The notes below the pieces were generated by a model that saw only the letters and a program-made list of their open reading frames with translations, did no database searches and was not told where the DNA came from. From positions 1 through 64,000 of the IMG/VR virus record IMGVR_UViG_3300025030_000061: a stretch of DNA of 64,000 bases. The stretch is one strand, 5' to 3'. The stretch is from a virus. Positions within the stretch are counted from its first letter, which is position 1. Every line of letters begins with the position of its first letter. This document shows positions 1 to 64,000 of this stretch, piece after piece. Both the position numbers and the translations under genes were made by a program.

Positions 1-387
1 GTGCAGTTCGCCTTCCTTCATGGGGTTGCAGTCGCTGTCCAGGGCCTGGATCATGAGGTCTTCGACGGGCTCCCAGATGTTGGCTTCGTTTCCGGTGTAG
101 GCCAAGGTCTTGCCGTGGACGCAGCGGGCTATTTCGGCGCCGACCGTGTCGGGGATCCTCCCCTCAATCTTGCTCTGGTACTGGAGCACCCTGTCGCGGA
201 GGAGCGCTAGGCTGTGGCCGTGGGTGGCGTCCGCTCCGTGCTTGAGGGCCGAGAGGCGAAGGGTTTCGAGCGCGTCCGGCACTGAAACGTCTTTCGCGCA
301 GAGCAGCAGTGCATCGTGATGCGTGTAGGTCTTTCCTGTGACGGGGTTGATGGCGAAGATGAGGAATTTTCTGTCGATGGCGTCCAT
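1..387 (-). CDS. hypothetical phage protein (partial, 3' end outside window)
   Basis: Starts at ATG 385-387 and stays open to the left edge (129 codons visible). It opens with MDAIDRKFLIFAINP and continues with a soluble, mixed alpha/beta composition and no motif I recognise. It starts just downstream of the stop codon of the upstream 181-aa gene (2-nt gap), so it is the last visible gene of the minus-strand cascade. Function unknown. Confidence 0.7.
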   Translation of the reverse strand, partial: MDAIDRKFLIFAINPVTGKTYTHHDALLLCAKDVSVPDALETLRLSALKHGADATHGHSLALLRDRVLQYQSKIEGRIPDTVGAEIARCVHGKTLAYTGNEANIWEPVEDLMIQALDSDCNPMKEGELH

Positions 388-389
388 GG

Positions 390-935
390 CTACTCCTTCT
401 CCTTGATGGTGATCTTTCGGCCGCAGCGGTAGCAGCGGTCCATGTCGTCGTCGCGGTGGGTGACGGTGCTGCCATCACACCCGGCTATGTAGCAGTCGCT
501 ATCTCCAAGGTCGGAGGCTTCGGGCTGCGTCCAGGTGCAGGTCCCCCTGGGGGCCGGGTCGGTTGCGTCCTGCATCATCTCCAGAAAGGTGCTCTTGACC
601 GGGATAGTCGCTTCGAGCACTTCCTTGAAGGCGCGGTGGAGGCTGCTGCCGTTGCCGATCGTGGTGAGCTTGTTGGTGTCGAGGTAGCCGTCTGCGGTCG
701 ATACCGTGTCCCGGAGCAGGCGGATGGCTTCGCGGTCGCGGCCTTCCTTCCACTGCAGGAGCTGGATCGCGGTGATGAGGTCGTCCACTGCGCTGATGCC
801 TTCCTGGGGCGTCGTCGGTACCTGGATGCCGACGATCCTGGCAAGGTTGTCCATAAATTCGCCCATGCTCAGTATCTTCTCCTGGCGGGCCTCGGCGATC
901 TTCTGCCAGTCGGGGTTGGGGATCTGCTTTTCCAT
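390..935 (-). CDS. hypothetical protein with C-terminal CxxC
   Basis: A 181-aa acidic, mostly helical protein. The last ~30 residues carry DRCYRCGRKI, half of a zinc-ribbon-like site, with two more cysteines (CYIAGC) before it. A GAAAGGAG ribosome-binding site lies just upstream of ATG 935, and an element B copy lies about 55 nt upstream. No family recognised. Its place at the end of a replication-like cluster suggests an accessory early gene, which is inference only. Confidence 0.75.
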   Translation of the reverse strand: MEKQIPNPDWQKIAEARQEKILSMGEFMDNLARIVGIQVPTTPQEGISAVDDLITAIQLLQWKEGRDREAIRLLRDTVSTADGYLDTNKLTTIGNGSSLHRAFKEVLEATIPVKSTFLEMMQDATDPAPRGTCTWTQPEASDLGDSDCYIAGCDGSTVTHRDDDMDRCYRCGRKITIKEKE

Positions 936-980
936 CTCGTCTCCTTTCCCCGGTCGGGGGCCTTCTGTTCTCTCTGGTGT

Positions 981-1002
981 TAAGCTGCAGCGCCAGAATG
1001 AT
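981..1002 (-). promoter_or_regulatory. element B (ATCATTCTG-N7-GGCTTW)
   Basis: ATCATTCTG followed after seven bases by AGCTTA. It overlaps the stop codon of the helicase C-terminal half and lies ~55 nt upstream of the 181-aa gene. Copy of the repeated signal described in the findings. Confidence 0.55.
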
Positions 1003-1469
1003 TATGCTGGTGTGAATAGGTTGCCTTGTATCGCTGCAGGCGCGGGTGGTGGTATGGTGGTGGGTACGGGGATGTTCTTCCCCTGGAGGTACTTCTTGAC
1101 GAGCATCTGCAGACGGCTCTCGTCGCTGTGGACCTCCTGGATCCCGAGGTGCGGATCCACGATCCCTTGGGCTTGGGAGCCCTTGAGCCCGAGCAGGTCG
1201 ATCAGCAGCGGATCGCTGCCGGAGTCGCTGCAGAGGAAGATCGCCATCACCTGGTTGAGCTGCCCTTCGCGGTCCAGGCGCCCTATGAGCTGGTGGTGGA
1301 TGGCCGGAGACCAGTCCAGTTCCCCGAATACGACCGTAGAGCAGCGCTGCTGGAGCCCGTCGATGCCTACGCCGCTGCGGAGGGATAGGATAAAGAGGTT
1401 GCTCTTGCCGCTGACGAATGTCTCGATCGCGTCGTTTTTCTGCTTCGGGCTCTCGCTGCCGGTGTACAT
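1002..1469 (-). CDS. SNF2-type helicase, C-terminal half (split gene)
   Basis: Encodes the RecA-like domain 2 of an SF2/SNF2 helicase. It has the motif V-like SLRSGVGIDGLQQ and motif VI QLIGRLDREGQ, ending in a proline-rich tail. It lacks all domain-1 motifs, which are in the gene at 2328-3641. The sequence joins that half seamlessly (…AEYN | PVMYTG…) once the 906 bp at 1476-2381 are removed. The open frame begins within the NADAR gene. The first plausible start is ATG 1469 (or GTG 1472), a few bases after the NADAR stop, so it may be translated by reinitiation as a separate subunit. Otherwise the gene is broken. Confidence 0.75.
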   Translation of the reverse strand: MYTGSESPKQKNDAIETFVSGKSNLFILSLRSGVGIDGLQQRCSTVVFGELDWSPAIHHQLIGRLDREGQLNQVMAIFLCSDSGSDPLLIDLLGLKGSQAQGIVDPHLGIQEVHSDESRLQMLVKKYLQGKNIPVPTTIPPPAPAAIQGNLFTPA

Positions 1470-1475
1470 CACCGG

Positions 1476-2381
1476 GTTATGCCGCCGCCCGCAGTTCCGC
1501 CCGGATCTCCATCCAGAGTCTGCCGAGCATGTTCGCGCCGTCCCGATCCTCGCCCCAGCCCCAGAAGTCATCCCGCCAGGAATCCTCTACCAGTTCCCGG
1601 TCGCCGGTCGCCAACAACTTACGCTTCACGTATTCGTGCTGACCAGCCTTTGCCTGGAGGATCTTCTTCATGATGCCCACCTTCACATTATCCCAATCCT
1701 CCCGGCGAACCTCTTTGAATCGTTCCGCAATCTTGAACGCTTCGTGTGCGGACGGTGCGAGCAGAATCATTTCACGGATATTCGCCTGGTAAGGACTATT
1801 GAACTTCATCCAGTGATAGGCTGCCTCGGACGTGTCAAAACGATAGCCGAACCACTGGAGCGAGAATGCGGAGAAGTTCGACAAGACGTAGAAGTCCTGC
1901 TCGTAAAAGAGAACCTGCCCCGGTGCGTCCAGCTTGTGGCAGTCCGACCAGCGGAGCCCCTCCTGGTACTGCTCCATCGTGAGTTCAGCACCGCAGTCGT
2001 CGCAGTGAGCTACGCCTTTCGCCTGGTCGTGGCGGTCGCAGTAGAGGACATTGCTGAAGCAGTAAGGGCAACCTCCCGCCTGCATACCAGCAGCGACGCG
2101 CATAGACCTCACAACCATGGCGGCTAAGGCCTCATCCGCTTCACGGCCCTCGCCAGTGGTGAAATCCATGATAGAGCGGCAACCTTCAGAATCATCGAGG
2201 CAGAAACCGACCACGGTGCAGCCGTACTGTTGCGGTCGCTCTGGGTCCTCTAACATCGGCTCACAGCGCGAATCCAGCGCTTGAACCTCAAGTTCTTCAA
2301 TTGGTTCCCACGATTTCAGTTCCATCCTCACCCCCTCAGCGGGCATAACACCCGCTCGTGCCTGTCGGCACAGCTAAATTC
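1476..2381 (-). mobile_element. 906-bp insertion carrying a NADAR gene inside a helicase gene
   Basis: The two helicase halves join in frame at TAC AAC | CCG GTG. AAC is found at both borders, possibly a 3-bp target duplication or chance. The insert holds a 56-nt leader and then one NADAR gene ending at the right border. The left end has two small hairpins, GTGCCGACAGGCAC and AGCGGG-7nt-CCCGCT. There is no room for a group I/II intron core, and in-frame stops exclude an intein. It is AT-richer than its surroundings by eye. No transposase is present, so the mobility mechanism is unknown. Confidence 0.6.
1477..2325 (-). CDS. NADAR-domain protein with N-terminal zinc-ribbon region
   Basis: A 282-aa protein. 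Residues ~138-278 form a NADAR (YbiA-like) domain: FYVLSNFSAF, then SEAAYHWMKF and the NMLGRLWMEIR tail. Known NADAR enzymes cleave N-glycosidic bonds in riboflavin intermediates or remove ADP-ribose from guanine in DNA made by DarT-like toxins. Residues 1-130 carry CPYC (86-89) and CDDC (108-111), a Lar-like zinc ribbon. Start chosen at ATG 2325 because GAGGGGGTGAGG lies directly upstream; an ATG at 2346 has no such site. It sits inside a helicase gene. A phage counter-defence role is plausible inference. Confidence 0.85.
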   Translation of the reverse strand: MELKSWEPIEELEVQALDSRCEPMLEDPERPQQYGCTVVGFCLDDSEGCRSIMDFTTGEGREADEALAAMVVRSMRVAAGMQAGGCPYCFSNVLYCDRHDQAKGVAHCDDCGAELTMEQYQEGLRWSDCHKLDAPGQVLFYEQDFYVLSNFSAFSLQWFGYRFDTSEAAYHWMKFNSPYQANIREMILLAPSAHEAFKIAERFKEVRREDWDNVKVGIMKKILQAKAGQHEYVKRKLLATGDRELVEDSWRDDFWGWGEDRDGANMLGRLWMEIRAELRAAA

Positions 2382-3641
2382 GTTGTACTCGGCCAGCTCC
2401 TTCAGCCAGATTTCGTAGACCTCGCGGTGCCATCCGGCGAGCACGACCGGTTCCCCGTTGTCGAGGAGGATCTTGACGAACTCGGCGACATGCTTCGCCT
2501 TGCTGACGCCAGTCCATTTCCGCATCATCATGTCCAGTTCGCGGGCTGCCTGGCCGCGTTCCATGAAGCTCCCGGTGGAGGCTCTGACCGCCAGTTGCTT
2601 GGCGAGGTCCTCGGCTGTCTTGAGCGTGGCCTCGTCGTAGCCGACCGTCTCAATGATCTTGTTGACCGGGGACAGCTCCTTGCCTACGTCGGCACGGGTG
2701 CGGCGCAGCATCAGGTACTTCTCCCGCAGGTAGGTCCCCAGGGCCTTCGGGTCCTTGATGATCATGTTCCGGCCGCCGTTGGACGATGCCCATTCCCTGG
2801 AAAAGTCGTCCCAGCTCCCCAGGCATCCTGGCTTGAGGATGTTCATGATGTTCCACATCTCGTCGCCGTAGTTGTAGACGGGGGTGGCGGTGAGCCCCAG
2901 GGACCACTGCACGTTCTGGCAGAGGTAGGAGGCTCCCTGTCCCTTCACCGTCCCGGTCCCGGTACGCAGCTCCTGGACCTCGTCAAATACGGCGAGCTTG
3001 AAGTATCCTGTGCGGAACGTCTCGATCCATCCGCCGAGGCAGGTGTACCGGAAAATGTAGACGTCCGCCTCGGGGAGCGGGTAGCTCCTGGTCTTCTTGA
3101 TGACGTGGACGCGCAGGTGAGAGAAGCTCTCGAGCTTTTCTTTCCATTGGCGGGGGAGGTGGCTCTGGACGACAATCGCCGCCGGCAGGTGTTCCGGCCG
3201 CGCTGCGGCGCCGATACCGACGTATGTCTTGCCGAGGCCTACCTCGTCTCCGCAGAGGAGTACTCCGTTGTGGTGCAGCACCTCGGTTGCCTGGGTCTGG
3301 TAGTGGCGCATCCCCTGACCGTCCTTAAGCATGGCGTAGGAGGGGGGCACGTAGTCTGGGCAGAGGATCGCCTCCATGTGGGCCTGGGTCTGGTAGAATC
3401 TAGCGCTTCCCGCCTCCAGGGCTGTCTGGTCCTCGTCGGTGATCTCCATCGGGTACCGCTGGGTGAACCAGAGCAGATCGGCGCAGTTCTCCTGATTGTT
3501 CTCGAACTCGAAGGGCGAGACCGCCATCTTACCGATCTTGGTGAAGATGCTCTTGAGCTTGATATTGACGTGTGGTTCGGTGTCGTGCATGTACCAGTAG
3601 CTGCCGGCGGCGTGCAGTGTCAGTTTGCCGTATGTCCTCAA
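2328..3641 (-). CDS. SNF2-type DNA helicase, N-terminal half (split gene)
   Basis: A 437-aa product with the SF2 domain-1 motifs: GDEVGLGKT (Walker A, ~131-139), FDEVQ (Walker B, ~219-223) and LTATP (motif III, ~250-254). It starts domain 2 and then breaks after residue 420 (AEYN), with 17 unrelated residues before TGA 2328. The rest of the helicase is encoded at 1002-1469. Its start overlaps the stop of the upstream nuclease-like gene by 4 nt, so the two are coupled. A VRR/PD-(D/E)XK nuclease plus SNF2 helicase pair is common in phage replication modules. Whether the two halves reassemble into an active enzyme cannot be told from sequence. Confidence 0.85.
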   Translation of the reverse strand: MRTYGKLTLHAAGSYWYMHDTEPHVNIKLKSIFTKIGKMAVSPFEFENNQENCADLLWFTQRYPMEITDEDQTALEAGSARFYQTQAHMEAILCPDYVPPSYAMLKDGQGMRHYQTQATEVLHHNGVLLCGDEVGLGKTYVGIGAAARPEHLPAAIVVQSHLPRQWKEKLESFSHLRVHVIKKTRSYPLPEADVYIFRYTCLGGWIETFRTGYFKLAVFDEVQELRTGTGTVKGQGASYLCQNVQWSLGLTATPVYNYGDEMWNIMNILKPGCLGSWDDFSREWASSNGGRNMIIKDPKALGTYLREKYLMLRRTRADVGKELSPVNKIIETVGYDEATLKTAEDLAKQLAVRASTGSFMERGQAARELDMMMRKWTGVSKAKHVAEFVKILLDNGEPVVLAGWHREVYEIWLKELAEYNEFSCADRHERVLCPLRG

Positions 3642-4042
3642 ATCCAGGCCCTCCCGAGGGATAAATAAAAGGCAGGGACTCCCTCGATCTCTTGAGGGAG
3701 ACCCATTGCATGGTTGGTGACCAGGATGATGGCGGAGAGTTTGCCGGTCCGGCAGTAGCGCTGGAGCTGTCGGTACACCTCCATGGGGCCTCCGCCGATC
3801 TTGAGCTCTATTCCGATCCCTATCTCTTTGCCGCGTCCCGAGGTCGCGCTGGTCAGGGCTCGCTCTGGGACGTAGAAGTCGATGATGTTCTCCATGCGCT
3901 CGTCGCTGCCCAGGCGGTACTCGCGCTCGTGGCGGATCCCGTTGGCGTCGAGCGCCTGCCCGACCTCCTGCTGGGCGTTCTTCTCGGTGGAGAGGTCGAA
4001 GCGGTAGCGCTTGAGGGTCTCGATGATCGCCTGGGGTGTCAT
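3638..4042 (-). CDS. PD-(D/E)XK (VRR-NUC-like) nuclease
   Basis: A 134-aa protein with the arrangement expected of a small restriction-like nuclease: E at ~38, IIDFYV (catalytic D) and GIGIELKIGG (ExK), then AIILVTN. The length fits stand-alone VRR-NUC proteins. It overlaps the helicase start by 4 nt (ATGA), implying a joint product, probably in recombination or fork processing. Assignment is from motif layout only. Confidence 0.7.
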   Translation of the reverse strand: MTPQAIIETLKRYRFDLSTEKNAQQEVGQALDANGIRHEREYRLGSDERMENIIDFYVPERALTSATSGRGKEIGIGIELKIGGGPMEVYRQLQRYCRTGKLSAIILVTNHAMGLPQEIEGVPAFYLSLGRAWI

Positions 4043-4043
4043 G

Positions 4044-4184
4044 TCAGTCGAGGCCTCCCTTTGCTTTGCGTCTCCGCTCTCTGGCCTCGTACCGTTCCCG
4101 GTTGCGCCAGGTATCGTATGCTGCCATAAGTGCCACTACGGCCCCTGCCATTATTGCTGCTGCTGCGATCTTGCATGCGATCAT
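4044..4184 (-). CDS. small single-TM membrane protein
   Basis: 46 codons beginning MIACKIAAAAIMAGAVVAL: one strong transmembrane helix at residues ~4-21, then a very basic tail (RNRERYEARERRRKAK). ATG 4184 overlaps the stop of the 108-aa gene (ATGA), and it ends two bases before the nuclease start, so it is embedded in the operon. Probably an inner-membrane protein with the tail in the cytoplasm. Role unknown. Confidence 0.6.
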   Translation of the reverse strand: MIACKIAAAAIMAGAVVALMAAYDTWRNRERYEARERRRKAKGGLD

Positions 4185-4507
4185 GCTGTCTGCTCCTCCG
4201 TCTCGATTTGTACCGTCTCCTGGCTGCAGAGGCGCATGAGCTGGCGCATGGCCGCTCCCTGCTCCTGGCCGGCCTTGCGCTTCGCCTGGAACAGCGGCTC
4301 GCTGCCGAGGCAGGTCGGACACCACTCGTCCTGGTGCTGGGTGTCCTGGTAGCAGATGCCCTTCGGCTCGCGGTCGCCGTTGTCTGCTCCCTCGACCTCG
4401 CATCCACCGTGCTTCTCCCTGTACGCCTTGAGTCCGGCCTTGGCCTTCTGCAGCGCCTTGCGGGCGCGGTGCCATCTCATGGCTGCTGTCTCGATCGGTG
4501 TCGCCAT
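4181..4507 (-). CDS. hypothetical helical protein with CxxC
   Basis: A 108-aa hydrophilic protein with a Lys/Ala-rich helical N-terminus and a single CPTC in the middle. First gene behind the element A site at 4529-4542, so it likely heads a transcription unit that includes the coupled small membrane protein, the nuclease and the helicase. No family recognised. Confidence 0.7.
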   Translation of the reverse strand: MATPIETAAMRWHRARKALQKAKAGLKAYREKHGGCEVEGADNGDREPKGICYQDTQHQDEWCPTCLGSEPLFQAKRKAGQEQGAAMRQLMRLCSQETVQIETEEQTA

Positions 4508-4528
4508 CCTGGTGTTCCCTCCTTCTGA

Positions 4529-4542
4529 TGATATACGCTACA
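4529..4542 (-). promoter_or_regulatory. element A operator/promoter
   Basis: TGTAGCGTATATCA 22 nt upstream of the 108-aa gene. TATATC could be the -10 hexamer. It is preceded by TAAAGT-N3-GCCC-type sequence also seen at the 21115 copy. Confidence 0.6.
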
Positions 4543-4556
4543 CCTGGGGCGTGACT

Positions 4557-4910
4557 TTACCCTTCGTGCGCCATCTGCTCGTGGCTGTGGCAGGGGGTAT
4601 CGGCGCAGAAGAGCTGGGTCTTCTGGTTGCAGAATGCCTCCGTCTTGCCGGGCTTGCGGCGGCTGGGTCTGCGGTCGCGGAAGAAGATCACTCCCTCCTT
4701 CAGCTCGTTGCGGGGGCGGGTCCTGTGGCAGCGGGCGCACTTCGGCAGGTCGCTTTCTACCTCGTAGAAGGAGACAAGGCGTTCCTCGCCAGTGCGGCAG
4801 TTTTTAGCCCTGACCTGCCTCTCGGGGACCAGCTCCTCAATTACCTCGTGTTCGTCCTGCGGGTCGGTCAGCGATGCTTTTTTGACCTGGAATTTGTCTC
4901 CCTGTTTCAT
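4557..4910 (-). CDS. hypothetical Cys-rich protein
   Basis: A 117-aa protein with a central CARC and later C…C..H residues (FCADTPCHSH), consistent with zinc binding. The N-terminal ~50 residues are acidic. AAAGGAG lies upstream of ATG 4910, and an element B copy sits ~70 nt upstream. Its 5' end overlaps the small ORF at 4837-5046. Function unknown. Confidence 0.7.
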   Translation of the reverse strand: MKQGDKFQVKKASLTDPQDEHEVIEELVPERQVRAKNCRTGEERLVSFYEVESDLPKCARCHRTRPRNELKEGVIFFRDRRPSRRKPGKTEAFCNQKTQLFCADTPCHSHEQMAHEG

Positions 4911-5046
4911 CTGTTGCTCCTTTCAGTGGTGAGTTCCTGCGCTCGGCCATCCGGCGCCTTGCTTCCTTAAGGCATTCGTGCAGAATGATCCAGTCTTCCT
5001 TACACCATGGCTTCATCGGCCATCCGCGTCGGTCCAGGCCTGTCAT
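4837..5046 (-). CDS. small hypothetical protein (overlapping ORF)
   Basis: A 69-codon frame starting MTGLDRRGWPMKPWCKEDWI. Its ATG overlaps the TGA of the upstream HTH gene (ATGA), a pattern used throughout this operon. The K-W-C-K-E-D-W…L…R layout resembles a SANT/Myb-like helix but is too short to assign. It overlaps the next gene by 74 nt, which is long for this genome, so the true product may be shorter or absent. Confidence 0.4.
   Translation of the reverse strand: MTGLDRRGWPMKPWCKEDWIILHECLKEARRRMAERRNSPLKGATDETGRQIPGQKSIADRPAGRTRGN
4968..4989 (-). promoter_or_regulatory. element B
   Basis: ATCATTCTG-N7-GCCTTA, ~60-70 nt upstream of the 117-aa gene and within the small overlapping ORF. 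Confidence 0.45.
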
Positions 5047-5429
5047 GCCTCTTGTCCCTCCCGAAGCGGTGAGCCCTGGAGGTTGTGGCGTCTCAGGTAG
5101 TCCATGTATTTCAGCGGCAGCAGGTGATTCGGTACAACTTTGAGGAGCGCTCGGCAGAGCAGCTTGACCATCATGGCGAGGTCGTGGATCCGCACGGTGT
5201 CCTTGTTGTCCTTTCCGCCGATGTTCGCCATAAACCGGGCATCTTCTCGTAGCAGCAGCTCCACGGCCGTGTCGCAGGCGCCGCTGATCGGTCGCCGGCC
5301 GCTTTCCCAATCCTGGTAGGTACGCCGTGGGGTCTTGATCCGCTTGGCCATCTCACCGGGTTTAAATCCGAGCGTTTTCCTGGCTGCCTTCAGCTGCTCG
5401 GAGGTAATGATGGGGTACTCGCTCGCCAT
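5043..5429 (-). CDS. XRE-family (Cro/CI-like) DNA-binding protein
   Basis: A 128-aa regulator. Residues ~9-60 form an HTH (LKAARKTLGFKPGEMAKRIK, then PRRTYQDWESGRRP), and the remaining half is helical. Start placed at ATG 5429 behind AAAGGAAA; the frame extends further upstream but without a ribosome-binding site. It could be a Cro-type or replication-control protein; no operator can be assigned to it. ATGA overlap with the next small ORF. Confidence 0.8.
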   Translation of the reverse strand: MASEYPIITSEQLKAARKTLGFKPGEMAKRIKTPRRTYQDWESGRRPISGACDTAVELLLREDARFMANIGGKDNKDTVRIHDLAMMVKLLCRALLKVVPNHLLPLKYMDYLRRHNLQGSPLREGQEA

Positions 5430-5497
5430 TTTTGTTTCCTTTCGCCTTGTTCTGCACGCATAGCGTGCGGATTTGCTAATTTGCACTTTTTCGCAAG

Positions 5498-5827
5498 TTA
5501 CTCTGTCACCGGCTTATATCCGGGACATGCCGGGTTGGGTCCGTGTCCGGTCCCGCAGTCGTCGCGCTCGCAGTCCATGACGTCCTGGCAGGGGACCGGC
5601 TGCGCCGGCCACTCGTACTCGCCGCGGCGATGCAGTCTGGTGGCCTCGGCGCTGTTCATGGTCAGCGGCAGCGGGTAGTGCCCGAGGATGTCGGGGCCGC
5701 GCCAGTTGCAGTCGTCGCCTCTGATCACGACGCCGACCGAGTAGCCTGCCGTCGGCTGCCTCAGTACCGCGTAGAGGCGGTCCGGTTCGATCTTCCCAGG
5801 GAGGCCTGGGATCCACTGTTGTTTCAT
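5498..5827 (-). CDS. hypothetical protein
   Basis: A 109-aa soluble protein with several cysteines near the C-terminus (PCQDVMDCERDDC, ACPGY), possibly metal-binding. ATGA overlap with the upstream RHH gene shows co-translation. No family recognised. Confidence 0.65.
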   Translation of the reverse strand: MKQQWIPGLPGKIEPDRLYAVLRQPTAGYSVGVVIRGDDCNWRGPDILGHYPLPLTMNSAEATRLHRRGEYEWPAQPVPCQDVMDCERDDCGTGHGPNPACPGYKPVTE

Positions 5828-6036
5828 GCCTGGTCCCCTTTCTCGGCGGCGAGCGTTTTCTTAGCGTCCTTGATCCAGTCTCTGATCGCATCCTCAATGG
5901 CAGCCTGCCGCTTGACGCCGGTTTGGGTGCATATGCGGTCGAGTTCTTCCAGGTCTGCTTGCTGGAGACGCAGCGAAAGCTGGGCCGTTTTGTTGCCTCC
6001 GGTCGTGGCACGTTTGATGCGTTCTTTCAGGTCCAT
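5824..6036 (-). CDS. ribbon-helix-helix (CopG-like) protein
   Basis: A 70-aa protein. TAQLSLRLQQADLEELD is the RHH beta strand plus first helix, followed by a second helix (VKRQAAIEDAIRDWIKDA). Start at ATG 6036 behind GAAGGAG. Element B lies ~50 nt upstream. RHH proteins bind DNA as dimers and often repress their own promoters, so this is a candidate local regulator. Confidence 0.75.
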   Translation of the reverse strand: MDLKERIKRATTGGNKTAQLSLRLQQADLEELDRICTQTGVKRQAAIEDAIRDWIKDAKKTLAAEKGDQA

Positions 6037-6047
6037 GGGGTGCTCCT

Positions 6048-6347
6048 TCACTTCGTGGTGTGCTGCTTTCTGGTGAAAGCCCTGTGTGCAGAATGACGGC
6101 TCCAGGGGCTCGGCTTGACCAGCTCGAACGTCGTGGCGTCGATCGCCTTCTCCGCCTTGCGGCATTTACGCCAGGCGTACCAGAGCAAGAGCAGCGCTCC
6201 GGGGACCGTGTACCTGGGGTCGATCCAGTTCCAAGCGATCTGGCGGATCATATCCTCCTTCCCGCGATAGTCCATAATGAGGCTGCTGACGGCCATGTGG
6301 CTGGCGAATCCTGCCCACCAGATCGTCCCGGTGTTCTTCGTGCTCAT
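6048..6347 (-). CDS. small membrane protein
   Basis: A 99-aa protein with two hydrophobic stretches (TIWWAGFASHMAVSSLIM near residue 8 and VPGALLLLWYAW near residue 45) and a basic C-terminal half. Start at ATG 6347 (AGGAGCG upstream). Holin-like in size, but it sits in an early cluster far from the endolysin, so I do not call it a holin. Confidence 0.6.
   Translation of the reverse strand: MSTKNTGTIWWAGFASHMAVSSLIMDYRGKEDMIRQIAWNWIDPRYTVPGALLLLWYAWRKCRKAEKAIDATTFELVKPSPWSRHSAHRAFTRKQHTTK
6076..6097 (-). promoter_or_regulatory. element B
   Basis: GTCATTCTG-N7-GGCTTT, ~50 nt upstream of the RHH gene and inside the 3' end of the membrane-protein gene. Confidence 0.5.
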
Positions 6348-6366
6348 GCGTCGCTCCTGGTGGTGC

Positions 6367-6399
6367 GGCTCCCCCTCTCCCGGCAGGGGAGGGGGAGCC
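6367..6399 (-). other. intergenic GC hairpin
   Basis: Perfect 10-bp inverted repeat (GGCTCCCCCT … AGGGGGAGCC) between the 585-aa gene and the membrane-protein gene. No T-tract follows, so it is more likely an RNA processing or stability hairpin than a terminator. Confidence 0.5.
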
Positions 6400-6406
6400 T
6401 GGGGGT

Positions 6407-8164
6407 CTATGCTATGGTCCCTTTGGCGCTGTACGGTTGACCGTTGGGCTCTCCGTACCGGAGGTGACAGTTCTCGGTGCCGCAGCGCATGCAGTCCACC
6501 AGGGTGGGCGATTCGTGCGTGTGCGGGCATGCCTCGGGTGCCACGTTGATGTTCTCGGGCATGTGCTCGATCGCGGCCATGAACTCGGCTTTCCAGCAGT
6601 CGCAGGTCTTGCCGGCGGGCGGGCAGCACTGCGGGGTATGCGGTGCCCTATACTTCACGATGCTGCGGAGGGTTTCGATCTTCCTCCTGGCCTCGACTCG
6701 GCCGTGCTCGCTGTCCTCGAAGGCTTGCTTCATCTCCATGTAGGCTCTTTGCATCTGACCTTTCTGGAGCCGCTTGATCTCTGCAAGCATGCCCTCGGGG
6801 GTCCAGGGCCTTGACAGTTCCAGCGCTTCGCCGAAGCTGGCGAAGATGCGGATGGGAGCCATCAGCGGGGGTTCACCGTACACCGGCTTTGCAGCTTCCC
6901 GGAGACCCTTGATGTCTTCGAGGATCGTGTCAATAGAGGTGCCGGCCGGCCTTCCTAGCGCTCCCTCGACCGCGAGGCAGTCGTTGCAGTACATGATGGG
7001 CGGGTTTTGCTGCAGGCAATCGACTCTGCTCTGGAGCAGGCAGTTGCTGCCGTGCAGGCGGTCGACCTGCTCCTTCACCTGCTGGTACCTGGTGGCGAGG
7101 TCCGTGACGCCGACGTGCCAGACGCCTTCCGGGTGCTCGATGCCGGCGCGTTTCAGCGCGGCGCCAATCAGCTTCATCTGCTCGTGCCAGCTGTGGGTCG
7201 TCTTCCGTTGGAGCTCTACCTCGGATTCCAGCGCGAGGAGGTGGGAAAGCACCTGTCGGAGGGTGGCTCGCCTGGACCCGTCGGCCGTGACGTTGCTGGG
7301 GAAGCCTGCCTCTGACGCAAAGGTGTTGATGTCGGCGTGGGCTCTTTCGATAGCTGCTTCTGCGGCTTTGGCGTCAGCCTTGGATGTCTGGTGGCCGCGT
7401 TCGATTGCCAGCAGGCGCTCGTACTCGTCCTGGGATATGAGGCGGTCGCCATTGGCTAGAGTTCTGTTGTGGGTCCGGTATGCCTCGGCGTGCTGCTGGA
7501 TGCTCTGAATCGTGTCGAGGATGATCTCGATCGGAGTGCCGGGCTTGAGCCTCAGTTTGGTGGTGATCTTTGCCATTTCATCTCCGCAGTCACGATTCGC
7601 CATCCATGCCAGGCTTTTAACTCCTTTGACGTTCCAGGTGTCGGTGTCACTTGCCGGTGGGCACTGGGCGACGCACATCAGGATCTTCTTTATTTCATGC
7701 TGTTCGGCTTTTGCATCGTCAAGGTCCTTGAGGATCGGCTCGATGTGGTGCTCGAATAGCTGGGCCATCTCGGCGCGGAGGGCTGTGCGCTGGTCGGGTG
7801 CCATGCCGGTCCCCCATTCGCCTTCTCTTGCTTCGAGGCCGTAGTCGTGACGCTTGGTGTAGCACATGGCGGTGATGATCTTCTCTCGCTTGGCGAAGGT
7901 TGCGTTGGTCGGGCCGGGTTCAGCAGCCGATACCTTCCCGCCAGCCCTGGTGCCGGAGAAGGTCAGCGGTCGGTCTTGCCCGCGCTGGGGCTCCTCGGTG
8001 TAGGGCACGCCGAGCCGGCCGGCGTAGAACTGCGGCATGATGTGCTGCGCTGCGAACGCTCTGACGACGTCCTCGGGCGTTGTCTTGCCGAGGGTGGATC
8101 CGGTCATGATCCGTAGCATGATGATGGGGATGTTTCTGTGGACGTTTCTGGTGCCTCGCTTCAT
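6407..8164 (-). CDS. large coiled-coil hypothetical protein
   Basis: A 585-aa protein, the longest unknown of this arm. It is helical throughout (residues ~130-520), with Cys clusters at the end (QCCPPAGKTCDCW; CPHTHESPTLVDCMRCG), suggesting a C-terminal zinc site. No catalytic motif seen. It has a good GGAGG ribosome-binding site and an element B copy ~55 nt upstream. Possibly a scaffold-like accessory protein, but function is unknown. Confidence 0.75.
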   Translation of the reverse strand: MKRGTRNVHRNIPIIMLRIMTGSTLGKTTPEDVVRAFAAQHIMPQFYAGRLGVPYTEEPQRGQDRPLTFSGTRAGGKVSAAEPGPTNATFAKREKIITAMCYTKRHDYGLEAREGEWGTGMAPDQRTALRAEMAQLFEHHIEPILKDLDDAKAEQHEIKKILMCVAQCPPASDTDTWNVKGVKSLAWMANRDCGDEMAKITTKLRLKPGTPIEIILDTIQSIQQHAEAYRTHNRTLANGDRLISQDEYERLLAIERGHQTSKADAKAAEAAIERAHADINTFASEAGFPSNVTADGSRRATLRQVLSHLLALESEVELQRKTTHSWHEQMKLIGAALKRAGIEHPEGVWHVGVTDLATRYQQVKEQVDRLHGSNCLLQSRVDCLQQNPPIMYCNDCLAVEGALGRPAGTSIDTILEDIKGLREAAKPVYGEPPLMAPIRIFASFGEALELSRPWTPEGMLAEIKRLQKGQMQRAYMEMKQAFEDSEHGRVEARRKIETLRSIVKYRAPHTPQCCPPAGKTCDCWKAEFMAAIEHMPENINVAPEACPHTHESPTLVDCMRCGTENCHLRYGEPNGQPYSAKGTIA

Positions 8165-8201
8165 GCTGCCTCCTGGGGTATGTGATGTACTGCTGGGTTG
8201 C

Positions 8202-8354
8202 CTAAGCCTTCGCCTGCAGAATGATCGGCTTGTCGCAGTTCGGGCACTCCTCGTCGTCCTCCGGCGGGTCCGAGGCCATCATGGTCTTGCCGCACTCGGT
8301 GACGTAGGTTGCGCTTTTTCCCTCGGCGAGCTGCCAGATGCAGGTTCCTTCCAT
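8202..8354 (-). CDS. 50-aa zinc-ribbon-like protein
   Basis: Begins MEGTCIWQLAEGKSATYVTE and ends CPNCDKPIILQAKA: four cysteines spaced as in small zinc ribbons. GGAGAGG precedes ATG 8354. Element B forms its last codons. Such mini-ribbons are common orphan phage proteins. Confidence 0.6.
   Translation of the reverse strand: MEGTCIWQLAEGKSATYVTECGKTMMASDPPEDDEECPNCDKPIILQAKA
8203..8225 (-). promoter_or_regulatory. element B
   Basis: ATCATTCTG-N8-GGCTTA. The TAG inside GGCTTAG is the stop codon of the 50-aa gene; the 585-aa gene starts ~55 nt downstream. Confidence 0.5.
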
Positions 8355-8366
8355 GGTCCTCTCCTT

Positions 8367-8388
8367 GTGGTGGCCTTCTCAGAATGGC
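8367..8388 (-). promoter_or_regulatory. element B (weak)
   Basis: GCCATTCTG followed by GGCC rather than GGCTT, ~30 nt upstream of the 50-aa gene. The least conserved copy. Confidence 0.3.
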
Positions 8389-8891
8389 CGGTTGTGCAGG
8401 TCCCAGATGTGCTGGGCCAGGGGGGGCTCGATGCCGCGGGTCGCTGCGAGGTCGTGCCAATCGTTGAAGCGCATCCCGATGTTGTAGGCGCCGCAGGCTG
8501 CCTTGAAGCGGTCGAAGAGGAAGGCGTCCTTGTCCTCGGGGCTCCGGTCCTTGATCGTCTCCCAGACGGCCGCGTTCTCCATCATTTCGACCATGACGCC
8601 CAGGTATGCGTCCTTCAGCTCCTGGTCGGTGAACATCGTGCCGTTCCCGGGAGCTACCTGCCAGCAGCCACCGGGCCGGGGCTGGACTGCGACGCCTTCC
8701 TTCCCCATGCGCTCGAGGAGCCTCTTGGCCATGCCGTAGCCGAGGAAGTTCCTCTGCATGATCAGGTGGACGCTGACCTGTCCAGTTTCCTTGGCCTGGG
8801 TGACGGCCTTCTCGTACCACTGGTCTTCGGTTAGCCGCTGCTCGGCGCCGTGGTGTCCGCAGCTCGGGCAGGTCCCTAGTGCGTGGTCCAT
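8379..8891 (-). CDS. FtsK-gamma-like winged-helix protein
   Basis: A 170-aa protein. It opens with CPSCG, and then residues ~39-70 read VSVHLIMQRNFLGYGMAKRL, matching the winged-helix of FtsK gamma domains (S..lQR.f.iGY.rA..l) but without any FtsK motor. The C-terminal half (residues ~80-170) is helical and unassigned. Stand-alone gamma-like domains in phages are thought to bind DNA. It lies one base from the XRE gene stop. Confidence 0.65.
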   Translation of the reverse strand: MDHALGTCPSCGHHGAEQRLTEDQWYEKAVTQAKETGQVSVHLIMQRNFLGYGMAKRLLERMGKEGVAVQPRPGGCWQVAPGNGTMFTDQELKDAYLGVMVEMMENAAVWETIKDRSPEDKDAFLFDRFKAACGAYNIGMRFNDWHDLAATRGIEPPLAQHIWDLHNRPF

Positions 8892-8892
8892 G

Positions 8893-9183
8893 CTAGTCCT
8901 CCCCCTTCGCTGGCCTAGTCGCCATGGCGTATGCGTCCTGGTGGAGCAGCGTCGGCTCGGTCCTGCCGTGCTCCAGGTCGCTGATCTCGGATGCCCGCAT
9001 GCCGATGGCCTTCGCCAACTCGCGGACGCTCATGTCGGCTGCCTGGCGCATCCGCTTCAGCACCTCCCCCTCCTCGGCGAAGGGCCGGGGGGCGTTGAGG
9101 GCTGCTGCAAGTCCGGGGTGGCGCTCGTTGAACTCCTCCTGGGTCAGCATCTCGTGGCCGTCCCTGCTGTTGATGTGGATCAT
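8893..9183 (-). CDS. XRE-family HTH protein
   Basis: A 96-aa protein. Residues ~42-80 form an HTH: LKRMRQAADMSVRELAKAIG, then RASEISDLEHGRTEP. The N-terminal 35 residues are unrelated. It may be antitoxin-like, but no partner toxin is adjacent. It follows the 121-aa gene immediately. A possible binder of one of the repeated elements. Confidence 0.75.
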   Translation of the reverse strand: MIHINSRDGHEMLTQEEFNERHPGLAAALNAPRPFAEEGEVLKRMRQAADMSVRELAKAIGMRASEISDLEHGRTEPTLLHQDAYAMATRPAKGED

Positions 9184-9549
9184 CTAGTCCTCCTCCTCGA
9201 TGTGGGCTTCGATGTGTCCATAGTCGAGTCCGCAGTTCCTCTGCATGATGTCGTCGTGGGCTCGCTTCCTAGCCTCTGCGCTCCAGATCGCGTAGATGTG
9301 CTCGCTGTAGATGGCCTCGTTGTCGAGGTCTTTCCAGTAGGAGCCGAAGACGTGGAAGCGGTGCAGCTCGTCGACTGCCGTCGCCTTGACCATGAGGTCG
9401 CCGGGGATCTCCTCGGTGTCGCCGAACTGGAAGGGCTTGCCGACGTAGTAGGCGCGGGCCTCGTCGATGGTCGCGTTCATCCTGGTGGTGGTCACGTTGC
9501 CGTTCTCCCAGGTGATGCGGTAGGTGTGGGCCTTGGGGCGTTCAGCCAT
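9184..9549 (-). CDS. hypothetical protein
   Basis: A 121-aa protein with a beta-rich N-terminus (HTYRITWENGNVTTTRM) and an acidic helical C-terminus ending IEEED. ATG 9549 lies next to the preceding gene stop. No family recognised. Confidence 0.7.
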   Translation of the reverse strand: MAERPKAHTYRITWENGNVTTTRMNATIDEARAYYVGKPFQFGDTEEIPGDLMVKATAVDELHRFHVFGSYWKDLDNEAIYSEHIYAIWSAEARKRAHDDIMQRNCGLDYGHIEAHIEEED

Positions 9550-9552
9550 GGT

Positions 9553-9858
9553 CTAGTCCTCCTTCCTGGTGTCGGGCTGCCCCAGCTCGTCGCTGTAGTA
9601 GATGCCGTCGGCGGGTACCCGGCGGCGGTCCTTGCAGACCGGGCAGGTGCCGATTTCGAAGCCGCAGCTCTTGGCGTAGTAGCAGGTCGGGTCCATCGGT
9701 CCGGTGTATGCGGGCTCCGGCTTTATGATCTCCCCCACGATGGCCTCGCGGACCTTTTCGAGTTCCGCCACCGAGATGATGGTCCCTGCGTACCCCTCGG
9801 CGCTTCTGAGCAGCCGGTCGACGATGCCGAGCGCTGCGTCCAGTGTCACTTTGCTCAT
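9553..9858 (-). CDS. hypothetical protein with CPVC motif
   Basis: A 101-aa protein with a helical N-terminus and a C-terminal CYYAKSC…CPVC cluster likely to bind zinc. ATGA overlap with the upstream 226-aa gene. Confidence 0.65.
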   Translation of the reverse strand: MSKVTLDAALGIVDRLLRSAEGYAGTIISVAELEKVREAIVGEIIKPEPAYTGPMDPTCYYAKSCGFEIGTCPVCKDRRRVPADGIYYSDELGQPDTRKED

Positions 9859-10535
9859 GCCTGGGCTCCTTTGATCTTCACTGAGAAGGATGGTTTGTAT
9901 GGGCCTGCTCCGCCGTCAGCTCGTTCCGCGACCTCCTGGAGCACCGTTAGTCCCTCATGGGTCACCTCCATGTCGAAGCTGAGTTCGTCTTCGGCAAGCA
10001 TCTCGACAGTGACCAGCAGTTTGTCGTTTTGGGGGACCATGTGCTGGGTCCTCTGGAGCAGTGCCCGCTCGTCTTCGAGTTCGGGGCAGTCCCCGTTGCC
10101 GCGGGAATCGTCATGCCAGGCGTCGGCTCTCTCGATCGCGTAGCCGAGTGCCTTTGTCAGCGCGGTGACCAAGCTGTCGAGCCTCTTGATTTCGTGCTGG
10201 TGCGCGTCCTTGATCGCTGCGGCGTACTGGCTGTTCGGCCTTATTGCCGCGATCGCATCCTGGATCAGCGGCCAGGCCTCCCTGACGCAGCCTCGGGCCT
10301 GGGGCGTCAGGTCGCTGATGTTGAGGACCGCGCAGAGTGTGTCGGCTGCTTCTACCGCGTCGTACAGTTGGGGGGCCGCTGCCATGAGGTTGAACATGCC
10401 CTTCTGGAAGTGGGAGTGGATCTCTCCGTTGATCTGGATACTCGCCAGCCAGTGCTTCTCTTTGTCGAGGAGGGTGGCGAAGTTCGCCTCGCCATCCAGA
10501 TGTGCGGTCCATGGTGCTCTGTGTTTTTCTTCCAT
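9855..10535 (-). CDS. hypothetical phage protein
   Basis: A 226-aa protein. The segment MFNLMAAAPQLYDAVEAADT (~residues 46-65) resembles a small helical repeat often seen in phage accessory proteins, preceded by a beta-rich head. No catalytic motif. ATG 10535 is just after the 58-aa gene, and it is translationally coupled to the next gene. Confidence 0.7.
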   Translation of the reverse strand: MEEKHRAPWTAHLDGEANFATLLDKEKHWLASIQINGEIHSHFQKGMFNLMAAAPQLYDAVEAADTLCAVLNISDLTPQARGCVREAWPLIQDAIAAIRPNSQYAAAIKDAHQHEIKRLDSLVTALTKALGYAIERADAWHDDSRGNGDCPELEDERALLQRTQHMVPQNDKLLVTVEMLAEDELSFDMEVTHEGLTVLQEVAERADGGAGPYKPSFSVKIKGAQA

Positions 10536-10547
10536 GTCGTTGCTCCT

Positions 10548-10724
10548 TTACCTGATTGCCGCGAGTTTGGTCTGGAACCTCTGGGCCTGGATCTGCTTCG
10601 CCTTCCGCTCCAGCCAGTCGTTGAATATCTCCTGGGCTTCCGCCCGATCGAAGCCTTCCGCCATGATGAGGGCGAGGGCCTTCTCCTCTAAGGCGTCGAT
10701 GATTTCCTGTCTCGGGTTCGCCAT
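10548..10724 (-). CDS. 58-aa helical protein
   Basis: 58 codons starting MANPRQEIIDALEEKALALI, entirely helical with a charged C-terminus. It fills the only space between its neighbours, and its ATG is preceded by AGGAGCC-like sequence. Function unknown. Confidence 0.55.
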   Translation of the reverse strand: MANPRQEIIDALEEKALALIMAEGFDRAEAQEIFNDWLERKAKQIQAQRFQTKLAAIR

Positions 10725-10734
10725 GGCCGGGCTC

Positions 10735-11142
10735 CTAGTTGTTGATGCTCGGGGTGAAGAGGTTGAGGGTCAGCATGGCTTCCCAGCGCTGCTTGAGTTC
10801 TTCGGCGATCTCGAGGATGGTCGGCGTGGAGAGCATGTGCTCGTCGTCGAACTTTGCGAGCCAGGCGTCGGCTGCTGCCTTGTCCTCGTTTTCTTCGATG
10901 ACCTCCATCCGCGTCCTCATTTCCTGGAAGGTCATCACCTGGCGGTACCCGCAGGCGCCGGTGTCGCTGTCGTCCGCTGCCATCACCGTGTAGTGGTTCG
11001 GGTTGCCGTCCGGGTCGCCGTGGTAGTAGCGTATTTCCAGGCAGACCGTCACCGGGCCGTCGTAGTGGGTGAGGCTCCAGCAGTCCTGGCCGTGCTTGTT
11101 TTTGCCGAGGTAGAGTTGCGGGATGATCGTCAGGTTTTTCAT
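10735..11142 (-). CDS. hypothetical protein
   Basis: A 135-aa protein: beta-rich N-terminal half (LTIIPQLYLGKNKHGQDCWS), helical C-terminal half. First gene after a double signal (element B plus element A at 11159-11201), so probably the head of a transcript. AGGGGGA ribosome-binding site. Confidence 0.7.
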   Translation of the reverse strand: MKNLTIIPQLYLGKNKHGQDCWSLTHYDGPVTVCLEIRYYHGDPDGNPNHYTVMAADDSDTGACGYRQVMTFQEMRTRMEVIEENEDKAAADAWLAKFDDEHMLSTPTILEIAEELKQRWEAMLTLNLFTPSINN

Positions 11143-11158
11143 GGTGTCCCCCTGGGTA

Positions 11159-11172
11159 TGGTATGCGCTACA
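11159..11172 (-). promoter_or_regulatory. element A operator/promoter
   Basis: TGTAGCGCATACCA 17 nt upstream of the 135-aa gene. It directly follows an element B at the spacing found for the GGTGTAG box in other B copies, linking the two signals. Confidence 0.65.
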
Positions 11173-11179
11173 CCAGGTA

Positions 11180-11201
11180 TAAGCCGGGGCGCCAGAATGA
11201 T
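11180..11201 (-). promoter_or_regulatory. element B
   Basis: ATCATTCTG-N7-GGCTTA, beginning on the stop codon (TGATCATTCTG) of the 82-aa gene. Confidence 0.6.
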
Positions 11202-11449
11202 CAGCAGGTGCAGCCGAGGTCGCTGGGCGTTGCGAGTCTGGCGCGGCCGTGGATCCGACCAGTGAGGATGCAGTGCCGCTTGGCGCACTCGATTGCCCGC
11301 TCCTCGTTCCTGGCCTGGATGTACATGATGCGGCTGTCCGTCTTCTTGCCGTTGCCCTTGGTGAGGTAGACCACCCACTTCTTGAACGGCTTGTCGCGCC
11401 AGTAGGCTTCCGCGTCGAAGAAGAGGTCTGCTTGGTATGCTGTCGCCAT
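11201..11449 (-). CDS. 82-aa hypothetical protein
   Basis: Starts MATAYQADLFFDAEAYWRDK and ends RLATPSDLGCTC. A basic, compact alpha/beta protein with a Cys-terminated end. ATG 11449 follows GGAGAACC. The frame extends far upstream inside the radical-SAM gene, but only this part is credible. Confidence 0.65.
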   Translation of the reverse strand: MATAYQADLFFDAEAYWRDKPFKKWVVYLTKGNGKKTDSRIMYIQARNEERAIECAKRHCILTGRIHGRARLATPSDLGCTC

Positions 11450-11460
11450 GGTGGTTCTCC

Positions 11461-12447
11461 TTATGCCAGGGCCAGTTCCGGCGTGTAGCTCGCCTTCTCT
11501 TTCGCCCAGGGCCAGTAGTCGTCGAAGCTGCAGGTCTTGTAGAAGCGGCCGTTGACCCACCGGGCGAAGTGCTTGAGCCGGGCGTCGCCGCGCTGGTCGT
11601 ATATCATCACGTAGGGGGAGACCTTCATCTCGATCAGTCGGCGGACCCGGTACATGTCCTCGTCGAAGCTGGTGTTGTATCCCGCCAAGGTGAAGCATAG
11701 GTGCTTCCATGGGTTGATGTGCTGCAGGAGTTCCTTGATGCCGTCCATCACCTGGTGTTCGAATGGCATGAGATCCCAGGCGTAGTGCAGCGACCGGAGG
11801 TGCTTGACCTCGGCCAGGGCCTTGGCGATCTCGGGGGTGACGAACCTGACGTCGATCCCCTGGCTGATGTCGATCGTGAGGCTGCGGTCGCGGCACTCGT
11901 GGAGCTTGGCGAGGCAATCCGGATCCGCTGTGAGGTTGTTGTCCATGAGGATGAGGACGTTCGATCGAGGGTTGAGGAGGTCGCCGATGTTGCCGACGCT
12001 GTGGAGCTGTCCTTCCTTCTTGGGGACGATGCAGAACCCGCAGGTCCTGACGCATCCCCTGGTGGTGAAGCCTATTCCGGCGTCCACCAAGGTCTGGGCC
12101 TTCTGGCGCTTCGTCTCCGCCTTCATGATCCCCTTGAGGCGCGGCAGGATGTGCTCGACTCGGTAGAGGTCGTAGTCGGGGCGGCAGGCTGCGACCTCCG
12201 CCGGAAGGGTCTTCGTGTAGTCGTATCCGGTCCCGCCGAACTCGATGCTGGGGTAGATGGCCTGGAGGCGCTCGGCCTTCGCCTTGTTCCTGGTGAAGAT
12301 CACGCTGCAGTAAACCTTGTCCACGTCCCTGGCGCCGAAGTCGTTGAGGACGACCGTATCCCCCTGGGCCTTGTGGTAAGTCGATAGCTGCATGAGGGCG
12401 AGGTTCGGGAGTCTGCCGTCGTAGTCATAGAGTCCGATGCGTGCCAT
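11461..12447 (-). CDS. radical SAM protein
   Basis: A 328-aa protein. RGCVRTCGFCIVPKKEG (~130-146) is a CxxxCxxC [4Fe-4S]/SAM motif. Around it is a B12-binding-like N-terminal region (residues 1-100, IGLYDYDGRLPNLALM) and a TIM-barrel core (DNNLTADPDC, GIDVRFV). This is the layout of MiaB/Elp3-type and phage radical-SAM proteins. The substrate cannot be deduced; nucleic-acid modification is plausible given the methyltransferases and DUF5131 elsewhere in the genome. Confidence 0.85.
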   Translation of the reverse strand: MARIGLYDYDGRLPNLALMQLSTYHKAQGDTVVLNDFGARDVDKVYCSVIFTRNKAKAERLQAIYPSIEFGGTGYDYTKTLPAEVAACRPDYDLYRVEHILPRLKGIMKAETKRQKAQTLVDAGIGFTTRGCVRTCGFCIVPKKEGQLHSVGNIGDLLNPRSNVLILMDNNLTADPDCLAKLHECRDRSLTIDISQGIDVRFVTPEIAKALAEVKHLRSLHYAWDLMPFEHQVMDGIKELLQHINPWKHLCFTLAGYNTSFDEDMYRVRRLIEMKVSPYVMIYDQRGDARLKHFARWVNGRFYKTCSFDDYWPWAKEKASYTPELALA

Positions 12448-12449
12448 AG

Positions 12450-12575
12450 CTATGCCGTCCCTTTCGTCTCGTGATCCGCGAGGATTCGCTTCATGCTTTC
12501 GGGTGTGTACGCCTCGATGATCTCTAGGAGGGTCATGCGGGAGACCTTTGTGCGGATGGGTTCGCGTTGCGCCAT
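12450..12575 (-). CDS. 41-aa hypothetical peptide
   Basis: Starts MAQREPIRTKVSRMTLLEII; basic head and one amphipathic helix. ATG 12575 is two bases after the previous stop with GGAGGCGAATAGCC upstream. Two-base spacing on both sides supports a real gene. Confidence 0.5.
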   Translation of the reverse strand: MAQREPIRTKVSRMTLLEIIEAYTPESMKRILADHETKGTA

Positions 12576-12577
12576 GG

Positions 12578-12760
12578 CTATTCGCCTCCCTTGATTCGGT
12601 CGCTCGTTTCCTGGAGCTTCTTGATTAGGTACTCGTGGTTGTCGACGGGCACGCTGGTGAACATCTGCTCGATCACTCCCATCAGGGGGCCTTCGAGCGT
12701 TGTCGTGACGCGCTCTCCCCACACCTTTGCCTTCGCGTAGTTTTTCTTGGTGGGTGCCAT
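12578..12760 (-). CDS. 60-aa hypothetical protein
   Basis: Starts MAPTKKNYAKAKVWGERVTT; basic N-terminus, helical C-terminus. AGGAGAAAGTAGCC precedes the ATG. Small orphan operon member. Confidence 0.55.
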   Translation of the reverse strand: MAPTKKNYAKAKVWGERVTTTLEGPLMGVIEQMFTSVPVDNHEYLIKKLQETSDRIKGGE

Positions 12761-12762
12761 GG

Positions 12763-13194
12763 CTACTTTCTCCTGATGTGTTCGGTCGACTCCTCGTCGA
12801 TCGTGATGTTGAGGGCCATCACGCAGGTGTCGCAGGTGGGGCCTTTCTCGGTCTGGGTCGCCTCATCGAAGTAGTAGGGGATCCACTTCCCTTCTTCGAT
12901 GGCTCGCTTCTCGGCGATCTTCTTCCCGCAGCAAGAGCAGGCGATCGTCTTGTTGGGCTCCAGCGTCTCGCCGGCTGCCGCTGCCCGCTTCTGCTTCTGG
13001 AGCAGTTCGTTGGCGCGACCGACGATATTCCGCCAGCTCTTGCCGGTCGCGTAGACCGCGTGCTCCTGGTCCTGCACGTAGAACTTCTCGTCGTCGGGGT
13101 TGTAGCTGATAGAGACCTTGCCGATCTGCTGTTGGTCGATTGTCGGTTTGTCGTCCCCGTCAGTCTTGAGGGTGTAGTGGAATTTCTCGGCCAT
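12763..13194 (-). CDS. zinc-finger-like hypothetical protein
   Basis: A 143-aa protein with two CxxC pairs, ACSCCGKKI (~85-93) and CDTC (~121-124), forming a split zinc site after a beta-rich domain. GGGAGGAAACAGTC precedes ATG 13194. Could bind nucleic acid; unassigned. Confidence 0.7.
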   Translation of the reverse strand: MAEKFHYTLKTDGDDKPTIDQQQIGKVSISYNPDDEKFYVQDQEHAVYATGKSWRNIVGRANELLQKQKRAAAAGETLEPNKTIACSCCGKKIAEKRAIEEGKWIPYYFDEATQTEKGPTCDTCVMALNITIDEESTEHIRRK

Positions 13195-13208
13195 GACTGT
13201 TTCCTCCC

Positions 13209-13388
13209 TTAGAGCTTGAAGGCTTCGGCGACGGTGATCTTGATCTCCATGCCGCTGCAGGTGACGGTGGCGCCCTGGGTGGGGTCGTCGGGGAGGTTGA
13301 GCTTGCCGCCGTATGCGGGGTTGAGGTTGAGGCGCTTCATCTTGTTCAGCTTCTGGATCTGCGCGGGGCTCAGGTCGTGCTGTGCCAT
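13209..13388 (-). CDS. 59-aa hypothetical protein
   Basis: Starts MAQHDLSPAQIQKLNKMKRL; N-terminal helix, then a beta hairpin (TVTCSGMEIKITV). AGGAGGAACACC gives a strong ribosome-binding site, and element B lies ~60 nt upstream. Confidence 0.6.
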   Translation of the reverse strand: MAQHDLSPAQIQKLNKMKRLNLNPAYGGKLNLPDDPTQGATVTCSGMEIKITVAEAFKL

Positions 13389-13430
13389 GGTGTTCCTCCT
13401 GGTGCTGGGGTTGGTGCTGCTTCCCCTGGC

Positions 13431-13811
13431 CTAAGCCCTGCTGCCAGAATGATCATCCTCGCCGCGTCTCCAGAGCGCGCCGGGCGCTACCCACCAGCAG
13501 CCGTGTTCCGGGTAGAGCACCGGGACCTCTCCGGGGTGGATCCCTGTGCCTTCGACGAGCTTGCCCTTCTGGCTCGGGCAGGTCCCCATGCAGTAGGCGT
13601 GCGAGGTGACGATGCCGTCTCCGAACTGCCCGCCGTGGACCTTCTCCCCGGATCGGAATCCGCCGGGCCACTCGTCGGAGGCTTTGCCGAATTCGAGTGA
13701 CGCGATTTGGTAGTGCCAGAAGTCTTCCCGCTCTTGGCGTTCGGTCCCGTCGCAAACCCGGTCGAGGTATGCGCGGTCCTCCATCTCCTTCATGGTGTGG
13801 GGAATGGTCAT
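13431..13811 (-). CDS. hypothetical protein
   Basis: A 126-aa protein from ATG 13811, which overlaps the TGA of the upstream gene (ATGA). It is rich in Gly/Trp (WPGGFRSGEKVHGGQFGDG; CWWVAPGALW). No family recognised. Its last codons coincide with an element B copy. Confidence 0.6.
   Translation of the reverse strand: MTIPHTMKEMEDRAYLDRVCDGTERQEREDFWHYQIASLEFGKASDEWPGGFRSGEKVHGGQFGDGIVTSHAYCMGTCPSQKGKLVEGTGIHPGEVPVLYPEHGCWWVAPGALWRRGEDDHSGSRA
13432..13453 (-). promoter_or_regulatory. element B
   Basis: ATCATTCTG-N7-GGCTTA, with the TAG of GGCTTAG serving as the stop of the 126-aa gene; 59-aa gene start ~60 nt downstream. Confidence 0.55.
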
Positions 13812-14008
13812 GCTCTGGCTCTCCGGTACGGTCCCAGGCGCTGCTCGCACTCGGTGATGATGGCCTTGAGGGTGCGCCGGTAGTCGCGCTCCCCGCGCAC
13901 GGAGGTCTTGCTGCGCCGCAAGCTGATGGTGATGGCGAAGCCCTTGCCGGGGTCCTGGATCGTTTCCAGCTGCACCTGGGCGGCTCTTTTCTTCTCGGTT
14001 ATTCTCAT
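13808..14008 (-). CDS. 66-aa basic protein
   Basis: Starts MRITEKKRAAQVQLETIQDP and ends RLGPYRRARA: a short beta strand region followed by a basic helix, as in small nucleic-acid-binding proteins. It directly follows the reverse transcriptase gene (13 nt gap) and may be co-transcribed with the DGR. Whether it helps the DGR is unknown. Confidence 0.6.
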   Translation of the reverse strand: MRITEKKRAAQVQLETIQDPGKGFAITISLRRSKTSVRGERDYRRTLKAIITECEQRLGPYRRARA

Positions 14009-14021
14009 GGTTTAGTCCTTG

Positions 14022-15191
14022 TCATGTTTCCACCCGTTTTCTGTAGATCTTGGTGAAACGGCCATCCACACAATGCCCCTTGCGAAGCGCGATCCGAGCC
14101 AGCCGCACCCTGGCATTATGGCTATGGTCCGATTGCCGTAGTAGCCCGAGATAACTGTTTGTGCTCCGCACCAAGTCTTCGCCGTTGTTGCTGGAGACTG
14201 CCGCTATCGCATTGTCAAAGGTCGTCCGTCTGAGCACCCGTCGCCATGGTTTTATGATCTGACCAACAAAATCCACGCCGCGCTCGATGGGCTGCAAGAT
14301 CGTCTTGCGAGGGTTGAGAGTCATGCTGAGGCGCTCTGATATGTAACTGCCGATCTCTGCTGCTGCCCGGTTCAACCATTCCGGCGACTCGTGCAGCAGC
14401 ACCATGTCGTCCACGTAGCGGATGTAATGGCGGGCACCGATGCGGTGTTTCACGCACTGGTCAAGAGGGTTCATATAGACGTTGGCAAAAAACTGGCTAC
14501 TCAGGTTGCCGATCGGCAGGCCAAGGTGAGACGGCTGGTTGAAAAGGCTCTTGTGCGGCGGGATCAGGGACAGCAGTTTCGGCGTCCCCTTGATGCGGAC
14601 GTTCTCTCGCGGGTCGTGAAATAGGATGGTGTCGGCCAGCCACATGACCCACTGCTCTCCGATCTTCGGGGCCAACAGGCACCGGAGGATATTCTTGTCG
14701 ATGCTGACGAAGAAATTGGCCACGTCTAGCTTCAGGTAATAGGCTGGCTTAGACCAGTTCTGGGTGATGCTTCTGATCTTGTGCTCCAAGCGCGTCGCTC
14801 CGTAAAGAGTGCCGCGGCCCGGTATGCAGGCGCAGCTGTCTACGATGAAGGAGCGGTGGAACCTGCCCGCTATCCGGTTGTAGAGCAGGTGATGTACGAT
14901 GCGGTCGCGGAAGTCTGCAGCCCAGACCTCGCGGGGTCTGGGCCTGGTGACGACGAAGCAGATGGATGTGCCGGGGCGGTATGTGCCATCTACCAGTTCC
15001 CGGTGGAGCGCCATGATATTGCGCTCCAGGTTGTTTTCGAACTTCAAAGCATTAATGGTATTGCGCTTGCGCCTACGACAGTCGTAGTAGGCGCAGAGCA
15101 ACTCGTCTACCGACAAATCGGCATCGTTGTAATCTGCGGACCGCCCTGACTCCGAAATTGTTGTTCTTATTGTTGTTGTTCTGGTTGCCAT
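14022..15191 (-). CDS. DGR reverse transcriptase
   Basis: A 389-aa RT of the diversity-generating retroelement class. Motif A is LDVANFF (155-161), LPIGNLSSQ (225-233) is the motif typical of this RT class, the catalytic YVDD is at 259-262, and a thumb follows. The N-terminal core LLCAYYDCRRRKR…FENNLERNI is also characteristic. Its job is error-prone cDNA synthesis from the template RNA, misreading adenines, to rewrite the variable repeat. ATG 15191 lies inside the template repeat, so residues 1-20 are template-encoded. A downstream TTG at residue 26 (LSVDELL) is an alternative start. Order target-avd-TR-RT matches the Bordetella phage BPP-1 DGR. Confidence 0.92.
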   Translation of the reverse strand: MATRTTTIRTTISESGRSADYNDADLSVDELLCAYYDCRRRKRNTINALKFENNLERNIMALHRELVDGTYRPGTSICFVVTRPRPREVWAADFRDRIVHHLLYNRIAGRFHRSFIVDSCACIPGRGTLYGATRLEHKIRSITQNWSKPAYYLKLDVANFFVSIDKNILRCLLAPKIGEQWVMWLADTILFHDPRENVRIKGTPKLLSLIPPHKSLFNQPSHLGLPIGNLSSQFFANVYMNPLDQCVKHRIGARHYIRYVDDMVLLHESPEWLNRAAAEIGSYISERLSMTLNPRKTILQPIERGVDFVGQIIKPWRRVLRRTTFDNAIAAVSSNNGEDLVRSTNSYLGLLRQSDHSHNARVRLARIALRKGHCVDGRFTKIYRKRVET

Positions 15192-15233
15192 TGTTGAAAT
15201 TCACGATCCAGGCGTTGTTGGAGTAGGAGGCGT
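15131..15233 (-). repeat. DGR template repeat (TR)
   Basis: 103 bp matching the variable repeat at 15791-15893 with a constant 660-bp offset. They differ at 13 positions, and at every one the template has A (read on the minus strand). The template is rich in AAC codons, the usual DGR device for wide amino-acid choice. Its 3' 30 bp are identical in both copies and end at the IMH-like GC-rich segment. It overlaps the 5' end of the RT gene. Confidence 0.93.
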
Positions 15234-15403
15234 AAAGTCATGCTGTTCACGTCGCATGACGGAAGGCTGAGCCGATCCGTCTTGAAACTGCGCCACGACC
15301 TTGCGGGACCGTGCCCGCTGGTTTCGCTGTCGGCACATTACCGTGGGGGGAATCCCCAGGGGCACGACCAGATTAATTCGCACGGACATAACCGCCGTAA
15401 CGG

Positions 15404-15757
15404 TTATGCAGCAGGCGACGATGCGAACTTGAGCCAACCGGAGGACTGTCTTCCGACCTGGTCGGTCAGCTCGATGGTTTGGGCAAATTGCCCCGTACTG
15501 ATTAGCCTCATGTCTTTGGACAGTCTGAGCATCAGCATCACCACCTGGAGGCGTTCCTGCAATGCCTCCAGGTGGTGCCGTTTGTCGCGGGCGCAATTCG
15601 CCCGGTAGACCAACACCACCAGCTCGACACACTCCTCGCGCACCTTGTTGCCGAGCGATTGCTTGTAGTCCCGCGGCATGTCCTTGGTGATGCGGGTAAC
15701 CACCTGCAAGAGCTCATAGGTGACGCGGTAAATCGGGAGAGTGGAAGCCAGTGCCAT
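15404..15757 (-). CDS. avd: DGR accessory variability determinant (Avd)
   Basis: A 117-aa basic four-helix-bundle protein (YRVTYELLQVVTRITKDMPR, then helices with RHHLEALQERLQVVMLMLRL), related to the 23S-rRNA intervening-sequence/S23 family that includes Avd. Known Avd proteins form a pentamer that binds the RT and template RNA and are needed for mutagenic homing. It lies between target and TR, 24 bp after the target stop. Confidence 0.88.
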   Translation of the reverse strand: MALASTLPIYRVTYELLQVVTRITKDMPRDYKQSLGNKVREECVELVVLVYRANCARDKRHHLEALQERLQVVMLMLRLSKDMRLISTGQFAQTIELTDQVGRQSSGWLKFASSPAA

Positions 15758-15780
15758 CTGTTACCTCAATTGATAAATGG

Positions 15781-16401
15781 TTAAATTTTTAATCTGCGGA
15801 CCGCCCTGACTCCGAAATTGAAGTTCTTATCGAGGTCGTACTGGTAGCCATTGAGGAAATTCACGAACCAGGCGTAGTAGGAGTAGGAGGCGTTTTCGGT
15901 GCTGGACCAGTACCAGTTCGGCTGGAAGGCCTCTACGGCGCCTTCACGGAACAGCTCGGGGGTGTTCTTGCGCTTGGGTCCGAGGTTCCGCCAGAGCATT
16001 GCCAGTTCGTCCCGGGACGGCAGGTGCCAGTCTTCGTGACCACCGATCCGGAGGGACCGGCAGAACTGTGCTGCCGGATGGTTCGCGCCGTTGATGCGGT
16101 CGCTGTTCGCCGCGCCGTCGTCATCGCTGTCGGTGCCGTCGAAGGCGTTGAGGCTCTTCTTTTTGTATTGGATGTCCTGCTTCTCGCCTTCTACCTTCGG
16201 CGCCACCACCAGTGCGTAGCGCTCGCCGTCGATGGTCATCTCCCCGGCGAAAAACCCGCCACCGAGAGGGGTGCCAAGGGCCGCAAGGGGCTCGGCAAGG
16301 TAGAGCTTGGTTCCAATCGGCAGGGTTACGTTGGGCTCCGTCTCAATGGTGTTCTGCCACCCCGGTTGGTTGTTGTTCACTACAGTTGCGATCTGCTTCA
16401 T
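15781..16401 (-). CDS. DGR target protein, C-type-lectin-like (DUF1566)
   Basis: A 206-aa protein. Residues ~80-206 form a DUF1566/FGE-like C-type lectin fold (WHLPSRDELAMLW; WYWSSTENAS; GVRAVRR). The variable repeat covers the last ~35 codons. Residues diversified relative to the template: 175, 176, 179, 183, 186, 188-191 and 194, nearly all N changed to Y, L, D or F. Residues 1-80 form a separate N-terminal region, presumably for attachment. It is not next to the tail genes, so it could be a virion tip protein or a cell-surface binder; no signal peptide is present. ATG overlaps the stop of a 42-aa gene. Confidence 0.9.
   Translation of the reverse strand: MKQIATVVNNNQPGWQNTIETEPNVTLPIGTKLYLAEPLAALGTPLGGGFFAGEMTIDGERYALVVAPKVEGEKQDIQYKKKSLNAFDGTDSDDDGAANSDRINGANHPAAQFCRSLRIGGHEDWHLPSRDELAMLWRNLGPKRKNTPELFREGAVEAFQPNWYWSSTENASYSYYAWFVNFLNGYQYDLDKNFNFGVRAVRRLKI
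15791..15893 (-). repeat. DGR variable repeat (VR)
   Basis: Partner of the template repeat at 15131-15233: 90 of 103 bp identical, with all 13 differences at template adenines and affecting ten codons. It ends 10 bp before the end of the target gene. Confidence 0.93.
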
Positions 16402-16526
16402 AGTTCCCTCCTGGTCTTAAAGTATTTGCTGCTTGTCGTACCAAGCCGCTGCTTCAGAATGATGTAGGCGGCCTTCCTCTTGGCGTCTCGGTAAAAAGTG
16501 GGGTGGCTTTCCTTCCCCTGGTGCAT
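16398..16526 (-). CDS. 42-aa basic protein coupled to the DGR target
   Basis: Reads MHQGKESHPTFYRDAKRKAA… to …TRREL, strongly basic. AGGAGGTGGAAC gives an excellent ribosome-binding site for ATG 16526, and its TGA overlaps the target ATG (ATGA). It may act simply as a translation-coupling leader or as an RNA-binding helper for the DGR; no homologue recognised. Confidence 0.55.
   Translation of the reverse strand: MHQGKESHPTFYRDAKRKAAYIILKQRLGTTSSKYFKTRREL
16442..16463 (-). promoter_or_regulatory. element B
   Basis: ATCATTCTG-N7-GGCTTG inside the 42-aa gene, ~55-60 nt upstream of the DGR target start, the usual spacing. Confidence 0.5.
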
Positions 16527-16572
16527 GTTCCACCTCCTGCGTTTTGCAGCGGGTGTCATCTAACGCGGGTTT

Positions 16573-16595
16573 TATAGCACAGCTTGTGTGCTATA
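16573..16595. promoter_or_regulatory. inverted repeat overlapping element A
   Basis: TATAGCAC-7nt-GTGCTATA, a perfect 8-bp palindrome between the terminase stop and the DGR operon, overlapping the element A copy at 16589-16602. Could be an operator or RNA hairpin. Confidence 0.5.
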
Positions 16596-16602
16596 CGCTA
16601 CA
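16589..16602 (-). promoter_or_regulatory. element A operator/promoter
   Basis: TGTAGCGTATAGCA upstream of the 42-aa/DGR operon. Tandem with a second copy at 16611-16624 (8-bp gap). Confidence 0.6.
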
Positions 16603-16610
16603 CCTTTTTA

Positions 16611-16624
16611 TGATATACGCTACG
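16611..16624 (-). promoter_or_regulatory. element A operator/promoter
   Basis: CGTAGCGTATATCA, overlapping the terminase stop codon. With the adjacent copy it forms a direct repeat in front of the DGR, suggesting cooperative control. Confidence 0.6.
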
Positions 16625-18632
16625 GCTCGCCCTGGCAGGTGCCCCATCCTTTCTTGTCCGCCACTCCCTGGGCGGTTTCGCCGGCCAGCACGCGGACCGT
16701 GACTCCGCAGACCTCGCAGCGGTGGTGCTGCGGGTTGGCCTGCTGCTGCCAGTCGTGTTCGCCGGTCTTGAGGAGCTTCTTGGCCTCCTCGCTGAAATCC
16801 TGGAACGCCTTGACGTGGCCGTCGGGTTTGACGCGGGAGAGCGCCAGCTCGCAGTAGAGGTCGGCGTGCAGGAAGTGGGGGTCGAGCCCGATGTTCTCGA
16901 AGACCATCTTGTACTTGCCCTGCTTCTCGTCGATCACGACCTTGCGGCGCGCCACCTTCTGGAGGTGTACCCAGAACCATGCCTTGCAGATTCGGAGCGT
17001 CACCGGGCGGCCGACGTTGTCCTGGACGGTTGCCTCCAGGGCCAGCTCGTTTGGCTGCTCCTTGAGGCGGTGGACGTACTTCATAAGGTTCCACTCGATG
17101 CCGTGGTACCGGCTGATTTTGCAGGTGTACTTGTTCTTCGTCTCCTCGCTGCTTTTCCGCTCGCTGGCATTCTCCTTCGGTCGGTCCCCCCAGACGCAGA
17201 TATCGTCGTCTCCCTTCTTGTCGTAGGAGTAGTCTGCGAGCCAGACCCGGCCTTTCCAGCGCTTGGCGAAGCGTCGAGCCTCGTTGATGTTCGGCATGGA
17301 GTCCACGACGCAGACGTTGATGTCGTACTGCTCCATCAGCTCGTCGCAGCGCTTCCATGGGTCGTCGTCGTAGATCGCCTCGATGTGAGCGAGCCGGCTC
17401 TTGCTGGTGCCGATGATCGGGTCTTTCGGTCCCCAATACCGGATGGTCACGATATTGAAGCCTCCCATCTGGTCGACTCCCATGGCGAAGTTCTGCCCCT
17501 TGGTGAGCCAGCGGAGGTCCTGGTTGACCGTGGCGCCCAGGATGGTGTCGTTGACGATCTGGCTCTCCGGGGCCAGGTAGGCGATGCCGAGCTTGGAGTT
17601 GAAGAACTCCTGCAGGTCGCTGGCCTCCTGGTACGCCTTGAGCATCCTCTCCGCGTTCTGCCGGCAAGAGAGCGTCTGCGGGATGTGGTAGCCGATCACC
17701 TTGCTGTCGGGGTTGTGCGGGATCCAGAGCCCTTCCCTCGGGTTGATGATCGGCTCCTTGCAGACCGGGCAGATGTAGAAGGTGTCGGGCAAGTGGCGCA
17801 GGCTCGGGGTCATGCCCTGGGATTTCTCCCCGATGCAGTTGGGGAATACATCTGCCAGCACGACGCCGTCCTTGCCGTTGCATTTGCACTTGCTGTGGAA
17901 GCGGTGCTGGTTGCTCAGTTTGTAGTGCTTGTCGATGTTGGCGTCGGGGTAGCCGGCCGTGCTGAATTTGAAGTCAATCGGGTACGGGCTGTGGCTGATC
18001 CTCTCCATGGCGCGCTCGATGTCGCCGTCGAGCATCCGGCGCACCTCGTCGAAGAGGACGCCGAGCATCGGGATGGACTCAGTGGAGGTCTTGCCCTGCA
18101 TGTACGAGAAAAATATCTGTGACGGTCCCAGGGAGCGGACGCGCTTCTGGTCGGTCTTTCGCTTTTCCCCGTCGTCGGCCGTGGGATCCTCCCCCCAGAG
18201 CGGCTTGATCTCCGGGATGGATCGCACCGTCGGCTTGAAGCGGACGTCCGAGAAGATCATGGCCATGGCCTGGTCTGGGAGGAAGTAGCCGAAGTACTTC
18301 CCCCAGAACCGCATGGCGAGCCATACGAGCAGCAGGAAGCCGCCGATGGTCTTGCCTACCTGGGCGCCGCACATCCAGACCGCGGACAGTCCGTCCTCGT
18401 TGCGGTCGCCGGTCAGCTGAAACGCCTTGTATGGCTCCAGTAAATACTCGTGGCCTTCCCAGGTGAACGGCTCGTTGTCGACTCGTAGCGTCGGGCGGAT
18501 CATCTCCACGAACGTGTGGAGGTTGTCGGGCGCGTTCTTGCTGATCAGCGGCCTGGTGGCTGCGGTCATGATGTGGTCGGGGATAGCTACGCCGCGCTGT
18601 TTTAGCAGCTCCATTGCCTGCCTACGCTGCAT
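16620..18632 (-). CDS. terL: terminase large subunit (GpA-type)
   Basis: A 670-aa packaging ATPase/nuclease. WMCGAQVGKT (~87-95) is the Walker A and GVLFDEV (~191-197) the Walker B. The nuclease half contains GVDQMGGF and VVDSMPN acidic motifs. Cysteine pairs (CKCNGKDGV, CPVC, CEVCG) resemble the zinc sites of lambda GpA relatives. ATG 18632 chosen, 13 nt after the small-subunit stop and preceded by GGAAGGA; the open frame extends upstream into that gene. Terminase genes are usually next to portal, but here they lie in the early/DGR arm. Confidence 0.9.
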   Translation of the reverse strand: MQRRQAMELLKQRGVAIPDHIMTAATRPLISKNAPDNLHTFVEMIRPTLRVDNEPFTWEGHEYLLEPYKAFQLTGDRNEDGLSAVWMCGAQVGKTIGGFLLLVWLAMRFWGKYFGYFLPDQAMAMIFSDVRFKPTVRSIPEIKPLWGEDPTADDGEKRKTDQKRVRSLGPSQIFFSYMQGKTSTESIPMLGVLFDEVRRMLDGDIERAMERISHSPYPIDFKFSTAGYPDANIDKHYKLSNQHRFHSKCKCNGKDGVVLADVFPNCIGEKSQGMTPSLRHLPDTFYICPVCKEPIINPREGLWIPHNPDSKVIGYHIPQTLSCRQNAERMLKAYQEASDLQEFFNSKLGIAYLAPESQIVNDTILGATVNQDLRWLTKGQNFAMGVDQMGGFNIVTIRYWGPKDPIIGTSKSRLAHIEAIYDDDPWKRCDELMEQYDINVCVVDSMPNINEARRFAKRWKGRVWLADYSYDKKGDDDICVWGDRPKENASERKSSEETKNKYTCKISRYHGIEWNLMKYVHRLKEQPNELALEATVQDNVGRPVTLRICKAWFWVHLQKVARRKVVIDEKQGKYKMVFENIGLDPHFLHADLYCELALSRVKPDGHVKAFQDFSEEAKKLLKTGEHDWQQQANPQHHRCEVCGVTVRVLAGETAQGVADKKGWGTCQGEP

Positions 18633-18645
18633 TTCCTTCCGGCGT

Positions 18646-19206
18646 TCAAGCTCCTGCAGTATCTGGGTCTTCGAGTAGTGCAAGGAGTTCCTCGGTGCTC
18701 TTGTCTTTGAGATCGTTGTCGATTTTGATACTTCTGCCCCAGCGCTCTTTAAACCGGCGCTCCAGGTACCAGGCGACCGCCTGCCATGATTCTTTACCGT
18801 GGGCGCGTATCTGGGCGATGCCCTGAACCTCCGACTCGGCAAGCGCCCTTTTTATGGCGTCCGAAAATTTGACGTATTCTTCACCTTCCCCGCGGGCACC
18901 CAGGCGCATCCATGCGTAGAGAGTATCCTTGCTTATGCCACCGTAAGCTGCGGCCGTCTCCATGAAGGACCCGCCCCTGATGGCGGAGCATATGCTATCC
19001 TGGATCTGCTGCGTTATCTTTGGCGGCCGGCCGCGTCCCTTCTTGTCGTCGTCCTTCTGCTTCTCGGCGAGGACCTTCTTGTCCGGCGCCCTCGGGGCTC
19101 GCTTCCGCTTCGGCTTGGCTTTCGGCTTGGCAGCAGGCTTCTTCGGTGCGGGCTTCTCCGCGGCCGGGGCGGCGCTCTGCTTCTTCGGTGCCTTCGGTTT
19201 GGTCAT
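18646..19206 (-). CDS. terS: terminase small subunit-like protein
   Basis: A 186-aa protein. Residues 1-60 are a Lys/Pro/Ala-rich low-complexity tail. Residues ~65-120 form an HTH that reads KKGRGRPPKITQQIQDSICS, then GGISKDTLYAWMRLG. The C-terminal half is helical. HTH plus position directly before TerL indicates the DNA-recognition subunit. Start at ATG 19206 (AGAGGACA upstream). Confidence 0.8.
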   Translation of the reverse strand: MTKPKAPKKQSAAPAAEKPAPKKPAAKPKAKPKRKRAPRAPDKKVLAEKQKDDDKKGRGRPPKITQQIQDSICSAIRGGSFMETAAAYGGISKDTLYAWMRLGARGEGEEYVKFSDAIKRALAESEVQGIAQIRAHGKESWQAVAWYLERRFKERWGRSIKIDNDLKDKSTEELLALLEDPDTAGA

Positions 19207-19235
19207 GGTGCTGTGTCCTCTGGTAAGGGGGATGA

Positions 19236-19255
19236 AAGCCCCATGCAAGGGGCTT
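19236..19255 (-). terminator. weak hairpin/terminator upstream of terminase
   Basis: AAGCCCC-6nt-GGGGCTT followed by TTTC on the minus strand, between the cysteine-cluster gene and terS. Confidence 0.35.
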
Positions 19256-19263
19256 CCAAGGGG

Positions 19264-19854
19264 CTATGCTTCAGGTGTTTCTTCTGCTATCAGCTGGCCG
19301 ATGCCGGTCTCGAACAGGGCCTTGGCTTCCTTGTGCCCCGGGTGCAGGACGCAGAGGCAGTCGTTCTCTTGTTGGAAGGAGCGGCAGACCTCAGGGCGGT
19401 GCTCGTATATGCCACAGAGCCCGTCGCGGCGGACCATCTTGCACCGGAGGTACCAGGCGTGCGTCCCTGTCGTGGTCTGGGCGTGGGCCAGCAGCTCAAA
19501 CGGCAGCGCGCCGTCGGGGTAGTTGTCGATCATATCCTGGGCCTCGATCGGGTCTTCGGTCGCCGGCCATGGCGTTCCCTTAACCCAGAGGGCGAGCTTG
19601 CGGCAGCAGGCACCCAGATCGGGGCAGATGGTGCGGCAGTCGACCTCATGGATCTGGGGGACGAGGTGCGTGCAGTCTATCTCCCTGTATTTGGTTTTGG
19701 AGAAGTCCCTCGGTATCGTGAGGGTTCCCACGAATGCCTGGAGGCGCATGGCCTTGAGCTTCTGGACGCGACGGCCGCGAGCGTTGCGCTTCTTCGTCTT
19801 GAGCTTGCGGAGCATCTTGGTGTGCTGCGGGCCGTATGTTACCTCCTCGATCAT
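19264..19854 (-). CDS. YkgJ-type cysteine-cluster protein
   Basis: A 196-aa protein. Residues ~70-165 hold conserved cysteines: DCRTICPDLGACC, LRCKMVRRDGLCGIYEHRPEVCRSF and DCLC. This matches YkgJ-family putative zinc/iron-chelating domains. The basic N-terminus (KMLRKLKTKKRNARGRR) could bind nucleic acid. Function in phages unknown. Confidence 0.75.
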   Translation of the reverse strand: MIEEVTYGPQHTKMLRKLKTKKRNARGRRVQKLKAMRLQAFVGTLTIPRDFSKTKYREIDCTHLVPQIHEVDCRTICPDLGACCRKLALWVKGTPWPATEDPIEAQDMIDNYPDGALPFELLAHAQTTTGTHAWYLRCKMVRRDGLCGIYEHRPEVCRSFQQENDCLCVLHPGHKEAKALFETGIGQLIAEETPEA

Positions 19855-19864
19855 ACCTTCTCCT

Positions 19865-20098
19865 CTACCATTGGAATTTAAGTTGCTCGCTCTCGTACAT
19901 CTCCTGGGCCATCCTGTGGGCTCTGCATCTCCTGCGTCTGCGGTGCGCTCGGTCCCGGTTCGTGGTGTCCATGCCTATCGCCTTTCGGCAGGTGCAACCT
20001 ACGCCGACCGCAATGGACTTTGGGGACGTGAGGACCCGGCCGCATATCCGGCAGCGGGTCGCCGCCTTGATCTGGGTGACGAGCACCTGTTCTCCCAT
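19865..20098 (-). CDS. DUF6011-like zinc protein
   Basis: A 77-aa protein. TRCRICGRVLTSPKSIAVGVGCTCRK (split here as C..C…C.C) matches the DUF6011 signature of small phage/actinobacterial zinc proteins, followed by a very basic tail. Start at ATG 20098. Confidence 0.6.
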   Translation of the reverse strand: MGEQVLVTQIKAATRCRICGRVLTSPKSIAVGVGCTCRKAIGMDTTNRDRAHRRRRRCRAHRMAQEMYESEQLKFQW

Positions 20099-20109
20099 CG
20101 GCTGCCTCC

Positions 20110-20622
20110 TCAGTGGTGGTCTTCGATGGGCTGCAGGCTGGCCTCGGCCTCTTTCCAGCATTTCAGCCAGGTGCTCTCGACGTATAGGTCGCTGACGGGA
20201 ATGTGCCAGTTGTTCTCCCTGGCCAGCGCGAGGTACATCTTGAACTCGTCCGATGCGCCGCTAAAGTCGGGCTCTGCCGATTCCTCCGGCTCTCCCGGCA
20301 GCGGGATGCGCTGGTATTTGAGGACCGGACGCAGTGTGCCGTTGACGTCCTGCATATCCACCGGCGCGAAGTAGATGCGGGGGTGGTTGTCCCAATGGAA
20401 CACCTCGCTGGTGTCTTCGGCTTGGGCCAGGTACCCGCGCTTGGCGATCTCCGTCACGTCCACGATTATGGACCCGGTCTGCTCCTGGACAAAGGCGGTG
20501 ATGACGTTGTTCTTGTGGTTCACGACCTCCTGGCGCATCGCCTCGATCATCTCAGCGTAGATGCCCTGGGCGGTCAGGATGGTGTTCGCCTGCTTCTTTC
20601 TCTGCCAGTCGTTCTGTGCCAT
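20110..20622 (-). CDS. hypothetical protein
   Basis: A 170-aa protein: helical N-terminus (MAQNDWQRKKQANTILTAQG), central beta region, no motif recognised. Overlaps the preceding gene's end by about 70 nt. Confidence 0.65.
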   Translation of the reverse strand: MAQNDWQRKKQANTILTAQGIYAEMIEAMRQEVVNHKNNVITAFVQEQTGSIIVDVTEIAKRGYLAQAEDTSEVFHWDNHPRIYFAPVDMQDVNGTLRPVLKYQRIPLPGEPEESAEPDFSGASDEFKMYLALARENNWHIPVSDLYVESTWLKCWKEAEASLQPIEDHH

Positions 20623-20908
20623 CTGGTTGGTTCCTCGCTTTCCTTCGGTTGATGGCTTCCTGCGCCATGGTTCGCACTTCTTCTTCCGGGATCCCGCGCC
20701 CTGGGGCGAATACCTCGCTCATCCAGGACATGAGGCGGATCGCGTTGAACGTTCCGTCGGGGTTCTTGCAGGCCTCCTCGAGGGTTTTGGCCTTCCTGGG
20801 ATCTTTGGTCATTTCCCACATTGTGTTTACTAAGCCGCGGCTTAATCGACCATTCCTGTAGCGGCAATCGGCCTGTGCCGTATCTGATCTATCTTTTGGC
20901 GGTGCCAT
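20552..20908 (-). CDS. hypothetical basic protein
   Basis: A 118-aa protein from ATG 20908 (MAPPKDRSDTAQADCRYRNG), highly charged. The last ~23 residues overlap the next gene and the first ~22 codons overlap the previous one, so it is squeezed at both ends but is the only good frame over 20.62-20.84 kb. Confidence 0.55.
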   Translation of the reverse strand: MAPPKDRSDTAQADCRYRNGRLSRGLVNTMWEMTKDPRKAKTLEEACKNPDGTFNAIRLMSWMSEVFAPGRGIPEEEVRTMAQEAINRRKARNQPDGTERLAEKEAGEHHPDRPGHLR

Positions 20909-21090
20909 GCGATGGTTCCACCCAATCCGAGGTCTGCCGGGCACTCCGGGTGTGCAGCCAACTCGACGATGCGGGCGTTCTCCTCAAGAGTCCCGGCCGC
21001 TTCAAGCAGCAAGGCCAGATCATCGGTAACTGCTGGTACTCTTCCAACTATTTCCCTAATCTGCGCTGCGAGCCTGGTGTGTTTTTTCAT
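20842..21090 (-). CDS. hypothetical helical protein
   Basis: An 82-aa protein starting MKKHTRLAAQIREIVGRVPA; helical, with an element A 25 nt upstream, so it heads a transcript. The C-terminus overlaps the next gene by ~67 nt. Confidence 0.6.
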   Translation of the reverse strand: MKKHTRLAAQIREIVGRVPAVTDDLALLLEAAGTLEENARIVELAAHPECPADLGLGGTIAWHRQKIDQIRHRPIAATGMVD

Positions 21091-21114
21091 GGCAGTGCTT
21101 TCTCCTCTGCGAGT

Positions 21115-21128
21115 TGGTATGCGCTACA
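21115..21128 (-). promoter_or_regulatory. element A operator/promoter
   Basis: TGTAGCGCATACCA 25 nt upstream of the 82-aa gene, preceded by TAAAGTAATGCCC, similar to the sequence in front of the 4529 copy. Confidence 0.6.
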
Positions 21129-21142
21129 TGTTGGGCATTACT

Positions 21143-21343
21143 TTAGACGGCGTGGTGGACCTGCTTCCCCTCGGGGACCGGGCCGTTATGCTGTTCCCAT
21201 ACCCAGACGTGCCCTAGCTTTTGTCTGTGCTCCCCTCCGGTCATGCTTTGAGGGAGCACGAACCGGACGTATCCCTTCGGGGTCAGTCTCCATGTTTTGG
21301 CAGGGTAGCCGTAATCGGGCGATGGGTTTGGTTTGCGTGGCAT
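21143..21343 (-). pseudogene. truncated HNH endonuclease
   Basis: A 66-aa frame. GYVRFVLPQSMTGGEHRQKL, then HVWVWEQHNGPVPEGKQVHH is the N-terminal half of a homing HNH domain. It stops two residues after VHH, before the usual N…DNRPENL segment, so the metal site is incomplete. An element A starts 14 nt past the stop, marking where the rest was lost. Probably inactive. Confidence 0.6.
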
Positions 21344-21392
21344 GTCGTGCCTCCTTTGGCTTCATCAGTCGGTGCAACATGCCATGTTTTTT

Positions 21393-21406
21393 TGATATAC
21401 GCTACA
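21393..21406 (-). promoter_or_regulatory. element A operator/promoter
   Basis: TGTAGCGTATATCA overlapping the methyltransferase stop codon, 50 nt upstream of the HNH remnant. Confidence 0.55.
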
Positions 21407-22886
21407 GTTTGGCTCGTTGTTTTTCTACCTCTGAAAATGGTATGAGCTTCCCGTTGGGGCCGACCAGTTTTGGCTCCTCGTGGCAGTATTCCCAATACCT
21501 TTTCAGCGACGCTTGGGCGTAGCCTGGGGCGAATTCCATCCCTCTGCCTTTGCGCCCAGTTTTTCGGCAGGTGATGATGGTGGTCCCGCTGCCAGAGAAT
21601 AGGTCTACCACGATCTCCCCTGGGCGGCTGCTCGAACGAAGGTTGCGCTCCACCAGGCGGACGGGTTTCATTGTTGGATGCTCGACGCTCTTGGTGGGCT
21701 TGTCAATCCGGATGATGGTAGTGGGCTCTGCGTTCCTCCGCTCGTTGAGCATCTCGATCAGCTTCTTCTTGTCCATCTTGCCGAGGTCCAGGTCGTCGTC
21801 GATCACCGTGGTCTGTGTGAAGTCCCCTGCGAAGTAGTGCGCTGCGCCTTCCTTCCATCCGTACAGGATGGGCTCGTGCTTGTTGTTGTAGTCGCTCCTG
21901 GCGAGGACCGCGGCGTTCTTGACCCAGATCAGGCACTGCTTCCACATGAGGCCCTTGGTCCCGCAGATCGCGGCGCGGAATACGTCTCCGACTCCTCCGC
22001 CTTCGGCGTGGGCGATGTAGAAGCATCCGCCCTTCTTGAGCAAGTGGTGCACCGAGGAAAAGACCGCATCCAGGAACTTGCGGAAGTCCGCTTCGTTGAG
22101 GTTGTCGTTGTCGATCTTGCCGGCCTTTGTCTCGTAGGCAATGTTGTACGGGGGGTCGCTCCAGAGCATGTCAGCCTTCTCGCCCTGCATGAGCTTGTCC
22201 ACGTCCGCGAGGCTCGTACTTTCCCCGCAGAACAGGCGGCTTTCGCCCAGCAGCCACAGGTCCCCGAGCTTGACGAACGGATCCGGGACGGGTTCGACCT
22301 CCGGGTCCTCGGGTCCGAGTCCTTCCTCCTCGTCTTCTCCCAGGAGCGCCTTGAGCTCCGCGTCGTCGAAGCCGGTCAGGCTCATGTCGTACCCGCTCTG
22401 GTCGAGGTCCTGCAGGAGCGCTGCCAGCATCTCGTCGTCGAAGGCTCCGCCCATCTTGTTGGCTGCGATATTGGCGCCCTTCTCCTTAGTTTCGCTCCAA
22501 GCGACCTCCCGGTAATTGAACCGGCCGTGGGGCGTCTGGATGTATCCGATGGCCACGGTCCCCGTCTCGTCGGTGTGCGGCTCCTTCACGATCTGCCAGT
22601 TCAGGTCGAGCTGCTTGACGCGCTGATGCCCGCCGACGGTGCGGCCGGTCTTCGTGTTGAAGACGATCCCGCCGATGTCGCCGTACTCCTTCATGGAGCG
22701 CTGCAGCACCTCCTGCTGTTCTACGCTGATCACCCTGGGGTTGTATCCCGCCGGCCGCAGGTCGCGGATGTTCTCCGGGTTGATCTCCTCGGCAGGGGTG
22801 GAGGTCATGGCCAGCGCCTTGTCGGGGCTAATCTTCGGCTTCTTGATCTTCTTCGCCTGGGGGCGTGCCTTCTTGTCTACGCTCAT
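21402..22886 (-). CDS. ParB-domain plus DPPY DNA methyltransferase
   Basis: A 494-aa two-domain protein. Residues ~33-100 are a ParB/sulfiredoxin-like domain (LRPAGYNPRVISVEQQEVLQ, with VGGHQRVKQL). Residues ~215-490 form an amino-methyltransferase with SDPPYNIAYE (~243-252, motif IV) and DLFSGSGTT (motif I) in the beta-class order, plus a target-recognition segment between. It methylates N6-A or N4-C; the site is unknown. No partner endonuclease is near, so it is an orphan enzyme, likely for self-protection or regulation. Start at ATG 22886 (AGGAGACAAAC). Confidence 0.9.
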   Translation of the reverse strand: MSVDKKARPQAKKIKKPKISPDKALAMTSTPAEEINPENIRDLRPAGYNPRVISVEQQEVLQRSMKEYGDIGGIVFNTKTGRTVGGHQRVKQLDLNWQIVKEPHTDETGTVAIGYIQTPHGRFNYREVAWSETKEKGANIAANKMGGAFDDEMLAALLQDLDQSGYDMSLTGFDDAELKALLGEDEEEGLGPEDPEVEPVPDPFVKLGDLWLLGESRLFCGESTSLADVDKLMQGEKADMLWSDPPYNIAYETKAGKIDNDNLNEADFRKFLDAVFSSVHHLLKKGGCFYIAHAEGGGVGDVFRAAICGTKGLMWKQCLIWVKNAAVLARSDYNNKHEPILYGWKEGAAHYFAGDFTQTTVIDDDLDLGKMDKKKLIEMLNERRNAEPTTIIRIDKPTKSVEHPTMKPVRLVERNLRSSSRPGEIVVDLFSGSGTTIITCRKTGRKGRGMEFAPGYAQASLKRYWEYCHEEPKLVGPNGKLIPFSEVEKQRAKL

Positions 22887-23026
22887 GTTTGTCTCCTGGT
22901 CTGGTACTTCCATCGCTTGTACATATTGTTTCGATCTACCCACTTCGGGATGCATCCGCAGGTGCATGGTGCCGCGTGGCAGACGATCCCGACCGCGCAG
23001 TCGTTGCTGTGGCCATTCCCTCTCAC
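22883..23026 (-). CDS. 47-aa Cys-rich peptide (GTG start, uncertain)
   Basis: Frame from GTG 23026 to a TGA overlapping the methyltransferase ATG (ATGA). Cys-rich centre CHAAPCTCGC and a basic end. The stop/start overlap supports translation; the start lacks a clear ribosome-binding site. Confidence 0.35.
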   Translation of the reverse strand: MRGNGHSNDCAVGIVCHAAPCTCGCIPKWVDRNNMYKRWKYQTRRQT

Positions 23027-23061
23027 CTTGTCGAACTCTGTGAGACGGTCGAACCCTTCCT

Positions 23062-23619
23062 TTATGCTTCCTTCCTGTGCTTGCCCTGCTTCTTGGTGTA
23101 CTCGGGGTTGTCGACGAGCTGGCCGTGTTCGATGATGATGGGCTTCTGGTTCTCCCCCTTGCTCGGGTGGAGGCGCCAGGTCTTGATGCGGCGCCGGTGG
23201 GATTCGCAGATGCGGAAGGAGACCTGGTGGCCGTCGACTTCCTCGATGTGCTGGTGTCCCTCGTAGGCGGTGTTCTTGCAGCCGTGGACTTGGCAGGCGT
23301 CCTCCGGCTTGCTCTCGATGATCCTGGTCAACGGAAGGCGGAGGCTTTCCTCGATGTACGCTCCGCAGATGACGCAGCTCTTGTCGTGTTCTGCGTGGAT
23401 GTATTCCCTCCCGCGGCTTGTCACCAGGCGGTAGGTGAAGAGGATGCTGTCGCACTTGGGGCAGGTGGGGCATCCCTCGCAGCTGGTCTTCTGGCCTTTG
23501 TACCTGGCGCAATGGAATGTGCGCTTGGTGGGGTCCGTGCTGCTGTGGTGCCGGCAGTTGATGAACTGTCCCCGGATCTGGACCGGGCGTCCGGTCCGGT
23601 TCTTCGTGTCTACGGACAT
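23062..23619 (-). CDS. zinc-cluster hypothetical protein
   Basis: A 185-aa protein with many paired cysteines/histidines: CEGCPTCPKC (~48-57), KSCVICGAYI (~80-89) and CQVHGC (~108-113). Probably three small zinc sites, in the style of phage HNH-derived or RNA-binding proteins. Starts MSVDTKNRTGRPVQIRGQFI, overlapping the 208-aa gene by 10 nt. Confidence 0.7.
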   Translation of the reverse strand: MSVDTKNRTGRPVQIRGQFINCRHHSSTDPTKRTFHCARYKGQKTSCEGCPTCPKCDSILFTYRLVTSRGREYIHAEHDKSCVICGAYIEESLRLPLTRIIESKPEDACQVHGCKNTAYEGHQHIEEVDGHQVSFRICESHRRRIKTWRLHPSKGENQKPIIIEHGQLVDNPEYTKKQGKHRKEA

Positions 23620-24236
23620 TGCGCTGCCCCTCCGTTTATCCAGGCGTTGAAGTCCCTCAGAAATTCCCGGAACGTGGTCAGGTCGAGGTCTTTGGTGCTC
23701 TTGATGCTGTGCAGGGCCTTGAATGCTTTCTTACAGGATTCGGCGTCGGTCACCTTGATCGGTCCCTGTATCTCGACGTATCTCTGGAACCTGGGGTTTT
23801 TGAAGAAGGTGGAGTGGAGCCCGGTGATTTCCACGGTCCCGACCTTCCCTGGGGCGTTCGGCTTCGGCGCTCCGAGTTGCTTCTGGTCCTCGACGATCTG
23901 CTTGAGGTTTTGCTCGCACTTGCTGATTGAGACACGCACGTTCTGGCCGGTCATTGATGTGAGGTATGGTCCGTGCTTTTTCTGCTCCTCCCAGACCGTC
24001 TCGACCACGAGGTGAAAGCGCCGGCCTTTGGTGCGGACGTCCAGTATGAAAGCCGGGTCGATCTCGATGTTGAGGCCCTCGGGCGTCAGCATGTTCAGTT
24101 TGACGTGACGCTCGATCAGTGCGGTGAGGGCTGCTGCCAGAATCTGGTCGTCGGGCAGCTCGATGATGCAGCGCCAAGCCTTGGCGGCTCGCATCCATTG
24201 GCGATCGAGGAATTTGCATGGTAGGTCTGTGGTCAC
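23610..24236 (-). CDS. hypothetical protein
   Basis: A 208-aa alpha/beta protein (ILDVRTKGRRFHLVVETVWE; GTVEITGLHSTFF). No motif recognised. It follows the winged-helix regulator and overlaps the zinc-cluster gene, so it is probably in the same transcript from the element A at 24571. Confidence 0.7.
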   Translation of the reverse strand: MTTDLPCKFLDRQWMRAAKAWRCIIELPDDQILAAALTALIERHVKLNMLTPEGLNIEIDPAFILDVRTKGRRFHLVVETVWEEQKKHGPYLTSMTGQNVRVSISKCEQNLKQIVEDQKQLGAPKPNAPGKVGTVEITGLHSTFFKNPRFQRYVEIQGPIKVTDAESCKKAFKALHSIKSTKDLDLTTFREFLRDFNAWINGGAAQCP

Positions 24237-24270
24237 TGCTTCTCCGTGCTGCCTGGGGATCGCTCTTGAT

Positions 24271-24552
24271 TTACGCCGCCATGCGGAACCCTTCGCCGCG
24301 TACGGTAATGATCGTTTCCTTGCCGAGTTTGGTTCGGAGGTAGTTGATGTACACGTTGACGATGTTGGTGTGCTCCATGGCTCGGCCTTTCCAGATTTCC
24401 TCGAAGATCTCCTTTGTCGTGATTACTCGACCTCTGTTGGCGATGAGGTAGGCCAGGTGCTTCAGCTCAACCAGGGAGAGCTCTATCTCGGTGTCCCCCC
24501 TCACGGCCACCAACTTTACGGGGTGTATGCTGAACGGCGTTTCCTTTTCCAC
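24271..24552 (-). CDS. stand-alone PhoB/OmpR-type winged-helix regulator
   Basis: A 93-aa protein consisting only of a transcriptional-regulatory C-terminal (winged-helix) domain: IELSLVELKHLAYLIANRGR, then ITTKEIFEEIW and VYINYLRTKLGKE…VRGEGFRM. The receiver domain of response regulators is absent, so it should bind DNA constitutively, usually to direct repeats. Start GTG 24552 behind GGAGGACTAAA. An element A lies 19 nt upstream, which hints at autoregulation; this protein is one candidate reader of that element. Confidence 0.85.
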   Translation of the reverse strand: MEKETPFSIHPVKLVAVRGDTEIELSLVELKHLAYLIANRGRVITTKEIFEEIWKGRAMEHTNIVNVYINYLRTKLGKETIITVRGEGFRMAA

Positions 24553-24570
24553 TTTAGTCCTCCTTTTGTT

Positions 24571-24584
24571 TGGTATGCGCTACA
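24571..24584 (-). promoter_or_regulatory. element A operator/promoter
   Basis: TGTAGCGCATACCA 19 nt upstream of the winged-helix gene. A degenerate CATTCTT half of element B lies 10 bp further upstream. Confidence 0.6.
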
Positions 24585-24606
24585 CTGTAGGCGCAAGAAT
24601 GCCATT

Positions 24607-24924
24607 CTAGTGGCATTTCTTGTTTTTACGACGGCAGGTGGGGCAGTGTAGCTTCCTCAGTGTGTCCTGCTGTGCAAGTGTTATCTGTGTCTGCATGAGG
24701 TCGTCGGCTGCATTAAATGCCTGCCTTTGCTCGGGGGTAAGTGTTGCTTTGAACTCTTTAACTTTTGTGGCTATCTCTCGGATCAACTCCTGGCGGTCGT
24801 CAAGGATTTGTGACAGCGTATCCTCCCCCTCGAAGGGACATTCCATTCCTGCGTCCTCCCTTATCTTAATAGAATTACAGGCTTGTGGACTTCTGTGTGA
24901 TCCTTTGTTATAGTCTTTACCCAT
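24607..24924 (-). CDS. hypothetical helical protein with CPTC
   Basis: A 105-aa protein with a helical middle (LDDRQELIREIATKVKEFKA) and the C-terminal end LHCPTCRRKNKKCH. It may instead start at the internal MECPFEGE. First minus-strand gene, divergent from the integrase. Element A lies 12 nt upstream, with a fair -35/-10 pair. Confidence 0.65.
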   Translation of the reverse strand: MGKDYNKGSHRSPQACNSIKIREDAGMECPFEGEDTLSQILDDRQELIREIATKVKEFKATLTPEQRQAFNAADDLMQTQITLAQQDTLRKLHCPTCRRKNKKCH

Positions 24925-24935
24925 TAGACGGACTT

Positions 24936-24949
24936 TGTTATACGCTACA
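24936..24949 (-). promoter_or_regulatory. element A with sigma70-like promoter
   Basis: TGTAGCGTATAACA. TTGACC lies 18 bp before TATAAC, giving a reasonable -35/-10 pair with the element covering the -10. It would drive the leftward arm and faces away from the integrase. Confidence 0.7.
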
Positions 24950-25007
24950 CTTCATATCTAGGTCAAGCGTTTTCTGTTGTAAATCTTCCTTTTAATGATT
25001 GGTGCGA

Positions 25008-26414
25008 ATGGCCGCTATATATCTTCACAAAAAAGGCGGGCGCGATGTTTTCCAGATACGCTTCACCCTGTATTTACCCGATGGTAGCCGCAAAACTCGG
25101 TACCGGTATCGTCCAACAAAAAGCGAGGCCACAGATGTCCTGCGTCATGCCGAGTGCATAGAGAGTGGTTCTCGGTCGTGCAATTTGTCGCCTCGTGAAA
25201 TAATCCATGCCCAGCACGACGGCCTGCTCACTGCCGCCGAGGTTCTGATGTTCACTGGAGGGTTTGGGGTCCATGCCGAAAGGCGACGCCTAAGCACTTT
25301 AATGGATCGGTTTCACGAAATGCACCAGGGCCAGTGGCGTCCTCGGTCTAAGCAAAAGCTCGATGAAAGTTTTGGGAAAGTATTTGAGCTTCTGGGCGAC
25401 GTCTACACGGACGAGATCAATCAGGAGATGCTGCTCTCTTTCTTTCAGCAGCTCTCCGGTTACCCGAAGTGGCGGAATCATGCCCACCTGCAATCGCTCT
25501 CTCTGAACAATTGCATGAATTCACCGAATTACTCGCCTATCAGTAGCGCGACCTTCGATGGCATCTGGGCCACCCTGGGGGCGCTCTTGACCTACGGTTC
25601 GGAGAATGGGGAATATGGTATTGCTAGGAATTTTTGCGGGGATCGTATTTTCAGCCTACACCGGAAGCTTTTGGAGAAAACCCGGAACGACGGTGTGGAC
25701 CGGCTCCCCTATAGCAATTCGGATATCCGGCAGTTGATCCTCCGCCTGGGCATGATCGATAAGGTGGCCAATCCGCACATGCTGTGGATCCCCTTGATCG
25801 CCCTGTTCAATGGTATGCGCCAGGGCGAGATCTGCCAGCTCTTTTGCGATGATGTTGTGAAGGTGGACCGGATCATCTGTTTCAGAATTAGGGACTTTTC
25901 GGCTCGGAAGCAGAGCGTAAAAAACGAGGGGAGCTGCCGGACGATCCCGGTTCATCCGACGCTGCTCGGCCTGGGGTTTATGGACTTCGTCGCCTCCCGG
26001 TTGAGGCTCGGCCACGAGCGTCTCTGGCAAGGCGTAAAATCTCGAAAGGTGGAATACTACGAGAAGCAGGACAACTATTCTCACTATTTCGAAAAGTGGT
26101 ATAACGACACTTTTAGAAAATATGTGATCTTGGAGCCGAAAGATCGAAAGCGGAAGCCGTTCCATTCGCTTCGGCATACCTTCATCAACTGGTTCTTCCA
26201 GAATGTTCGGTCGCAGGATCGGGACAATGCTGCGGTGAAAAGCCTGGTCGGGCATCTCGAATCCGACGAGCACAAGATGATCGACGCTCTGCTGAAAGGG
26301 ATAAGTTGGGAGGTCTATAGCCAACAATTAACTCCTAAGCCCTTGCTGAAAACATTAGAGCTGTTAAACTTTAATGTTGATCTGTCTTCTCTCAATTTGC
26401 CGGCGAAGTGGTAG
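25008..26414 (+). CDS. int: tyrosine recombinase / integrase
   Basis: A 468-aa site-specific recombinase. The catalytic set is visible: GMRQGEI (first Arg), FHSLRHTF (HxxR), LVGHLES (His/Trp position) and a nucleophile Tyr in WEVYSQQL near residue 440. N-terminal core-binding and arm-binding-like regions precede it (AAIYLHKKGGRDVFQIRFTL). Start set at ATG 25008; an upstream TTG 24999 would add three residues. It would integrate and excise the phage genome at a tRNA. A degenerate tRNA-His 3' end lies 70 nt downstream and a tRNA-Leu fragment with arm-like repeats lies 19 kb away, so its attP is not certain. Confidence 0.9.
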   Translation: MAAIYLHKKGGRDVFQIRFTLYLPDGSRKTRYRYRPTKSEATDVLRHAECIESGSRSCNLSPREIIHAQHDGLLTAAEVLMFTGGFGVHAERRRLSTLMDRFHEMHQGQWRPRSKQKLDESFGKVFELLGDVYTDEINQEMLLSFFQQLSGYPKWRNHAHLQSLSLNNCMNSPNYSPISSATFDGIWATLGALLTYGSENGEYGIARNFCGDRIFSLHRKLLEKTRNDGVDRLPYSNSDIRQLILRLGMIDKVANPHMLWIPLIALFNGMRQGEICQLFCDDVVKVDRIICFRIRDFSARKQSVKNEGSCRTIPVHPTLLGLGFMDFVASRLRLGHERLWQGVKSRKVEYYEKQDNYSHYFEKWYNDTFRKYVILEPKDRKRKPFHSLRHTFINWFFQNVRSQDRDNAAVKSLVGHLESDEHKMIDALLKGISWEVYSQQLTPKPLLKTLELLNFNVDLSSLNLPAKW

Positions 26415-26485
26415 GTTTGTCTTTTTGGTGTCCGGTTGTGGTGGGGGAGACTTTTTCCTGCGAAGTATCGCGCCGTTACCTGGTT

Positions 26486-26513
26486 TGTGGTTCGATCCCC
26501 ACTATCCACCCCA
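26486..26513 (+). other. degenerate tRNA-His-like 3' end
   Basis: TGTGGTTCGATCCCCACTAT followed by CCACCCCA: T-loop and acceptor strand of a tRNA with C73-CCA, as in tRNA-His. The T-stem lacks one G, and no matching anticodon arm is found upstream. It lies between int and an intact tRNA, so it could be an attP core or a dead tRNA. Confidence 0.5.
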
Positions 26514-26591
26514 ATTTATTTTTTTCTCTTCCGCTGGTTGGCCGGATTCATTAATGTGTCGCCCATCGGGGCGAGGTAGCAGTATGCAGCC

Positions 26592-26676
26592 GCGAGAGTG
26601 GCGGAATTGGCAGACGCACTAGACTTAGGATCTAGCTCCTCACGGAATAGGGGTTCAAGTCCCCTCTCTCGCACCA
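26592..26676 (+). tRNA. tRNA-Leu (anticodon UAG), CCA encoded
   Basis: Complete class II cloverleaf of 85 nt: acceptor GCGAGAG/CTCTCGC, D-loop with GGCAGAC, anticodon loop CTTAGGA (TAG), a long variable arm, T-loop TTCAAGT, and encoded CCA. Phage-borne, since phage genes flank it. A weak hairpin with T-run follows at 26707. Confidence 0.93.
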
Positions 26677-26706
26677 GATGAGATTCCTTAAGCCTTTCAG
26701 TACCGT

Positions 26707-26731
26707 AGCCTGGGTGTTGTATAGGCTTTTT
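26707..26731 (+). terminator. weak terminator after tRNA-Leu
   Basis: AGCCT-11nt-AGGCT followed by TTTTTG, 30 nt after the tRNA. Confidence 0.35.
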
Positions 26732-26747
26732 GTCGGCTCCATGTAGT

Positions 26748-26761
26748 TGGTATACGCTTCA
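26748..26761 (-). promoter_or_regulatory. element A (reverse orientation, variant)
   Basis: TGAAGCGTATACCA on the minus strand, ~70 nt upstream of the plus-strand HTH regulator. Read forward it contains TTGGTA, a possible -35 box. One mismatch to consensus. Confidence 0.45.
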
Positions 26762-26830
26762 TGTGAGAATCTGCTCCTTAGCCCGCGTTTTTTGTCTTTT
26801 CTTTGTCCGCAGCACCATAAGGGAGGCTTT

Positions 26831-27400
26831 ATGGAATTTAACCGATTGATCCGTGAGCGTCGTGTTGGTTTGGGCCTTGGGGTCCGTGAGACGGCAAGGT
26901 TGACCACCCAATCGTTTGTGCCTTCTCCTATCAAATCCGCCGTGTACATCTCCCGACTCGAAGAGGGCCGGTCTGCCGATATGCCTGTGGACTCTGTCAC
27001 CATCGACAAGATGTGGGGCCTGGGCACTGTTTTGCTGATTAATCCCTTCGAGCTCTTTCTGAGGAGCCGGGGGCGTGAGGACTTAATGGCTTCTCTGTCG
27101 AGGTTCACTGTTCGGGACTGCACCGAAAAGGATTTCGGTAATTTCGTCCGCGGCCGTCGAGCGTTCCTGGATCTTTCGATGCGCGAGGCTTCGGCTCTCT
27201 CGGTTCCCTGGTCAGTCTCCACAGGCTATTGGTCCCAGATGGAAACCGATTTCAGAAGCTGCGCTGCGAAGATTTCCGGGGAGAAGCTCTGGGGGATAGC
27301 CGTGGCTCTGGATGTTGATCCGCTGCTCCTGTATGTTTTGTCTCGGAACATCGATCCGCGCTATCTCAACTCAGCTTCTCGGGATCGTCTGTTTTCCTAG
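26831..27400 (+). CDS. tandem-HTH (XRE-like) regulator, candidate phage repressor
   Basis: A 189-aa protein with two XRE-like domains in a row. Residues ~1-75 read FNRLIRERRVGLGLGVRETA, then YISRLEEGRS. Residues ~97-170 read FGNFVRGRRAFLDLSMREAS, then YWSQMETDFRS. No peptidase domain is present, so it is not a LexA-type CI. A protein with two different HTH units would suit an asymmetric site such as element A, a reversed copy of which lies upstream. It is next to the integrase, the usual lysogeny position. ATG 26831 behind GGGAGG. Confidence 0.75.
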   Translation: MEFNRLIRERRVGLGLGVRETARLTTQSFVPSPIKSAVYISRLEEGRSADMPVDSVTIDKMWGLGTVLLINPFELFLRSRGREDLMASLSRFTVRDCTEKDFGNFVRGRRAFLDLSMREASALSVPWSVSTGYWSQMETDFRSCAAKISGEKLWGIAVALDVDPLLLYVLSRNIDPRYLNSASRDRLFS

Positions 27401-27480
27401 CCTGGCAGTTCCTATCATATCATTTTACGCCAAGGTCTTTTTCTACCTGTAACGCAGGATCATATTTTGGGAGGGATGCC

Positions 27481-27753
27481 ATGAAACGGATCGACGCAGA
27501 ATACGCTGGCAATAAATACACGTTTCGCACGAATAACGACGGATCCTATCTGTTTGTCGGAGTAGGCGAGAATCGGCAGATCAGTTGCGAATCTGGTTTC
27601 GATTCGCTGCGTCGGATCAAACGCGCCATATCGGACCACATAAAGGGCGACCGAGAAAACCGGGAGTGGCTGCAGGCTGGTCGCGTCAATATGGGCGTGG
27701 CCGAACCGCGCATCAAATACCACATACCGGATCCGACGGTCTGGAAATCTTAA
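27481..27753 (+). CDS. hypothetical protein
   Basis: A 90-aa protein: MKRIDAEYAGNKYTFRTNND, beta-rich N-terminus and basic helical middle. GGGAGGGATGCC precedes the ATG, and a good terminator follows at 27770, so it is the end of a short regulator operon. Function unknown. Confidence 0.7.
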   Translation: MKRIDAEYAGNKYTFRTNNDGSYLFVGVGENRQISCESGFDSLRRIKRAISDHIKGDRENREWLQAGRVNMGVAEPRIKYHIPDPTVWKS

Positions 27754-27769
27754 TCGATAACGTCCTTCT

Positions 27770-27794
27770 GCCCCTCATCAAGAGGGGCTTTTTT
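27770..27794 (+). terminator. rho-independent terminator
   Basis: GCCCCTC-4nt-GAGGGGC followed by six Ts, 16 nt after the 90-aa gene. Confidence 0.85.
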
Positions 27795-27838
27795 GTCCCG
27801 ATTTTCCCTTCTGCTTCTCCTAGTCTTTCATCCTTCGC

Positions 27839-27860
27839 ATCATTCTGCATTTGTGGCTTT
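27839..27860 (+). promoter_or_regulatory. element B
   Basis: ATCATTCTG-N7-GGCTTT just after the terminator and ~40 nt upstream of the 22-codon leader frame; the first signal of the rightward arm. Confidence 0.6.
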
Positions 27861-27880
27861 CCTCTCCCGGGAGGTGTGTC

Positions 27881-27949
27881 ATGCCGGGCAAAAATTTTGA
27901 CATTGTAACTGGACGCGGCTATGGTCGCCTCCATGCTCTTGCTTCCTAA
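27881..27949 (+). CDS. 22-codon leader ORF
   Basis: MPGKNFDIVTGRGYGRLHAL plus two residues, with GGGAGGTGTGTC upstream (better than any site for the overlapping HNH gene). It overlaps the HNH start, so it may couple translation to the HNH protein. Confidence 0.35.
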   Translation: MPGKNFDIVTGRGYGRLHALAS

Positions 27950-28220
27950 GCCCACCACCGAGGAGTGTCCCGAGTACCTGGAGTGGATCCGCACGCTGCG
28001 GTGTGTCCGCCGGCATTGGGGTCCTTGCCATGCTCACCACCAGCCGAAGGTTGGCGGTGGATCCATGGGGATGAAGGTTTCGGACTTCCGAGCCCTGCCC
28101 TTGTGTCCCGCGTGTCACGATGCCTACCATCGCAATGGCCGGTCCACCTTCTGGGGCTCAACGGATTTTGAGGAGCTGATCCTCCAGTTCAACCTGGAAT
28201 TTTTTTTGCGCACTGTGTAG
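27921..28220 (+). CDS. HNH-type nuclease (DUF968/Ref-like)
   Basis: A 99-aa protein. ECPEYLEWIRTLRCVRRHWG, then CHAHHQPKVGGGSMGMKVSD and LPLCPACHDAYHRNG fit the small HNH fold of phage recombination nucleases, with AHH as the HNH core and CxxC/CH metal ligands. Start uncertain between ATG 27921 and 27933. It is upstream of ssb, consistent with recombination or replication. Confidence 0.75.
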   Translation: MVASMLLLPKPTTEECPEYLEWIRTLRCVRRHWGPCHAHHQPKVGGGSMGMKVSDFRALPLCPACHDAYHRNGRSTFWGSTDFEELILQFNLEFFLRTV

Positions 28221-28229
28221 CGCATATCA
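28216..28229 (+). promoter_or_regulatory. element A operator/promoter
   Basis: TGTAGCGCATATCA overlapping the HNH stop region, 42 nt upstream of the ssb start. Confidence 0.6.
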
Positions 28230-28230
28230 T

Positions 28231-28253
28231 ACCCTCCCCTTGAGGGGGAGGGT
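28231..28253 (+). other. GC hairpin upstream of ssb
   Basis: ACCCTCCCC-5nt-GGGGAGGGT, 9-bp stem without a T-tract, placed between element A and the ssb ribosome-binding site. Could affect ssb translation. Confidence 0.5.
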
Positions 28254-28270
28254 CCAACATGGAGGTTTAT

Positions 28271-28726
28271 ATGGCGAGTTTGAACAGGTGCGATTTCATC
28301 GGGCGCTGCGGGAAGGATCCCGAGGTGCGGTACACGGCGGGAGGCACGGCTGTCGCCAGCGTGTCGATCGCCTGCAGCGAAAAGTTCAAGGCGAAGTCCG
28401 GCGAGTGGGAGGAAAAAACGGAGTGGGTCAACCTGGTGTTCTGGGGCAAGCTCGCGGAGATCGTCGGGGAGTACGTCGCCAAGGGGAAGGAGATCTATGT
28501 CTCTGGCCGGATGCAGACGCGGAAGTGGCAGGACAAGGAGGGTAATGATCGGTACTCGACCGAGATCGTCTGCGAGAAGATGCAGATGCTCGGTGGCAAG
28601 GGTGATGGTGGCTCCGGCGGCGGTTCCCGCGGCGAGTCCTCTGGCCGGCCTGCTCGGGATAACTTGGGCGGTGCTGGGTCCTACGAGGAGCCTCCGTTTG
28701 ACCCGACAGAGGACATCCCTTTCTGA
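28271..28726 (+). CDS. ssb: single-stranded DNA-binding protein
   Basis: A 151-aa protein. The OB-fold covers residues ~1-105 (MASLNRCDFIGRCGKDPEVR; EWVNLVFWGKLAEIV; KGKEIYVSGRMQTRKW), followed by a Gly/Ser-rich linker and an acidic DPTEDIPF tip for partner binding. Start at ATG 28271, because the GGAGG at 28261 would lie inside the longer frame. Coats ssDNA in phage replication and recombination, next to RepO/DnaC. Confidence 0.95.
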   Translation: MASLNRCDFIGRCGKDPEVRYTAGGTAVASVSIACSEKFKAKSGEWEEKTEWVNLVFWGKLAEIVGEYVAKGKEIYVSGRMQTRKWQDKEGNDRYSTEIVCEKMQMLGGKGDGGSGGGSRGESSGRPARDNLGGAGSYEEPPFDPTEDIPF

Positions 28727-28729
28727 GTG

Positions 28730-28743
28730 TGTAGCGTATGGCA
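28730..28743 (+). promoter_or_regulatory. element A (inverted pair, left)
   Basis: TGTAGCGTATGGCA, forming a palindrome with the copy at 28754-28767 (10-bp spacer), directly after ssb. Confidence 0.6.
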
Positions 28744-28753
28744 ACTTTTAGCT

Positions 28754-28767
28754 TGCTATGCGCTACA
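28754..28767 (-). promoter_or_regulatory. element A (inverted pair, right)
   Basis: TGTAGCGCATAGCA on the minus strand. Read forward, TTGCTA could be a -35 for the leader RNA that ends at 28920. Confidence 0.55.
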
Positions 28768-28920
28768 CTTTTATGGCATGAGTGTTCCTAAATTTTGTTG
28801 CGTTGCGTGATTGGCAGATCACGGCATGAAGATAAGCAGCTTGGTTCCTGGTCCCTGGTGGCCAGAACCCTTAACCCTTCTCGGTGCGGACTGCCATCCC
28901 CCGAGAAGGGTTTTGCTTTT
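28768..28920 (+). ncRNA. candidate leader/small RNA ending in a terminator
   Basis: About 150 nt between the paired operators and a strong terminator, with no credible gene. It lies just before the nuclease gene, so it could be an attenuated leader or a small RNA. Inferred from signal layout only. Confidence 0.35.
28873..28920 (+). terminator. rho-independent terminator (12-bp stem)
   Basis: AACCCTTCTCGG pairs perfectly with CCGAGAAGGGTT across a 16-nt loop, then TTGCTTTT. It lies upstream of, not after, the 28933 gene. Confidence 0.8.
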
Positions 28921-28932
28921 CCTGGAGGTGTT

Positions 28933-29484
28933 ATGGACGGTTCTTCTTTTGAGCAGCATCAAAAATATTTCCGTTGTTTCGATTCTTTGCCTGCAACTGT
29001 GCGGCAGTATCTTTGGTCAGTCGCATCTCCTGGTTTGGAACTCTTCACTGTTAGTCATGGGTCGGGTTTGTATGATTTTGCGGTAATGGTTGCCGAGGCA
29101 TCCGTACCTCTTCTGAAATGTGAATCTCCCATCGAGCAGCTCCTCCTTTTCGTTTTGAACGTTAAGGCTAAGGCCGGCCTTATCCCTGGGTTGTCCCAGG
29201 TCATAGCCCAAGGCTTGGTCCCGGCATGTGGGAAAAAGTACCGTGGAGACATCGTAATCGAATTCTCTCCTGGCTTCTTGGACAGGCCTGTCATCGTGGA
29301 ATGTGATGGCCATGAATTCCACGAAAAGACTCGGGAGCAAGTCGCTAGGGATAAGGCTCGTCAGCGCGATTTGCAGATTGATGGCTACCATGTGATTCGC
29401 TTTGCTGGGTCCGAAGTCTTCAAGGATCCAGCTGCCTGTGCTGGAGACGTACTTCGCTTTATTCAGCGCTTGAAGGAGTCATGA
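28933..29484 (+). CDS. DUF559/Vsr-like PD-(D/E)XK nuclease
   Basis: A 183-aa protein. The C-terminal ~100 residues match DUF559-type nucleases: YRGDIVIEF (catalytic D), VIVECDGHEFH (ExxxGxxxH), RDKARQRDLQIDGYHVIRFA and GSEVF. Start ATG 28933 behind GGAGGTGTT. Overlaps the replication initiator by 4 nt, so it belongs to the replication operon. Role likely in recombination or DNA repair. Confidence 0.85.
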   Translation: MDGSSFEQHQKYFRCFDSLPATVRQYLWSVASPGLELFTVSHGSGLYDFAVMVAEASVPLLKCESPIEQLLLFVLNVKAKAGLIPGLSQVIAQGLVPACGKKYRGDIVIEFSPGFLDRPVIVECDGHEFHEKTREQVARDKARQRDLQIDGYHVIRFAGSEVFKDPAACAGDVLRFIQRLKES

Positions 29485-30260
29485 CTGTGTCCGTGCCTCA
29501 AGCCGAAAATGGTCACGTCGATATTGCCAACGAGATTGTGGAGGCGCTCTGCCGAGTCCAGCTCTCGGGTTACGAGTCTCGCGTGCTCTGGGCGATCTTC
29601 CGCAAGACCTACGGATGGCACAAGAAGGAGGACCGGATCTCGCTTTCGCAGTTCCAGGTTCTGACTGGGCTTCCCCTTCCCAAAATCAGCAATACCTTGA
29701 ATCGGTTAGCGTTACGGAAAATGGTAACCGTTACCGATAATGGCAATGGCAAAACCAAAAGCTACGGATTTCAAAAGGTTTATTCGCTCTGGCAGGGGTT
29801 GCCGGAAAAGGTAATACCTGAATCGGCAATCCCTGTTTTTGGCATTGCCGAGAATGGGGCGGGGGGGTTGCCGGAATCGGCAAGTACAAAAGAAACTCTT
29901 ACAAAAGAAAAAATCACAACAGCACCAGAGGGGGATATTCCGACCCGGGCTGAGGTCGCCTTCCTTTCTGTTTTTGCGGAAAAAGAGCCTCGGCTTCGTG
30001 AGCTTTATCCTCATGCCGACTTTTTAGTGCAGCGTGAAATTTGTGTGGCCCATTACCGGAACGATGCATCTGCCGCTCTTGATCCCTGGGTTGTCATCTT
30101 GAAGTGGTTCGCTCGTATCCCAAAGGAGGATTTTTATGTCGCAACTAGACCGAGATACGTTGGCAGGTCAGGCTCGTCTGCTGCAGGTGCGGAAGAATCT
30201 GGGAGCGCCCTTAATGACGAGTTCTGCAATCCGGCCCGTCTCGGCTCCGATCCTTTGTAA
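29481..30260 (+). CDS. phage replication protein O-like initiator
   Basis: A 259-aa protein. Residues ~10-85 match the RepO N-terminal winged-helix (ANEIVEALCRVQLSGYESRV; RKTYGWHKKEDRISLSQF; GLPLPKISNTLNRL). A low-complexity linker follows, and then a helical C-terminus. Such proteins bind the phage origin and load helicase with a DnaC-like partner, which is the next gene and overlaps by 125 nt. The origin is often inside this gene; no iterons were obvious to me. Confidence 0.85.
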   Translation: MTVSVPQAENGHVDIANEIVEALCRVQLSGYESRVLWAIFRKTYGWHKKEDRISLSQFQVLTGLPLPKISNTLNRLALRKMVTVTDNGNGKTKSYGFQKVYSLWQGLPEKVIPESAIPVFGIAENGAGGLPESASTKETLTKEKITTAPEGDIPTRAEVAFLSVFAEKEPRLRELYPHADFLVQREICVAHYRNDASAALDPWVVILKWFARIPKEDFYVATRPRYVGRSGSSAAGAEESGSALNDEFCNPARLGSDPL

Positions 30261-31011
30261 GCACTGCGGGGCCGAGCGTGCCCGTCTTCCCTTCTGCGAT
30301 CACATCTCCGAGCCGTGCCTGTGTGCCGGCGCCCTGGCCGAGCGCGATGCTCTTCTCGAGGCGGAGCGTCTGAACTCCGAGCGGGTCCTGGCTGCCCAGG
30401 CTCGGGAGCGCGAGGACAAGCAGACGGCGCTGATCCGTAAGCTTGCGCTGGAAATGCCCGAGAAGCTCCGCGGCTGCTCTTTCGATAACTTTCAGGTGCA
30501 GTCTCATACCCGGCAGATGTTTGATGCTGCCCGGCGCTTGGTGGACCGCAACGGCGCGGGGCTCGGGTTGATGCTCCTGGGGGACGTCGGTGTTGGCAAA
30601 ACTCATCTGGCTGCGGCGATCGCTAATGCCGAGATCGCGGCCGGGCGTTCCGCCCTCTGCGGAACCGTCCCGGATCTGCTCTCCCGCATCAGTGCCTCCT
30701 GGGAGTCCGACACCGAGACGGAGCTGCAGGTGCTGCGTCCCTTCTTTGAGTGTTCCCTCCTGGTCTTGGACGATCTCGGGACCGAGTCGGTCCATCCCTG
30801 GGTGGAGGAGCGGATGTACCGGATCATCAACCACCGGTATACCTACGGGCGACGCCTGGTCATCACCACCAATGTTGGGTTGGAGGTCATCCAGGCCCGG
30901 TACGACAAACGGGGAAATCTTAGCGGCCAGCGGATCGTTTCTCGTCTCTTTGAAATGTGCGAGGGCGTGAACGTAAAGGGCCCAGACTACCGTCGGCGTC
31001 CTCGGAAGTAG
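30136..31011 (+). CDS. DnaC-like helicase loader (AAA+ ATPase)
   Basis: A 291-aa protein. N-terminal Cys cluster (CKHCGAERARLPFCDHISEP, then CLC, ~41-65), Walker A GDVGVGKTHLAAA (~153-165), Walker B LLVLDDLGTE (~211-220), and TTN sensor (~250). It would load the host replicative helicase at the phage origin with the upstream initiator. The zinc-like N-terminus is typical of phage rather than host DnaC. Confidence 0.9.
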   Translation: MSQLDRDTLAGQARLLQVRKNLGAPLMTSSAIRPVSAPILCKHCGAERARLPFCDHISEPCLCAGALAERDALLEAERLNSERVLAAQAREREDKQTALIRKLALEMPEKLRGCSFDNFQVQSHTRQMFDAARRLVDRNGAGLGLMLLGDVGVGKTHLAAAIANAEIAAGRSALCGTVPDLLSRISASWESDTETELQVLRPFFECSLLVLDDLGTESVHPWVEERMYRIINHRYTYGRRLVITTNVGLEVIQARYDKRGNLSGQRIVSRLFEMCEGVNVKGPDYRRRPRK

Positions 31012-31012
31012 C

Positions 31013-31354
31013 TTGGTGCTCCCTGTAGCCTGTTACCTCTACGATGATTTCGCTCTCCGTTGGCGCGACCTCTCCACCGGGGAGTGGCGGGACTACGAGG
31101 ATGTGCTTTGGATGAAAGAGCACGCATTGCGTGCAATATGCGATCTTTTCATCTCTGCATCTCATGAGGTCATCGCGGTGGCGGATGGTGTGCGGGTGGT
31201 TAACTCTGATCGCCTGGTGGTTGAGTGCAAGCGGCGCGGGATCCCGGTGCGGACCTTTCAGTTGATTCGGGAGGTGGCGGAGGTGGCGGGTGTCCTCGAT
31301 CGCCAGTTCTACTCGGTTGGTTTTGGTCCTGGGCTCTCCTCGAGGTATGCATGA
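31013..31354 (+). CDS. hypothetical protein
   Basis: A 113-aa protein with non-ATG start (TTG 31013 or GTG 31016) one base after the loader stop; GGAAG upstream. Beta-rich (VACYLYDDFALRWRDLSTGE; SHEVIAVADGVRVV). TGA overlaps the next ATG. No family recognised. Confidence 0.6.
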   Translation: MVLPVACYLYDDFALRWRDLSTGEWRDYEDVLWMKEHALRAICDLFISASHEVIAVADGVRVVNSDRLVVECKRRGIPVRTFQLIREVAEVAGVLDRQFYSVGFGPGLSSRYA

Positions 31355-31842
31355 TCCGTCGGGCTCCTTCTTCCTCGCGTTGCTGCGTCATGGGGCGCGA
31401 TCAGTTCCTACCCGGGAATGTCACCTGCATCTCTTGCCGCCGGCAGGATGTGCCGTGTCCCTTCGGTTCCGCGGTCCAGGTTCCTGCTCCGGCCGCTGCT
31501 TCGGTCGAGGAGAAGGCTGCTCCGAGGGCCAAGGAGCCGAACAAGACCGAGGCGGAGTATGGTCGACGGCTCTCCCTGGAGTTCCCTGTGTGCGATGTCC
31601 GGTATGAGGCGCTGGCTCTGATCGTTGAACTCGATAGGGATCGTTTCAGGTACAGTCCGGATTTTGTGGTGACCTTTCCCGGCGGCAGGATCCTCCTGGT
31701 CGAGGTGAAAAACGCCGGGTATCAATTTGCCTCATACGGTCGGGCCAAGCTCGCCTTTGCTACCTGCAGGGTCCAGTGGCCGATGTTCTCATATCGATGG
31801 GCTGAAAAAGATGGAGGTTCTTGGAATGTCACAGACTATTAA
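31351..31842 (+). CDS. DUF1064-family nuclease-like protein
   Basis: A 163-aa protein from ATG 31351 (ATGA overlap). The N-terminus has CISCRRQDVPC; residues ~65-160 match DUF1064 (NKTEAEYGRRLSLEF; RYSPDFVVTFPGGRILLVEV, then K; FASYGRAKLAFA), a PD-(D/E)XK fold with PDF and EVK catalytic residues. Phage members are thought to act as Holliday-junction or flap nucleases. Fits the replication operon. Confidence 0.8.
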   Translation: MIRRAPSSSRCCVMGRDQFLPGNVTCISCRRQDVPCPFGSAVQVPAPAAASVEEKAAPRAKEPNKTEAEYGRRLSLEFPVCDVRYEALALIVELDRDRFRYSPDFVVTFPGGRILLVEVKNAGYQFASYGRAKLAFATCRVQWPMFSYRWAEKDGGSWNVTDY

Positions 31843-32383
31843 CGTTTGCCCCCTATGCGGGAAGGCGATAAGCCGGAGATCGAAGCACTGCAAGGGGTGC
31901 TTTCGGACGGTGCAAACAGAAGATTACCGTCTTGAACGAGCTATTACTCGGTTCAAGGCAAGGATCGTAAAGCTGGACATTGGCTGTTGGGTACTTCGGG
32001 GCCTGGAGTCCGGTCCTGGGTATCCTTACGTGCATTTCCAGGGGGCAGACCATGGTGCCCACCGTGTTGCCTTGTTTGTCTTCGAAGGGTTGTCTCTGGA
32101 TACGCCTCTTGATGCTATGCATTCCTGTGATAACCCGCGCTGTGTCAATCCTGGCCATCTCGATTATGGGACTCGCACTGAGAATATGCAGGATGCCAAG
32201 GCTAAAGGGAGGACTCGGAACGTCTCTGACTGGAGCGGGTTAAATAATCCGAAGTCAAAGATTTCGCCAAGCGATCATCCAGACATTGTTTCCTTGGCTG
32301 CGGCTGGTATCCCGCGGAAGGTGATCGCTGCTCAGTATGGGATTGGATACAACCGCGTATGTCAAATTTTAGGCTCGCGGTGA
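31826..32383 (+). CDS. HNH homing endonuclease-like protein
   Basis: A 185-aa protein. N-terminal zinc ribbon (CPLCGKAI…CKGC); residues ~70-130 are a classic HNH_3 domain (HRVALFVFEG; DAMHSCDNPRCVNPGHLDYG; TRTENMQDAKAKGR); the C-terminal helix-turn-helix (GIPRKVIAAQYGIGYNRVCQ) would recognise DNA. AT-richer than its neighbours, as expected of a free-standing selfish nuclease. ATG 31826 behind GGAGG, overlapping the DUF1064 gene. Confidence 0.85.
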   Translation: MSQTINVCPLCGKAISRRSKHCKGCFRTVQTEDYRLERAITRFKARIVKLDIGCWVLRGLESGPGYPYVHFQGADHGAHRVALFVFEGLSLDTPLDAMHSCDNPRCVNPGHLDYGTRTENMQDAKAKGRTRNVSDWSGLNNPKSKISPSDHPDIVSLAAAGIPRKVIAAQYGIGYNRVCQILGSR

Positions 32384-32404
32384 TCATTCTGTCGGCCGGG
32401 TTTA
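32383..32404 (+). promoter_or_regulatory. element B
   Basis: ATCATTCTG-N7-GGTTTA starting on the HNH stop codon (TGATCATTCTG), ~70 nt upstream of the C5 methyltransferase. Confidence 0.55.
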
Positions 32405-32453
32405 CTGTGGGTGCCGGTGTATAACCGGACGCTACTTTTTTTTGGAGGGTTTG

Positions 32454-34412
32454 ATGGCCAGGAGAGCACCTGTTTACCGTGGGCTGTATCGCGTGGATCC
32501 GCAGCCGGCATTTGATTTCGGCGGCAAGCTGATCGTTGACCTTTTCGCTGGTGGCGGTGGCGCCTCTACCGGGATGGAGTGGGCTCTCGGGCGTAGTCCC
32601 GATATCGCTGTGAACCATGACCCGGAGGCGGTCGCGCTGCACCAGGTCAATCATCCGCATACCAAGCATTTCTGTGAGTCCGTCTTCGACGTGGTGCCCC
32701 AGGATGTTTGTGCTGGCCGGCCGGTCGGGGACCTCTGGATGTCTCCCGACTGCAAGCATTTCAGCAAGGCGAAGGGGGGGAAGCCGGTATCGAAGCGGGT
32801 CCGCGGCTTGGCCTGGGTCGGGAAGCGTTGGGCTGCCACTGTGCGGCCGGAGCGCATCTACCTGGAGAACGTCGAGGAGTTCAAGAGCTGGGGGCCTTTG
32901 GTCCGTGTCAACAACGAATGGAAGCCGTGCAAGAAGCGATCGGGCCGGACCTTCCGGAATTTTGTACGCGAGCTGCAGCGCCTCGGGTATGTGGTTGATT
33001 GGCGCGAGCTGAAGGCCTGCGATTATGGTGCACCGACGATTCGCAAACGGTTGTTTCTGGTCGCTCGCTGCGACGGGCAGCCGATCGAGTGGCCCGAGGA
33101 GACCCATGGCGACCCGAAGCATGCAGTGGTGCGCTCTGGCCAGCTCCTCCCTTGGCGGACTGCTGCCGACTGCATTGACTGGTCGCTGCCCTGTCCTTCG
33201 ATCTTCACGCGGAAGCGTCCCCTGGTGGAGAACACCTTGCGTCGCGTCGCCAAGGGCGTCAAGCGCTACGTGATCGATTCGCCCTCGCCCTACTTCGTAC
33301 CGCAGACTCGCGGGAAGCGCCTGGTGGTGGCTCCGTCCCTGACCGAGCATGCCAACAGCAGCACGCAGCGCACCTTTCCGGTCGATGAGCCGTTGCGGAC
33401 GCAATGTGCCAACGTGAAGGGTGGTCACTTCGCCCTGGTGGCGGCTTCGCTCTCGACCTATTACGGTCCGAAGGGTGAAAACCACCATCGAGGGCAGGAC
33501 CTCCGGGAGCCGCTGCGGACGCAGACGACCGAGAACCGTTTTGCTCTCCAGGCTGCTCTGCTCTTGAAGCACTATACGGGCGTGGTCGGCACGCCGATGG
33601 ATGCTCCCTTGAGCACGGTAACGACCGTGGACCATCACAGCCTTACTGCTGCTACGCTGATCCAGACCGGGTACGGCGAGCGTCCTGAGCAGTCTCCTCG
33701 GGTGCCCCATGTCGATAAGCCGCTGGGGACCGCGGTGGCCGGCGGGGTGAAGCATGCCGTCGTGGCTGCGAACCTCGTCCGTCATTTCGGGGAGAGCGTG
33801 GGTTCTCCGGTTGATGATCCTATGGGTACGGTCATGCCTGACGGGATGGGTAAGACCGGTCTGGTTGCCACTTGCCTCGCTCGTAATTTCGGGCGTAGCG
33901 ATGCTGCTCCAGTGGATGCTCCGGTGGGGACGATTACGACAAAGCAGACGGAGGCATTGGTCGCCTCCAGTCTGGTGAAGATGTACGGGACCTGCCAAGC
34001 TGGGCAGCCGGTGGATGTCCCCTTGGCGACCGTGACAGCCAACGGTCGGGGCGGTGGTCATATCGCCGAGGTTCGCGCCTTCCTCCTCAAATACTACGGC
34101 GCCGACCAGGATCCGCGCCTGGAGCAGCCTCTCCATACCATCACGACGCGTGACCGCTTTGGCCTTGTCCTGGTCAAGGGTGAGCTCTATGAGATTTCGG
34201 ATATCGGCATGCGGATGCTGGCGCCGCGTGAGCTGTACCGGGCGCAGGGCTTCCCGGATTCCTACATCATCGATTACGTCGTCATCGACGGCCGGAAAAA
34301 GAAGCTGACCGCGACTGCCCAGGTGCGGATGGTCGGCAACTCCGTCAGTCCGAATGTCGCCTGCGCTGTTGTGCAGGCCAATACCGCGAAGCGTCTGCGC
34401 TACGCAGCTTAG
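32454..34412 (+). CDS. DNA (cytosine-5) methyltransferase with repeat array
   Basis: A 652-aa enzyme. DLFAGGGGASTGMEW (29-43, motif I), SPDCKHFSKAKGG (97-109, motif IV with DC in place of the usual PCQ), YLENVEEF (motif VI) and a C-terminal RELYRAQGFPDSYIID…VGNSVSPNVA (motifs IX-X). Between them, residues ~300-580 contain about eight ~45-residue repeats of the form P-[LMV]-x-T-[VI]-T…LVA..L…YG, which should be the target-recognition part. Likely protects phage DNA. ATG 32454 chosen behind GGAGGG. Confidence 0.92.
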   Translation: MARRAPVYRGLYRVDPQPAFDFGGKLIVDLFAGGGGASTGMEWALGRSPDIAVNHDPEAVALHQVNHPHTKHFCESVFDVVPQDVCAGRPVGDLWMSPDCKHFSKAKGGKPVSKRVRGLAWVGKRWAATVRPERIYLENVEEFKSWGPLVRVNNEWKPCKKRSGRTFRNFVRELQRLGYVVDWRELKACDYGAPTIRKRLFLVARCDGQPIEWPEETHGDPKHAVVRSGQLLPWRTAADCIDWSLPCPSIFTRKRPLVENTLRRVAKGVKRYVIDSPSPYFVPQTRGKRLVVAPSLTEHANSSTQRTFPVDEPLRTQCANVKGGHFALVAASLSTYYGPKGENHHRGQDLREPLRTQTTENRFALQAALLLKHYTGVVGTPMDAPLSTVTTVDHHSLTAATLIQTGYGERPEQSPRVPHVDKPLGTAVAGGVKHAVVAANLVRHFGESVGSPVDDPMGTVMPDGMGKTGLVATCLARNFGRSDAAPVDAPVGTITTKQTEALVASSLVKMYGTCQAGQPVDVPLATVTANGRGGGHIAEVRAFLLKYYGADQDPRLEQPLHTITTRDRFGLVLVKGELYEISDIGMRMLAPRELYRAQGFPDSYIIDYVVIDGRKKKLTATAQVRMVGNSVSPNVACAVVQANTAKRLRYAA

Positions 34413-34420
34413 GGGGGGAT

Positions 34421-35449
34421 ATGTTGGAAACGATTCTTGCTGGCAGCTCGGCGTTCCGCGAGCATGGAAAGTTCTGGACGGATGCCCTTACCTGGGTTGA
34501 GGGCTGCACTCCTGTCTCTCCTGGTTGTAAAAACTGTTGGCTGGCTGGGATTTACAGCCGCAACTTGCCGGGCCTTGCGCCTGGTCTGGTGGAGAGAGTG
34601 AATTCCGGTGGAGCGTGTAACGATTTCTTTAACGGCAAGATCGTATGCCGCGAGGATCGTCTTCTGCTTCCCCTGCGTGCCCGCAAGCCTCGAGTGTACG
34701 CGGTTTGGAGCGATCTGTTCCATGAGGGTGTGCAAGAGGAATTTCAACTCCGTGCCTTTGCGACCATGAGTCTTGCGCGTCATCACCATTTTGTCATCAT
34801 CACTAAAAGACCTGCTGTCGCTTTGGCGTTTATGGAGAGGGGTCGGTATCCAAAGGTCCAATCCAATAGCGAGCCGATTTCAAACGTGACGATCCTGGTC
34901 AGCATGGAGGACCAGCAGCGCGCCGACGAGCGGGCGCCTTTTGCTGCTCGTCTTGCTCTTGCTGGGTGGCGTGTTGGCGTACTTTGTGAGCCTTTGCTTT
35001 CGCCCATATCCTTCAAATGTATTCTTGCGGGTTCTCTGGCTAAGCGTGGAACTTTTGCTTTTCTCCGGCTGATGTGTTGGGTTCTCACCGGCGGGGAGTC
35101 GGGAAGCAGGGCGCGGCCGGTCCATCCCGAGTGGGTGCGTACTCTCTGCAGTCAGGCGCAGGTGGCCGGGGTGCCCTTCACCTTCAAGCAGTGGGGAGAG
35201 TGGGGGCCTGGCTCGCTTCAGATGGGGACAGGTCAGCCGGTGTTCCGCTCCTTTGAGAGCAAGCGGCAGTGGATCCATAAAGGCGATACCTGGATCAATG
35301 GCGGTTTGTGCCTGGACCTGGCCGGGAAGATTCTGCGCCGCGGAGCTGATTTTGATAACGCGGTTTACCCTGTGGCCGTGGTTCACAAGCTGGGCAAGAA
35401 AAAGGCCGGCCGGGTCCTCGATGGCCGCGAGTGGCTGGAGCTGCCGTAA
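34421..35449 (+). CDS. DUF5131 (Gp37/Gp68-like) protein
   Basis: A 342-aa protein. DALTWVEGCTPVSPGCKNCW (~22-41) has the C…C..C arrangement of the DUF5131 family, relatives of radical-SAM proteins. It is followed by RVYAVWSDLFHEGV, FVIITKRP, VSMEDQQRADER and LTGGESG motifs. Family members occur in many phages, usually near DNA-modification genes, as here; the reaction is not established to my knowledge. Confidence 0.85.
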   Translation: MLETILAGSSAFREHGKFWTDALTWVEGCTPVSPGCKNCWLAGIYSRNLPGLAPGLVERVNSGGACNDFFNGKIVCREDRLLLPLRARKPRVYAVWSDLFHEGVQEEFQLRAFATMSLARHHHFVIITKRPAVALAFMERGRYPKVQSNSEPISNVTILVSMEDQQRADERAPFAARLALAGWRVGVLCEPLLSPISFKCILAGSLAKRGTFAFLRLMCWVLTGGESGSRARPVHPEWVRTLCSQAQVAGVPFTFKQWGEWGPGSLQMGTGQPVFRSFESKRQWIHKGDTWINGGLCLDLAGKILRRGADFDNAVYPVAVVHKLGKKKAGRVLDGREWLELP

Positions 35450-35919
35450 TGGCCTGGGACGATGGGCTCTCCTCTGACGGGTCACGGATCCTCATCGTTC
35501 GCTGCGGCATCAGTTACCTGGATATCCTGGGGGCCGCGGCGGAATGCGGGACGATCCCCGCGACCGCTCGGCGCTTGGGGGTAGGGGAGACGACCTTGAG
35601 GACCTGCATCTCGGCGTACCATCTCGGGCACTGGTTCCAGGAACGCCTGGAGCCGCGCTGCCCGACGAAGATCACGCGGCGCCGGCTCTTATACTGGCTC
35701 CGGCAGAACATGACCCGGCGGGACATTGCGGCCGAGCTGGGGTGTACCTACGATCATCTGAATGTGATGCTCCGTCGGTACGATTTGCACCTGGGGATGC
35801 CGAACCGTGGGGCGGCTGCCTGGCGTGCTAGGCGGGGGCAGGTCGGGTCGGTGGTTGTCGGGTTGAAGTCGGAGGGTCGTTTCCTTTGGGCGGATGGTTG
35901 CAACTTGTCTGTGGTGTAG
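35449..35919 (+). CDS. HTH-containing hypothetical protein
   Basis: A 156-aa protein starting at ATG 35449 inside the DUF5131 stop (TAATG). Two HTH-like stretches: GTIPATARRLGVGETTLRTC and MTRRDIAAELGCTYDHLNVM. Likely DNA-binding, possibly a transcription regulator of the rightward genes. It ends just before element A at 35915. Confidence 0.65.
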   Translation: MAWDDGLSSDGSRILIVRCGISYLDILGAAAECGTIPATARRLGVGETTLRTCISAYHLGHWFQERLEPRCPTKITRRRLLYWLRQNMTRRDIAAELGCTYDHLNVMLRRYDLHLGMPNRGAAAWRARRGQVGSVVVGLKSEGRFLWADGCNLSVV

Positions 35920-35928
35920 CGTATGCAA
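35915..35928 (+). promoter_or_regulatory. element A operator/promoter
   Basis: TGTAGCGTATGCAA overlapping the stop of the HTH gene, 20 nt upstream of the next start (GTG 35948). Confidence 0.55.
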
Positions 35929-35947
35929 ACTTTTTAGGGGGTGTCGG

Positions 35948-36280
35948 GTGACTCAGCAGGGCTTTGATTTCAGTGGTGAGCGGTTGAAGGAGCAGGGGGC
36001 CGAGGCTGCGGTTCTCCATGCCGATGGGGTACACCTGGAGTGGTCCGACTACGCGATCTCTCTCCTCGAGGGGTTTGCGCGGGGCCGGGCTCCGTTCTGC
36101 TCTGACGATTTTCGCAAGCACGTCGCCGGGGTCCTCCCGGATCCTCCTTGCTTGAATGCGATCGGGGGTCTGTTCATCCGGGCTTCCCGCAGCGGGATCC
36201 TGGAGCACGTCGGCTATGTGAAGTCCCAGCGCCGCTCCGCGCACTCGCGTGTGGTGGGGCTCTGGCGCTCTGCGGCGTGA
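35948..36280 (+). CDS. winged-helix-like hypothetical protein
   Basis: A 110-aa protein, start GTG 35948 (GGGGG upstream). Helical core SDYAISLLEGFARGRAPFCS, then FRKHVAGVLPDPPCLNAIGG and the conserved end SQRRSAHSRVVGLWR, seen in small phage replication-linked proteins whose function I cannot name. Confidence 0.6.
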   Translation: MTQQGFDFSGERLKEQGAEAAVLHADGVHLEWSDYAISLLEGFARGRAPFCSDDFRKHVAGVLPDPPCLNAIGGLFIRASRSGILEHVGYVKSQRRSAHSRVVGLWRSAA

Positions 36281-36282
36281 GG

Positions 36283-36296
36283 TGTAGCGCATACCA
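36283..36296 (+). promoter_or_regulatory. element A operator/promoter
   Basis: TGTAGCGCATACCA immediately followed by an element B (sharing one A). Confidence 0.6.
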
Positions 36297-36317
36297 TCAT
36301 TCTGTGGGTCGGTCTTT
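36296..36317 (+). promoter_or_regulatory. element B
   Basis: ATCATTCTG-N6-GGTCTTT, then GGTGTAGG 19 bp after CATTCTG; 59 nt upstream of ATG 36353. One of three nearly identical rightward copies. Confidence 0.65.
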
Positions 36318-36352
36318 CCTCTGGTGTAGGCCATTTTGATCGGGAGGACACC

Positions 36353-36580
36353 ATGATAGCAGCAGCTTTTAGACTGGCTCAACCTTGCAACTGGTTCGAC
36401 ACCCTTAACGGCGCCCTGGCGTCGGAAGGGCTCCTCGAGTCCTGGAACTTTAACGGCGGGATCGGGTACGGAGAGCACTTCACGTACATCTGGGAAAACG
36501 GCACCGAGTTCGGCCGGTTCGTGCAGATTTACCGCGACGAGCAGGGCCGCTATGAGCGTCCGACCACCTACAACTGCTAA
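36353..36580 (+). CDS. 75-aa hypothetical protein
   Basis: Starts MIAAAFRLAQPCNWFDTLNG; beta-rich with aromatic residues (GIGYGEHFTYIWENG). GGGAGGACACC precedes the ATG. First gene behind the A+B signal pair. Confidence 0.65.
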   Translation: MIAAAFRLAQPCNWFDTLNGALASEGLLESWNFNGGIGYGEHFTYIWENGTEFGRFVQIYRDEQGRYERPTTYNC

Positions 36581-36604
36581 AAATTCCCCCTTGGAGGTTC
36601 CACC

Positions 36605-36769
36605 ATGCTTTCCGCTCTCATCAAAGAATTGCAGGCTGTCCTGGACGCCAAAGGCGACATCCCTGTGGACATCGTTATTCCTGGCACATGTACCCGCGCC
36701 CGTCGCTCTGTCCGTCCTACCGCTGTCTTCGTCCGTGACGACGGCGCCCTGCAGATCACCGTCGAGTAG
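36605..36769 (+). CDS. 54-aa hypothetical protein
   Basis: Starts MLSALIKELQAVLDAKGDIP and ends LQITVE. TTGGAGGTTCCACC gives a strong ribosome-binding site. Small operon member with no recognised family. Confidence 0.6.
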   Translation: MLSALIKELQAVLDAKGDIPVDIVIPGTCTRARRSVRPTAVFVRDDGALQITVE

Positions 36770-36807
36770 CTCGCCCTCGGGCGTAATTTTATTTTAAAGG
36801 AGTTCTC

Positions 36808-37521
36808 ATGTCTCATCTGTTCCTGCACATCACCACTATCCCCTGCCAGCGCCATGGCTTCCTGGCCGATCTCCGCGCCAAGGTCACTGCTCCGGCGAAG
36901 CTGTCGAATGCCGAGTCCATCGCAAAGTGGCTCACCGATAACGGCGACGCTGCTGCCCAGGATGCGCTCCTCAAGACCGCCTTCGACGGTTCGCTCGGCG
37001 AGATCATCGCCATTGCCTGGGCCTTCGACTCCGATGACGTGCGCTGCGTGAGCCGCTCCCTGGACATCTGCGAGTCAGTGCTCTTGGACCAGTTCTTCTC
37101 CGGTCTGCAGGAGGACGTGCTCAACTCCGGCGCTGCTTCCGATCGCTACACGGCTCGCATCGTCGGGCACAACATCCTGGGCTTCGACCTGCGCTTCCTG
37201 TACCAGCGTGCCGTGATCCACTCCGCGCAGCCTCCCTTCGATCTGGGGCACGATAACCGCTACAACAACTCCCGCGTCTACGATGTCATGGTGGCCTGGG
37301 CCGGTTTCAACAAATTTCTTTCCCTGCCGGAGCTGGCTCGGGCGATCGGCTTTAACGCTCCCGCGGCTCTCAGTGCTGCCGAGGTCTGGGCCTGCGCGAA
37401 GGCCAACGATACCGATGCGCTCGGCGATCTTTGCGTGCATGACGTCTTGCTGATCCGTCAGGTCTTCCACGCCATGACCTTTTCCGAGTTCTTCGTGGAG
37501 GCCGACCATGCCCAGGGCTGA
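36808..37521 (+). CDS. DnaQ/PolB-type 3'-5' exonuclease-like protein
   Basis: A 237-aa protein with an RNase-H-like exonuclease layout: HITTIPC (near the usual DxE position, degenerate), a mid-protein GHNILGFDLRFLYQRA (ExoII), SRVYDVMVAW and DTDALGDLCVHDVLLI (ExoIII-like YxxxD). Resembles predicted PolB-like exonucleases of phages. The first acidic motif is unclear, so catalysis is not assured. AAAGGAG precedes ATG 36808. Confidence 0.7.
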   Translation: MSHLFLHITTIPCQRHGFLADLRAKVTAPAKLSNAESIAKWLTDNGDAAAQDALLKTAFDGSLGEIIAIAWAFDSDDVRCVSRSLDICESVLLDQFFSGLQEDVLNSGAASDRYTARIVGHNILGFDLRFLYQRAVIHSAQPPFDLGHDNRYNNSRVYDVMVAWAGFNKFLSLPELARAIGFNAPAALSAAEVWACAKANDTDALGDLCVHDVLLIRQVFHAMTFSEFFVEADHAQG

Positions 37522-37807
37522 CGGTAAGGAGCAGTGCTCCTGCGGTTTGTGGTACCCGGCCGGCGGGGCGGCGCTCTGCGCTGCCAACCGGCACAGCGTC
37601 AAAGAGGCGCCCTACCCGAATCCGCATCGCCACGTTAATTCTTTGGAGTTGTCCGTGGAGGTGTTCTGCGTCGAATGCAGCGCCAGGTTGTCGGCCGAGT
37701 TCAAGATGGAAGCCCATGGGCGCATCGTCCTCAAGGTTTCCAATCATCTTTGCCCGGTTGAAGAGCCGGCCGATATTAGCGAATCCCTCCAGGAGGTGGC
37801 AGCATGA
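37508..37807 (+). CDS. hypothetical protein with Cys pairs
   Basis: A 99-aa protein: CSCGLWYPAGGAALC and CVEC indicate a zinc site. Overlaps the exonuclease by 14 nt and the next gene by ATGA. Confidence 0.65.
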   Translation: MPRADGKEQCSCGLWYPAGGAALCAANRHSVKEAPYPNPHRHVNSLELSVEVFCVECSARLSAEFKMEAHGRIVLKVSNHLCPVEEPADISESLQEVAA

Positions 37808-39090
37808 GTACCGAAAACCACGAGCAGTTGGACGCCACGAATTCCCTGGTGAACGTGATCGAGACCGGGGACACCGAGGAGGTGGCGATGATCCTCGGGC
37901 ACAAAGAGAAAATCCGCTGTGCCGGCATCGTCCGTCCCGGCATCAAGGTCCTCAAGAAGGGCGCGAAGCCAGAGGAGATTGCAAAATTCAAACAGATGGA
38001 GGCGGAGGGGTACGGTTACGACCAGATCGATATCGCCCTGGGCGGGAAGCCGAAGACAGCCACCTCGCGTCTCTTTCCCTCCAATTCGGATTACTTCGTG
38101 GTCCGTGACTGCGACTTCAAAAAGCCCGGAGACGCGCAGTTCATTCGCAAGAATTACGCGGATCCCGACGGCAGGGTACGCCGGATCCCGGTCTGGTTTA
38201 CCCAAGGGCAAATCGACCGGGTGATGCCGCATGGCTTCAAGGCCTTCGACGGCAACGGTCATGTGCGCTGCTTCTCCTTCTACAACGAGGCCGGCGACCT
38301 CTGTTTCCGGTATGTGCCGAAGTCCGTTCCGAATCCGAAGAAGGGCCTGGTGGCCGAGGGTGGCGATTGGCTCATTCTGGACTCGGACGACGAGGCCGAG
38401 GCCGGCAAGGCGTGCGGGTACAAGGTCACCTTCGGGGGCATGTACCGGGTGAACGTCGTGGGGCTCCGCGGGCTGGAGGAGGTAATCGTTCCGACCAAGT
38501 CCTGGTATGGCCTAGGCTACTCGGTGGCGACGCTGCGCCGGGTCCGCTCCATCCTGGGGCGCTTTGATGGCCTCGTGAACGGCCAGCCGTTCTTTGAGCT
38601 CTGCAAGGTCAGCGAGGAGGTCACCACTCCCGACGGGAAAAAGCAGGACCAGTGGCTCGTCACCCTGGAGCTGTCGGTGGATCCCATCGAGCTGGCGCAG
38701 TATGCCGAACCGCAGGCGGTCGCTGCCCGCGCCAATCGCGCCATGCAGATGTTCTCCGGGGCTCCCGCTCCTGCAGCTGCTCCGGCCGCTTCGGCGTCGG
38801 GTCCTCTGTCCGATCTGCCGGCGGAGCTGGGTACCGGGGAGGCCGAGGCGGAGGCCGTCGAGCAGGTGTCTGGTCGTCGCGTGAAGCTGATGGACTATCT
38901 GGCCAAGGCTGCTAAGGCGATCGGTCTGACGGCCGAGCAGATGCACCTGTTCGTCGAGAAGCAGCGCGGAGCATCGGTTGGGTCGCTCTCCGAGGAGGTT
39001 CTGGCTGCCGTATGCGAGCAGGTTCGCACCAGCATCAAGAACGGCGCCGAGGACTTCAAGCTCAATCTGCTTGCTTCCCTGGAGCAGTAG
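37804..39090 (+). CDS. large phage recombination-cluster protein, unknown
   Basis: A 428-aa protein. Central domain ~95-300 is beta-rich (YFVVRDCDFKKPGDAQFIRK; GHVRCFSFYNEAGDLCFRY; GLEEVIVPTKSWYGLGYSVA), then an Ala/Pro linker (~325-340) and a helical C-terminus. It precedes SbcD/SbcC-like genes, so a DNA-binding recombination or directionality role is possible. I do not recognise the family securely. Confidence 0.75.
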   Translation: MSTENHEQLDATNSLVNVIETGDTEEVAMILGHKEKIRCAGIVRPGIKVLKKGAKPEEIAKFKQMEAEGYGYDQIDIALGGKPKTATSRLFPSNSDYFVVRDCDFKKPGDAQFIRKNYADPDGRVRRIPVWFTQGQIDRVMPHGFKAFDGNGHVRCFSFYNEAGDLCFRYVPKSVPNPKKGLVAEGGDWLILDSDDEAEAGKACGYKVTFGGMYRVNVVGLRGLEEVIVPTKSWYGLGYSVATLRRVRSILGRFDGLVNGQPFFELCKVSEEVTTPDGKKQDQWLVTLELSVDPIELAQYAEPQAVAARANRAMQMFSGAPAPAAAPAASASGPLSDLPAELGTGEAEAEAVEQVSGRRVKLMDYLAKAAKAIGLTAEQMHLFVEKQRGASVGSLSEEVLAAVCEQVRTSIKNGAEDFKLNLLASLEQ

Positions 39091-39129
39091 CTCCCCCTGG
39101 GAGCGGTGCCGGGCTCCGGTGCCGCTCCC

Positions 39130-39151
39130 ATCATTCGGCCTTCGGGTCTTT
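39130..39151 (+). promoter_or_regulatory. element B
   Basis: ATCATTCGG (one mismatch)-N6-GGTCTTT, then GGTGTAGG 19 bp on; 58 nt upstream of ATG 39189. Confidence 0.6.
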
Positions 39152-39188
39152 CCTCTGGTGTAGGCACTATTTCTTTCGGAGGTTTCAA

Positions 39189-39362
39189 ATGAAAAACGGT
39201 ATTGATGTTTCTTTGGTAGTCGCGGCGGTTCGTCACATGGATGCGAAGGGCTCGGAGTTCTCCGATCAGATGGTTGGCGGGACGGTGGCCTTCGATCCCG
39301 ATCGGGAGCAGATCGGTTTCTTCAACGCTGATGGCGGTCTGGTCGATTCCATTTCCTACTAG
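39189..39362 (+). CDS. 57-aa hypothetical protein
   Basis: Starts MKNGIDVSLVVAAVRHMDAK; acidic, alpha/beta. CGGAGGTTTCAA gives the ribosome-binding site. First gene behind an element B and upstream of sbcD. Confidence 0.6.
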   Translation: MKNGIDVSLVVAAVRHMDAKGSEFSDQMVGGTVAFDPDREQIGFFNADGGLVDSISY

Positions 39363-39422
39363 GGGTTGTCTCCCCGAGCCCTCACCTGCTGCCTGGGTGG
39401 GGGCCTTTTGCCTGGAGGTTCC

Positions 39423-40700
39423 ATGTTCAAGGTCCTGCATTCCGCCGACCTGCATTTTTCCATTTCCGTCGATAAGCTGCCGGAGGTGGTCCGCACCACC
39501 GACTCCCTGCTGGTGCAGGCCAGGGCCGAGCAGCCGGACGTCATCATCCTCGCCGGGGATACTCTGGACGAGTACGATGGCCGGATCCGCCTCGACAGCG
39601 AGTGCGCTCGCGCTGCCATCTCCTTCGTGCAGCAGGCTGCCGATATTGCTCCCGTCGTGATCATCCGCGGGACCAAGAGCCACGACCGGGAGTCGCCGTA
39701 TTTCTTCGCCCACCTCCGCGGCAAGAATCCCATCCATGTCGCTACCTCGATCGAGCAGGTGGCGCTGGTCCGGCATGAACTTGGTGCACATGGTTATTTC
39801 TACGAGTGGCGTCCCCTGGCCGACCAGCACCTGGTTGAAGGTGAGCGCACGGTCGCTGCCTTCTCCCTGGTCCCCTCGCTTGATAAATCGCAGCTGCTCG
39901 CCTGTGTGGATGCGACGATCGCTGGCGGCAACATCGTTTTCCGGGAATTGGTGCACGACCTTTTTGCCGGCTTTGGGCTGGTGAATGACGCCTGCCAGTG
40001 CCCTACCTTCCTGGTGACCCATGGCATGCTGACCGGCGCCGTCTTCTCCTCGGGCCAGACCGCCGTCGGCGAGGACCTGGAGTTCGGGCTCTCCGATCTG
40101 CATGCGGCTCGCGCCAGCTATGTCGCCCTGGGGCACGTCCACAAGTTCCAGGAGTTTGTCGGCAACGTCTTTTACCCTGGCTCCCCTGGCCGTCTCAACT
40201 TCGGAGAGCAGGAGGAGAAGGGGTTCATCATGGCCGAGTTCGAGGGCCGGGTCTTCTCCGGGTATCGCTTCCTGTCGACTCCGGCGCGTCGCTTCTGCTT
40301 CGGTGCCGTCGAGTGGGACGGATCGGTCGAGACGGTCCTGGCCGAGGCTCGCCGGTTGGCTGCGGATTGCTCCGGGGCTGATGTCCGTTTCCGCTACTCC
40401 ATCCCGGAGGAGGAGCGCATGTCCGTCGATCGCTCCGCGCTCGAGTCGTTGTTCCTGGGTGCCGGCGCCAACCGCGCTAAGATCGAGATGAACGTGATCC
40501 CGAAGCAGCGCACGCGGGCGGAGGGTATCTCCAAGCTGGAGACGCTTCCCGACAAGGTGCTGTCCTGGGGCACGGTGGTCGGGGAGGAGATTCCCGCCGA
40601 CGTCCTCCTCCTGGCCGGTCGCATCGAGGGCTTGAGCTCCGAGGAGCTGCTGGCAGAGGCGCGGGCTCTGGCGATGGGGGAGGTGTCCGGTGGGAAGTAA
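39423..40700 (+). CDS. sbcD: SbcD/Mre11-like nuclease
   Basis: A 425-aa calcineurin-type phosphoesterase. HSADLHF (6-12, DxH), LAGDTLDE (~42-49, GDxxD), GTKSHD (~83-88, in place of GNHD), VTHGM (~200) and LGHVHK (~239-244). It works with the SbcC-like ATPase to process DNA ends, like T4 gp47/46. GTKSHD replaces the usual Asn with Lys-Ser, a change worth checking. Start ATG 39423. Confidence 0.88.
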   Translation: MFKVLHSADLHFSISVDKLPEVVRTTDSLLVQARAEQPDVIILAGDTLDEYDGRIRLDSECARAAISFVQQAADIAPVVIIRGTKSHDRESPYFFAHLRGKNPIHVATSIEQVALVRHELGAHGYFYEWRPLADQHLVEGERTVAAFSLVPSLDKSQLLACVDATIAGGNIVFRELVHDLFAGFGLVNDACQCPTFLVTHGMLTGAVFSSGQTAVGEDLEFGLSDLHAARASYVALGHVHKFQEFVGNVFYPGSPGRLNFGEQEEKGFIMAEFEGRVFSGYRFLSTPARRFCFGAVEWDGSVETVLAEARRLAADCSGADVRFRYSIPEEERMSVDRSALESLFLGAGANRAKIEMNVIPKQRTRAEGISKLETLPDKVLSWGTVVGEEIPADVLLLAGRIEGLSSEELLAEARALAMGEVSGGK

Positions 40701-41223
40701 GGCGGATTCGGGGACTCTTAGGCTGCTTATTGCCGCGCTGTTGATTGCTAGACCGAATAAGCCGCGGGAGCTGCGTCGGTACAAGGTCCGGCCGGTCGGT
40801 CATGACGACCAGTGGTGGAGCGAGTACGTGGCCACCTCTCCCTCGCAGGCAAAGTATCGGCACTGGCAGGCTATGGATTTCTACGATTCATTCTCGGAGT
40901 GCTTCATGGCGTTCGAGGTTCGTCTCGTCCCTGGTCCCCTTTGGCCGACCACTGAAGCCTTCCGGGAAAATGCCCGGTACCGGGGGATTCCCTTCGCTTA
41001 CTGCGGCATGCGGGTGGAGGTGGCCGGGAAGCCTGGGGTGATCGTCGGTCACAACAGCTCCGCCAACCTGAATGTGCTCTTTGACGGCTGGGACCATCTG
41101 TCGAACTGCCATCCCTGGTGGAAGGTGAAATATTTCGACCGGGCCGGCGGGGTGATCGTGGAATACACGGAGGCGGACCGCGGCTGCGCGAAGGCCTACC
41201 GCGAGGGGGTGCGTCATGGGTGA
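40690..41223 (+). CDS. hypothetical protein
   Basis: A 177-aa protein from GTG 40690, overlapping sbcD by 11 nt. N-terminal helical segment, then YVATSPSQAKYRHWQAMDFY, a short motif common in phage orphan proteins, and a beta-rich C-terminus (MRVEVAGKPGVIVGHNSSAN). Unknown role between sbcD and sbcC. Confidence 0.65.
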   Translation: MGSKADSGTLRLLIAALLIARPNKPRELRRYKVRPVGHDDQWWSEYVATSPSQAKYRHWQAMDFYDSFSECFMAFEVRLVPGPLWPTTEAFRENARYRGIPFAYCGMRVEVAGKPGVIVGHNSSANLNVLFDGWDHLSNCHPWWKVKYFDRAGGVIVEYTEADRGCAKAYREGVRHG

Positions 41224-41611
41224 GGCTCCTTTGCCGGAAAAGCTGGACAGGGAATTTGCGAGGGGGGAGTTCGGCGCTGCCGGGCTATCCTACGCGGATC
41301 TGGACCTGGTCGCGCTGCGTCTCCTGCGTCGCCTCATCAACCTGGAAATGATACGCAGCGGGCTGATGAAGTCCTCCTACCGCTGCTACCGCGGGGTGGT
41401 ATTCCAGAACGCCGGGACCGACCGGTTCTTCGCCGGGATCCGCTGCAGCGCCTTTTACTTCGATCGCCGGGAGGCCGTGAGCTTCAACCGGGACGGGTTC
41501 ATCGGCTTCGCCGGCTGGTCCGATGATACGAACGTGCAGCCGATCCTCCGGGGCTTCGTGGCCTGGGTCGGGGAGATGAAAAAAGTAAGGGAGGTGGCGG
41601 GCGATGTCTGA
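41216..41611 (+). CDS. hypothetical protein
   Basis: A 131-aa protein: helical N-terminus (YADLDLVALRLLRRLINLEM) and beta-rich C-terminus (VSFNRDGFIGFAGWSDDTNV, then QPILRGFVAWV). Conserved look in phages, role unknown. Overlaps both neighbours by 8 nt. Confidence 0.7.
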   Translation: MGEAPLPEKLDREFARGEFGAAGLSYADLDLVALRLLRRLINLEMIRSGLMKSSYRCYRGVVFQNAGTDRFFAGIRCSAFYFDRREAVSFNRDGFIGFAGWSDDTNVQPILRGFVAWVGEMKKVREVAGDV

Positions 41612-42269
41612 TCCGGTTACTGAAGAGAGCTTCTTGCGGTCGGTGTCCGGCCATGTCATGACCATCCTCGAGGAGGATGGCGTTCACCGTCGGATCCGCT
41701 TCTCGAAGCCGGATTCCTCGGATATGCACTTCTACCTGGTCACTTGGCCGGGCTACCTCTGCTACTGCGGGGATATGGGGACCTTCGTGTTCCAGCGACT
41801 GCACGATATGTTTGCCTTCTTCAGGAAGGAGTCTCCGCAAAACGTTTCTGCTCCCGATCTTGGCAAGCTGTTCATCAACACTGGATATTGGGGCGCGAAG
41901 TGCGTCGCGGTCGATAGCGTCGACGGGATCCGGGAGTACTCCCCGGATTCTTTCCGGAATGTCGTCAATGAGTGGCTGGCGGAGCAACTGGAGGATGAAG
42001 AGGACGCGGGTCTGAAGGAGGAGCTTACCGCTGCCGTTGCGGACGACCTGCTTTCCTGTGCCGAGGACGGGGAGGCTGCGGCTCGGAGTGCCGTGGACAA
42101 CTTCTGTTTCAACTGGTTCAGTCGTACCTTCGAGATCGCAGATTTCTGGGAGGCCACCTTGACCGTTAAGACCCATCGGTTCCTCTGGTGCTGCTACGCG
42201 ATCGCCTGGGGCATCCAGAAGTTTGACGAGGCGAAGGCCCACGAGGCGTCGCTGGACTCGGGCGCCTAA
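41604..42269 (+). CDS. conserved phage protein of unknown function
   Basis: A 221-aa protein. SVSGHVMTILEEDGVHRRIR, then FYLVTWPGYLCYCGDMGTFV, FQRLHDMFAFFR matches a protein widespread in phages and plasmids. The C-terminus is acidic and helical, ending FLWCCYAIAWGIQKFD. The family's role is not known to me. Its stop (TAA) starts an element B. Confidence 0.75.
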   Translation: MSDPVTEESFLRSVSGHVMTILEEDGVHRRIRFSKPDSSDMHFYLVTWPGYLCYCGDMGTFVFQRLHDMFAFFRKESPQNVSAPDLGKLFINTGYWGAKCVAVDSVDGIREYSPDSFRNVVNEWLAEQLEDEEDAGLKEELTAAVADDLLSCAEDGEAAARSAVDNFCFNWFSRTFEIADFWEATLTVKTHRFLWCCYAIAWGIQKFDEAKAHEASLDSGA

Positions 42270-42290
42270 TCATTCTGAGGCCGGGTCTTT
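42269..42290 (+). promoter_or_regulatory. element B
   Basis: ATCATTCTG-N6-GGTCTTT, then GGTGTAGG 19 bp on, starting on the preceding TAA; 56 nt upstream of ATG 42327. Confidence 0.65.
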
Positions 42291-42326
42291 CTCCTGGTGT
42301 AGGTCATCTCGTACCAGGAGGGCATC

Positions 42327-42437
42327 ATGGAACCTTTAACGCCGGCTGAAATCGGTTTGTTTTTCGCAGAGGGGCTTTTCACTGACGACGAGATCCGCGC
42401 CATGCTCGTTACTGCTGCAGCTGCTCGGGAGGTCTAG
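42327..42437 (+). CDS. 36-aa peptide
   Basis: MEPLTPAEIGLFFAEGLFTD and 16 more residues, acidic helix. CAGGAGGGCATC upstream is a strong ribosome-binding site. Stop is two bases before the next gene. Confidence 0.5.
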   Translation: MEPLTPAEIGLFFAEGLFTDDEIRAMLVTAAAAREV

Positions 42438-42439
42438 CC

Positions 42440-42652
42440 ATGAATGGGCGGGAGCAGTTTGAAAATGAAATTGTGGCTTTGGTCAAGAGGCCGCATGTGT
42501 CGCAGATGGTGTCCGACATCTGCCTGGCCGTAGCTGCCTTGCACGCCGAGACGCTCTGCGCTGACGAGGTGTTCTCTCTCTGTCTCGACCTGGAGCGCTC
42601 GGGTCGCATCTCCTTCATGATGACTGCCGACGGCAGCATCACCGTTTACTAA
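42440..42652 (+). CDS. 70-aa hypothetical protein
   Basis: Starts MNGREQFENEIVALVKRPHV; helical, soluble, with a beta end (ISFMMTADGSITVY). Sits between the 36-aa gene and sbcC in the same operon. Confidence 0.6.
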   Translation: MNGREQFENEIVALVKRPHVSQMVSDICLAVAALHAETLCADEVFSLCLDLERSGRISFMMTADGSITVY

Positions 42653-42668
42653 ATTTCCTGGAGGTATC

Positions 42669-45236
42669 ATGATTCTCAAGTCTATTCGTCTCCGCGGTTT
42701 TCGCGGGCTCCGCGGCCTCGGCATCCCCGAGGTCTTCCTGGATCTCTCCCAGCTCCCCGAGGAGGGACTGGTCGCCGTCTGCGGTGCCAATGGCGCCGGC
42801 AAGACGACGCTGCTGGACAACCTGCACCCCTACCGTCTGCAGCCGTTCAAAATCCGCAAGGCTCCTGGTGGCTGGTCGCCGAATGCCTTCAACTACTACG
42901 ACCAGTGCTTCGGGGCGGATGCCTGCAAAGAGTTGGTGTTCGAAATGGGGAGGCAGTTGTTCCGCTCGCTGATCCTCATCGACGCCGATCGCCGGAAACA
43001 GGAAGCTTATCTGTACCGCTGGGATGGCGGACATTGGGCGTCGCATGGCTCCAGCGACGGCAAGGTGAAAACCTATGACGAAGAGGTCGAGAAGCTCTGC
43101 GGGTCCCCGCAGCTGTTCTTCACCTCGGTCTTTCGTTGCCAGGGCGCCAAGAACCTCTCCGACTATACCCGGTCGTCGGTCCTGGCGATCATTTCGGAGC
43201 TGCTCAACGTCGATCACATCAAGGCGCAGTCAAAAAAATGCGGCGATGTCGCCGCAGGCTTGTCCTCTAGCCTGTCTTCTTTGCGTGACCGGGTGTCCGC
43301 CCTTACCTTGGAGGCCGAAGGCGCTACAGAACTTCTGGACGCGATTGCTCTCCTGGAGACGGAGTTGTCCACAAACCGGCTCGGGCTTGGTGCGGCTCGC
43401 AACGATCTGGACGAGGTTCGCCTGCTCATCACCGGGTACCGGGAAAATATCGCGGCGCAGGATTCGGAGATGGAGCGCAAGGGCCTTGTGGAGCGGTCGT
43501 TCTTCGACGAGAGGGACCGGAAGCAGTCGGCGGAGAACGAGTATTCCAATGCTCTCCTGGCGGTCGATCGTCGGATGGCCGCGTTGAAGACGGCACTGGA
43601 GGGTTGGCAGGCCAATCACGATACGCGATCCTCCCGCTTGGAGCAGGATGCCCGCACCGACCTGGACGCCATCTCGCGCCGGCGCATCGTGGCTTCCGAG
43701 TCGCACGCCTCTTGGCTGTCTCATGCCGAGACCGGTATCCAGGTCCGTATCGATCGGGCGGTGAGGATCGCCGGGGGCGCCGAGAAGATTCGAGCGCAGG
43801 TCCCGGTCGAGGAGAACCTTCAGCAGTGTCTCCGGCAGGATAAAAACCTGCTGCCGTCGCTGGAGCTGGCGCAGACGACCGCTTTCCAGGCCCACTCGAA
43901 GCATGGCCAGGATCTTAAGGTTCTCCGGCTTCGCCTCGAGGATTCCCGGAAGTCCGCCGACAACCTCAACGGCATCGATTGCACGCCGGACGAGTCGGGC
44001 TGGGTCAAGCCTTCCTGCCGGCTGATCGCTACTGCGGTTGTCGATCGGGACCGTGTCGTCACCTTGGAGGAGCAGATTGCCGCGGCCGTAGCTGGTGCTC
44101 CTGCGGTCGAATCTGCCCTGGTGCAGGCTAATGCGGATCTGGCCGATTGCCGTGCCGCGATAATCAACAACGAGGCTGCCCTGGTGGAGGCGCAGAAGTT
44201 CACGCGGCTCCTCCCGGAACTGGAGACGGCCGAGGCCAATCTTGCGGCCTGGGGCAAGGAGGTCACCGATCGTGCCGCGCAGCTTGCCTTGGAGCTGGCC
44301 GGTCTGGAGCAAGAGAAGGTGGCCCGGGAGGTGCTGTTGACCAGCGACCGGGCTATGCTGGAGGATCTGCGGGCAGAGCATCTTGGCAAGCACGATGCCG
44401 ACCTAGCGGCGATCGCATTGGAGCGGTCCCAGGCGGTTGAGAAATGGAAGGCGGATGCTCTGGCCTTCGACGGCCGCATGGATACGCTGCGCCAGCAGAT
44501 TGCCGCGTTCCCTCCGGTCGTTACCGACCTGGCCAGTCTGCTTCGCGGCGCGGTGCTCACCGAGACTGCGGGCCTTGCCTCGGTAGATGGTTTCGACAAG
44601 CGGATTCGCGAGATCGAGCTGGACATTACCGCGCAGCGGACCAAGCTGCAGGCGGCGCAGGTGAAGGGCTCCGAGCTGGCAGAACTGCAACCGCAGCTCG
44701 ACAGGTACTTGGCGCAGATCACTCGGTTCTCTCTCCTGCAGCGGGCCTGCTCTAACGATGGCATCATCTCCCTGGAGCTGGACGACGCCTCGCCGTCGAT
44801 CGCTGCCCTGGTGAACGATCTCCTTCGCGCCTGCTACGGCTCGCGCTTCACCATCCGCCTGGATACGCAGGCAGCGAAGCAGGATGGCGATATGAAGGAT
44901 GTCTTCGATATCATCGTCTTCGACTCGGAGACGGGGGAGGAGTCGTCCATCACCGAGAAAAGCGGAGGCCAAGTTACGATAATTGAAGACGCCATTACGT
45001 CTGCCATTTGTTTGTACAACATCCATCGGAGTGATCGGGTGTACGGAACTCGCTACACCGATGAACGCGATGGTGCGCTAGATCCCGAACGAAAACTGGA
45101 ATACCTCAAAGTGAAGCGAGAGGCGCTCCGTGTTGGCAGCCATAGCAGAGAGATATTTATCAGCCAAACCCCGGATCTTGTAGAGCTGGCGGACGCACGG
45201 ATAGTTCTTGCTCCTGGCGGGGTTCGTATCTGCTAG
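42669..45236 (+). CDS. sbcC: SbcC/Rad50-like ATPase
   Basis: An 855-aa SMC-like protein. N-terminal ATP lobe with ILKSIRLRGFRGLRGLGIPE and Walker A CGANGAGKTTLLDNLHP (~38-54). Long coiled coils span residues ~170-640, with a central turn near residue 440. The C-terminal lobe has EKSGGQVTIIEDA (signature) and SQTPDLVELADARIV. The usual CxxC zinc hook is absent; instead C-x11-C (CTPDESGWVKPSC) lies at the turn. Partner of the SbcD-like nuclease, five genes upstream. Ends the rightward operon; a terminator follows. Confidence 0.9.
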   Translation: MILKSIRLRGFRGLRGLGIPEVFLDLSQLPEEGLVAVCGANGAGKTTLLDNLHPYRLQPFKIRKAPGGWSPNAFNYYDQCFGADACKELVFEMGRQLFRSLILIDADRRKQEAYLYRWDGGHWASHGSSDGKVKTYDEEVEKLCGSPQLFFTSVFRCQGAKNLSDYTRSSVLAIISELLNVDHIKAQSKKCGDVAAGLSSSLSSLRDRVSALTLEAEGATELLDAIALLETELSTNRLGLGAARNDLDEVRLLITGYRENIAAQDSEMERKGLVERSFFDERDRKQSAENEYSNALLAVDRRMAALKTALEGWQANHDTRSSRLEQDARTDLDAISRRRIVASESHASWLSHAETGIQVRIDRAVRIAGGAEKIRAQVPVEENLQQCLRQDKNLLPSLELAQTTAFQAHSKHGQDLKVLRLRLEDSRKSADNLNGIDCTPDESGWVKPSCRLIATAVVDRDRVVTLEEQIAAAVAGAPAVESALVQANADLADCRAAIINNEAALVEAQKFTRLLPELETAEANLAAWGKEVTDRAAQLALELAGLEQEKVAREVLLTSDRAMLEDLRAEHLGKHDADLAAIALERSQAVEKWKADALAFDGRMDTLRQQIAAFPPVVTDLASLLRGAVLTETAGLASVDGFDKRIREIELDITAQRTKLQAAQVKGSELAELQPQLDRYLAQITRFSLLQRACSNDGIISLELDDASPSIAALVNDLLRACYGSRFTIRLDTQAAKQDGDMKDVFDIIVFDSETGEESSITEKSGGQVTIIEDAITSAICLYNIHRSDRVYGTRYTDERDGALDPERKLEYLKVKREALRVGSHSREIFISQTPDLVELADARIVLAPGGVRIC

Positions 45237-45255
45237 GTTGTTGTCCGCAACAAGA

Positions 45256-45290
45256 AAACCCCCAGGGCCTCGTCGCCTTGGGGGTTTTTG
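45256..45290 (+). terminator. rho-independent terminator of the rightward operon
   Basis: AACCCCCAGGGC pairs with GCCTTGGGGGTTT (short loop), followed by TTTTTG, 20 nt after sbcC. Confidence 0.88.
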
Positions 45291-45360
45291 CGTTTATGGT
45301 ACCATTAACCGCAGGATGAATCGCCTCGTCACACATTTCGTCAACCTGAATTTTAGGCAT

Positions 45361-45385
45361 AAAAAAAGGGCTCAGCCCCTAGGAG
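45361..45385 (-). terminator. minus-strand terminator behind the tRNA fragment
   Basis: On the minus strand AGGGGC-TGA-GCCCTT followed by TTTTT. It would stop leftward late transcripts and, after integration, end the restored tRNA transcript. Confidence 0.5.
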
Positions 45386-45406
45386 CTAAACCCTTGTTAT
45401 CAGTCA

Positions 45407-45459
45407 TGGTGCCGGAGGTCGGAATCGAACCGACACGGGTTGCCCCGCTGGATTTTGAG
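45407..45459 (-). other. tRNA-Leu(CAA) 3' fragment (candidate att core)
   Basis: 53 bp running from the anticodon loop (CTCAAAATCC) through a variable-arm hairpin (CGGG-GCAA-CCCG), T-loop TTCGATT, and acceptor CTCCGGC-A-CCA. The 5' half of the tRNA is absent: the upstream sequence does not pair with the anticodon stem. This is the segment integrases commonly use. Confidence 0.7.
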
Positions 45460-45654
45460 ATATGTGCGAAATGACCCTTTCCCGGCTAACTAATTGAGTT
45501 TACAGGTACAAAATCCAATCATTATAGGTGTTTGTAAAATTATTCCGCGTCATTGAACGCCTTTAATATCGGACACTTATTACATTTTATGCCAGGTTAG
45601 CGAAGCTTGCATTCGTCAACATTTTCGTCAACTTATTCATTCGCATTGGGTGAT

Positions 45655-46170
45655 TTACGGCAGCATCGAAGCCGGGATGCTGTTATCTCCCGTGGTTAGC
45701 GCGGGTGAGGTGGTGACGGTTTTCGGCACCTCGATGGTCACGCGGTTGCCGTCTCCTGTGATGGTGCAATTAACGGTGGAACACCCATGGAGCAGTGCAA
45801 TCGCCAGAAGTGCGGCCACTTTAAACATGCCATTCTCCCGGGCTTTGCCACCCCCACAAAGCCATGTGGCCCAAAACCACCTCTTGCTCTGCCAGTAGCG
45901 CCCCTCCTCGACCAGTATGTCCTGCAGTACCTGGGAGCACTGCCAATTACTGAGAGGGGTGCCATCGTCCCACGTGCCATTCCTGCACAGTTCGTCATGC
46001 ACCCACCAGCTGCGCGACGTGATGTCCATGGCACCGGTCGCGCCGTCGCTTATCCGGTTGGCTGGGATGTTGACGGATTTGCCGTACCTGTAGGAGTAGT
46101 ATTCAAACCCTTTGTTTAACGTGTAGGTGCCGTCGTTGTTGATACTTTGGTCGATTTCGAAGCTTTTCAT
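45655..46170 (-). CDS. DUF1353 protein with internal lipoprotein-type segment
   Basis: A 171-aa protein. Residues ~15-110 match DUF1353 (GFEYYSYRYGKSVNIPANRI; SWWVHDELCRNGTW), a small phage protein usually near lysis or tail genes. Then from residue ~115 comes MFKVAALLAIALLHGCSTVN, a perfect lipoprotein signal with lipobox LLHGC in the middle of the frame. Either the two are fused, or an internal ATG makes a separate ~57-aa lipoprotein. Last gene of the late operon. Confidence 0.75.
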   Translation of the reverse strand: MKSFEIDQSINNDGTYTLNKGFEYYSYRYGKSVNIPANRISDGATGAMDITSRSWWVHDELCRNGTWDDGTPLSNWQCSQVLQDILVEEGRYWQSKRWFWATWLCGGGKARENGMFKVAALLAIALLHGCSTVNCTITGDGNRVTIEVPKTVTTSPALTTGDNSIPASMLP

Positions 46171-46325
46171 TTGACCTCCTTCAATTCAATAATTCTATCT
46201 GTAGCCACGTGCAATTTATTTAGCGTCCGTTCTGCCGCCATTTTCAGGTCCAGACTGACCGATTCGCCGTGAACGAGGTATGCAAGGTTTGCCGCTGCGG
46301 TGATTGCATCAACAATCGATCTCAT
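46167..46325 (-). CDS. 52-aa hypothetical protein
   Basis: Starts MRSIVDAITAAANLAYLVHG at ATG 46325, preceded by ATAGGAGTCGCC; helical and amphipathic. ATGA-type overlap with the DUF1353 gene. Lysis-cluster member of unknown role. Confidence 0.6.
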   Translation of the reverse strand: MRSIVDAITAAANLAYLVHGESVSLDLKMAAERTLNKLHVATDRIIELKEVK

Positions 46326-46333
46326 GGCGACTC

Positions 46334-46507
46334 CTATTTCTGCGCAGCCTCGTTTCGTTGTCGGCAGTTGCGGCACTCCACCGGATTGCGTTTACGGCAA
46401 GGATCCGATCCCGGCTGGTGGATACAATGCCCCATGGCATAGCTGCAATACACCCCACCGCGTGTGCCGTAACTCTCCAGCATCTTGATGCGCTGGCTAT
46501 CCTCCAT
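46334..46507 (-). CDS. 57-aa Cys-rich protein
   Basis: Starts MEDSQRIKMLESYGTRGGVY; CSYAMGHC…PCRKRN…CRNC gives a six-cysteine zinc-like cluster. Three bases separate it from the upstream lipoprotein gene. GGAGG upstream of ATG. Confidence 0.6.
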   Translation of the reverse strand: MEDSQRIKMLESYGTRGGVYCSYAMGHCIHQPGSDPCRKRNPVECRNCRQRNEAAQK

Positions 46508-46510
46508 GCG

Positions 46511-46678
46511 TCACCTCCTCACATCAAATCGCATCTCTGCGCCAACATTCCACGCCGTTGTCCCCTCGCGGAACAGCTCCGAGGTCTGCCGGCCAACTGA
46601 AGCGCGGTAGGTCGTGCCTGAGAGCACCTGAGAGCATGCCGGGAGGGTGCAGACGACAAGGATCAGCAGGATCCTCAT
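46511..46678 (-). CDS. 55-aa lipoprotein in lysis cluster
   Basis: MRILLILVVCTLPACSQVLS: signal peptide with lipobox LPAC, then a short mature part. ATG overlaps the endolysin TGA (ATGA). Position and lipobox suggest an outer-membrane spanin-like (Rz1-type) role, but it is not proline-rich and no inner-membrane partner overlaps it, so this is only inference. Confidence 0.65.
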   Translation of the reverse strand: MRILLILVVCTLPACSQVLSGTTYRASVGRQTSELFREGTTAWNVGAEMRFDVRR

Positions 46679-47301
46679 TTGTGGGCCATCGCTTCATACT
46701 CATGCACGCTGCGCGTCACTTCGACTTTCATCCGCCTCGCCCACGTGTCCAGGAACTGCATCTGTGCCGGGTTGTGGTCTACGATCTGGATGTACCGGCC
46801 ATGCGTCAAGCCGACTAGATGAACGAAGAGTAGCGTTTGATCTACCTCGTTCAACCGCTTCACTGTCCCCCTACCGATGTTGCCGTCTACAGCAATGGGC
46901 GGTCTCGGCCATCCGGCGTAGTTGATCGATCGCTGTAAGATCCTCGCAGCGGTCCCTTGGCCCTGGTTGACTGCCCAGCCAAAATAGACGTTGGCGATGA
47001 TCTGTGAGCGCCACTCGTCGCAGCGGGAAGCGCCCCAGAAATCGTTGCGGTAGATGAACGCGGCCCGGTCCATGGTGAGGTTGCGGATGTCCTCTCGGGG
47101 ATAGCTGGATGCGGCGACGCCATACTTTGTCCCCCGGAGCTCGCCATTGCCAATAGCGCCACCGGTCCAGTTGCCCCGGTCGCCGCGCATGTTCTGGTAT
47201 CCACCCTCATGGGCAAAGGTCGCCTTGAGTGCCGGCCGAATATCAGCGGCATGGGCGGGTACGGCAAACATCATCAGCATCATTAAAATCAAGATACGCA
47301 T
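46675..47301 (-). CDS. endolysin, GH108-type N-acetylmuramidase with signal peptide
   Basis: A 208-aa protein. Residues 1-18 are a Sec signal (MLMMFAVPAHA|AD). Residues ~25-110 match glycosyl hydrolase 108 (TFAHEGGYQNMRGDRGNWTG with catalytic Glu; GTKYGVAASSYP; AAFIYRNDFW), and a C-terminal peptidoglycan-binding-type domain follows (VNQGQGTAARILQRSIN). It degrades cell wall after export by Sec, needing only membrane de-energisation by a holin. Confidence 0.9.
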   Translation of the reverse strand: MRILILMMLMMFAVPAHAADIRPALKATFAHEGGYQNMRGDRGNWTGGAIGNGELRGTKYGVAASSYPREDIRNLTMDRAAFIYRNDFWGASRCDEWRSQIIANVYFGWAVNQGQGTAARILQRSINYAGWPRPPIAVDGNIGRGTVKRLNEVDQTLLFVHLVGLTHGRYIQIVDHNPAQMQFLDTWARRMKVEVTRSVHEYEAMAHK

Positions 47302-47319
47302 ACTTCCTCCTCGCTTAGT

Positions 47320-47475
47320 TCATTCCTCAATCCAATCCGACAGGCACCGGCACAGGTAGTGGAGGTGCGGCTTGCTCGACTGTGCGGTGTTACACCAGCC
47401 GCACCATTGGCCGTCCGGCTCATGGAACACCGGGGTGACCAGCGCTCCGCATGTCGGGCATTCCGCAGGTTCCAC
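47320..47475 (-). CDS. 51-aa zinc-ribbon-like protein (GTG start)
   Basis: Starts GTG 47475 as MEPAECPTCGALVTPVFHEP; CPTC…CGWC…CRC cysteines form a zinc ribbon. TAGGAGG lies 6 nt upstream. Lies between the endolysin and the Gly-rich exported protein. Confidence 0.55.
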   Translation of the reverse strand: MEPAECPTCGALVTPVFHEPDGQWCGWCNTAQSSKPHLHYLCRCLSDWIEE

Positions 47476-47484
47476 GATTGCCTC

Positions 47485-48081
47485 CTACCACTCGATCAAA
47501 ACGCTGCCGGGTTGGCCATCTGTCGCAACTGAAGTAGCGTAACCACCCCCGCCGATGGTGATTGCAATCGGGTTCGCGACCGTAAAATTCCCCGTCACGG
47601 TCCCCTTGATATATCCGCCACGCGCCCCTGGAGCTGCCAATAGCTCATCATCAGGCTCTCCGCCGAAATTTCCGGCGCCATCGGTCTGTGTGATTGCAGA
47701 GACTGCCCCTGTGTATGATTGACTACCGGCAACAGCCACGGCGTAGGGGTTATCAGAATCGCCGCCCGCGCCGCCGTTAGCTGTCATGGACCACCCTGAC
47801 CTGCTAACTGTGGTATTCGCCCCTAGTGAGCCGTCGTGCTGGCCGAAATTCTGTCCACCACCGCCGCCCGAACCTTTGACGGTGATCGTGACCGGGATTA
47901 CGCAGGTACCCATGTTGCCGGATAGACCGGTGGGCCAGTTGCCAGATGCTGTGATTGATGAGCTGCCGTGCAGCGTCGTTGGGGGGGTGCATTTAAGCGC
48001 TGATGTAAACCTCCGCGCTGATGGTCCTGCCCAACAGAGAGAGGGAAGCAGCAGGAGGATAATAAGGAGTCGTGCCAGCAT
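47485..48081 (-). CDS. Gly-rich exported protein, adhesin-like
   Basis: A 198-aa protein. Residues 1-18 are a Sec signal (LLIILLLLPSLCWA|GP). The mature part is rich in Gly/Ser/Thr with stretches like GSGGGGGQNFGQHDG and GNFTVANPIAITIGGGGYAT, as in glycine-rich phage adhesins. It follows the 1394-aa fibre by TAATG overlap, so it is likely its tip or chaperone. A signal peptide on a virion protein is unexpected. Confidence 0.75.
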   Translation of the reverse strand: MLARLLIILLLLPSLCWAGPSARRFTSALKCTPPTTLHGSSSITASGNWPTGLSGNMGTCVIPVTITVKGSGGGGGQNFGQHDGSLGANTTVSRSGWSMTANGGAGGDSDNPYAVAVAGSQSYTGAVSAITQTDGAGNFGGEPDDELLAAPGARGGYIKGTVTGNFTVANPIAITIGGGGYATSVATDGQPGSVLIEW

Positions 48082-51000
48082 TAATAGTTCCTCCCGCCGT
48101 CCGCGCCCATCGTATATGTGCTGGTCGAGTCCGACTTGAACACGTAGATGTCATATTTGCCGCTAGCGCTGGTTGATGTCGGCGCTGAACCGCCGCTCCA
48201 TTTGATCGTTCCACCGCCCGCCCATGTGACAGTGTGCGTGCCGCCGTATTTGACCGTGATCGTGAATGATTTTCCGGCAACGGGCGTCGGCAGAGTGATA
48301 GTCACATTTGCATTAGTCGTCAGCTCCTGGTCCATGCCGTTCGCCAAGTCGACGGTGAAGGATGACCCTGCCGATGGAGCGTAGGTGGTGTCTTTGAATT
48401 GCTGGCCGGTGATCGTAGTGCCAGTAACCGCCCCTGGGGTCGTGCCACCGATTGCGCCGGGGGCGGCAAGGTTTGGAATGTCGGTTGTATAGGCCATCGT
48501 TTTACGGGTAGGGCCGGTCGTTTGAGTGACGAATAGGTTTGTCCCATCCCACTCGACTGCTCCGGCCTCTGCGGCTGTCAGGTTGGTCCCCGCCGTAAAC
48601 TTAAGTGGAGAGGTGCTGGCCGTGGCGGTACCGGCCTTGAGGTGCAGTGCCGATGTTGGTGTAGTAATGCCTATACCCACGTTGCCGGTGTCGCCCTTAA
48701 TGCGAAACCGAGAGGTCATAGACCCGTTGCCGCCGATTGTGCCGAGGTAGATGGTCATATCGGTCTGCTGATCAGCGTCCGTGTACGCGGCAGAAGCGTC
48801 GGCTTGAATCGAAATCCCATTTTTGAGGCCGGTATCCCCGTAGCCATAACCCAACAGTGAGAAAACCCGCATGCCGGATGCTAGGGCAAGTGGAGAGGCC
48901 GCAGTACCACGACCGTTTTGGACTTGTATGGAGGGAAATCCGCCGTAGCCGGTCGCACCAGTGCCGTCCCAGTTCCGCACTAGAAGTTTGGGGTATTTGG
49001 CGGAAGAGTCCGAGCTATTTACTGCAAGAATCTCGACACTTTGGTTCGTCTGGTATGTCTGGATGGTGCCTATGTCCGAGACGGTGACGCCACTGGATCT
49101 CTGTGCGAGCTTGCCGGTGGTGCTGTCAAACCTTACGATCTCATTGTCCCCAGCAGATGCCGGCCCAACCATGTCCCCGCTGCCAGAGCCCATCGACTCG
49201 ATTTTGTCCCTGATGGCATTTTTGGAGGGCGCCGTCGTGGTATCTCCATCCCAAGATGTGGCGTCATAGGCGGTGTTACTGATGGCGGTTGCTGCGTTTG
49301 TCACTGTCTCCCATGTCCCTGGTGTTCCGGCTACGACGCATCGCCACCCGAGCGCGGAGCCTGCAGTCTGGTTGCTATTGTGGACAAAATCGTTGAGATC
49401 CCAGGTAAAACTGGTCGGAGCTGCCGCAGCAAACATGCGGTCCCCTTGAATGGTGCATCCCTTCCATGACACACCAGATAGGTAGTTATTGGCGTATTTC
49501 ACTGCCTGTTCATCTGCATAAAATGGAGATGCGGTCGCAATGGCATCGATATCCGTGGAAGCATTGCGCACCAGAGGGATTCCTGCGGTGTCCGCAGTGA
49601 TCGTGTTGCCGGTGAGCGGCAGGGTGGTCAGTGTTCTCTCGCCGACGATAAAAATGTTGCCGCTGGTGTCACTGTTCGCCAGGCGCATCGTATTGCCGGA
49701 AAACACACCTTTTCCGTTCCTGATCGACGCCAGTCCTACGACCGATGCGCCAGTGATGGTATTACCAGTGGCTTCCCACTGTTCAAGATTGCTGTGAGCG
49801 TCAATAGCTGTGGAAAAGTAAGCGTGCTGCGCTCCGGAAATTGTCAGTTCTTGCCCGTACTGCGCCGGGTCTTGCCAAAGGATTGAGTTCTTGACCACGT
49901 TGTTGTTGCTGATGATGCTGCGATCTGCCCCTAGTGCCACGTCATGTTTGCAGTTAGTGACGATGGCTCGGTCTATCGTGATGTTTGTCCCTGACGCCGC
50001 AATGCCGTACCCCATGCGCCCACCCGACACGCCGATTTTGTTCAGGTAACCGGTCGAATAGATGTCCTCCAAGACAAGGTTGTTCCCGGTCACGGCGAGA
50101 CCCGCGGCAGCGTTATCCGCACCGAGAAAGTCGCAGTTCCTGATGGTCACGTTAGAAGCGTACAGGCTCGCGCTGGTAATCGCTGTAGTGGCCGAACGGC
50201 TATCAAAAACCAGATCCTCTATTAATCCGTCATGCATACCGACGAACACGTCCATGGTCGCGGCGGTGATGGTATTGAGAGGCGGGATGTCCATGGTCGC
50301 AGTTGAACCAGACACCGACACTACCTGAGCCATGTGCCCCGCGTAGTAGTTGTAAAGATACGGCGCAGCGGGAATTAACCGGACCATGTCACCAGCAACG
50401 ACTGTAATTCCGCCTGGGATGGTGAATGTCAGCGAATCCTTGGTCACAGCAATGCTCTGGCCAGTGTTATTGCTCAACAGACCATAAGCGGAGAGCAGCC
50501 CGTATGCCGTATTGTTCCCGTAGATACGCGATCCGTAGCCGTGGATCTCCCCGCCGGTGATCCCTGCGAATGACAGCGTGTTGGTACCGATGTTGTAGGA
50601 CTGCTCGACTCCGAAATTCACGCTGGTGCCGGCTTTGATCCTGTTAACCAGGGACTGGATGTTCTGGTAGTCATCAGATCCATCACCAAGCGCCTGCCAC
50701 TCGATGTCTATTTCGTGGACCCTATCGCCCCACAGGATTGATCCTGAGATAAACCCTGAGAGGCAGCGCTGTTCTGGGAAATCTGTAGGACCATTGATAG
50801 TGAGGATGCCGCCGTTTCTCTGGATTAACGCGCCGGGTTGTAACCTCAGCGTTACGTTCTCTGGGATCGTTATATTGCTGGCCATGACCCATGTCCCAGT
50901 CGTGAGCACCAGAGTTTTGACCGTGGCGCCGATAGCAGTGATGGCCGCGTTAATGGTTGCCGAGGTGAGCGTTCCGCCGTTGTAGTCAATGGCGTACACC

Positions 51001-52265
51001 TCGTTATCCACATCTCCCGGCTGCAGCGCCGTCTCAGCCAACGCCCCCTGCGCCGCCGTTGCGTAATCGGTGGAGTCGGTAGCGGCTGCGGTGCCGAGGG
51101 TGGGCTTGCCGGTAAGATCGGAATACGCGCCGGAAGTGGCGACGGTAGGGAGATCGCCAGGCTGAACAGAAGTAGTCCCGAGTGCCGCGCCCGCGGCCTG
51201 CCCATCTATTGCATCCTTGACAGCCTTGACCGCCGCCGAGTTCGCCGCCGTGGTCGTTGAGGTGGAGGTGGTGGATGAGGAAAGCTCAGTCTCTTTGATG
51301 ATGTTGGCATCGGCGGGTTCGTAGGTTCCGGAGTGGTTATGGCCGGTCGCCGCTTTAGCCTCCATCTCCGATGAAGTTACGCCGCCCTTCTTTACTCCTG
51401 GTGCTGGCAGCCGGTCGCCGTCGAACGTTCCAGAAGTGATTGTGCTCGCCGCCTGGTTATGAATTGTGGCTGCTTTACCGTCCAGGGCTGTCTGGGTTGC
51501 CGTGCTAATAGGTTTGCTAGCGTCGCTGGTGTTCTCTGCGTTGCCGAGCCCGACCTGGCCCTTGGTGACTGAGTGAGGGTTGCTGGTGTTCCCGGTGTGG
51601 GTAGTGAGGCCGGTTTGCACGGCTGCAGCTGATCCGGATGGGTCCGCTCCGACCTGAACTGCTGTCGGGATCGGGATGGTGACCTCGGTTGCATCGGCCG
51701 CAGCGTTGTCGGCCGCCGTGACGCCGGCGCCTTTGAAGTTGAGCTTGGCTCTTGAGGTGAGGCTGCCGCCTTCATCCTGGATGGTGTGCTTGGTGCCTGC
51801 GGAGAGCCCGTCCAGTTTGGTCTTGTCGGTACCGGACATAAGGCCGGCCGCCGACTGTGTCGCCGCCGGGATCCCGTCGGATCCCTCGCCTGCATGGCTG
51901 GATCCGTGCGAGGTCGGGGTCCTCGCGTTGGCGTTGCGCGTGTCCGAGTCAGTGACGTATTTGTTGGTGGTGCTGGGGGTGCCTGATGTCCCGGTCATAG
52001 CACCCTTCTCTGGCGTCGTCGGGATGTTTAGATGGTTGTAATTGCTCTCATGCGATATGACAGCTGCCGTCCCTTGCCCGGTGATCTCGACTCTCCCGGT
52101 ACCGGTGCCGATAAACAGACGCTTGCTGTCGGTGGTCCACCTGGGTCGTGCGATGGGCACTGCTGCTGGCAGATTGGCCTCGTTGCCGTTGGGTAGTTCG
52201 ATGTCGGCAGCGATTGCGACAGCTGCAGTTAAAAATAGAATGAGCAGGAAAAGGTATCGTTTCAT
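48081..52265 (-). CDS. giant tail fibre/tailspike with Sec signal
   Basis: A 1394-aa protein. Residues 1-20 are a signal peptide (FLLILFLTAAVAIA|AD). Residues ~60-430 are fibre repeats (SAAGLMSGTDKTKLDGLSAG and NPHSVTKGQVGLGNAENTSD are classic phage fibre units). Residues ~480-960 form a right-handed beta-helix (repeated N-x-I/V-x-x-N turns, as in pectate-lyase-like spikes). Residues ~1000-1394 form further fibre and C-terminal domains. Surface polysaccharide binding or cleavage is likely. A cleavable signal on a fibre is odd. Confidence 0.88.
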   Translation of the reverse strand: MKRYLFLLILFLTAAVAIAADIELPNGNEANLPAAVPIARPRWTTDSKRLFIGTGTGRVEITGQGTAAVISHESNYNHLNIPTTPEKGAMTGTSGTPSTTNKYVTDSDTRNANARTPTSHGSSHAGEGSDGIPAATQSAAGLMSGTDKTKLDGLSAGTKHTIQDEGGSLTSRAKLNFKGAGVTAADNAAADATEVTIPIPTAVQVGADPSGSAAAVQTGLTTHTGNTSNPHSVTKGQVGLGNAENTSDASKPISTATQTALDGKAATIHNQAASTITSGTFDGDRLPAPGVKKGGVTSSEMEAKAATGHNHSGTYEPADANIIKETELSSSTTSTSTTTAANSAAVKAVKDAIDGQAAGAALGTTSVQPGDLPTVATSGAYSDLTGKPTLGTAAATDSTDYATAAQGALAETALQPGDVDNEVYAIDYNGGTLTSATINAAITAIGATVKTLVLTTGTWVMASNITIPENVTLRLQPGALIQRNGGILTINGPTDFPEQRCLSGFISGSILWGDRVHEIDIEWQALGDGSDDYQNIQSLVNRIKAGTSVNFGVEQSYNIGTNTLSFAGITGGEIHGYGSRIYGNNTAYGLLSAYGLLSNNTGQSIAVTKDSLTFTIPGGITVVAGDMVRLIPAAPYLYNYYAGHMAQVVSVSGSTATMDIPPLNTITAATMDVFVGMHDGLIEDLVFDSRSATTAITSASLYASNVTIRNCDFLGADNAAAGLAVTGNNLVLEDIYSTGYLNKIGVSGGRMGYGIAASGTNITIDRAIVTNCKHDVALGADRSIISNNNVVKNSILWQDPAQYGQELTISGAQHAYFSTAIDAHSNLEQWEATGNTITGASVVGLASIRNGKGVFSGNTMRLANSDTSGNIFIVGERTLTTLPLTGNTITADTAGIPLVRNASTDIDAIATASPFYADEQAVKYANNYLSGVSWKGCTIQGDRMFAAAAPTSFTWDLNDFVHNSNQTAGSALGWRCVVAGTPGTWETVTNAATAISNTAYDATSWDGDTTTAPSKNAIRDKIESMGSGSGDMVGPASAGDNEIVRFDSTTGKLAQRSSGVTVSDIGTIQTYQTNQSVEILAVNSSDSSAKYPKLLVRNWDGTGATGYGGFPSIQVQNGRGTAASPLALASGMRVFSLLGYGYGDTGLKNGISIQADASAAYTDADQQTDMTIYLGTIGGNGSMTSRFRIKGDTGNVGIGITTPTSALHLKAGTATASTSPLKFTAGTNLTAAEAGAVEWDGTNLFVTQTTGPTRKTMAYTTDIPNLAAPGAIGGTTPGAVTGTTITGQQFKDTTYAPSAGSSFTVDLANGMDQELTTNANVTITLPTPVAGKSFTITVKYGGTHTVTWAGGGTIKWSGGSAPTSTSASGKYDIYVFKSDSTSTYTMGADGGRNY

Positions 52266-52267
52266 GA

Positions 52268-53161
52268 CTAGAAATTTCCTCCACCAATCACGTCTGGGAA
52301 CGTGATCAGAATTATGGTCGTGTCGTTCAGGGCGTCGTCCTGAAGCGAAACGGCGAAGAGGTTACCCTCTATTTCGAAGTCGAACTTGAGCTTGCTCCGC
52401 TGTGGCATGGCGTTGCCGACTGGATTGATAATCATGTGCCCAGAGCTTTGATCATTGCCGGGCCATGCACTGCCATTCCACCGCGGCAGTTCCTCTGCCT
52501 CGCTGATTTTGCCAAGGGCGGCCGAGTTGGCGTGGGTGTGCAGGCGTCCGTCATTGTCGCCTACTACCAGGGGATCGGCTGGGTTCTGAGCTGCGGTGGC
52601 CAGCCGGACTATCCCGTAAAGAACATCGGTGGCGGAGATCGCGCCGCCCGCCACCGCTATATCTTGGATGGTGGCGATCGGATTCCCTGCGCTGGGGCTG
52701 TGTGCTGCGTCCAGGGCTGCATTCTGCGCCTCAGTCAGGTGCTTGCTGTTGTCCTGGACGTGCAGTGCTAAGGCCGAGGTTTGCGCTGGCGTGAGTTGTG
52801 CGCCAGAGACGGCGAAATCGGACCATTTGAGCGGCTGATCCGACTCGATGATTGGCGCCACAAACGGGCGGGCACCGGCTACGTTGAGCAGGGTGCAGCG
52901 ATAGAACACCTGACGGTCGGCCCGGGAGGTGGGCCAGAGATCGATCTTGTATTCCCCGACCTTGAGTTCCTCGGTGTCCTCGGTGGCCGTGTAGACGTAG
53001 AGCGGGATTGGGATGTAGCGCTCGTGATCCGTCGCGTCGACCGCATCAGTGGGGATGCCCCCCAGGAGGGAGAGCACGAATTCTATTCTTATCCCCCCCT
53101 GGGGCTCTCCGTTTGGTCCTCGTAAAGGCTGGCCGATATTGTTCAGTTCTCGTTTTAGCAT
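52268..53161 (-). CDS. tail fibre protein
   Basis: A 297-aa protein. Residues 1-120 form an attachment-like domain (LNNIGQPLRGPNGEPQGGIR; YVYTATEDTEELKVGEYKID). Then come fibre segments (HVQDNSKHLTEAQNAALDAA; VLYGIVRLATAAQNP) and a C-terminal beta region. No signal peptide, unlike its neighbours. Element A lies 22 nt upstream. Confidence 0.8.
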   Translation of the reverse strand: MLKRELNNIGQPLRGPNGEPQGGIRIEFVLSLLGGIPTDAVDATDHERYIPIPLYVYTATEDTEELKVGEYKIDLWPTSRADRQVFYRCTLLNVAGARPFVAPIIESDQPLKWSDFAVSGAQLTPAQTSALALHVQDNSKHLTEAQNAALDAAHSPSAGNPIATIQDIAVAGGAISATDVLYGIVRLATAAQNPADPLVVGDNDGRLHTHANSAALGKISEAEELPRWNGSAWPGNDQSSGHMIINPVGNAMPQRSKLKFDFEIEGNLFAVSLQDDALNDTTIILITFPDVIGGGNF

Positions 53162-53182
53162 TTCTGCTCCTGGCTCATGTTT

Positions 53183-53196
53183 TGGTATGCGCTACA
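53183..53196 (-). promoter_or_regulatory. element A operator/promoter
   Basis: TGTAGCGCATACCA 22 nt upstream of the tail-fibre gene; the first copy inside the late arm. Confidence 0.6.
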
Positions 53197-53202
53197 CTCA
53201 GG

Positions 53203-53532
53203 TCACAGAAATTCGTCCAACTTGTCGGCGGGCACCTGAACGTGAATGGCAATAATCCGGAGCAGCTTCATATATCTGAGGGATTCATGCTGGACGGCGC
53301 AGACTGTAGCCTTGGTCGCCGCCCGACATGCCGTGCAATCTTCTTTCTCGGTCTCATGCTTGGTTATGCAATCCTCCTTGAGGGTCTTATGTTTTGCCGC
53401 GCAGTCTCTTTTTGTGGCGTACTCGGAGCCCTTGATCTTGCGCCAGAGGTCTCCGGCCATGGGACCGAGCATGGATCCTACGACGAGCGAAATGACTCCT
53501 GTGATTATGGCGTTGTCGTCGATTGCGGGCAT
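53203..53532 (-). CDS. small membrane protein, holin/spanin-like
   Basis: A 109-aa protein with one N-terminal transmembrane segment (IITGVISLVVGSMLGPMAG, ~9-27) and a charged helical, Cys-rich body (CAAKHKTLKEDCITKHETEK, then EDCTACRA). The layout suits a phage inner-membrane protein with cytoplasmic or periplasmic coiled coil; holin is possible, not proven. Confidence 0.6.
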   Translation of the reverse strand: MPAIDDNAIITGVISLVVGSMLGPMAGDLWRKIKGSEYATKRDCAAKHKTLKEDCITKHETEKEDCTACRAATKATVCAVQHESLRYMKLLRIIAIHVQVPADKLDEFL

Positions 53533-53609
53533 GGTCCGGTTTACTCCTGTAGTGGTGGCTGAATGTTGGTGTAGTTACTGTTTTTTGTGAATCAACTGTG
53601 CAGCGGTTT

Positions 53610-55748
53610 TTATTGTACGACCCTTACATTGTAGGCGCTGGCAGTGGGTGTCAGGGCAATGGCTCCGCAAACCTTGACTGTCACCGTGTCTGTGGCCGAC
53701 ACGTGCGCCGACCAGTACGCCCCGTCGCCTGGGTAGGTGACGGGTGAAGCGCTAGCGGTCATGCCAGTAGCGGCACCCGTTACGGTCAGCGCGCCACTGG
53801 TGCAAGCACCCGCAGCAAGTGCCCCGCCGCCGATACTGCCGGTGGTGCCGGTCAGGGTGGCCCCCGTGACGTATCCGTTGGTGAGCGTCGCCGCAGTCCC
53901 GAGTTTGACGCGCCCGCCGATTTGATTGATAGTTGTGTTGGCCACGCTGACCGAGTCCACAATGCGTATCTCGTAGGTCCCACCCCCCAGCACTTCAAAC
54001 TTATTGCCGAAGATGTCTGTGTCGGTGGTGAGGTCCATATATATTGCGTTAGTTACATTCTGCAACTCAAAGCGGTTGTTCTTAATTCTGGTCCCGCTGA
54101 CTATCAGGTGGTTCGGGTGTGAACCGGTCGATGGGTATCCGCTCAGTCGGATCATGTAGGTAGCGGTGTCGCTGCTGCGCTTGATGAAGTAGTTGTTGAC
54201 GAAATCGGAGTTCTTAGAGTTGTAGGCCAAAACTCCGCCTTCCTCCACTATGTTCTCGGATACGAGGTTGTTGCCAGCGTTATATATCTCCAGATTGTAC
54301 TTTGTATTAGAGGTGCCCCGCATGATCCAGACCACGGAGCCGTCGGTGACGGATTGGCCTATCACCTTGGCCCCGCCCGCTTCTCCGTCCGTGGCGATAC
54401 TGGGGGTGGACCCTGCACTGGTCCCGGCAGTGGTGCATTCCCACACAGTTGTTCCCGAGTCCCATTTGACCAAGTCTCCCGCCGAATACTCCGTGGAGTT
54501 TGCCCTGGTGGCTGAGGCAGGCGTGTGGTACAGGTGGTTGTTTGCGACGATTGCGTCCTGTTTGACGGCGATATCGTTCAAGCCTGTTGCATCCCATTCT
54601 CCTTGGGTCGGCGTGGGGTTGGTCCCCTCGTAGTATCCTTCAGGCGCGTCCCAGTACTGAGCGATGAACACGTTGTTCACGCCGTTGTCGTAGCAGTCGT
54701 TACCCGTGATGGCTATCTTGGTGCCGCCGAAACCCAAGTTAGTTTCGCCAGCGTAGATGCCGTAGTAGTTTTTGAAACAGTGATTTCCTTTGATGATCAC
54801 ATTGGACGATGCCCGCAGTCCTATTCCTGCATCATGCTTGTTCTCGTAGAACCAGTTATTCGTGACGGTCACGCCTGACACTTCCCCAAGGTAAAGTCCC
54901 TTTTTCCCCGCATCCGTCCCGGTGTTGCCGTCAAACACGTTGCGTTTGCCGAGGGTGGGCACGCCCATGCTGTTTGCGGTCACCCGAGTAACATAATTGC
55001 GCCGGATCATGCAGTCGTCGCCGGTGACGCTTATCCCGTAGTTAGCATTTTTGGACCAGTCGAACACGCCACTCCATCCGGCGGTTTCGTAGCCCCAACT
55101 CTGGTTGTATCGGTTGCCGTCCACGTAGCAATCTTCGATGAGCATCCTATCCCCGGATGCTTGGATACCGGTAAATGAAGTGTCGTTGCCCGCTACCGCA
55201 TAATCCTTGAACTTTATCCGTAGGCCCTTGAGAGTGATGTCGTCTCGGTACGCGTCGACAACCGCATTTATGATGTAGAGCCTGTCTGTGCCCTTTAGGG
55301 TCCCGCCTGCGGCCACAGCCTTGATTGCCTTGTTAATCTCCACTTGGTCGCTGACACCGTCGGCCCCCCACATGTCTGGCGTTGCCTGGCTTAAACCCTC
55401 TATCCTGCCCGTGCCAGCAAATATCCGGTAGTCTCCTGTCGTTTCAACAGTGCCGACCTTGAACACGGTTGTGTTGCCGAGGCTGCCGCCCTTCGCTATT
55501 TTGAGCGCACGGTCTGTCGGCCAGGCACCACCCGGCAGGGTTGCGCTGGAGATGTTGGACTGCACTGCGGTAAGCGCGGAGGTTACCACTATTGTTTTGC
55601 CGGCGGCGCTCGGTGCGACCGCCACTTCGGAAAGTGTTTTTTTAACGGTGTAGGTTCCTCCGGGCTCCATAACCAGTATCGCCGCAGAAGATTCGCCACA
55701 GGCCGCCAGCATGATGCTCAGAAGTGCAATATAGATCAGTTGTCTCAT
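53610..55748 (-). CDS. beta-helix tailspike-like lipoprotein
   Basis: A 712-aa protein. MRQLIYIALLSIMLAACGES is a lipoprotein signal (lipobox LAAC). Residues ~160-600 are parallel beta-helix repeats (NRYNQSWGYETAG, NWFYENKHDAGIGLRASSNV, GNHCFKNYYGIYAGETNLGF), as in right-handed polysaccharide-binding folds. The C-terminus is Gly/Thr-rich. Start chosen at ATG 55748; an ATG at 55772 would add eight residues. If lipidated, it would be membrane-anchored, not simply packed in a virion. Confidence 0.8.
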   Translation of the reverse strand: MRQLIYIALLSIMLAACGESSAAILVMEPGGTYTVKKTLSEVAVAPSAAGKTIVVTSALTAVQSNISSATLPGGAWPTDRALKIAKGGSLGNTTVFKVGTVETTGDYRIFAGTGRIEGLSQATPDMWGADGVSDQVEINKAIKAVAAGGTLKGTDRLYIINAVVDAYRDDITLKGLRIKFKDYAVAGNDTSFTGIQASGDRMLIEDCYVDGNRYNQSWGYETAGWSGVFDWSKNANYGISVTGDDCMIRRNYVTRVTANSMGVPTLGKRNVFDGNTGTDAGKKGLYLGEVSGVTVTNNWFYENKHDAGIGLRASSNVIIKGNHCFKNYYGIYAGETNLGFGGTKIAITGNDCYDNGVNNVFIAQYWDAPEGYYEGTNPTPTQGEWDATGLNDIAVKQDAIVANNHLYHTPASATRANSTEYSAGDLVKWDSGTTVWECTTAGTSAGSTPSIATDGEAGGAKVIGQSVTDGSVVWIMRGTSNTKYNLEIYNAGNNLVSENIVEEGGVLAYNSKNSDFVNNYFIKRSSDTATYMIRLSGYPSTGSHPNHLIVSGTRIKNNRFELQNVTNAIYMDLTTDTDIFGNKFEVLGGGTYEIRIVDSVSVANTTINQIGGRVKLGTAATLTNGYVTGATLTGTTGSIGGGALAAGACTSGALTVTGAATGMTASASPVTYPGDGAYWSAHVSATDTVTVKVCGAIALTPTASAYNVRVVQ

Positions 55749-55782
55749 GGCTTTTTCAGTCTCCTTGTTCATCCGAAGTGTT

Positions 55783-56676
55783 TTATTCCTGGAACCAGTT
55801 GTTGCCGTTCTTTTTTAACTGGATCGTCTCGTCCTGTCCTGAAAGCGGCCAGGACTCGAGACGCATCACCGTGTCGCCTTCCTGGGGGATAAGGTTGATC
55901 AAATTTGCTGTGGCGTCGATCTTGGTGATCCTGACGGTGCCGTCGGTCGGCATTGTGTAGTCAATGTCTCCGGCTTCAGCGTCGGCAAAGACCTTGACGT
56001 TGTGCTCGGTCTCGGCAAAGGATGCGCTGATATTGCGGGTGATCTCGCCGGTGAGTTTGAGTAGCAGACTGCGGTTGTCCTGAACCATGCCGGCGGTGAT
56101 GGTGTTGTCTCCTTCCAGCCGGTTCAGTGTCGCTAGCCGGTAGCGCCAGTGGTATGCTTCCAGCTCATCCAGGCCATCGGCAGGCATGGCGACGCCTTCG
56201 GACACCTTGATGGCCCAGAAGAGCCGGAGCCTGCACGATGTCCTAGCGCCGATGACTGGATCGATAATGGTCGGGTCCGCTACACCGTTCACCTCGGCGT
56301 ACCAGGTGTCGAGGTAGACGATGTCGGTCCGGTCGGCTACGGGGGTGGACAGCGCCAACTGCGTCTCGGGCTGGCCCGTGAAGGTGGTGTTTGCGGCGAG
56401 GTATTGTATCCAGCCTTGGACGTGGATGTTGCCGGCCAGCACGGAGAAGTCGTTGACCGCTCCCGACCCCACGATCTGGAAACCGTCGTCTGGGGAGCCA
56501 TCGGCAAGAAAGGCCATCAGCATGCGCCGGAAGCGCTGTACCAGCATCTCCTGGGAGGCATTGATTTCGTCGTCGAGCCACGGCCGCCCCTGTTCCTTGA
56601 GGACCAGGATGTCGTTCTTAGCGTCGTCGTAGGAGAAGCGGGAGTAGTTCCCGATCCAGTTGAGTCCTCTGTACAT
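55783..56676 (-). CDS. baseplate/fibre-connector protein
   Basis: A 297-aa protein starting MYRGLNWIGNYSRFSYDDAK. FNDFSVLAGNIHVQGW-type beta region (NDFSVLAGNIHVQGWIQYLA), then NSRSLL-like segments (MVQDNRSLLLKLTGEITRNI). It resembles phage proteins that link the baseplate to fibres, and lies between tail protein I and the spikes. Family name uncertain. Confidence 0.7.
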   Translation of the reverse strand: MYRGLNWIGNYSRFSYDDAKNDILVLKEQGRPWLDDEINASQEMLVQRFRRMLMAFLADGSPDDGFQIVGSGAVNDFSVLAGNIHVQGWIQYLAANTTFTGQPETQLALSTPVADRTDIVYLDTWYAEVNGVADPTIIDPVIGARTSCRLRLFWAIKVSEGVAMPADGLDELEAYHWRYRLATLNRLEGDNTITAGMVQDNRSLLLKLTGEITRNISASFAETEHNVKVFADAEAGDIDYTMPTDGTVRITKIDATANLINLIPQEGDTVMRLESWPLSGQDETIQLKKNGNNWFQE

Positions 56677-56685
56677 TGTCCCTCC

Positions 56686-57621
56686 CTATATGGCTATCTC
56701 GGTCCAACCGGTGGACTTCGGGCCTGCCACGTAGCCCCTGCTGTTCAGCATCCCGGCTGGGTCGTTGGCGATCAGCAGCTCGTCAGGCGCGAAGTACGCA
56801 GCGCGCTTGCCGGCCGCCTTGTACCTGGTGATGATGTTGACGATGGCCGCCTTGTCTCGATCATTCAAGTTGTTGATGTTCCCGCTGTGGACGTAGACGC
56901 CAATCCAGCCATTTCTGACGTCGATAGTGCCGGTGTCCAGGATGGTGGATACCGACTCGGTGTCGTTGGATAGCCCGCTGAAGCTGTTGGAATAGAGGCA
57001 GCCGTTGGGGATGTCGCCCATATCGCGCACATCCACGAAATGGTCCACAGCCTCCATGATCAGCTTCATTAGCGCCTTGTTGTTGACCTTGAGTGTCAGT
57101 ACTTCGGCCCTGGCGCGCTGCAGATATTGGCTGTCACTTTCTCCCTGGATGCGCGGGACAGTGAAGAAGTCGGCCATCCAGTAGTCGAGCCAGTCGTCCT
57201 GGGCTGTCTGCGCGTACAACTGGCGCTCCGCTGCCCGGCGCTGTGACTCCTGTCCTTCGAGAGCTCCAGCGTAGACCTGGAACTCGCAGTAAGAGGCGCT
57301 GCCTGGGTAGTAGAGTTTGGGATCGCGGGCCAGGTCGAGGGTTTCGGAGAGAATTCCCTTGGCAAGCTTGGCGCCGTGACTGGCAGATGCCATGGTCGCG
57401 TCGTAACCGGGGACGGACTGGATAGTGGCGACCAGCTGCGCCACGGTCATTTCGGCGAAAGGGATAACTGTGGTGTCGAGGCCAGCAGCGAAGAGGGTAA
57501 GTCGGTAATCCTTGACGGTGGCGGTGGCAGGGAAGCTCTCGACGGCGATATTCACAACGGGGGTGCGCTGCGGGTTCTTGTCGAATATCCTATGCAGCCG
57601 TGATAGGAGGCGAGTCAGCAT
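56686..57621 (-). CDS. tail protein I / baseplate wedge-like protein
   Basis: A 311-aa protein. LTRLLSRLHRIFDKNPQRTP head, then DWLDYWMADFFTVPRIQGES, then SDSQYLQRARAEVLTLKVNN, KALMKLIMEAVDHFVDV is the signature of the tail-protein-I/Gp48 wedge family. It overlaps baseplate J by 1 nt, the conserved J-I order. Confidence 0.8.
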   Translation of the reverse strand: MLTRLLSRLHRIFDKNPQRTPVVNIAVESFPATATVKDYRLTLFAAGLDTTVIPFAEMTVAQLVATIQSVPGYDATMASASHGAKLAKGILSETLDLARDPKLYYPGSASYCEFQVYAGALEGQESQRRAAERQLYAQTAQDDWLDYWMADFFTVPRIQGESDSQYLQRARAEVLTLKVNNKALMKLIMEAVDHFVDVRDMGDIPNGCLYSNSFSGLSNDTESVSTILDTGTIDVRNGWIGVYVHSGNINNLNDRDKAAIVNIITRYKAAGKRAAYFAPDELLIANDPAGMLNSRGYVAGPKSTGWTEIAI

Positions 57622-58742
57622 CAGGAGAACTCCACCGTCATGACGCCAGGGATCAGCACCTGCCCATCGGCAAGCTCCGCGTCGGGGTAGGCTGTGATGT
57701 TGAGGTCGTCAACTCCAGGAAGTCCCTTGACGCGCTTGATGGCCTCATTGAGCACGAAGTTCTGTCCTACGGGGATGCTCTGGATGTAGTAGGTGAGAGT
57801 GTCGCTGACCAGTATCTCCAGAGTGGGTTGATCGGCGCCGGGGAAGGCCAATATCTCGATAGTGACGTTGCCGATCACCACGGTGGCGGAAACTACACTG
57901 GCGACGTCGCCGGCAGCCTTGTAGCCTGGCACCGGCGTTCCTTCCGCGTCGAGGTATCCGTCAATAATGTCCTGTGCTCGCGCTACCAGATCGGCGCTGG
58001 CTACGCCGCTGCCGTTCCAAACGTAGACGGTAAAGTGTGAATCGGCGGTAATCGGTGGTTGCAATACCTTTGCGTCGACCACTCGTTCAACCACATTGCC
58101 GTAGATGTTGGTGATCTCCGCCGTGGTGGCGCCGTAGGCGATAGCCGCCGCCGTGCCCCTGGATATGGACGCGATGAAATTACGGAAGCGAGATTGCCGG
58201 CTGGCCTCGGTTTCAGGGTTAGTGCCGTTGTTGATTGCTGCGGCGTTGGTGACCGTCACGATCTGGTTTACCGGCGTCTTGATCACAGTGAGAGTGGCAG
58301 CATTGATGTTGCCGGCAGTTCCTGGCGTGAGCGATGTCACCGGTGCGTCTATCTGGCTCTGCCCCACGGCAAGCGTTACGGATGCGCTGGTGGCGTAGAC
58401 TTTTTCCATGATGCCGCTGGCGGCGCCAGTGGCGACCTTGGTTCCTGCTGGGATGATCACGTTGGCGGTAACCGGCGTGGCGCTGGAGAAAGTGACATAG
58501 CCGTTGGCTGTGGTGGCGGGGAGCAACACGAAGCCGAAAGCGGAATAAACTGCAACAGGTATGGCCTTCTTGGTGGTGACGTAGAACTGATAGTCCTGCG
58601 CCTCCATCTCGACAGCGAAGGCCTCGAACTTGGTGCGCGTGACCCCGCCAATCAGGAGATCCGTGATGGTACTCTGGCTGCCGGCAAACCATGCCACCAT
58701 GTTTGCCAGTCTGGTCTCCATTTTAATGATCGAGAATCCCAC
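57621..58742 (-). CDS. baseplate assembly protein J
   Basis: A 373-aa protein of the GpJ/gp47/Mu family: TDLLIGGVTRTKFEAFAVEM, VTPVTAGTAGNINAATLTVI-like domain (GTAGNINAATLTVIKTPVNQ), ETEASRQSRFRNFIASISRG, and GDVASVVSATVVIGNVTIEI. Forms the baseplate wedge with gp25- and I-like proteins next door. Element A lies 39 nt upstream. Confidence 0.92.
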   Translation of the reverse strand: MGFSIIKMETRLANMVAWFAGSQSTITDLLIGGVTRTKFEAFAVEMEAQDYQFYVTTKKAIPVAVYSAFGFVLLPATTANGYVTFSSATPVTANVIIPAGTKVATGAASGIMEKVYATSASVTLAVGQSQIDAPVTSLTPGTAGNINAATLTVIKTPVNQIVTVTNAAAINNGTNPETEASRQSRFRNFIASISRGTAAAIAYGATTAEITNIYGNVVERVVDAKVLQPPITADSHFTVYVWNGSGVASADLVARAQDIIDGYLDAEGTPVPGYKAAGDVASVVSATVVIGNVTIEILAFPGADQPTLEILVSDTLTYYIQSIPVGQNFVLNEAIKRVKGLPGVDDLNITAYPDAELADGQVLIPGVMTVEFS

Positions 58743-58780
58743 CGTGCCTCCGTATTAATAGCGCTCAGTATCCACTATCT

Positions 58781-58794
58781 TGTAGCGCATATCA
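58781..58794 (+). promoter_or_regulatory. element A (reverse to the gene)
   Basis: TGTAGCGCATATCA on the plus strand, 39 nt upstream of minus-strand baseplate J. On the minus strand TTGATA overlaps it as a -35 with GATACT 17 bp on as a -10. Confidence 0.6.
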
Positions 58795-58807
58795 AATGTT
58801 TTGCCCA

Positions 58808-60781
58808 CTATCCGATCAAAAGCCTCATCCTGGTGGCGGAGGTCTGCCCAACCAGCACCACGTCGGCTAGGATCGTGATGGCGGTGTTGTCCACATTGAA
58901 GTCAAGACGCTCCACGGCTGCCACTCGCGGGTCCTGAACAATGGTCAGTTCTGCCTCTAGTAGCGCACGCTCGTGCCACATGGGGGTGCTGACCCGTCCT
59001 ACGTAGAGCGGCAGCAGTGATCCGTACTGAGGGTGTCCCAGTGCTGCAAGTTCCCCGCGCATAGTGGTGAGCCGGTGTTGTAGCTGCATCTCCAGGTTAG
59101 TGACTCCCGACACGTAAAGGTCGTTGATGGCTGCCTCGGGTTTGCCGCTTACACCTATAGATTCGTCGGTACCCAACAGCTGCGCGTAGAAGTCTGGGTC
59201 GTCTGCTGTGATGGCGCTCACGCCGGTTCGGGTTCCAGGTATCCTGATCTGGTCTCCTGGGAAAATTACGTTTCGGCGTGTGGCATGGGACGAAACGGTG
59301 GCTGCGGTGCTGTAGGAGTTTTGCAGCGGGGTGCTGATGGTTATGATGCCGTTCCGAGCTGCAATAATCGGTGCGTACTCGTGGGTCTCGCCCTCCTGGA
59401 GCAGCAGGATCTGACCGTGGTCGGGGTTGATGTCGGTGCATAGGTTAATGGCGTAGGCACTGGCTGGAACAGTGATCCGCCCTTTAAGCAGGGCCGGGCT
59501 GAAGGCGTCAAACCACTCCTTGGCGATGAATGGGTATTCCAGACCGTTCAGCATAGCGATCTGTTTCCATTGCGAGGCGTCGCCCAGTATCCTGCTGGCG
59601 AGCGATTCCATGGTGTCGCCGTGGTTGACAGGCTCTACCTGGGAGGCGATCAGTTGCTCGGATTCGAGAAGTTCACTAAAAATGGTGGTTTCAGGGTTAT
59701 CCATGGCAACGAACGCGTCTTGCCCGACGTTCTCTGGTGTCGGGCCTGCGACGATCTCTTTCGGGTCCGAGTCTGCGGGGAGGGTGCTAGGCCCGGACGT
59801 TGTGGTGGTGGCCGATACCCTGAACTGATCCTTGTGCAGGCTCAGCATGAGCAGCGCACGCTTGGTGCTGCGCAGGTCCTGGATGAACTCGTGCGGGAGG
59901 TCCTTAATGAAGATTACGGTATTCAAGATACTGTCGGTGGTCGCTATTGCCTCATTGACTAGGGCGAAAGGAGCATTGATGGTGTCGCTGATTCCCTGCC
60001 GGAAGCCAGCGACCGACTGTCGAATGGTCTGCATGGTGCCTCTCAGCTGATCGACGCGGTTGCTTACGTCGTTCATGGCATTGTAGGCCCAAGTGTAACC
60101 TTTGAGCAGCTTCCCCCATATGGAGAGGTCGTCTGCTGGCACAGCGATGTTAGTTAATCCCAGATATTCGGCCAGGGCGTCTTCGTCGATCGGCGCATCG
60201 ATCCGCTGCAGCACCGTCATCTGAATGTCGTACATATAGAGGAAACGGCGCTGGATATTGCGCTGGAACTCGAAGCGATCGAGCTGCACCACGAAGAAGT
60301 CGCGGTCGGTGTAGTTGTAGAAGCTGAGTCTCGGCGGGTTTTTTGGGTCGATCTTCCCTTGAAACACCTCGTCGACCTTTTCGCCGCGCAGCGTGTAGGT
60401 GCCAAAGCGCTGATAGAAAAGCATGAAGGTCTGCTCTAATTCAATGAACATCTCCCAGGCGTCCTTAACTTTGCTGCCGAGCGTCATGCCGTGGCCGCCC
60501 ACCTGGTTGCCGAGGTAGCCAAAAGTACCCTGCATGGATATTTTGGGGAGTCCCAGGCCGATATTGTCCTGGAAAGCTCCGCCGATTGTCTGCGTGGCGT
60601 TGGCGCGGGTCGGGTAGGCGATCCGGTACATCTCGGGGTTGATCGGGAGCACGTACTCGCTACTGGGCTGGTAGCGGTTGGCCTGGGCACCGGCGGTCTG
60701 GATGCCAGTGGTCTCAAACATAAAGGGGAGACGCTGGTCCCGTGTGCGGACGCCAGTCTGGATGTTTTTGTTCCACTGCAT
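58808..60781 (-). CDS. LysM plus gp25-like baseplate fusion protein
   Basis: A 657-aa protein. Residues ~1-330 form a tube/initiator-like domain (ISMQGTFGYLGNQVGGHGMT). Residues ~375-440 form a LysM-like unit (VNHGDTMESLASRILGDASQ, WKQIAMLNGL). Residues ~555-657 form a GPW/gp25-like domain (LQHRLTTMRGELAALGHPQY; GLTIVQDPRVAAVERLDFNV-like end). In T4 these are separate proteins (gp53 with LysM, gp25). Neighbours J and I support the assignment. Confidence 0.82.
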   Translation of the reverse strand: MQWNKNIQTGVRTRDQRLPFMFETTGIQTAGAQANRYQPSSEYVLPINPEMYRIAYPTRANATQTIGGAFQDNIGLGLPKISMQGTFGYLGNQVGGHGMTLGSKVKDAWEMFIELEQTFMLFYQRFGTYTLRGEKVDEVFQGKIDPKNPPRLSFYNYTDRDFFVVQLDRFEFQRNIQRRFLYMYDIQMTVLQRIDAPIDEDALAEYLGLTNIAVPADDLSIWGKLLKGYTWAYNAMNDVSNRVDQLRGTMQTIRQSVAGFRQGISDTINAPFALVNEAIATTDSILNTVIFIKDLPHEFIQDLRSTKRALLMLSLHKDQFRVSATTTTSGPSTLPADSDPKEIVAGPTPENVGQDAFVAMDNPETTIFSELLESEQLIASQVEPVNHGDTMESLASRILGDASQWKQIAMLNGLEYPFIAKEWFDAFSPALLKGRITVPASAYAINLCTDINPDHGQILLLQEGETHEYAPIIAARNGIITISTPLQNSYSTAATVSSHATRRNVIFPGDQIRIPGTRTGVSAITADDPDFYAQLLGTDESIGVSGKPEAAINDLYVSGVTNLEMQLQHRLTTMRGELAALGHPQYGSLLPLYVGRVSTPMWHERALLEAELTIVQDPRVAAVERLDFNVDNTAITILADVVLVGQTSATRMRLLIG

Positions 60782-60792
60782 AAGGACTCCTG

Positions 60793-61017
60793 CTATTTAA
60801 CCGTGCCGGTGATAATGCCGTCACCAGCCGTGCCGCTGTCAGTAGTGATGGGGACAAGCTCAGAGTTAGCCACGATCTCTTCGCATATGGCCTCAAACAG
60901 AGACAGCATGATGGCGTCGGATTGCGCGATAGCGGCCTCGGAGTCGCTTCCCTGACTGGTCAGCGCTGCAATCTTGTCGAAGTACCGCTCTTTCATCCCT
61001 ACTGCTGAAATCGCCAT
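60793..61017 (-). CDS. small baseplate-cluster protein
   Basis: A 74-aa protein: MAISAVGMKERYFDKIAALT, helical, ending TAGDGIITGTVK. ATG overlaps the spike gene stop (TAATG). Similar small genes lie between spike and gp25 in Mu-like baseplates. Confidence 0.7.
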   Translation of the reverse strand: MAISAVGMKERYFDKIAALTSQGSDSEAAIAQSDAIMLSLFEAICEEIVANSELVPITTDSGTAGDGIITGTVK

Positions 61018-61697
61018 TATTTGCTCGCTTTCACGGTTGCGGATCCGTGGATGTGTGACGCCCTGAGAAGCGGGCATATAGAATCAAGTTGGACGCATCC
61101 CTTGGGCGCGCCGCTGCCGCCGTCGAGCTCGATGGTCCCTTCGCTGGTCCAGACGGTCTTCCCCAGCACATGCACCGTGCATTTGCCGTCGACTACGTCG
61201 ATGCTGTAGTCGCCGGTCTTGATGGTCAGGGTGTCGTGGGCCTCGATCACGGTGATCCGGTTGCCATCCTTGTCGACCGCAATGTCCGCTTTGTTGCAGC
61301 GGAAGTGGTAGCGGCGCTTGTCCTGGGGTGCGTCGGCAGTAGCGGCCTGGACGGCGTCGTCCCCTTCCTGTGGCAGGTGGAGGTGCTTTATAATCACTGG
61401 TTCGGACCAACTACCGTTGACAAACGCCACCAGTACCAAGTCGCCCAGTTCAGGGGACCACTCCTCCCCGTTTCCCTGGTGGAACTTTTCCGCGCTCATG
61501 GGCACGTTGTTGATGTTTGGGTAGCCTCCCCAAAGGATCAAGTCGACCAGTGTTTGTCCGGTCTGATTCTCTGTATCGTCGCGCCATTTGATGCCGACGA
61601 TAGTCCCCTTCAAAATCCGGTCAATCTGTCGTGTCTCGCGGACTGCCGGATGCTCTCGCAGCGACTCCTGCAGTCTGGCGCCTGTCTCGTCGATCAT
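61017..61697 (-). CDS. baseplate spike (gpV-like OB-fold)
   Basis: A 226-aa protein. Residues ~30-110 contain an OB-type domain (ILKGTIVGIKWRDDTENQTG; WSPELGDLVLVAFVNGSWSE; PVIIKHLHLPQ). Then a repetitive beta-stalk follows (VDKDGNRITVIEAHDTLTIK; GDYSIDVVDGKCTVHVLGKT), as in gpV/gp5-type central spikes. ATGA overlap with the hub gene. Membrane-puncturing role inferred from family. Confidence 0.88.
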   Translation of the reverse strand: MIDETGARLQESLREHPAVRETRQIDRILKGTIVGIKWRDDTENQTGQTLVDLILWGGYPNINNVPMSAEKFHQGNGEEWSPELGDLVLVAFVNGSWSEPVIIKHLHLPQEGDDAVQAATADAPQDKRRYHFRCNKADIAVDKDGNRITVIEAHDTLTIKTGDYSIDVVDGKCTVHVLGKTVWTSEGTIELDGGSGAPKGCVQLDSICPLLRASHIHGSATVKASK

Positions 61698-62989
61698 CGC
61701 TTTTGCCCTCTGGTGACTTGCAGGGAGGTTATGAACTGGGGGGTGCCTGCAAATGTGCATTGATGAGTCACTTGCTCGATCAGATACTCCATAGCGGCGC
61801 CGGAGCGTTGTTTCACGAGTAGACCGTGGCCGGCCCGTATCTGAGGCGACAGGTGGACGGTGTAGGTGCCCGATTCAAGTTCGTGGTTTCTGCGGTACCA
61901 TTCCCAGAACATCTTAGCTTTGGGGATGGCGAGCGCCGCGACCTTCTGTTCGGCGTTTTTGTCCAGGCCCGTCTTCACGTCCGGAGTGTTGAAGTCGTCC
62001 TGAATGATTTTGACGCAGTATCCGTGCTGGCGGATACTGTCCTGATCGAACTGCGTCAGGTCCGGATTGGCCATAACGATGTCGACCTGACCGGATACCG
62101 CGAGCTGGTAGATCGTGGGCCAGTAACAGAGTAAGTTGATGCGCTCGGCATCACAAACTCCGACGTCCTCCATCACGATGTCTACGTCCTGTATGGTGTG
62201 TTCGATGGCAGTGGCGAGCTTGCCGTCGTTGCCGATCGGGGTTGGTTCCAGGCGGACCTCGAAGCTGTTGGGGCCAGTGGTCTCCGTGGTGAGGGTGTTG
62301 ACTGGGTCGTGCTCGGCGCGTTTCATCGCGTCCCAGGCGGTCGTGTCCCGGATGAACGCCATGGAGTCGTCCCAGAGGATCCAATCATCGGCCGATTGGT
62401 CGTTGAACCTTATGGTCGGCGATATCTTGGACATATCGTCCAGCGCCATAGTGAGCAGCACCTCGCAGAGGTCAGGCGGGGTCTTCACCTGGAGCGGAAC
62501 GCGGCGCATGTAGGAGTTCATGATGCGCGTGACAGGGCTCTCGCCCTGCCCTGGTATCTGCACTTGGGCGCCGGCTATGTCCCAACCGATACGGTGGCGC
62601 TGCAGGAGTTTGCCAAGGTCCTGGCCGCTCAGCTTGACGCTGCGCTGTGGTATGCCGTCGACCGCGGTAAAGGATCGCGCCGGTCGGTCGACCAGTCCCA
62701 GCATGGCCATCTGCATACCGTTGCCGTCTCCTGCGTCCAGCTCAATGCTGACAATGTCGTCCGGGATGATCGCGTTGGCATAGGTTTGGCCGTTGGGCAT
62801 GATGCGGTAGGCGAGCACGATCTGAAATGTTCCGGCGGCACGTCCGTATGCCTTTGCTGTGGTCAGCGTCAACACGTCATCGGTGATGTCGCCGTCCAGG
62901 CGTGGGCCTATCGGTCGGGCCTTTCCGGTGGCGAGGTCTCTGACGGTCACTCGGCAACGTGGGGAATATGTGCTTAGAAATTGGTCCAT
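61694..62989 (-). CDS. baseplate hub (late control D-like)
   Basis: A 431-aa protein resembling GpD/gp27-type hubs: LSTYSPRCRVTVRDLATGKA; FQIVLAYR; GMQMAMLGLVDRPARSFTAV; the conserved hub-like QDLGKLLQRHRIGWDI; and a C-terminal GHGLLVKQRSGAAMEYLIEQ. It sits directly before the spike gene, as expected for hub and spike. Confidence 0.85.
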   Translation of the reverse strand: MDQFLSTYSPRCRVTVRDLATGKARPIGPRLDGDITDDVLTLTTAKAYGRAAGTFQIVLAYRIMPNGQTYANAIIPDDIVSIELDAGDGNGMQMAMLGLVDRPARSFTAVDGIPQRSVKLSGQDLGKLLQRHRIGWDIAGAQVQIPGQGESPVTRIMNSYMRRVPLQVKTPPDLCEVLLTMALDDMSKISPTIRFNDQSADDWILWDDSMAFIRDTTAWDAMKRAEHDPVNTLTTETTGPNSFEVRLEPTPIGNDGKLATAIEHTIQDVDIVMEDVGVCDAERINLLCYWPTIYQLAVSGQVDIVMANPDLTQFDQDSIRQHGYCVKIIQDDFNTPDVKTGLDKNAEQKVAALAIPKAKMFWEWYRRNHELESGTYTVHLSPQIRAGHGLLVKQRSGAAMEYLIEQVTHQCTFAGTPQFITSLQVTRGQKR

Positions 62990-63011
62990 GGGGTTTATCC
63001 TAGCACGGTGA

Positions 63012-63025
63012 TGTAGCGTATATCA
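63012..63025 (+). promoter_or_regulatory. element A (reverse to the gene)
   Basis: TGTAGCGTATATCA on the plus strand, 23 nt upstream of the minus-strand hub gene. On the minus strand TTGATA overlaps as a -35, with TAGGAT 18 bp on as a -10. Confidence 0.6.
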
Positions 63026-63044
63026 AAATCTTTGCCCCGGTTGG

Positions 63045-64000
63045 TTACCTGCTCGAGACCGGTCTTGCGGCTGGCGCGGTCCCACGCCAGTTGGGGTCGT
63101 TGTTAGCCTTGTGCAGCGCGTCTACGATAGGCAAGGTGATCTTTTGAAAAATGAGGTCCCCGAGCGCACCGAACGGACTTTTGCCATCGGCTGCGGCTTC
63201 GGTAACGAATTTCTTGCCCCAGGATATTGTGCCAGGAATACCCTCCAGGCTCTGCAGGGCCTCTTTGCCGGTGTTAAGTATTCCCTTGCCAGCCCTCTTT
63301 GCTGTCGCCTTGGTGGGGTTTTCTATGTAGTCAATCAACGTATTCACGGTGCCGCCGAGGTTTTCAAAGGCCTTGACCAGGTGGTCCACCGCCTTGGAAT
63401 CGGCCAGCTTGTCTATCACGCGCAGGCCGACGCGTTCCAGCTTGTTGAACATGGCGTTGAGCTTTTCGCCGGCCTTGATCTGCTCGGCCTCGACCTGGGC
63501 AGCCAAGGTCATCTTGCCGGCGCCCGGGAGGCTGTTGAATTCTTTCTCGAGATCAGCGGCTAGGCGGCGCTCGCCCCTGGACCCGCCCTTGAGTCCCTGC
63601 ATGTTCTTGCCACTGGCCGCGGCGTCTCTAAAAAGCGGACTGTCGGCGATATCGATCAGCGAGGTGGCGCCCTTGGTGGAGAGCTTCCAGTCGGGAAACA
63701 TCTTCATGAGTTGCGCGGCTTGGTCTTCCCGGCTGCCGCTTAGGTTCCCAAGGATGCCCTTGAGCGCCTGAGGGTTCTGCAGGAAACCTCCCTCCTTCAT
63801 CTGCTCCATCTCGAACATTTTACGCCAGGACATCTGGCCGTTGAAGCCCCCCAACTCCTTCCAGAGCATGATCTCGCCCGGGGCCGAACCAGCGCCGCGG
63901 AGTCCGTTTTGCGCAACATTGGCGAACTCGGTACTCTTAGCGTACTGTTTGTAGGTCGCGTCGTCTTTGAGTCCCATGACTGCAGCAGCCATTGCGGCAG
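63045..64000 (-). CDS. tape measure-like tail protein (partial, C-terminus)
   Basis: 318 codons open to the right edge. Helical and repetitive (MSWRKMFEMEQMKEGGFLQN; GERRLAADLEKEFNSLPGAG; VDHLVKAFENLGGTVNTLID), with the composition of a tape-measure C-terminus, ending APAARPVSSR. It precedes hub and spike, the standard tail-gene order. The N-terminus is outside the window. Confidence 0.72.
   Translation of the reverse strand, partial: AAMAAAVMGLKDDATYKQYAKSTEFANVAQNGLRGAGSAPGEIMLWKELGGFNGQMSWRKMFEMEQMKEGGFLQNPQALKGILGNLSGSREDQAAQLMKMFPDWKLSTKGATSLIDIADSPLFRDAAASGKNMQGLKGGSRGERRLAADLEKEFNSLPGAGKMTLAAQVEAEQIKAGEKLNAMFNKLERVGLRVIDKLADSKAVDHLVKAFENLGGTVNTLIDYIENPTKATAKRAGKGILNTGKEALQSLEGIPGTISWGKKFVTEAAADGKSPFGALGDLIFQKITLPIVDALHKANNDPNWRGTAPAARPVSSR

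Follow-up and report, generated by a model that had tools for sequence, protein, structure and literature searches.

A diversity-generating retroelement with an RT-15 RNA and a lectin-fold target beside the terminase genes of a tailed phage

The window, by which we mean the whole 64,000-nucleotide stretch of DNA analysed, belongs to a 95,051-bp record of a tailed phage (~95 kb) with a contractile tail. It carries the genes and repeats of a diversity-generating retroelement (DGR), which lie on the minus strand between the terminase genes and a conserved small gene:

18646..19206, minus strand: terminase small subunit (phrog_4102, E 9e-31)
16620..18683, minus strand: terminase large subunit, directly upstream of the cassette and one border of the slot discussed below (phrog_675, E 2e-62)
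16398..16526, minus strand: 42-aa ORF (gene call) with a good ribosome-binding site; its stop overlaps the target start
15781..16401, minus strand: target gene, 206 aa, with a C-terminal Lcl_C (DUF1566) domain (PF07603, E 6e-16; phrog_4245, E 5e-31)
15791..15893, minus strand: variable repeat (VR), about the last 34 target codons (residues 170-204 of 206), with 13 mismatches, all at template A
15404..15757, minus strand: avd, 117 aa (PF22296 bAvd, E 1e-16; phrog_3206 'Avd protein of DGR', E 1e-31)
15231..15420, minus strand: RT-15 RNA (Rfam RF03018), full length (142.7 bits, E 5e-35)
15131..15233, minus strand: template repeat (TR), which pairs with VR and has A-rich, AAC/AAT codons in the target frame
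14022..15191, minus strand: DGR reverse transcriptase (RT) with YVDD and IGNLSSQ motifs (RVT_1, E 2e-14; phrog_1423, E 3e-109)
13808..14008, minus strand: conserved 66-aa gene, the opposite slot border in related phages (tblastn in L091-L094, L098, L099, L117)

The reading frames of avd and RT are uninterrupted, Avd identity reaches 91% in relatives, and the window RT is nested among DGR RTs in a tree. The original prediction, that an Avd-like protein and a YVDD/IGNLSSQ RT complete the cassette in the order of BPP-1, is borne out by intact genes with domain and PHROG matches, and the frameshifted RT it had named as a sign against itself did not occur. The sole ATG of the RT ORF (15191) lies inside TR, TTG codons are present at 15116 and 15101, and homology to other RTs begins near residue 26 (15116), so that the conserved part is 14022-15116 and the RT start codon is uncertain. 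The stop of the 42-aa ORF over the target start may permit translational coupling, and a tblastn search returned no convincing relative of this ORF. Inside avd, at 15539-15577, is a perfect 14-bp inverted repeat with a loop of 11, which has versions of 10-11 bp at the matching place in L005, L007, L009, L011 and L012; it sits in a conserved coding stretch, and we do not claim it as a DGR signal.

An independent repeat search recovered TR and VR at an offset of 660, and base-by-base comparison aligned 103/103 positions with no gaps. Every one of the 13 mismatches is a template A on the coding strand (TR to VR, nine A>T, two A>G and two A>C), and the hypergeometric chance that 13 random sites would all land on the 36 As among 103 positions is 2e-7. 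The mismatches alter ten target residues: N175Y, N176Y, I179F, N183L, N186Y, N188Y, N189D, N190L, N191D and N194F. The constant 660-bp offset, the 13 adenine-only differences and the ten altered codons of the 206-aa DUF1566 target had each been predicted and were confirmed here. When the whole 95,051-bp record was searched for VRs, exactly one was present, with no second copy. Terminal repeats were also looked for in this record, and none was found.

The Lcl_C domain spans target residues 108-202. In an AlphaFold model built on 54 homologues, the C-terminal domain is mostly above pLDDT 90 and VR falls on its last strands; residues 1-40 are poorly modelled, with low confidence. Among solved structures, Foldseek matches the target best to the C-terminal domain of Legionella Lcl (8q4e, E 1e-5), and tail-fibre, S74-peptidase and collagen-repeat proteins are among its matches in predicted viral proteins. 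Model and matches support a C-type-lectin/Lcl fold for the target. Residues 1-40 contain no recognisable virion-attachment domain, and the target has no obvious signal peptide. A target homologue in Pseudomonas phage PMBT3 (L090:7902-8555) lies near lysis genes; this phage is absent from the RT-search rows shown and may have no DGR RT.

Structural genes were placed by PHROG searches, and gene calls outside the cassette came from a home-made scorer. Portal, head, sheath, baseplate and fibre genes occupy about 48-93 kb on the minus strand, with the tail genes at 48-68 kb, and the plus strand carries integrase, methyltransferase and SbcCD genes at 25-45 kb. The terminase genes end 0.1 kb upstream of the cassette, which shares its strand with the structural module. 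The target, at 16 kb, is outside the tail locus as predicted, but its assignment to the early arm fails, because the cassette directly follows the terminase genes on the structural-gene strand. That label would be right for clade B, a more distant group in which an integrase lies within 5.5 kb in 20/21 records and the terminase is >10 kb away in 10/10. The window falls within a supported set of eight clade-A rows in the RT tree (95/88), and in four clade-A records with a GpA terminase match the terminase is 0.9-3.7 kb downstream of RT on the same strand.

Clade-A cassettes are found in very different phages. The window RT is 84% identical to that of L007, and the flanks are unrelated; near-identical cassettes occur in a Mu-like backbone (L009), in backbones with a GpA-type terminase (L013, L019, L021) and in the phrog_675-terminase backbone of the window phage. 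Their presence in unrelated backbones indicates that the cassette moves between phages as a unit. Two contigs of the collection have further features of their own. L007, a phage contig with a Mu gp16-like gene, has two type II hammerhead ribozymes (Rfam RF02276; L007:1579-1659 and 2392-2457) upstream of its DGR targets, and L003 has a 2023-aa ORF between portal and head genes (L003:13880-19951) whose matches are to phosphoheptose isomerase and to unknown phage families.

For the window phage itself, relatives were collected through the terminase (57-80% identity), and none of these has the window DGR. The slot is the interval between the terminase and the conserved 66-aa gene, and in six relatives (L091-L094, L099 and L117) it holds another lectin, of FGE-like type; in L091-L094 and L099 this is a 324-aa FGE-sulfatase-like protein (truncated in L091), which has a relative in TaqVP (5vf4, E 1e-67), the variable protein of a DGR. 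Its last residues vary among contigs. The corresponding slot VRs (L092:4304-4416, L093:6706-6815, L094:14863-14975, L099:13790-13899) match the TR of a DGR in the relative G009, with differences almost only at A, and five ambiguous bases in L092 fall in the slot VR and may reflect a mixed population. G009 (90.5 kb) has a tail-side DGR in the order tail-fibre-like protein, FGE target, Avd, TR, RT. Its own slot VR has 11 A and 0 other mismatches to the TR of this DGR, which is ~50 kb away, and the same TR has 13-18 A and 0-1 other mismatches to the slot VRs of L092-L094. The more distant G012/L117 (terminase 55%) is organised in the same way, with 10 mismatches at A and 3 elsewhere. The DGR acting in trans has as its main target an adhesin of the tail locus, a homologue of the slot protein. 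Judged from these repeats, the tail-locus DGR appears to diversify the slot lectin in trans in two of the six relatives, G009 and G012. Among five records of 80-95 kb, three have both an RT and a slot target and two have neither. The window phage has one RT and no FGE-like protein. We infer that the slot carries a variable adhesin and that the Lcl_C cassette here replaces the FGE protein. As a hint to the host of this phage group, L112, a contig with a 79% identical terminase, comes from a Geobacteraceae metagenome bin, although binning errors are possible.

We consider it probable that the window holds a complete DGR of the RT-15 lineage whose Lcl_C target is a virion receptor-binding adhesin in the terminase-side slot, that the cassette arrived as a unit, and that the slot lectin of relatives is diversified in trans. 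By analogy with BPP-1, RT-Avd would copy the RT-15/TR transcript and misincorporate at its adenines, and VR would then be replaced by the cDNA, giving new variants of the exposed Lcl_C (C-type-lectin) face. The target would be a receptor-binding (adhesin) virion protein in an accessory slot beside the terminase, away from the tail genes; the cassette would have entered the phage as a unit, and relatives would fill the slot with a different lectin diversified by a tail-locus DGR. A receptor-binding role is favoured by the slot comparison, since the same place holds an FGE-type lectin that is apparently diversified in trans by a tail-locus DGR in two relatives. FGE-type proteins are a different family, so the argument for shared function is one of analogy. 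The case for display on the virion is weakened by the lack of a recognisable attachment domain together with the poorly modelled residues 1-40, and by the distance of ~35 kb between target and tail genes; for the distant clade, the early/integrase-arm position makes a virion role less obvious.

These last points would also suit a real DGR whose lectin acts in or on the infected host cell, in anti-defence, superinfection exclusion or another effect at the host surface. The location of clade B cassettes close to an integrase and far from the terminase fits such a role, as does the DGR of Burkholderia phage Magia, which lies among RecT, AAA ATPase and integrase genes, and so do the N-terminus and the non-tail location of the window target. 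We nonetheless judge it unlikely: the closest clade, including the window, adjoins the terminase, the slot lectin of sister phages shares a TR with a tail-locus lectin, related folds are found in phage tail-fibre proteins, and the target has no obvious signal peptide that would serve surface display.

Whether the lectin is displayed or not, comparison across the family gives evidence of a working DGR. RT relatives were gathered from viral contigs, and a script tolerant of A mismatches looked for TR/VR pairs in them. Over 85 related loci, 2147/2183 TR/VR mismatches fall on a template A and the other 36 do not, counts that come from related and hence non-independent loci and from a script that favours A mismatches in setting repeat ends. 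Variation at non-adenine positions in relatives, which the original prediction had listed as a second sign against itself, did not occur beyond these 36. AAC codons are changed in 891/1021 cases in the family pairs, and core As are altered about 50% of the time, with As ≤20 nt from the TR 3′ end seldom altered. TR is untranslated in the target frame, and yet when relatives are compared its substitutions are most frequent at what would be third codon positions in that frame (0.49-0.53 in clade A), as expected of a TR that is copied time after time into the target and comes under selection there. From its sequence, the locus has a target with a C-terminal VR, avd, RT-15, TR and RT in an operon-like order, with TR evolving as though read in the target frame, and the cassette is apparently a complete, working DGR. 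The prediction of a complete DGR diversifying a lectin-like protein thus holds, on the adenine-directed mismatches here and in 85 relatives, the third-position bias and the lectin/Lcl fold.

A decayed or dormant passenger that no longer diversifies its target would account for the single VR of the window phage, where most relatives have two or more, and for the uncertain RT start codon. This seems quite improbable, however, with RT, avd, RT-15 RNA, TR and VR all intact and zero non-A mismatches between TR and VR, since such changes would accumulate without turnover. That an assembly error fused a DGR contig into an unrelated phage contig is barely credible, for although the relatives of the phage lack the cassette, both of its borders fall exactly at the slot that holds another DGR target in those relatives, GC is uniform, and the genes abut without debris.

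The family pairs also reveal a context rule. In the TR core, an A followed by G is altered in 5/479 cases (1%), against 962/1518 before A, 607/1342 before C and 203/411 before T (45-63%, about 54%), and other As within 8 nt of the AG sites in the same VRs are altered in 1390/2443. At residue 195, AAG templates have the first A altered in 5/13 and the second in 0/13, and the A of GAG templates is altered in 0/49; position 2 is altered in AAT (6/11) and AAC (4/7). This argues for sequence context rather than selection on the residue as the source of AG sparing. Selection may still play a part, for at residue 192 AAG is seldom altered even at its first A (3/84). In 21 pairs of other lineages the AG rate is 5/14, a small sample. 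Error profiles in BPP-1 are reported to be dominated by the 3′ base (PMC12875486, whose text gives no total NAG rate).

The RT-15 RNA is the second feature that marks the lineage. Its 192 nt end at the 5′ edge of TR, and its covariance-model score compares with a gathering score of 82. It is present, and ends at this edge, in 58/58 family records tested (the window, 48 others and 9 more), and it is present in 0/14 control genomes. Rfam lists it simply as an sRNA gene; we propose that it leads the template RNA on the 5′ side. The window record has no match to RF03022, which in BPP-1 lies between TR and brt. In the window, TR ends 14 nt before conserved RT residue 26. It ends ≤33 nt before this residue in 75/77 loci and runs past it in 2/77, where the alignment start may be off. 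Because TR abuts or overlaps the RT ORF, the lineage has no room outside the RT-coding region for a 3′ spacer of the BPP-1 type, which recruits bRT-Avd and primes cDNA (PMC12875486). A TR that overlaps the end of the RT ORF is already described as DiGReF structural group 3 (PMC3521204), to which our sequences would add the constant pairing of TR with RT-15.

At the start of the RT-coding region, ~36 nt past TR, window 15068-15095 can form a hairpin (TGCGCCTAC...GTAGGCGCA). Several relatives of clade A keep it as a stem of 7-9 bp, which in L007 and L008 has a paired change, and it is a candidate site for a priming structure. Downstream of the window VR there is no stem of at least 6 bp within 70 nt of its end, and such hairpins are rare in the family. 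A consensus fold of RT-15, TR and the RT start pairs leader UCUGGU with TR ACCAGA, but both are near-invariant and hence without covariation support. Nor do we claim that RT coding extends through or upstream of TR, where codon-phase substitution looks non-coding and the window TR contains a stop. In clade B, 120-270 nt before RT residue 26, the RT frame is open in 49/63 loci and the other frames in 0/63.

These features make plausible, if tentatively, a DGR variant in which a 5′ RT-15 recruits RT-Avd with no 3′ spacer, priming takes place inside the RT-coding region or from another primer, TR doubles as the translation-start region of RT, and A before G is left unmutated. The window cassette is in itself an ordinary complete DGR, an added member of a large phage DGR lineage, and the parts worth following are the RNA layout of the lineage, the AG rule and the shared terminase slot. 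The lineage makes RT priming and recruitment testable where there is no 3′ spacer and a conserved 5′ RT-15 is always present. For the design of templates, AG sparing would be a guide to protecting chosen residues from mutation. What DGR targets do outside the tail locus is a second testable question, for which this phage group offers a concrete system in its terminase slot, a place that serves two unrelated DGR lineages.

The cassette resembles that of BPP-1 (mtd-avd-TR-brt) in its order of target, avd, TR and RT, its A-specific TR/VR differences and its C-terminal lectin-fold VR, and Avd and RT are homologous (RT 30.5% identity). In BPP-1, however, a 144-nt gap between TR and brt is filled by the Phage_DGR RNA RF03022 and there is no RT-15 match, whereas TR in the window abuts or overlaps RT and has RT-15 on its 5′ side. 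The window also differs in having no hairpin just 3′ of VR and a target outside the tail locus. DiGReF structural group 3 is not tied to RT-15 RNA in the accessible part of its survey (PMC3521204). The Thermus aquaticus TaqVP DGR (5vf4, PMC6328139) and the tail-locus DGRs of G009 and G012 likewise combine a DGR with a lectin fold, and G009 and G012 share the phage lineage of the window, but these DGRs have an FGE-type target, a different RT lineage (about 30% identity) and a TR-RT gap; the two loci of this type that were scanned (L119, L184) have no RT-15 RNA. Burkholderia phage Magia (MT701587; PMC7883833) belongs to the same lineage, with an RT of 61% identity, RT-15 before TR, a TR that overlaps the annotated RT CDS and short lectin-fold targets, although its DGR is in the early/integrase arm and has several targets. 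The IMG/VR records L005, L013, L017 and L021 share the layout and targets, with RTs of 77-84% identity and a terminase at 0.9-3.7 kb on the same strand, and differ from the window in their unrelated backbones, in having mostly two tandem targets and in a cassette that lies upstream of the terminase.
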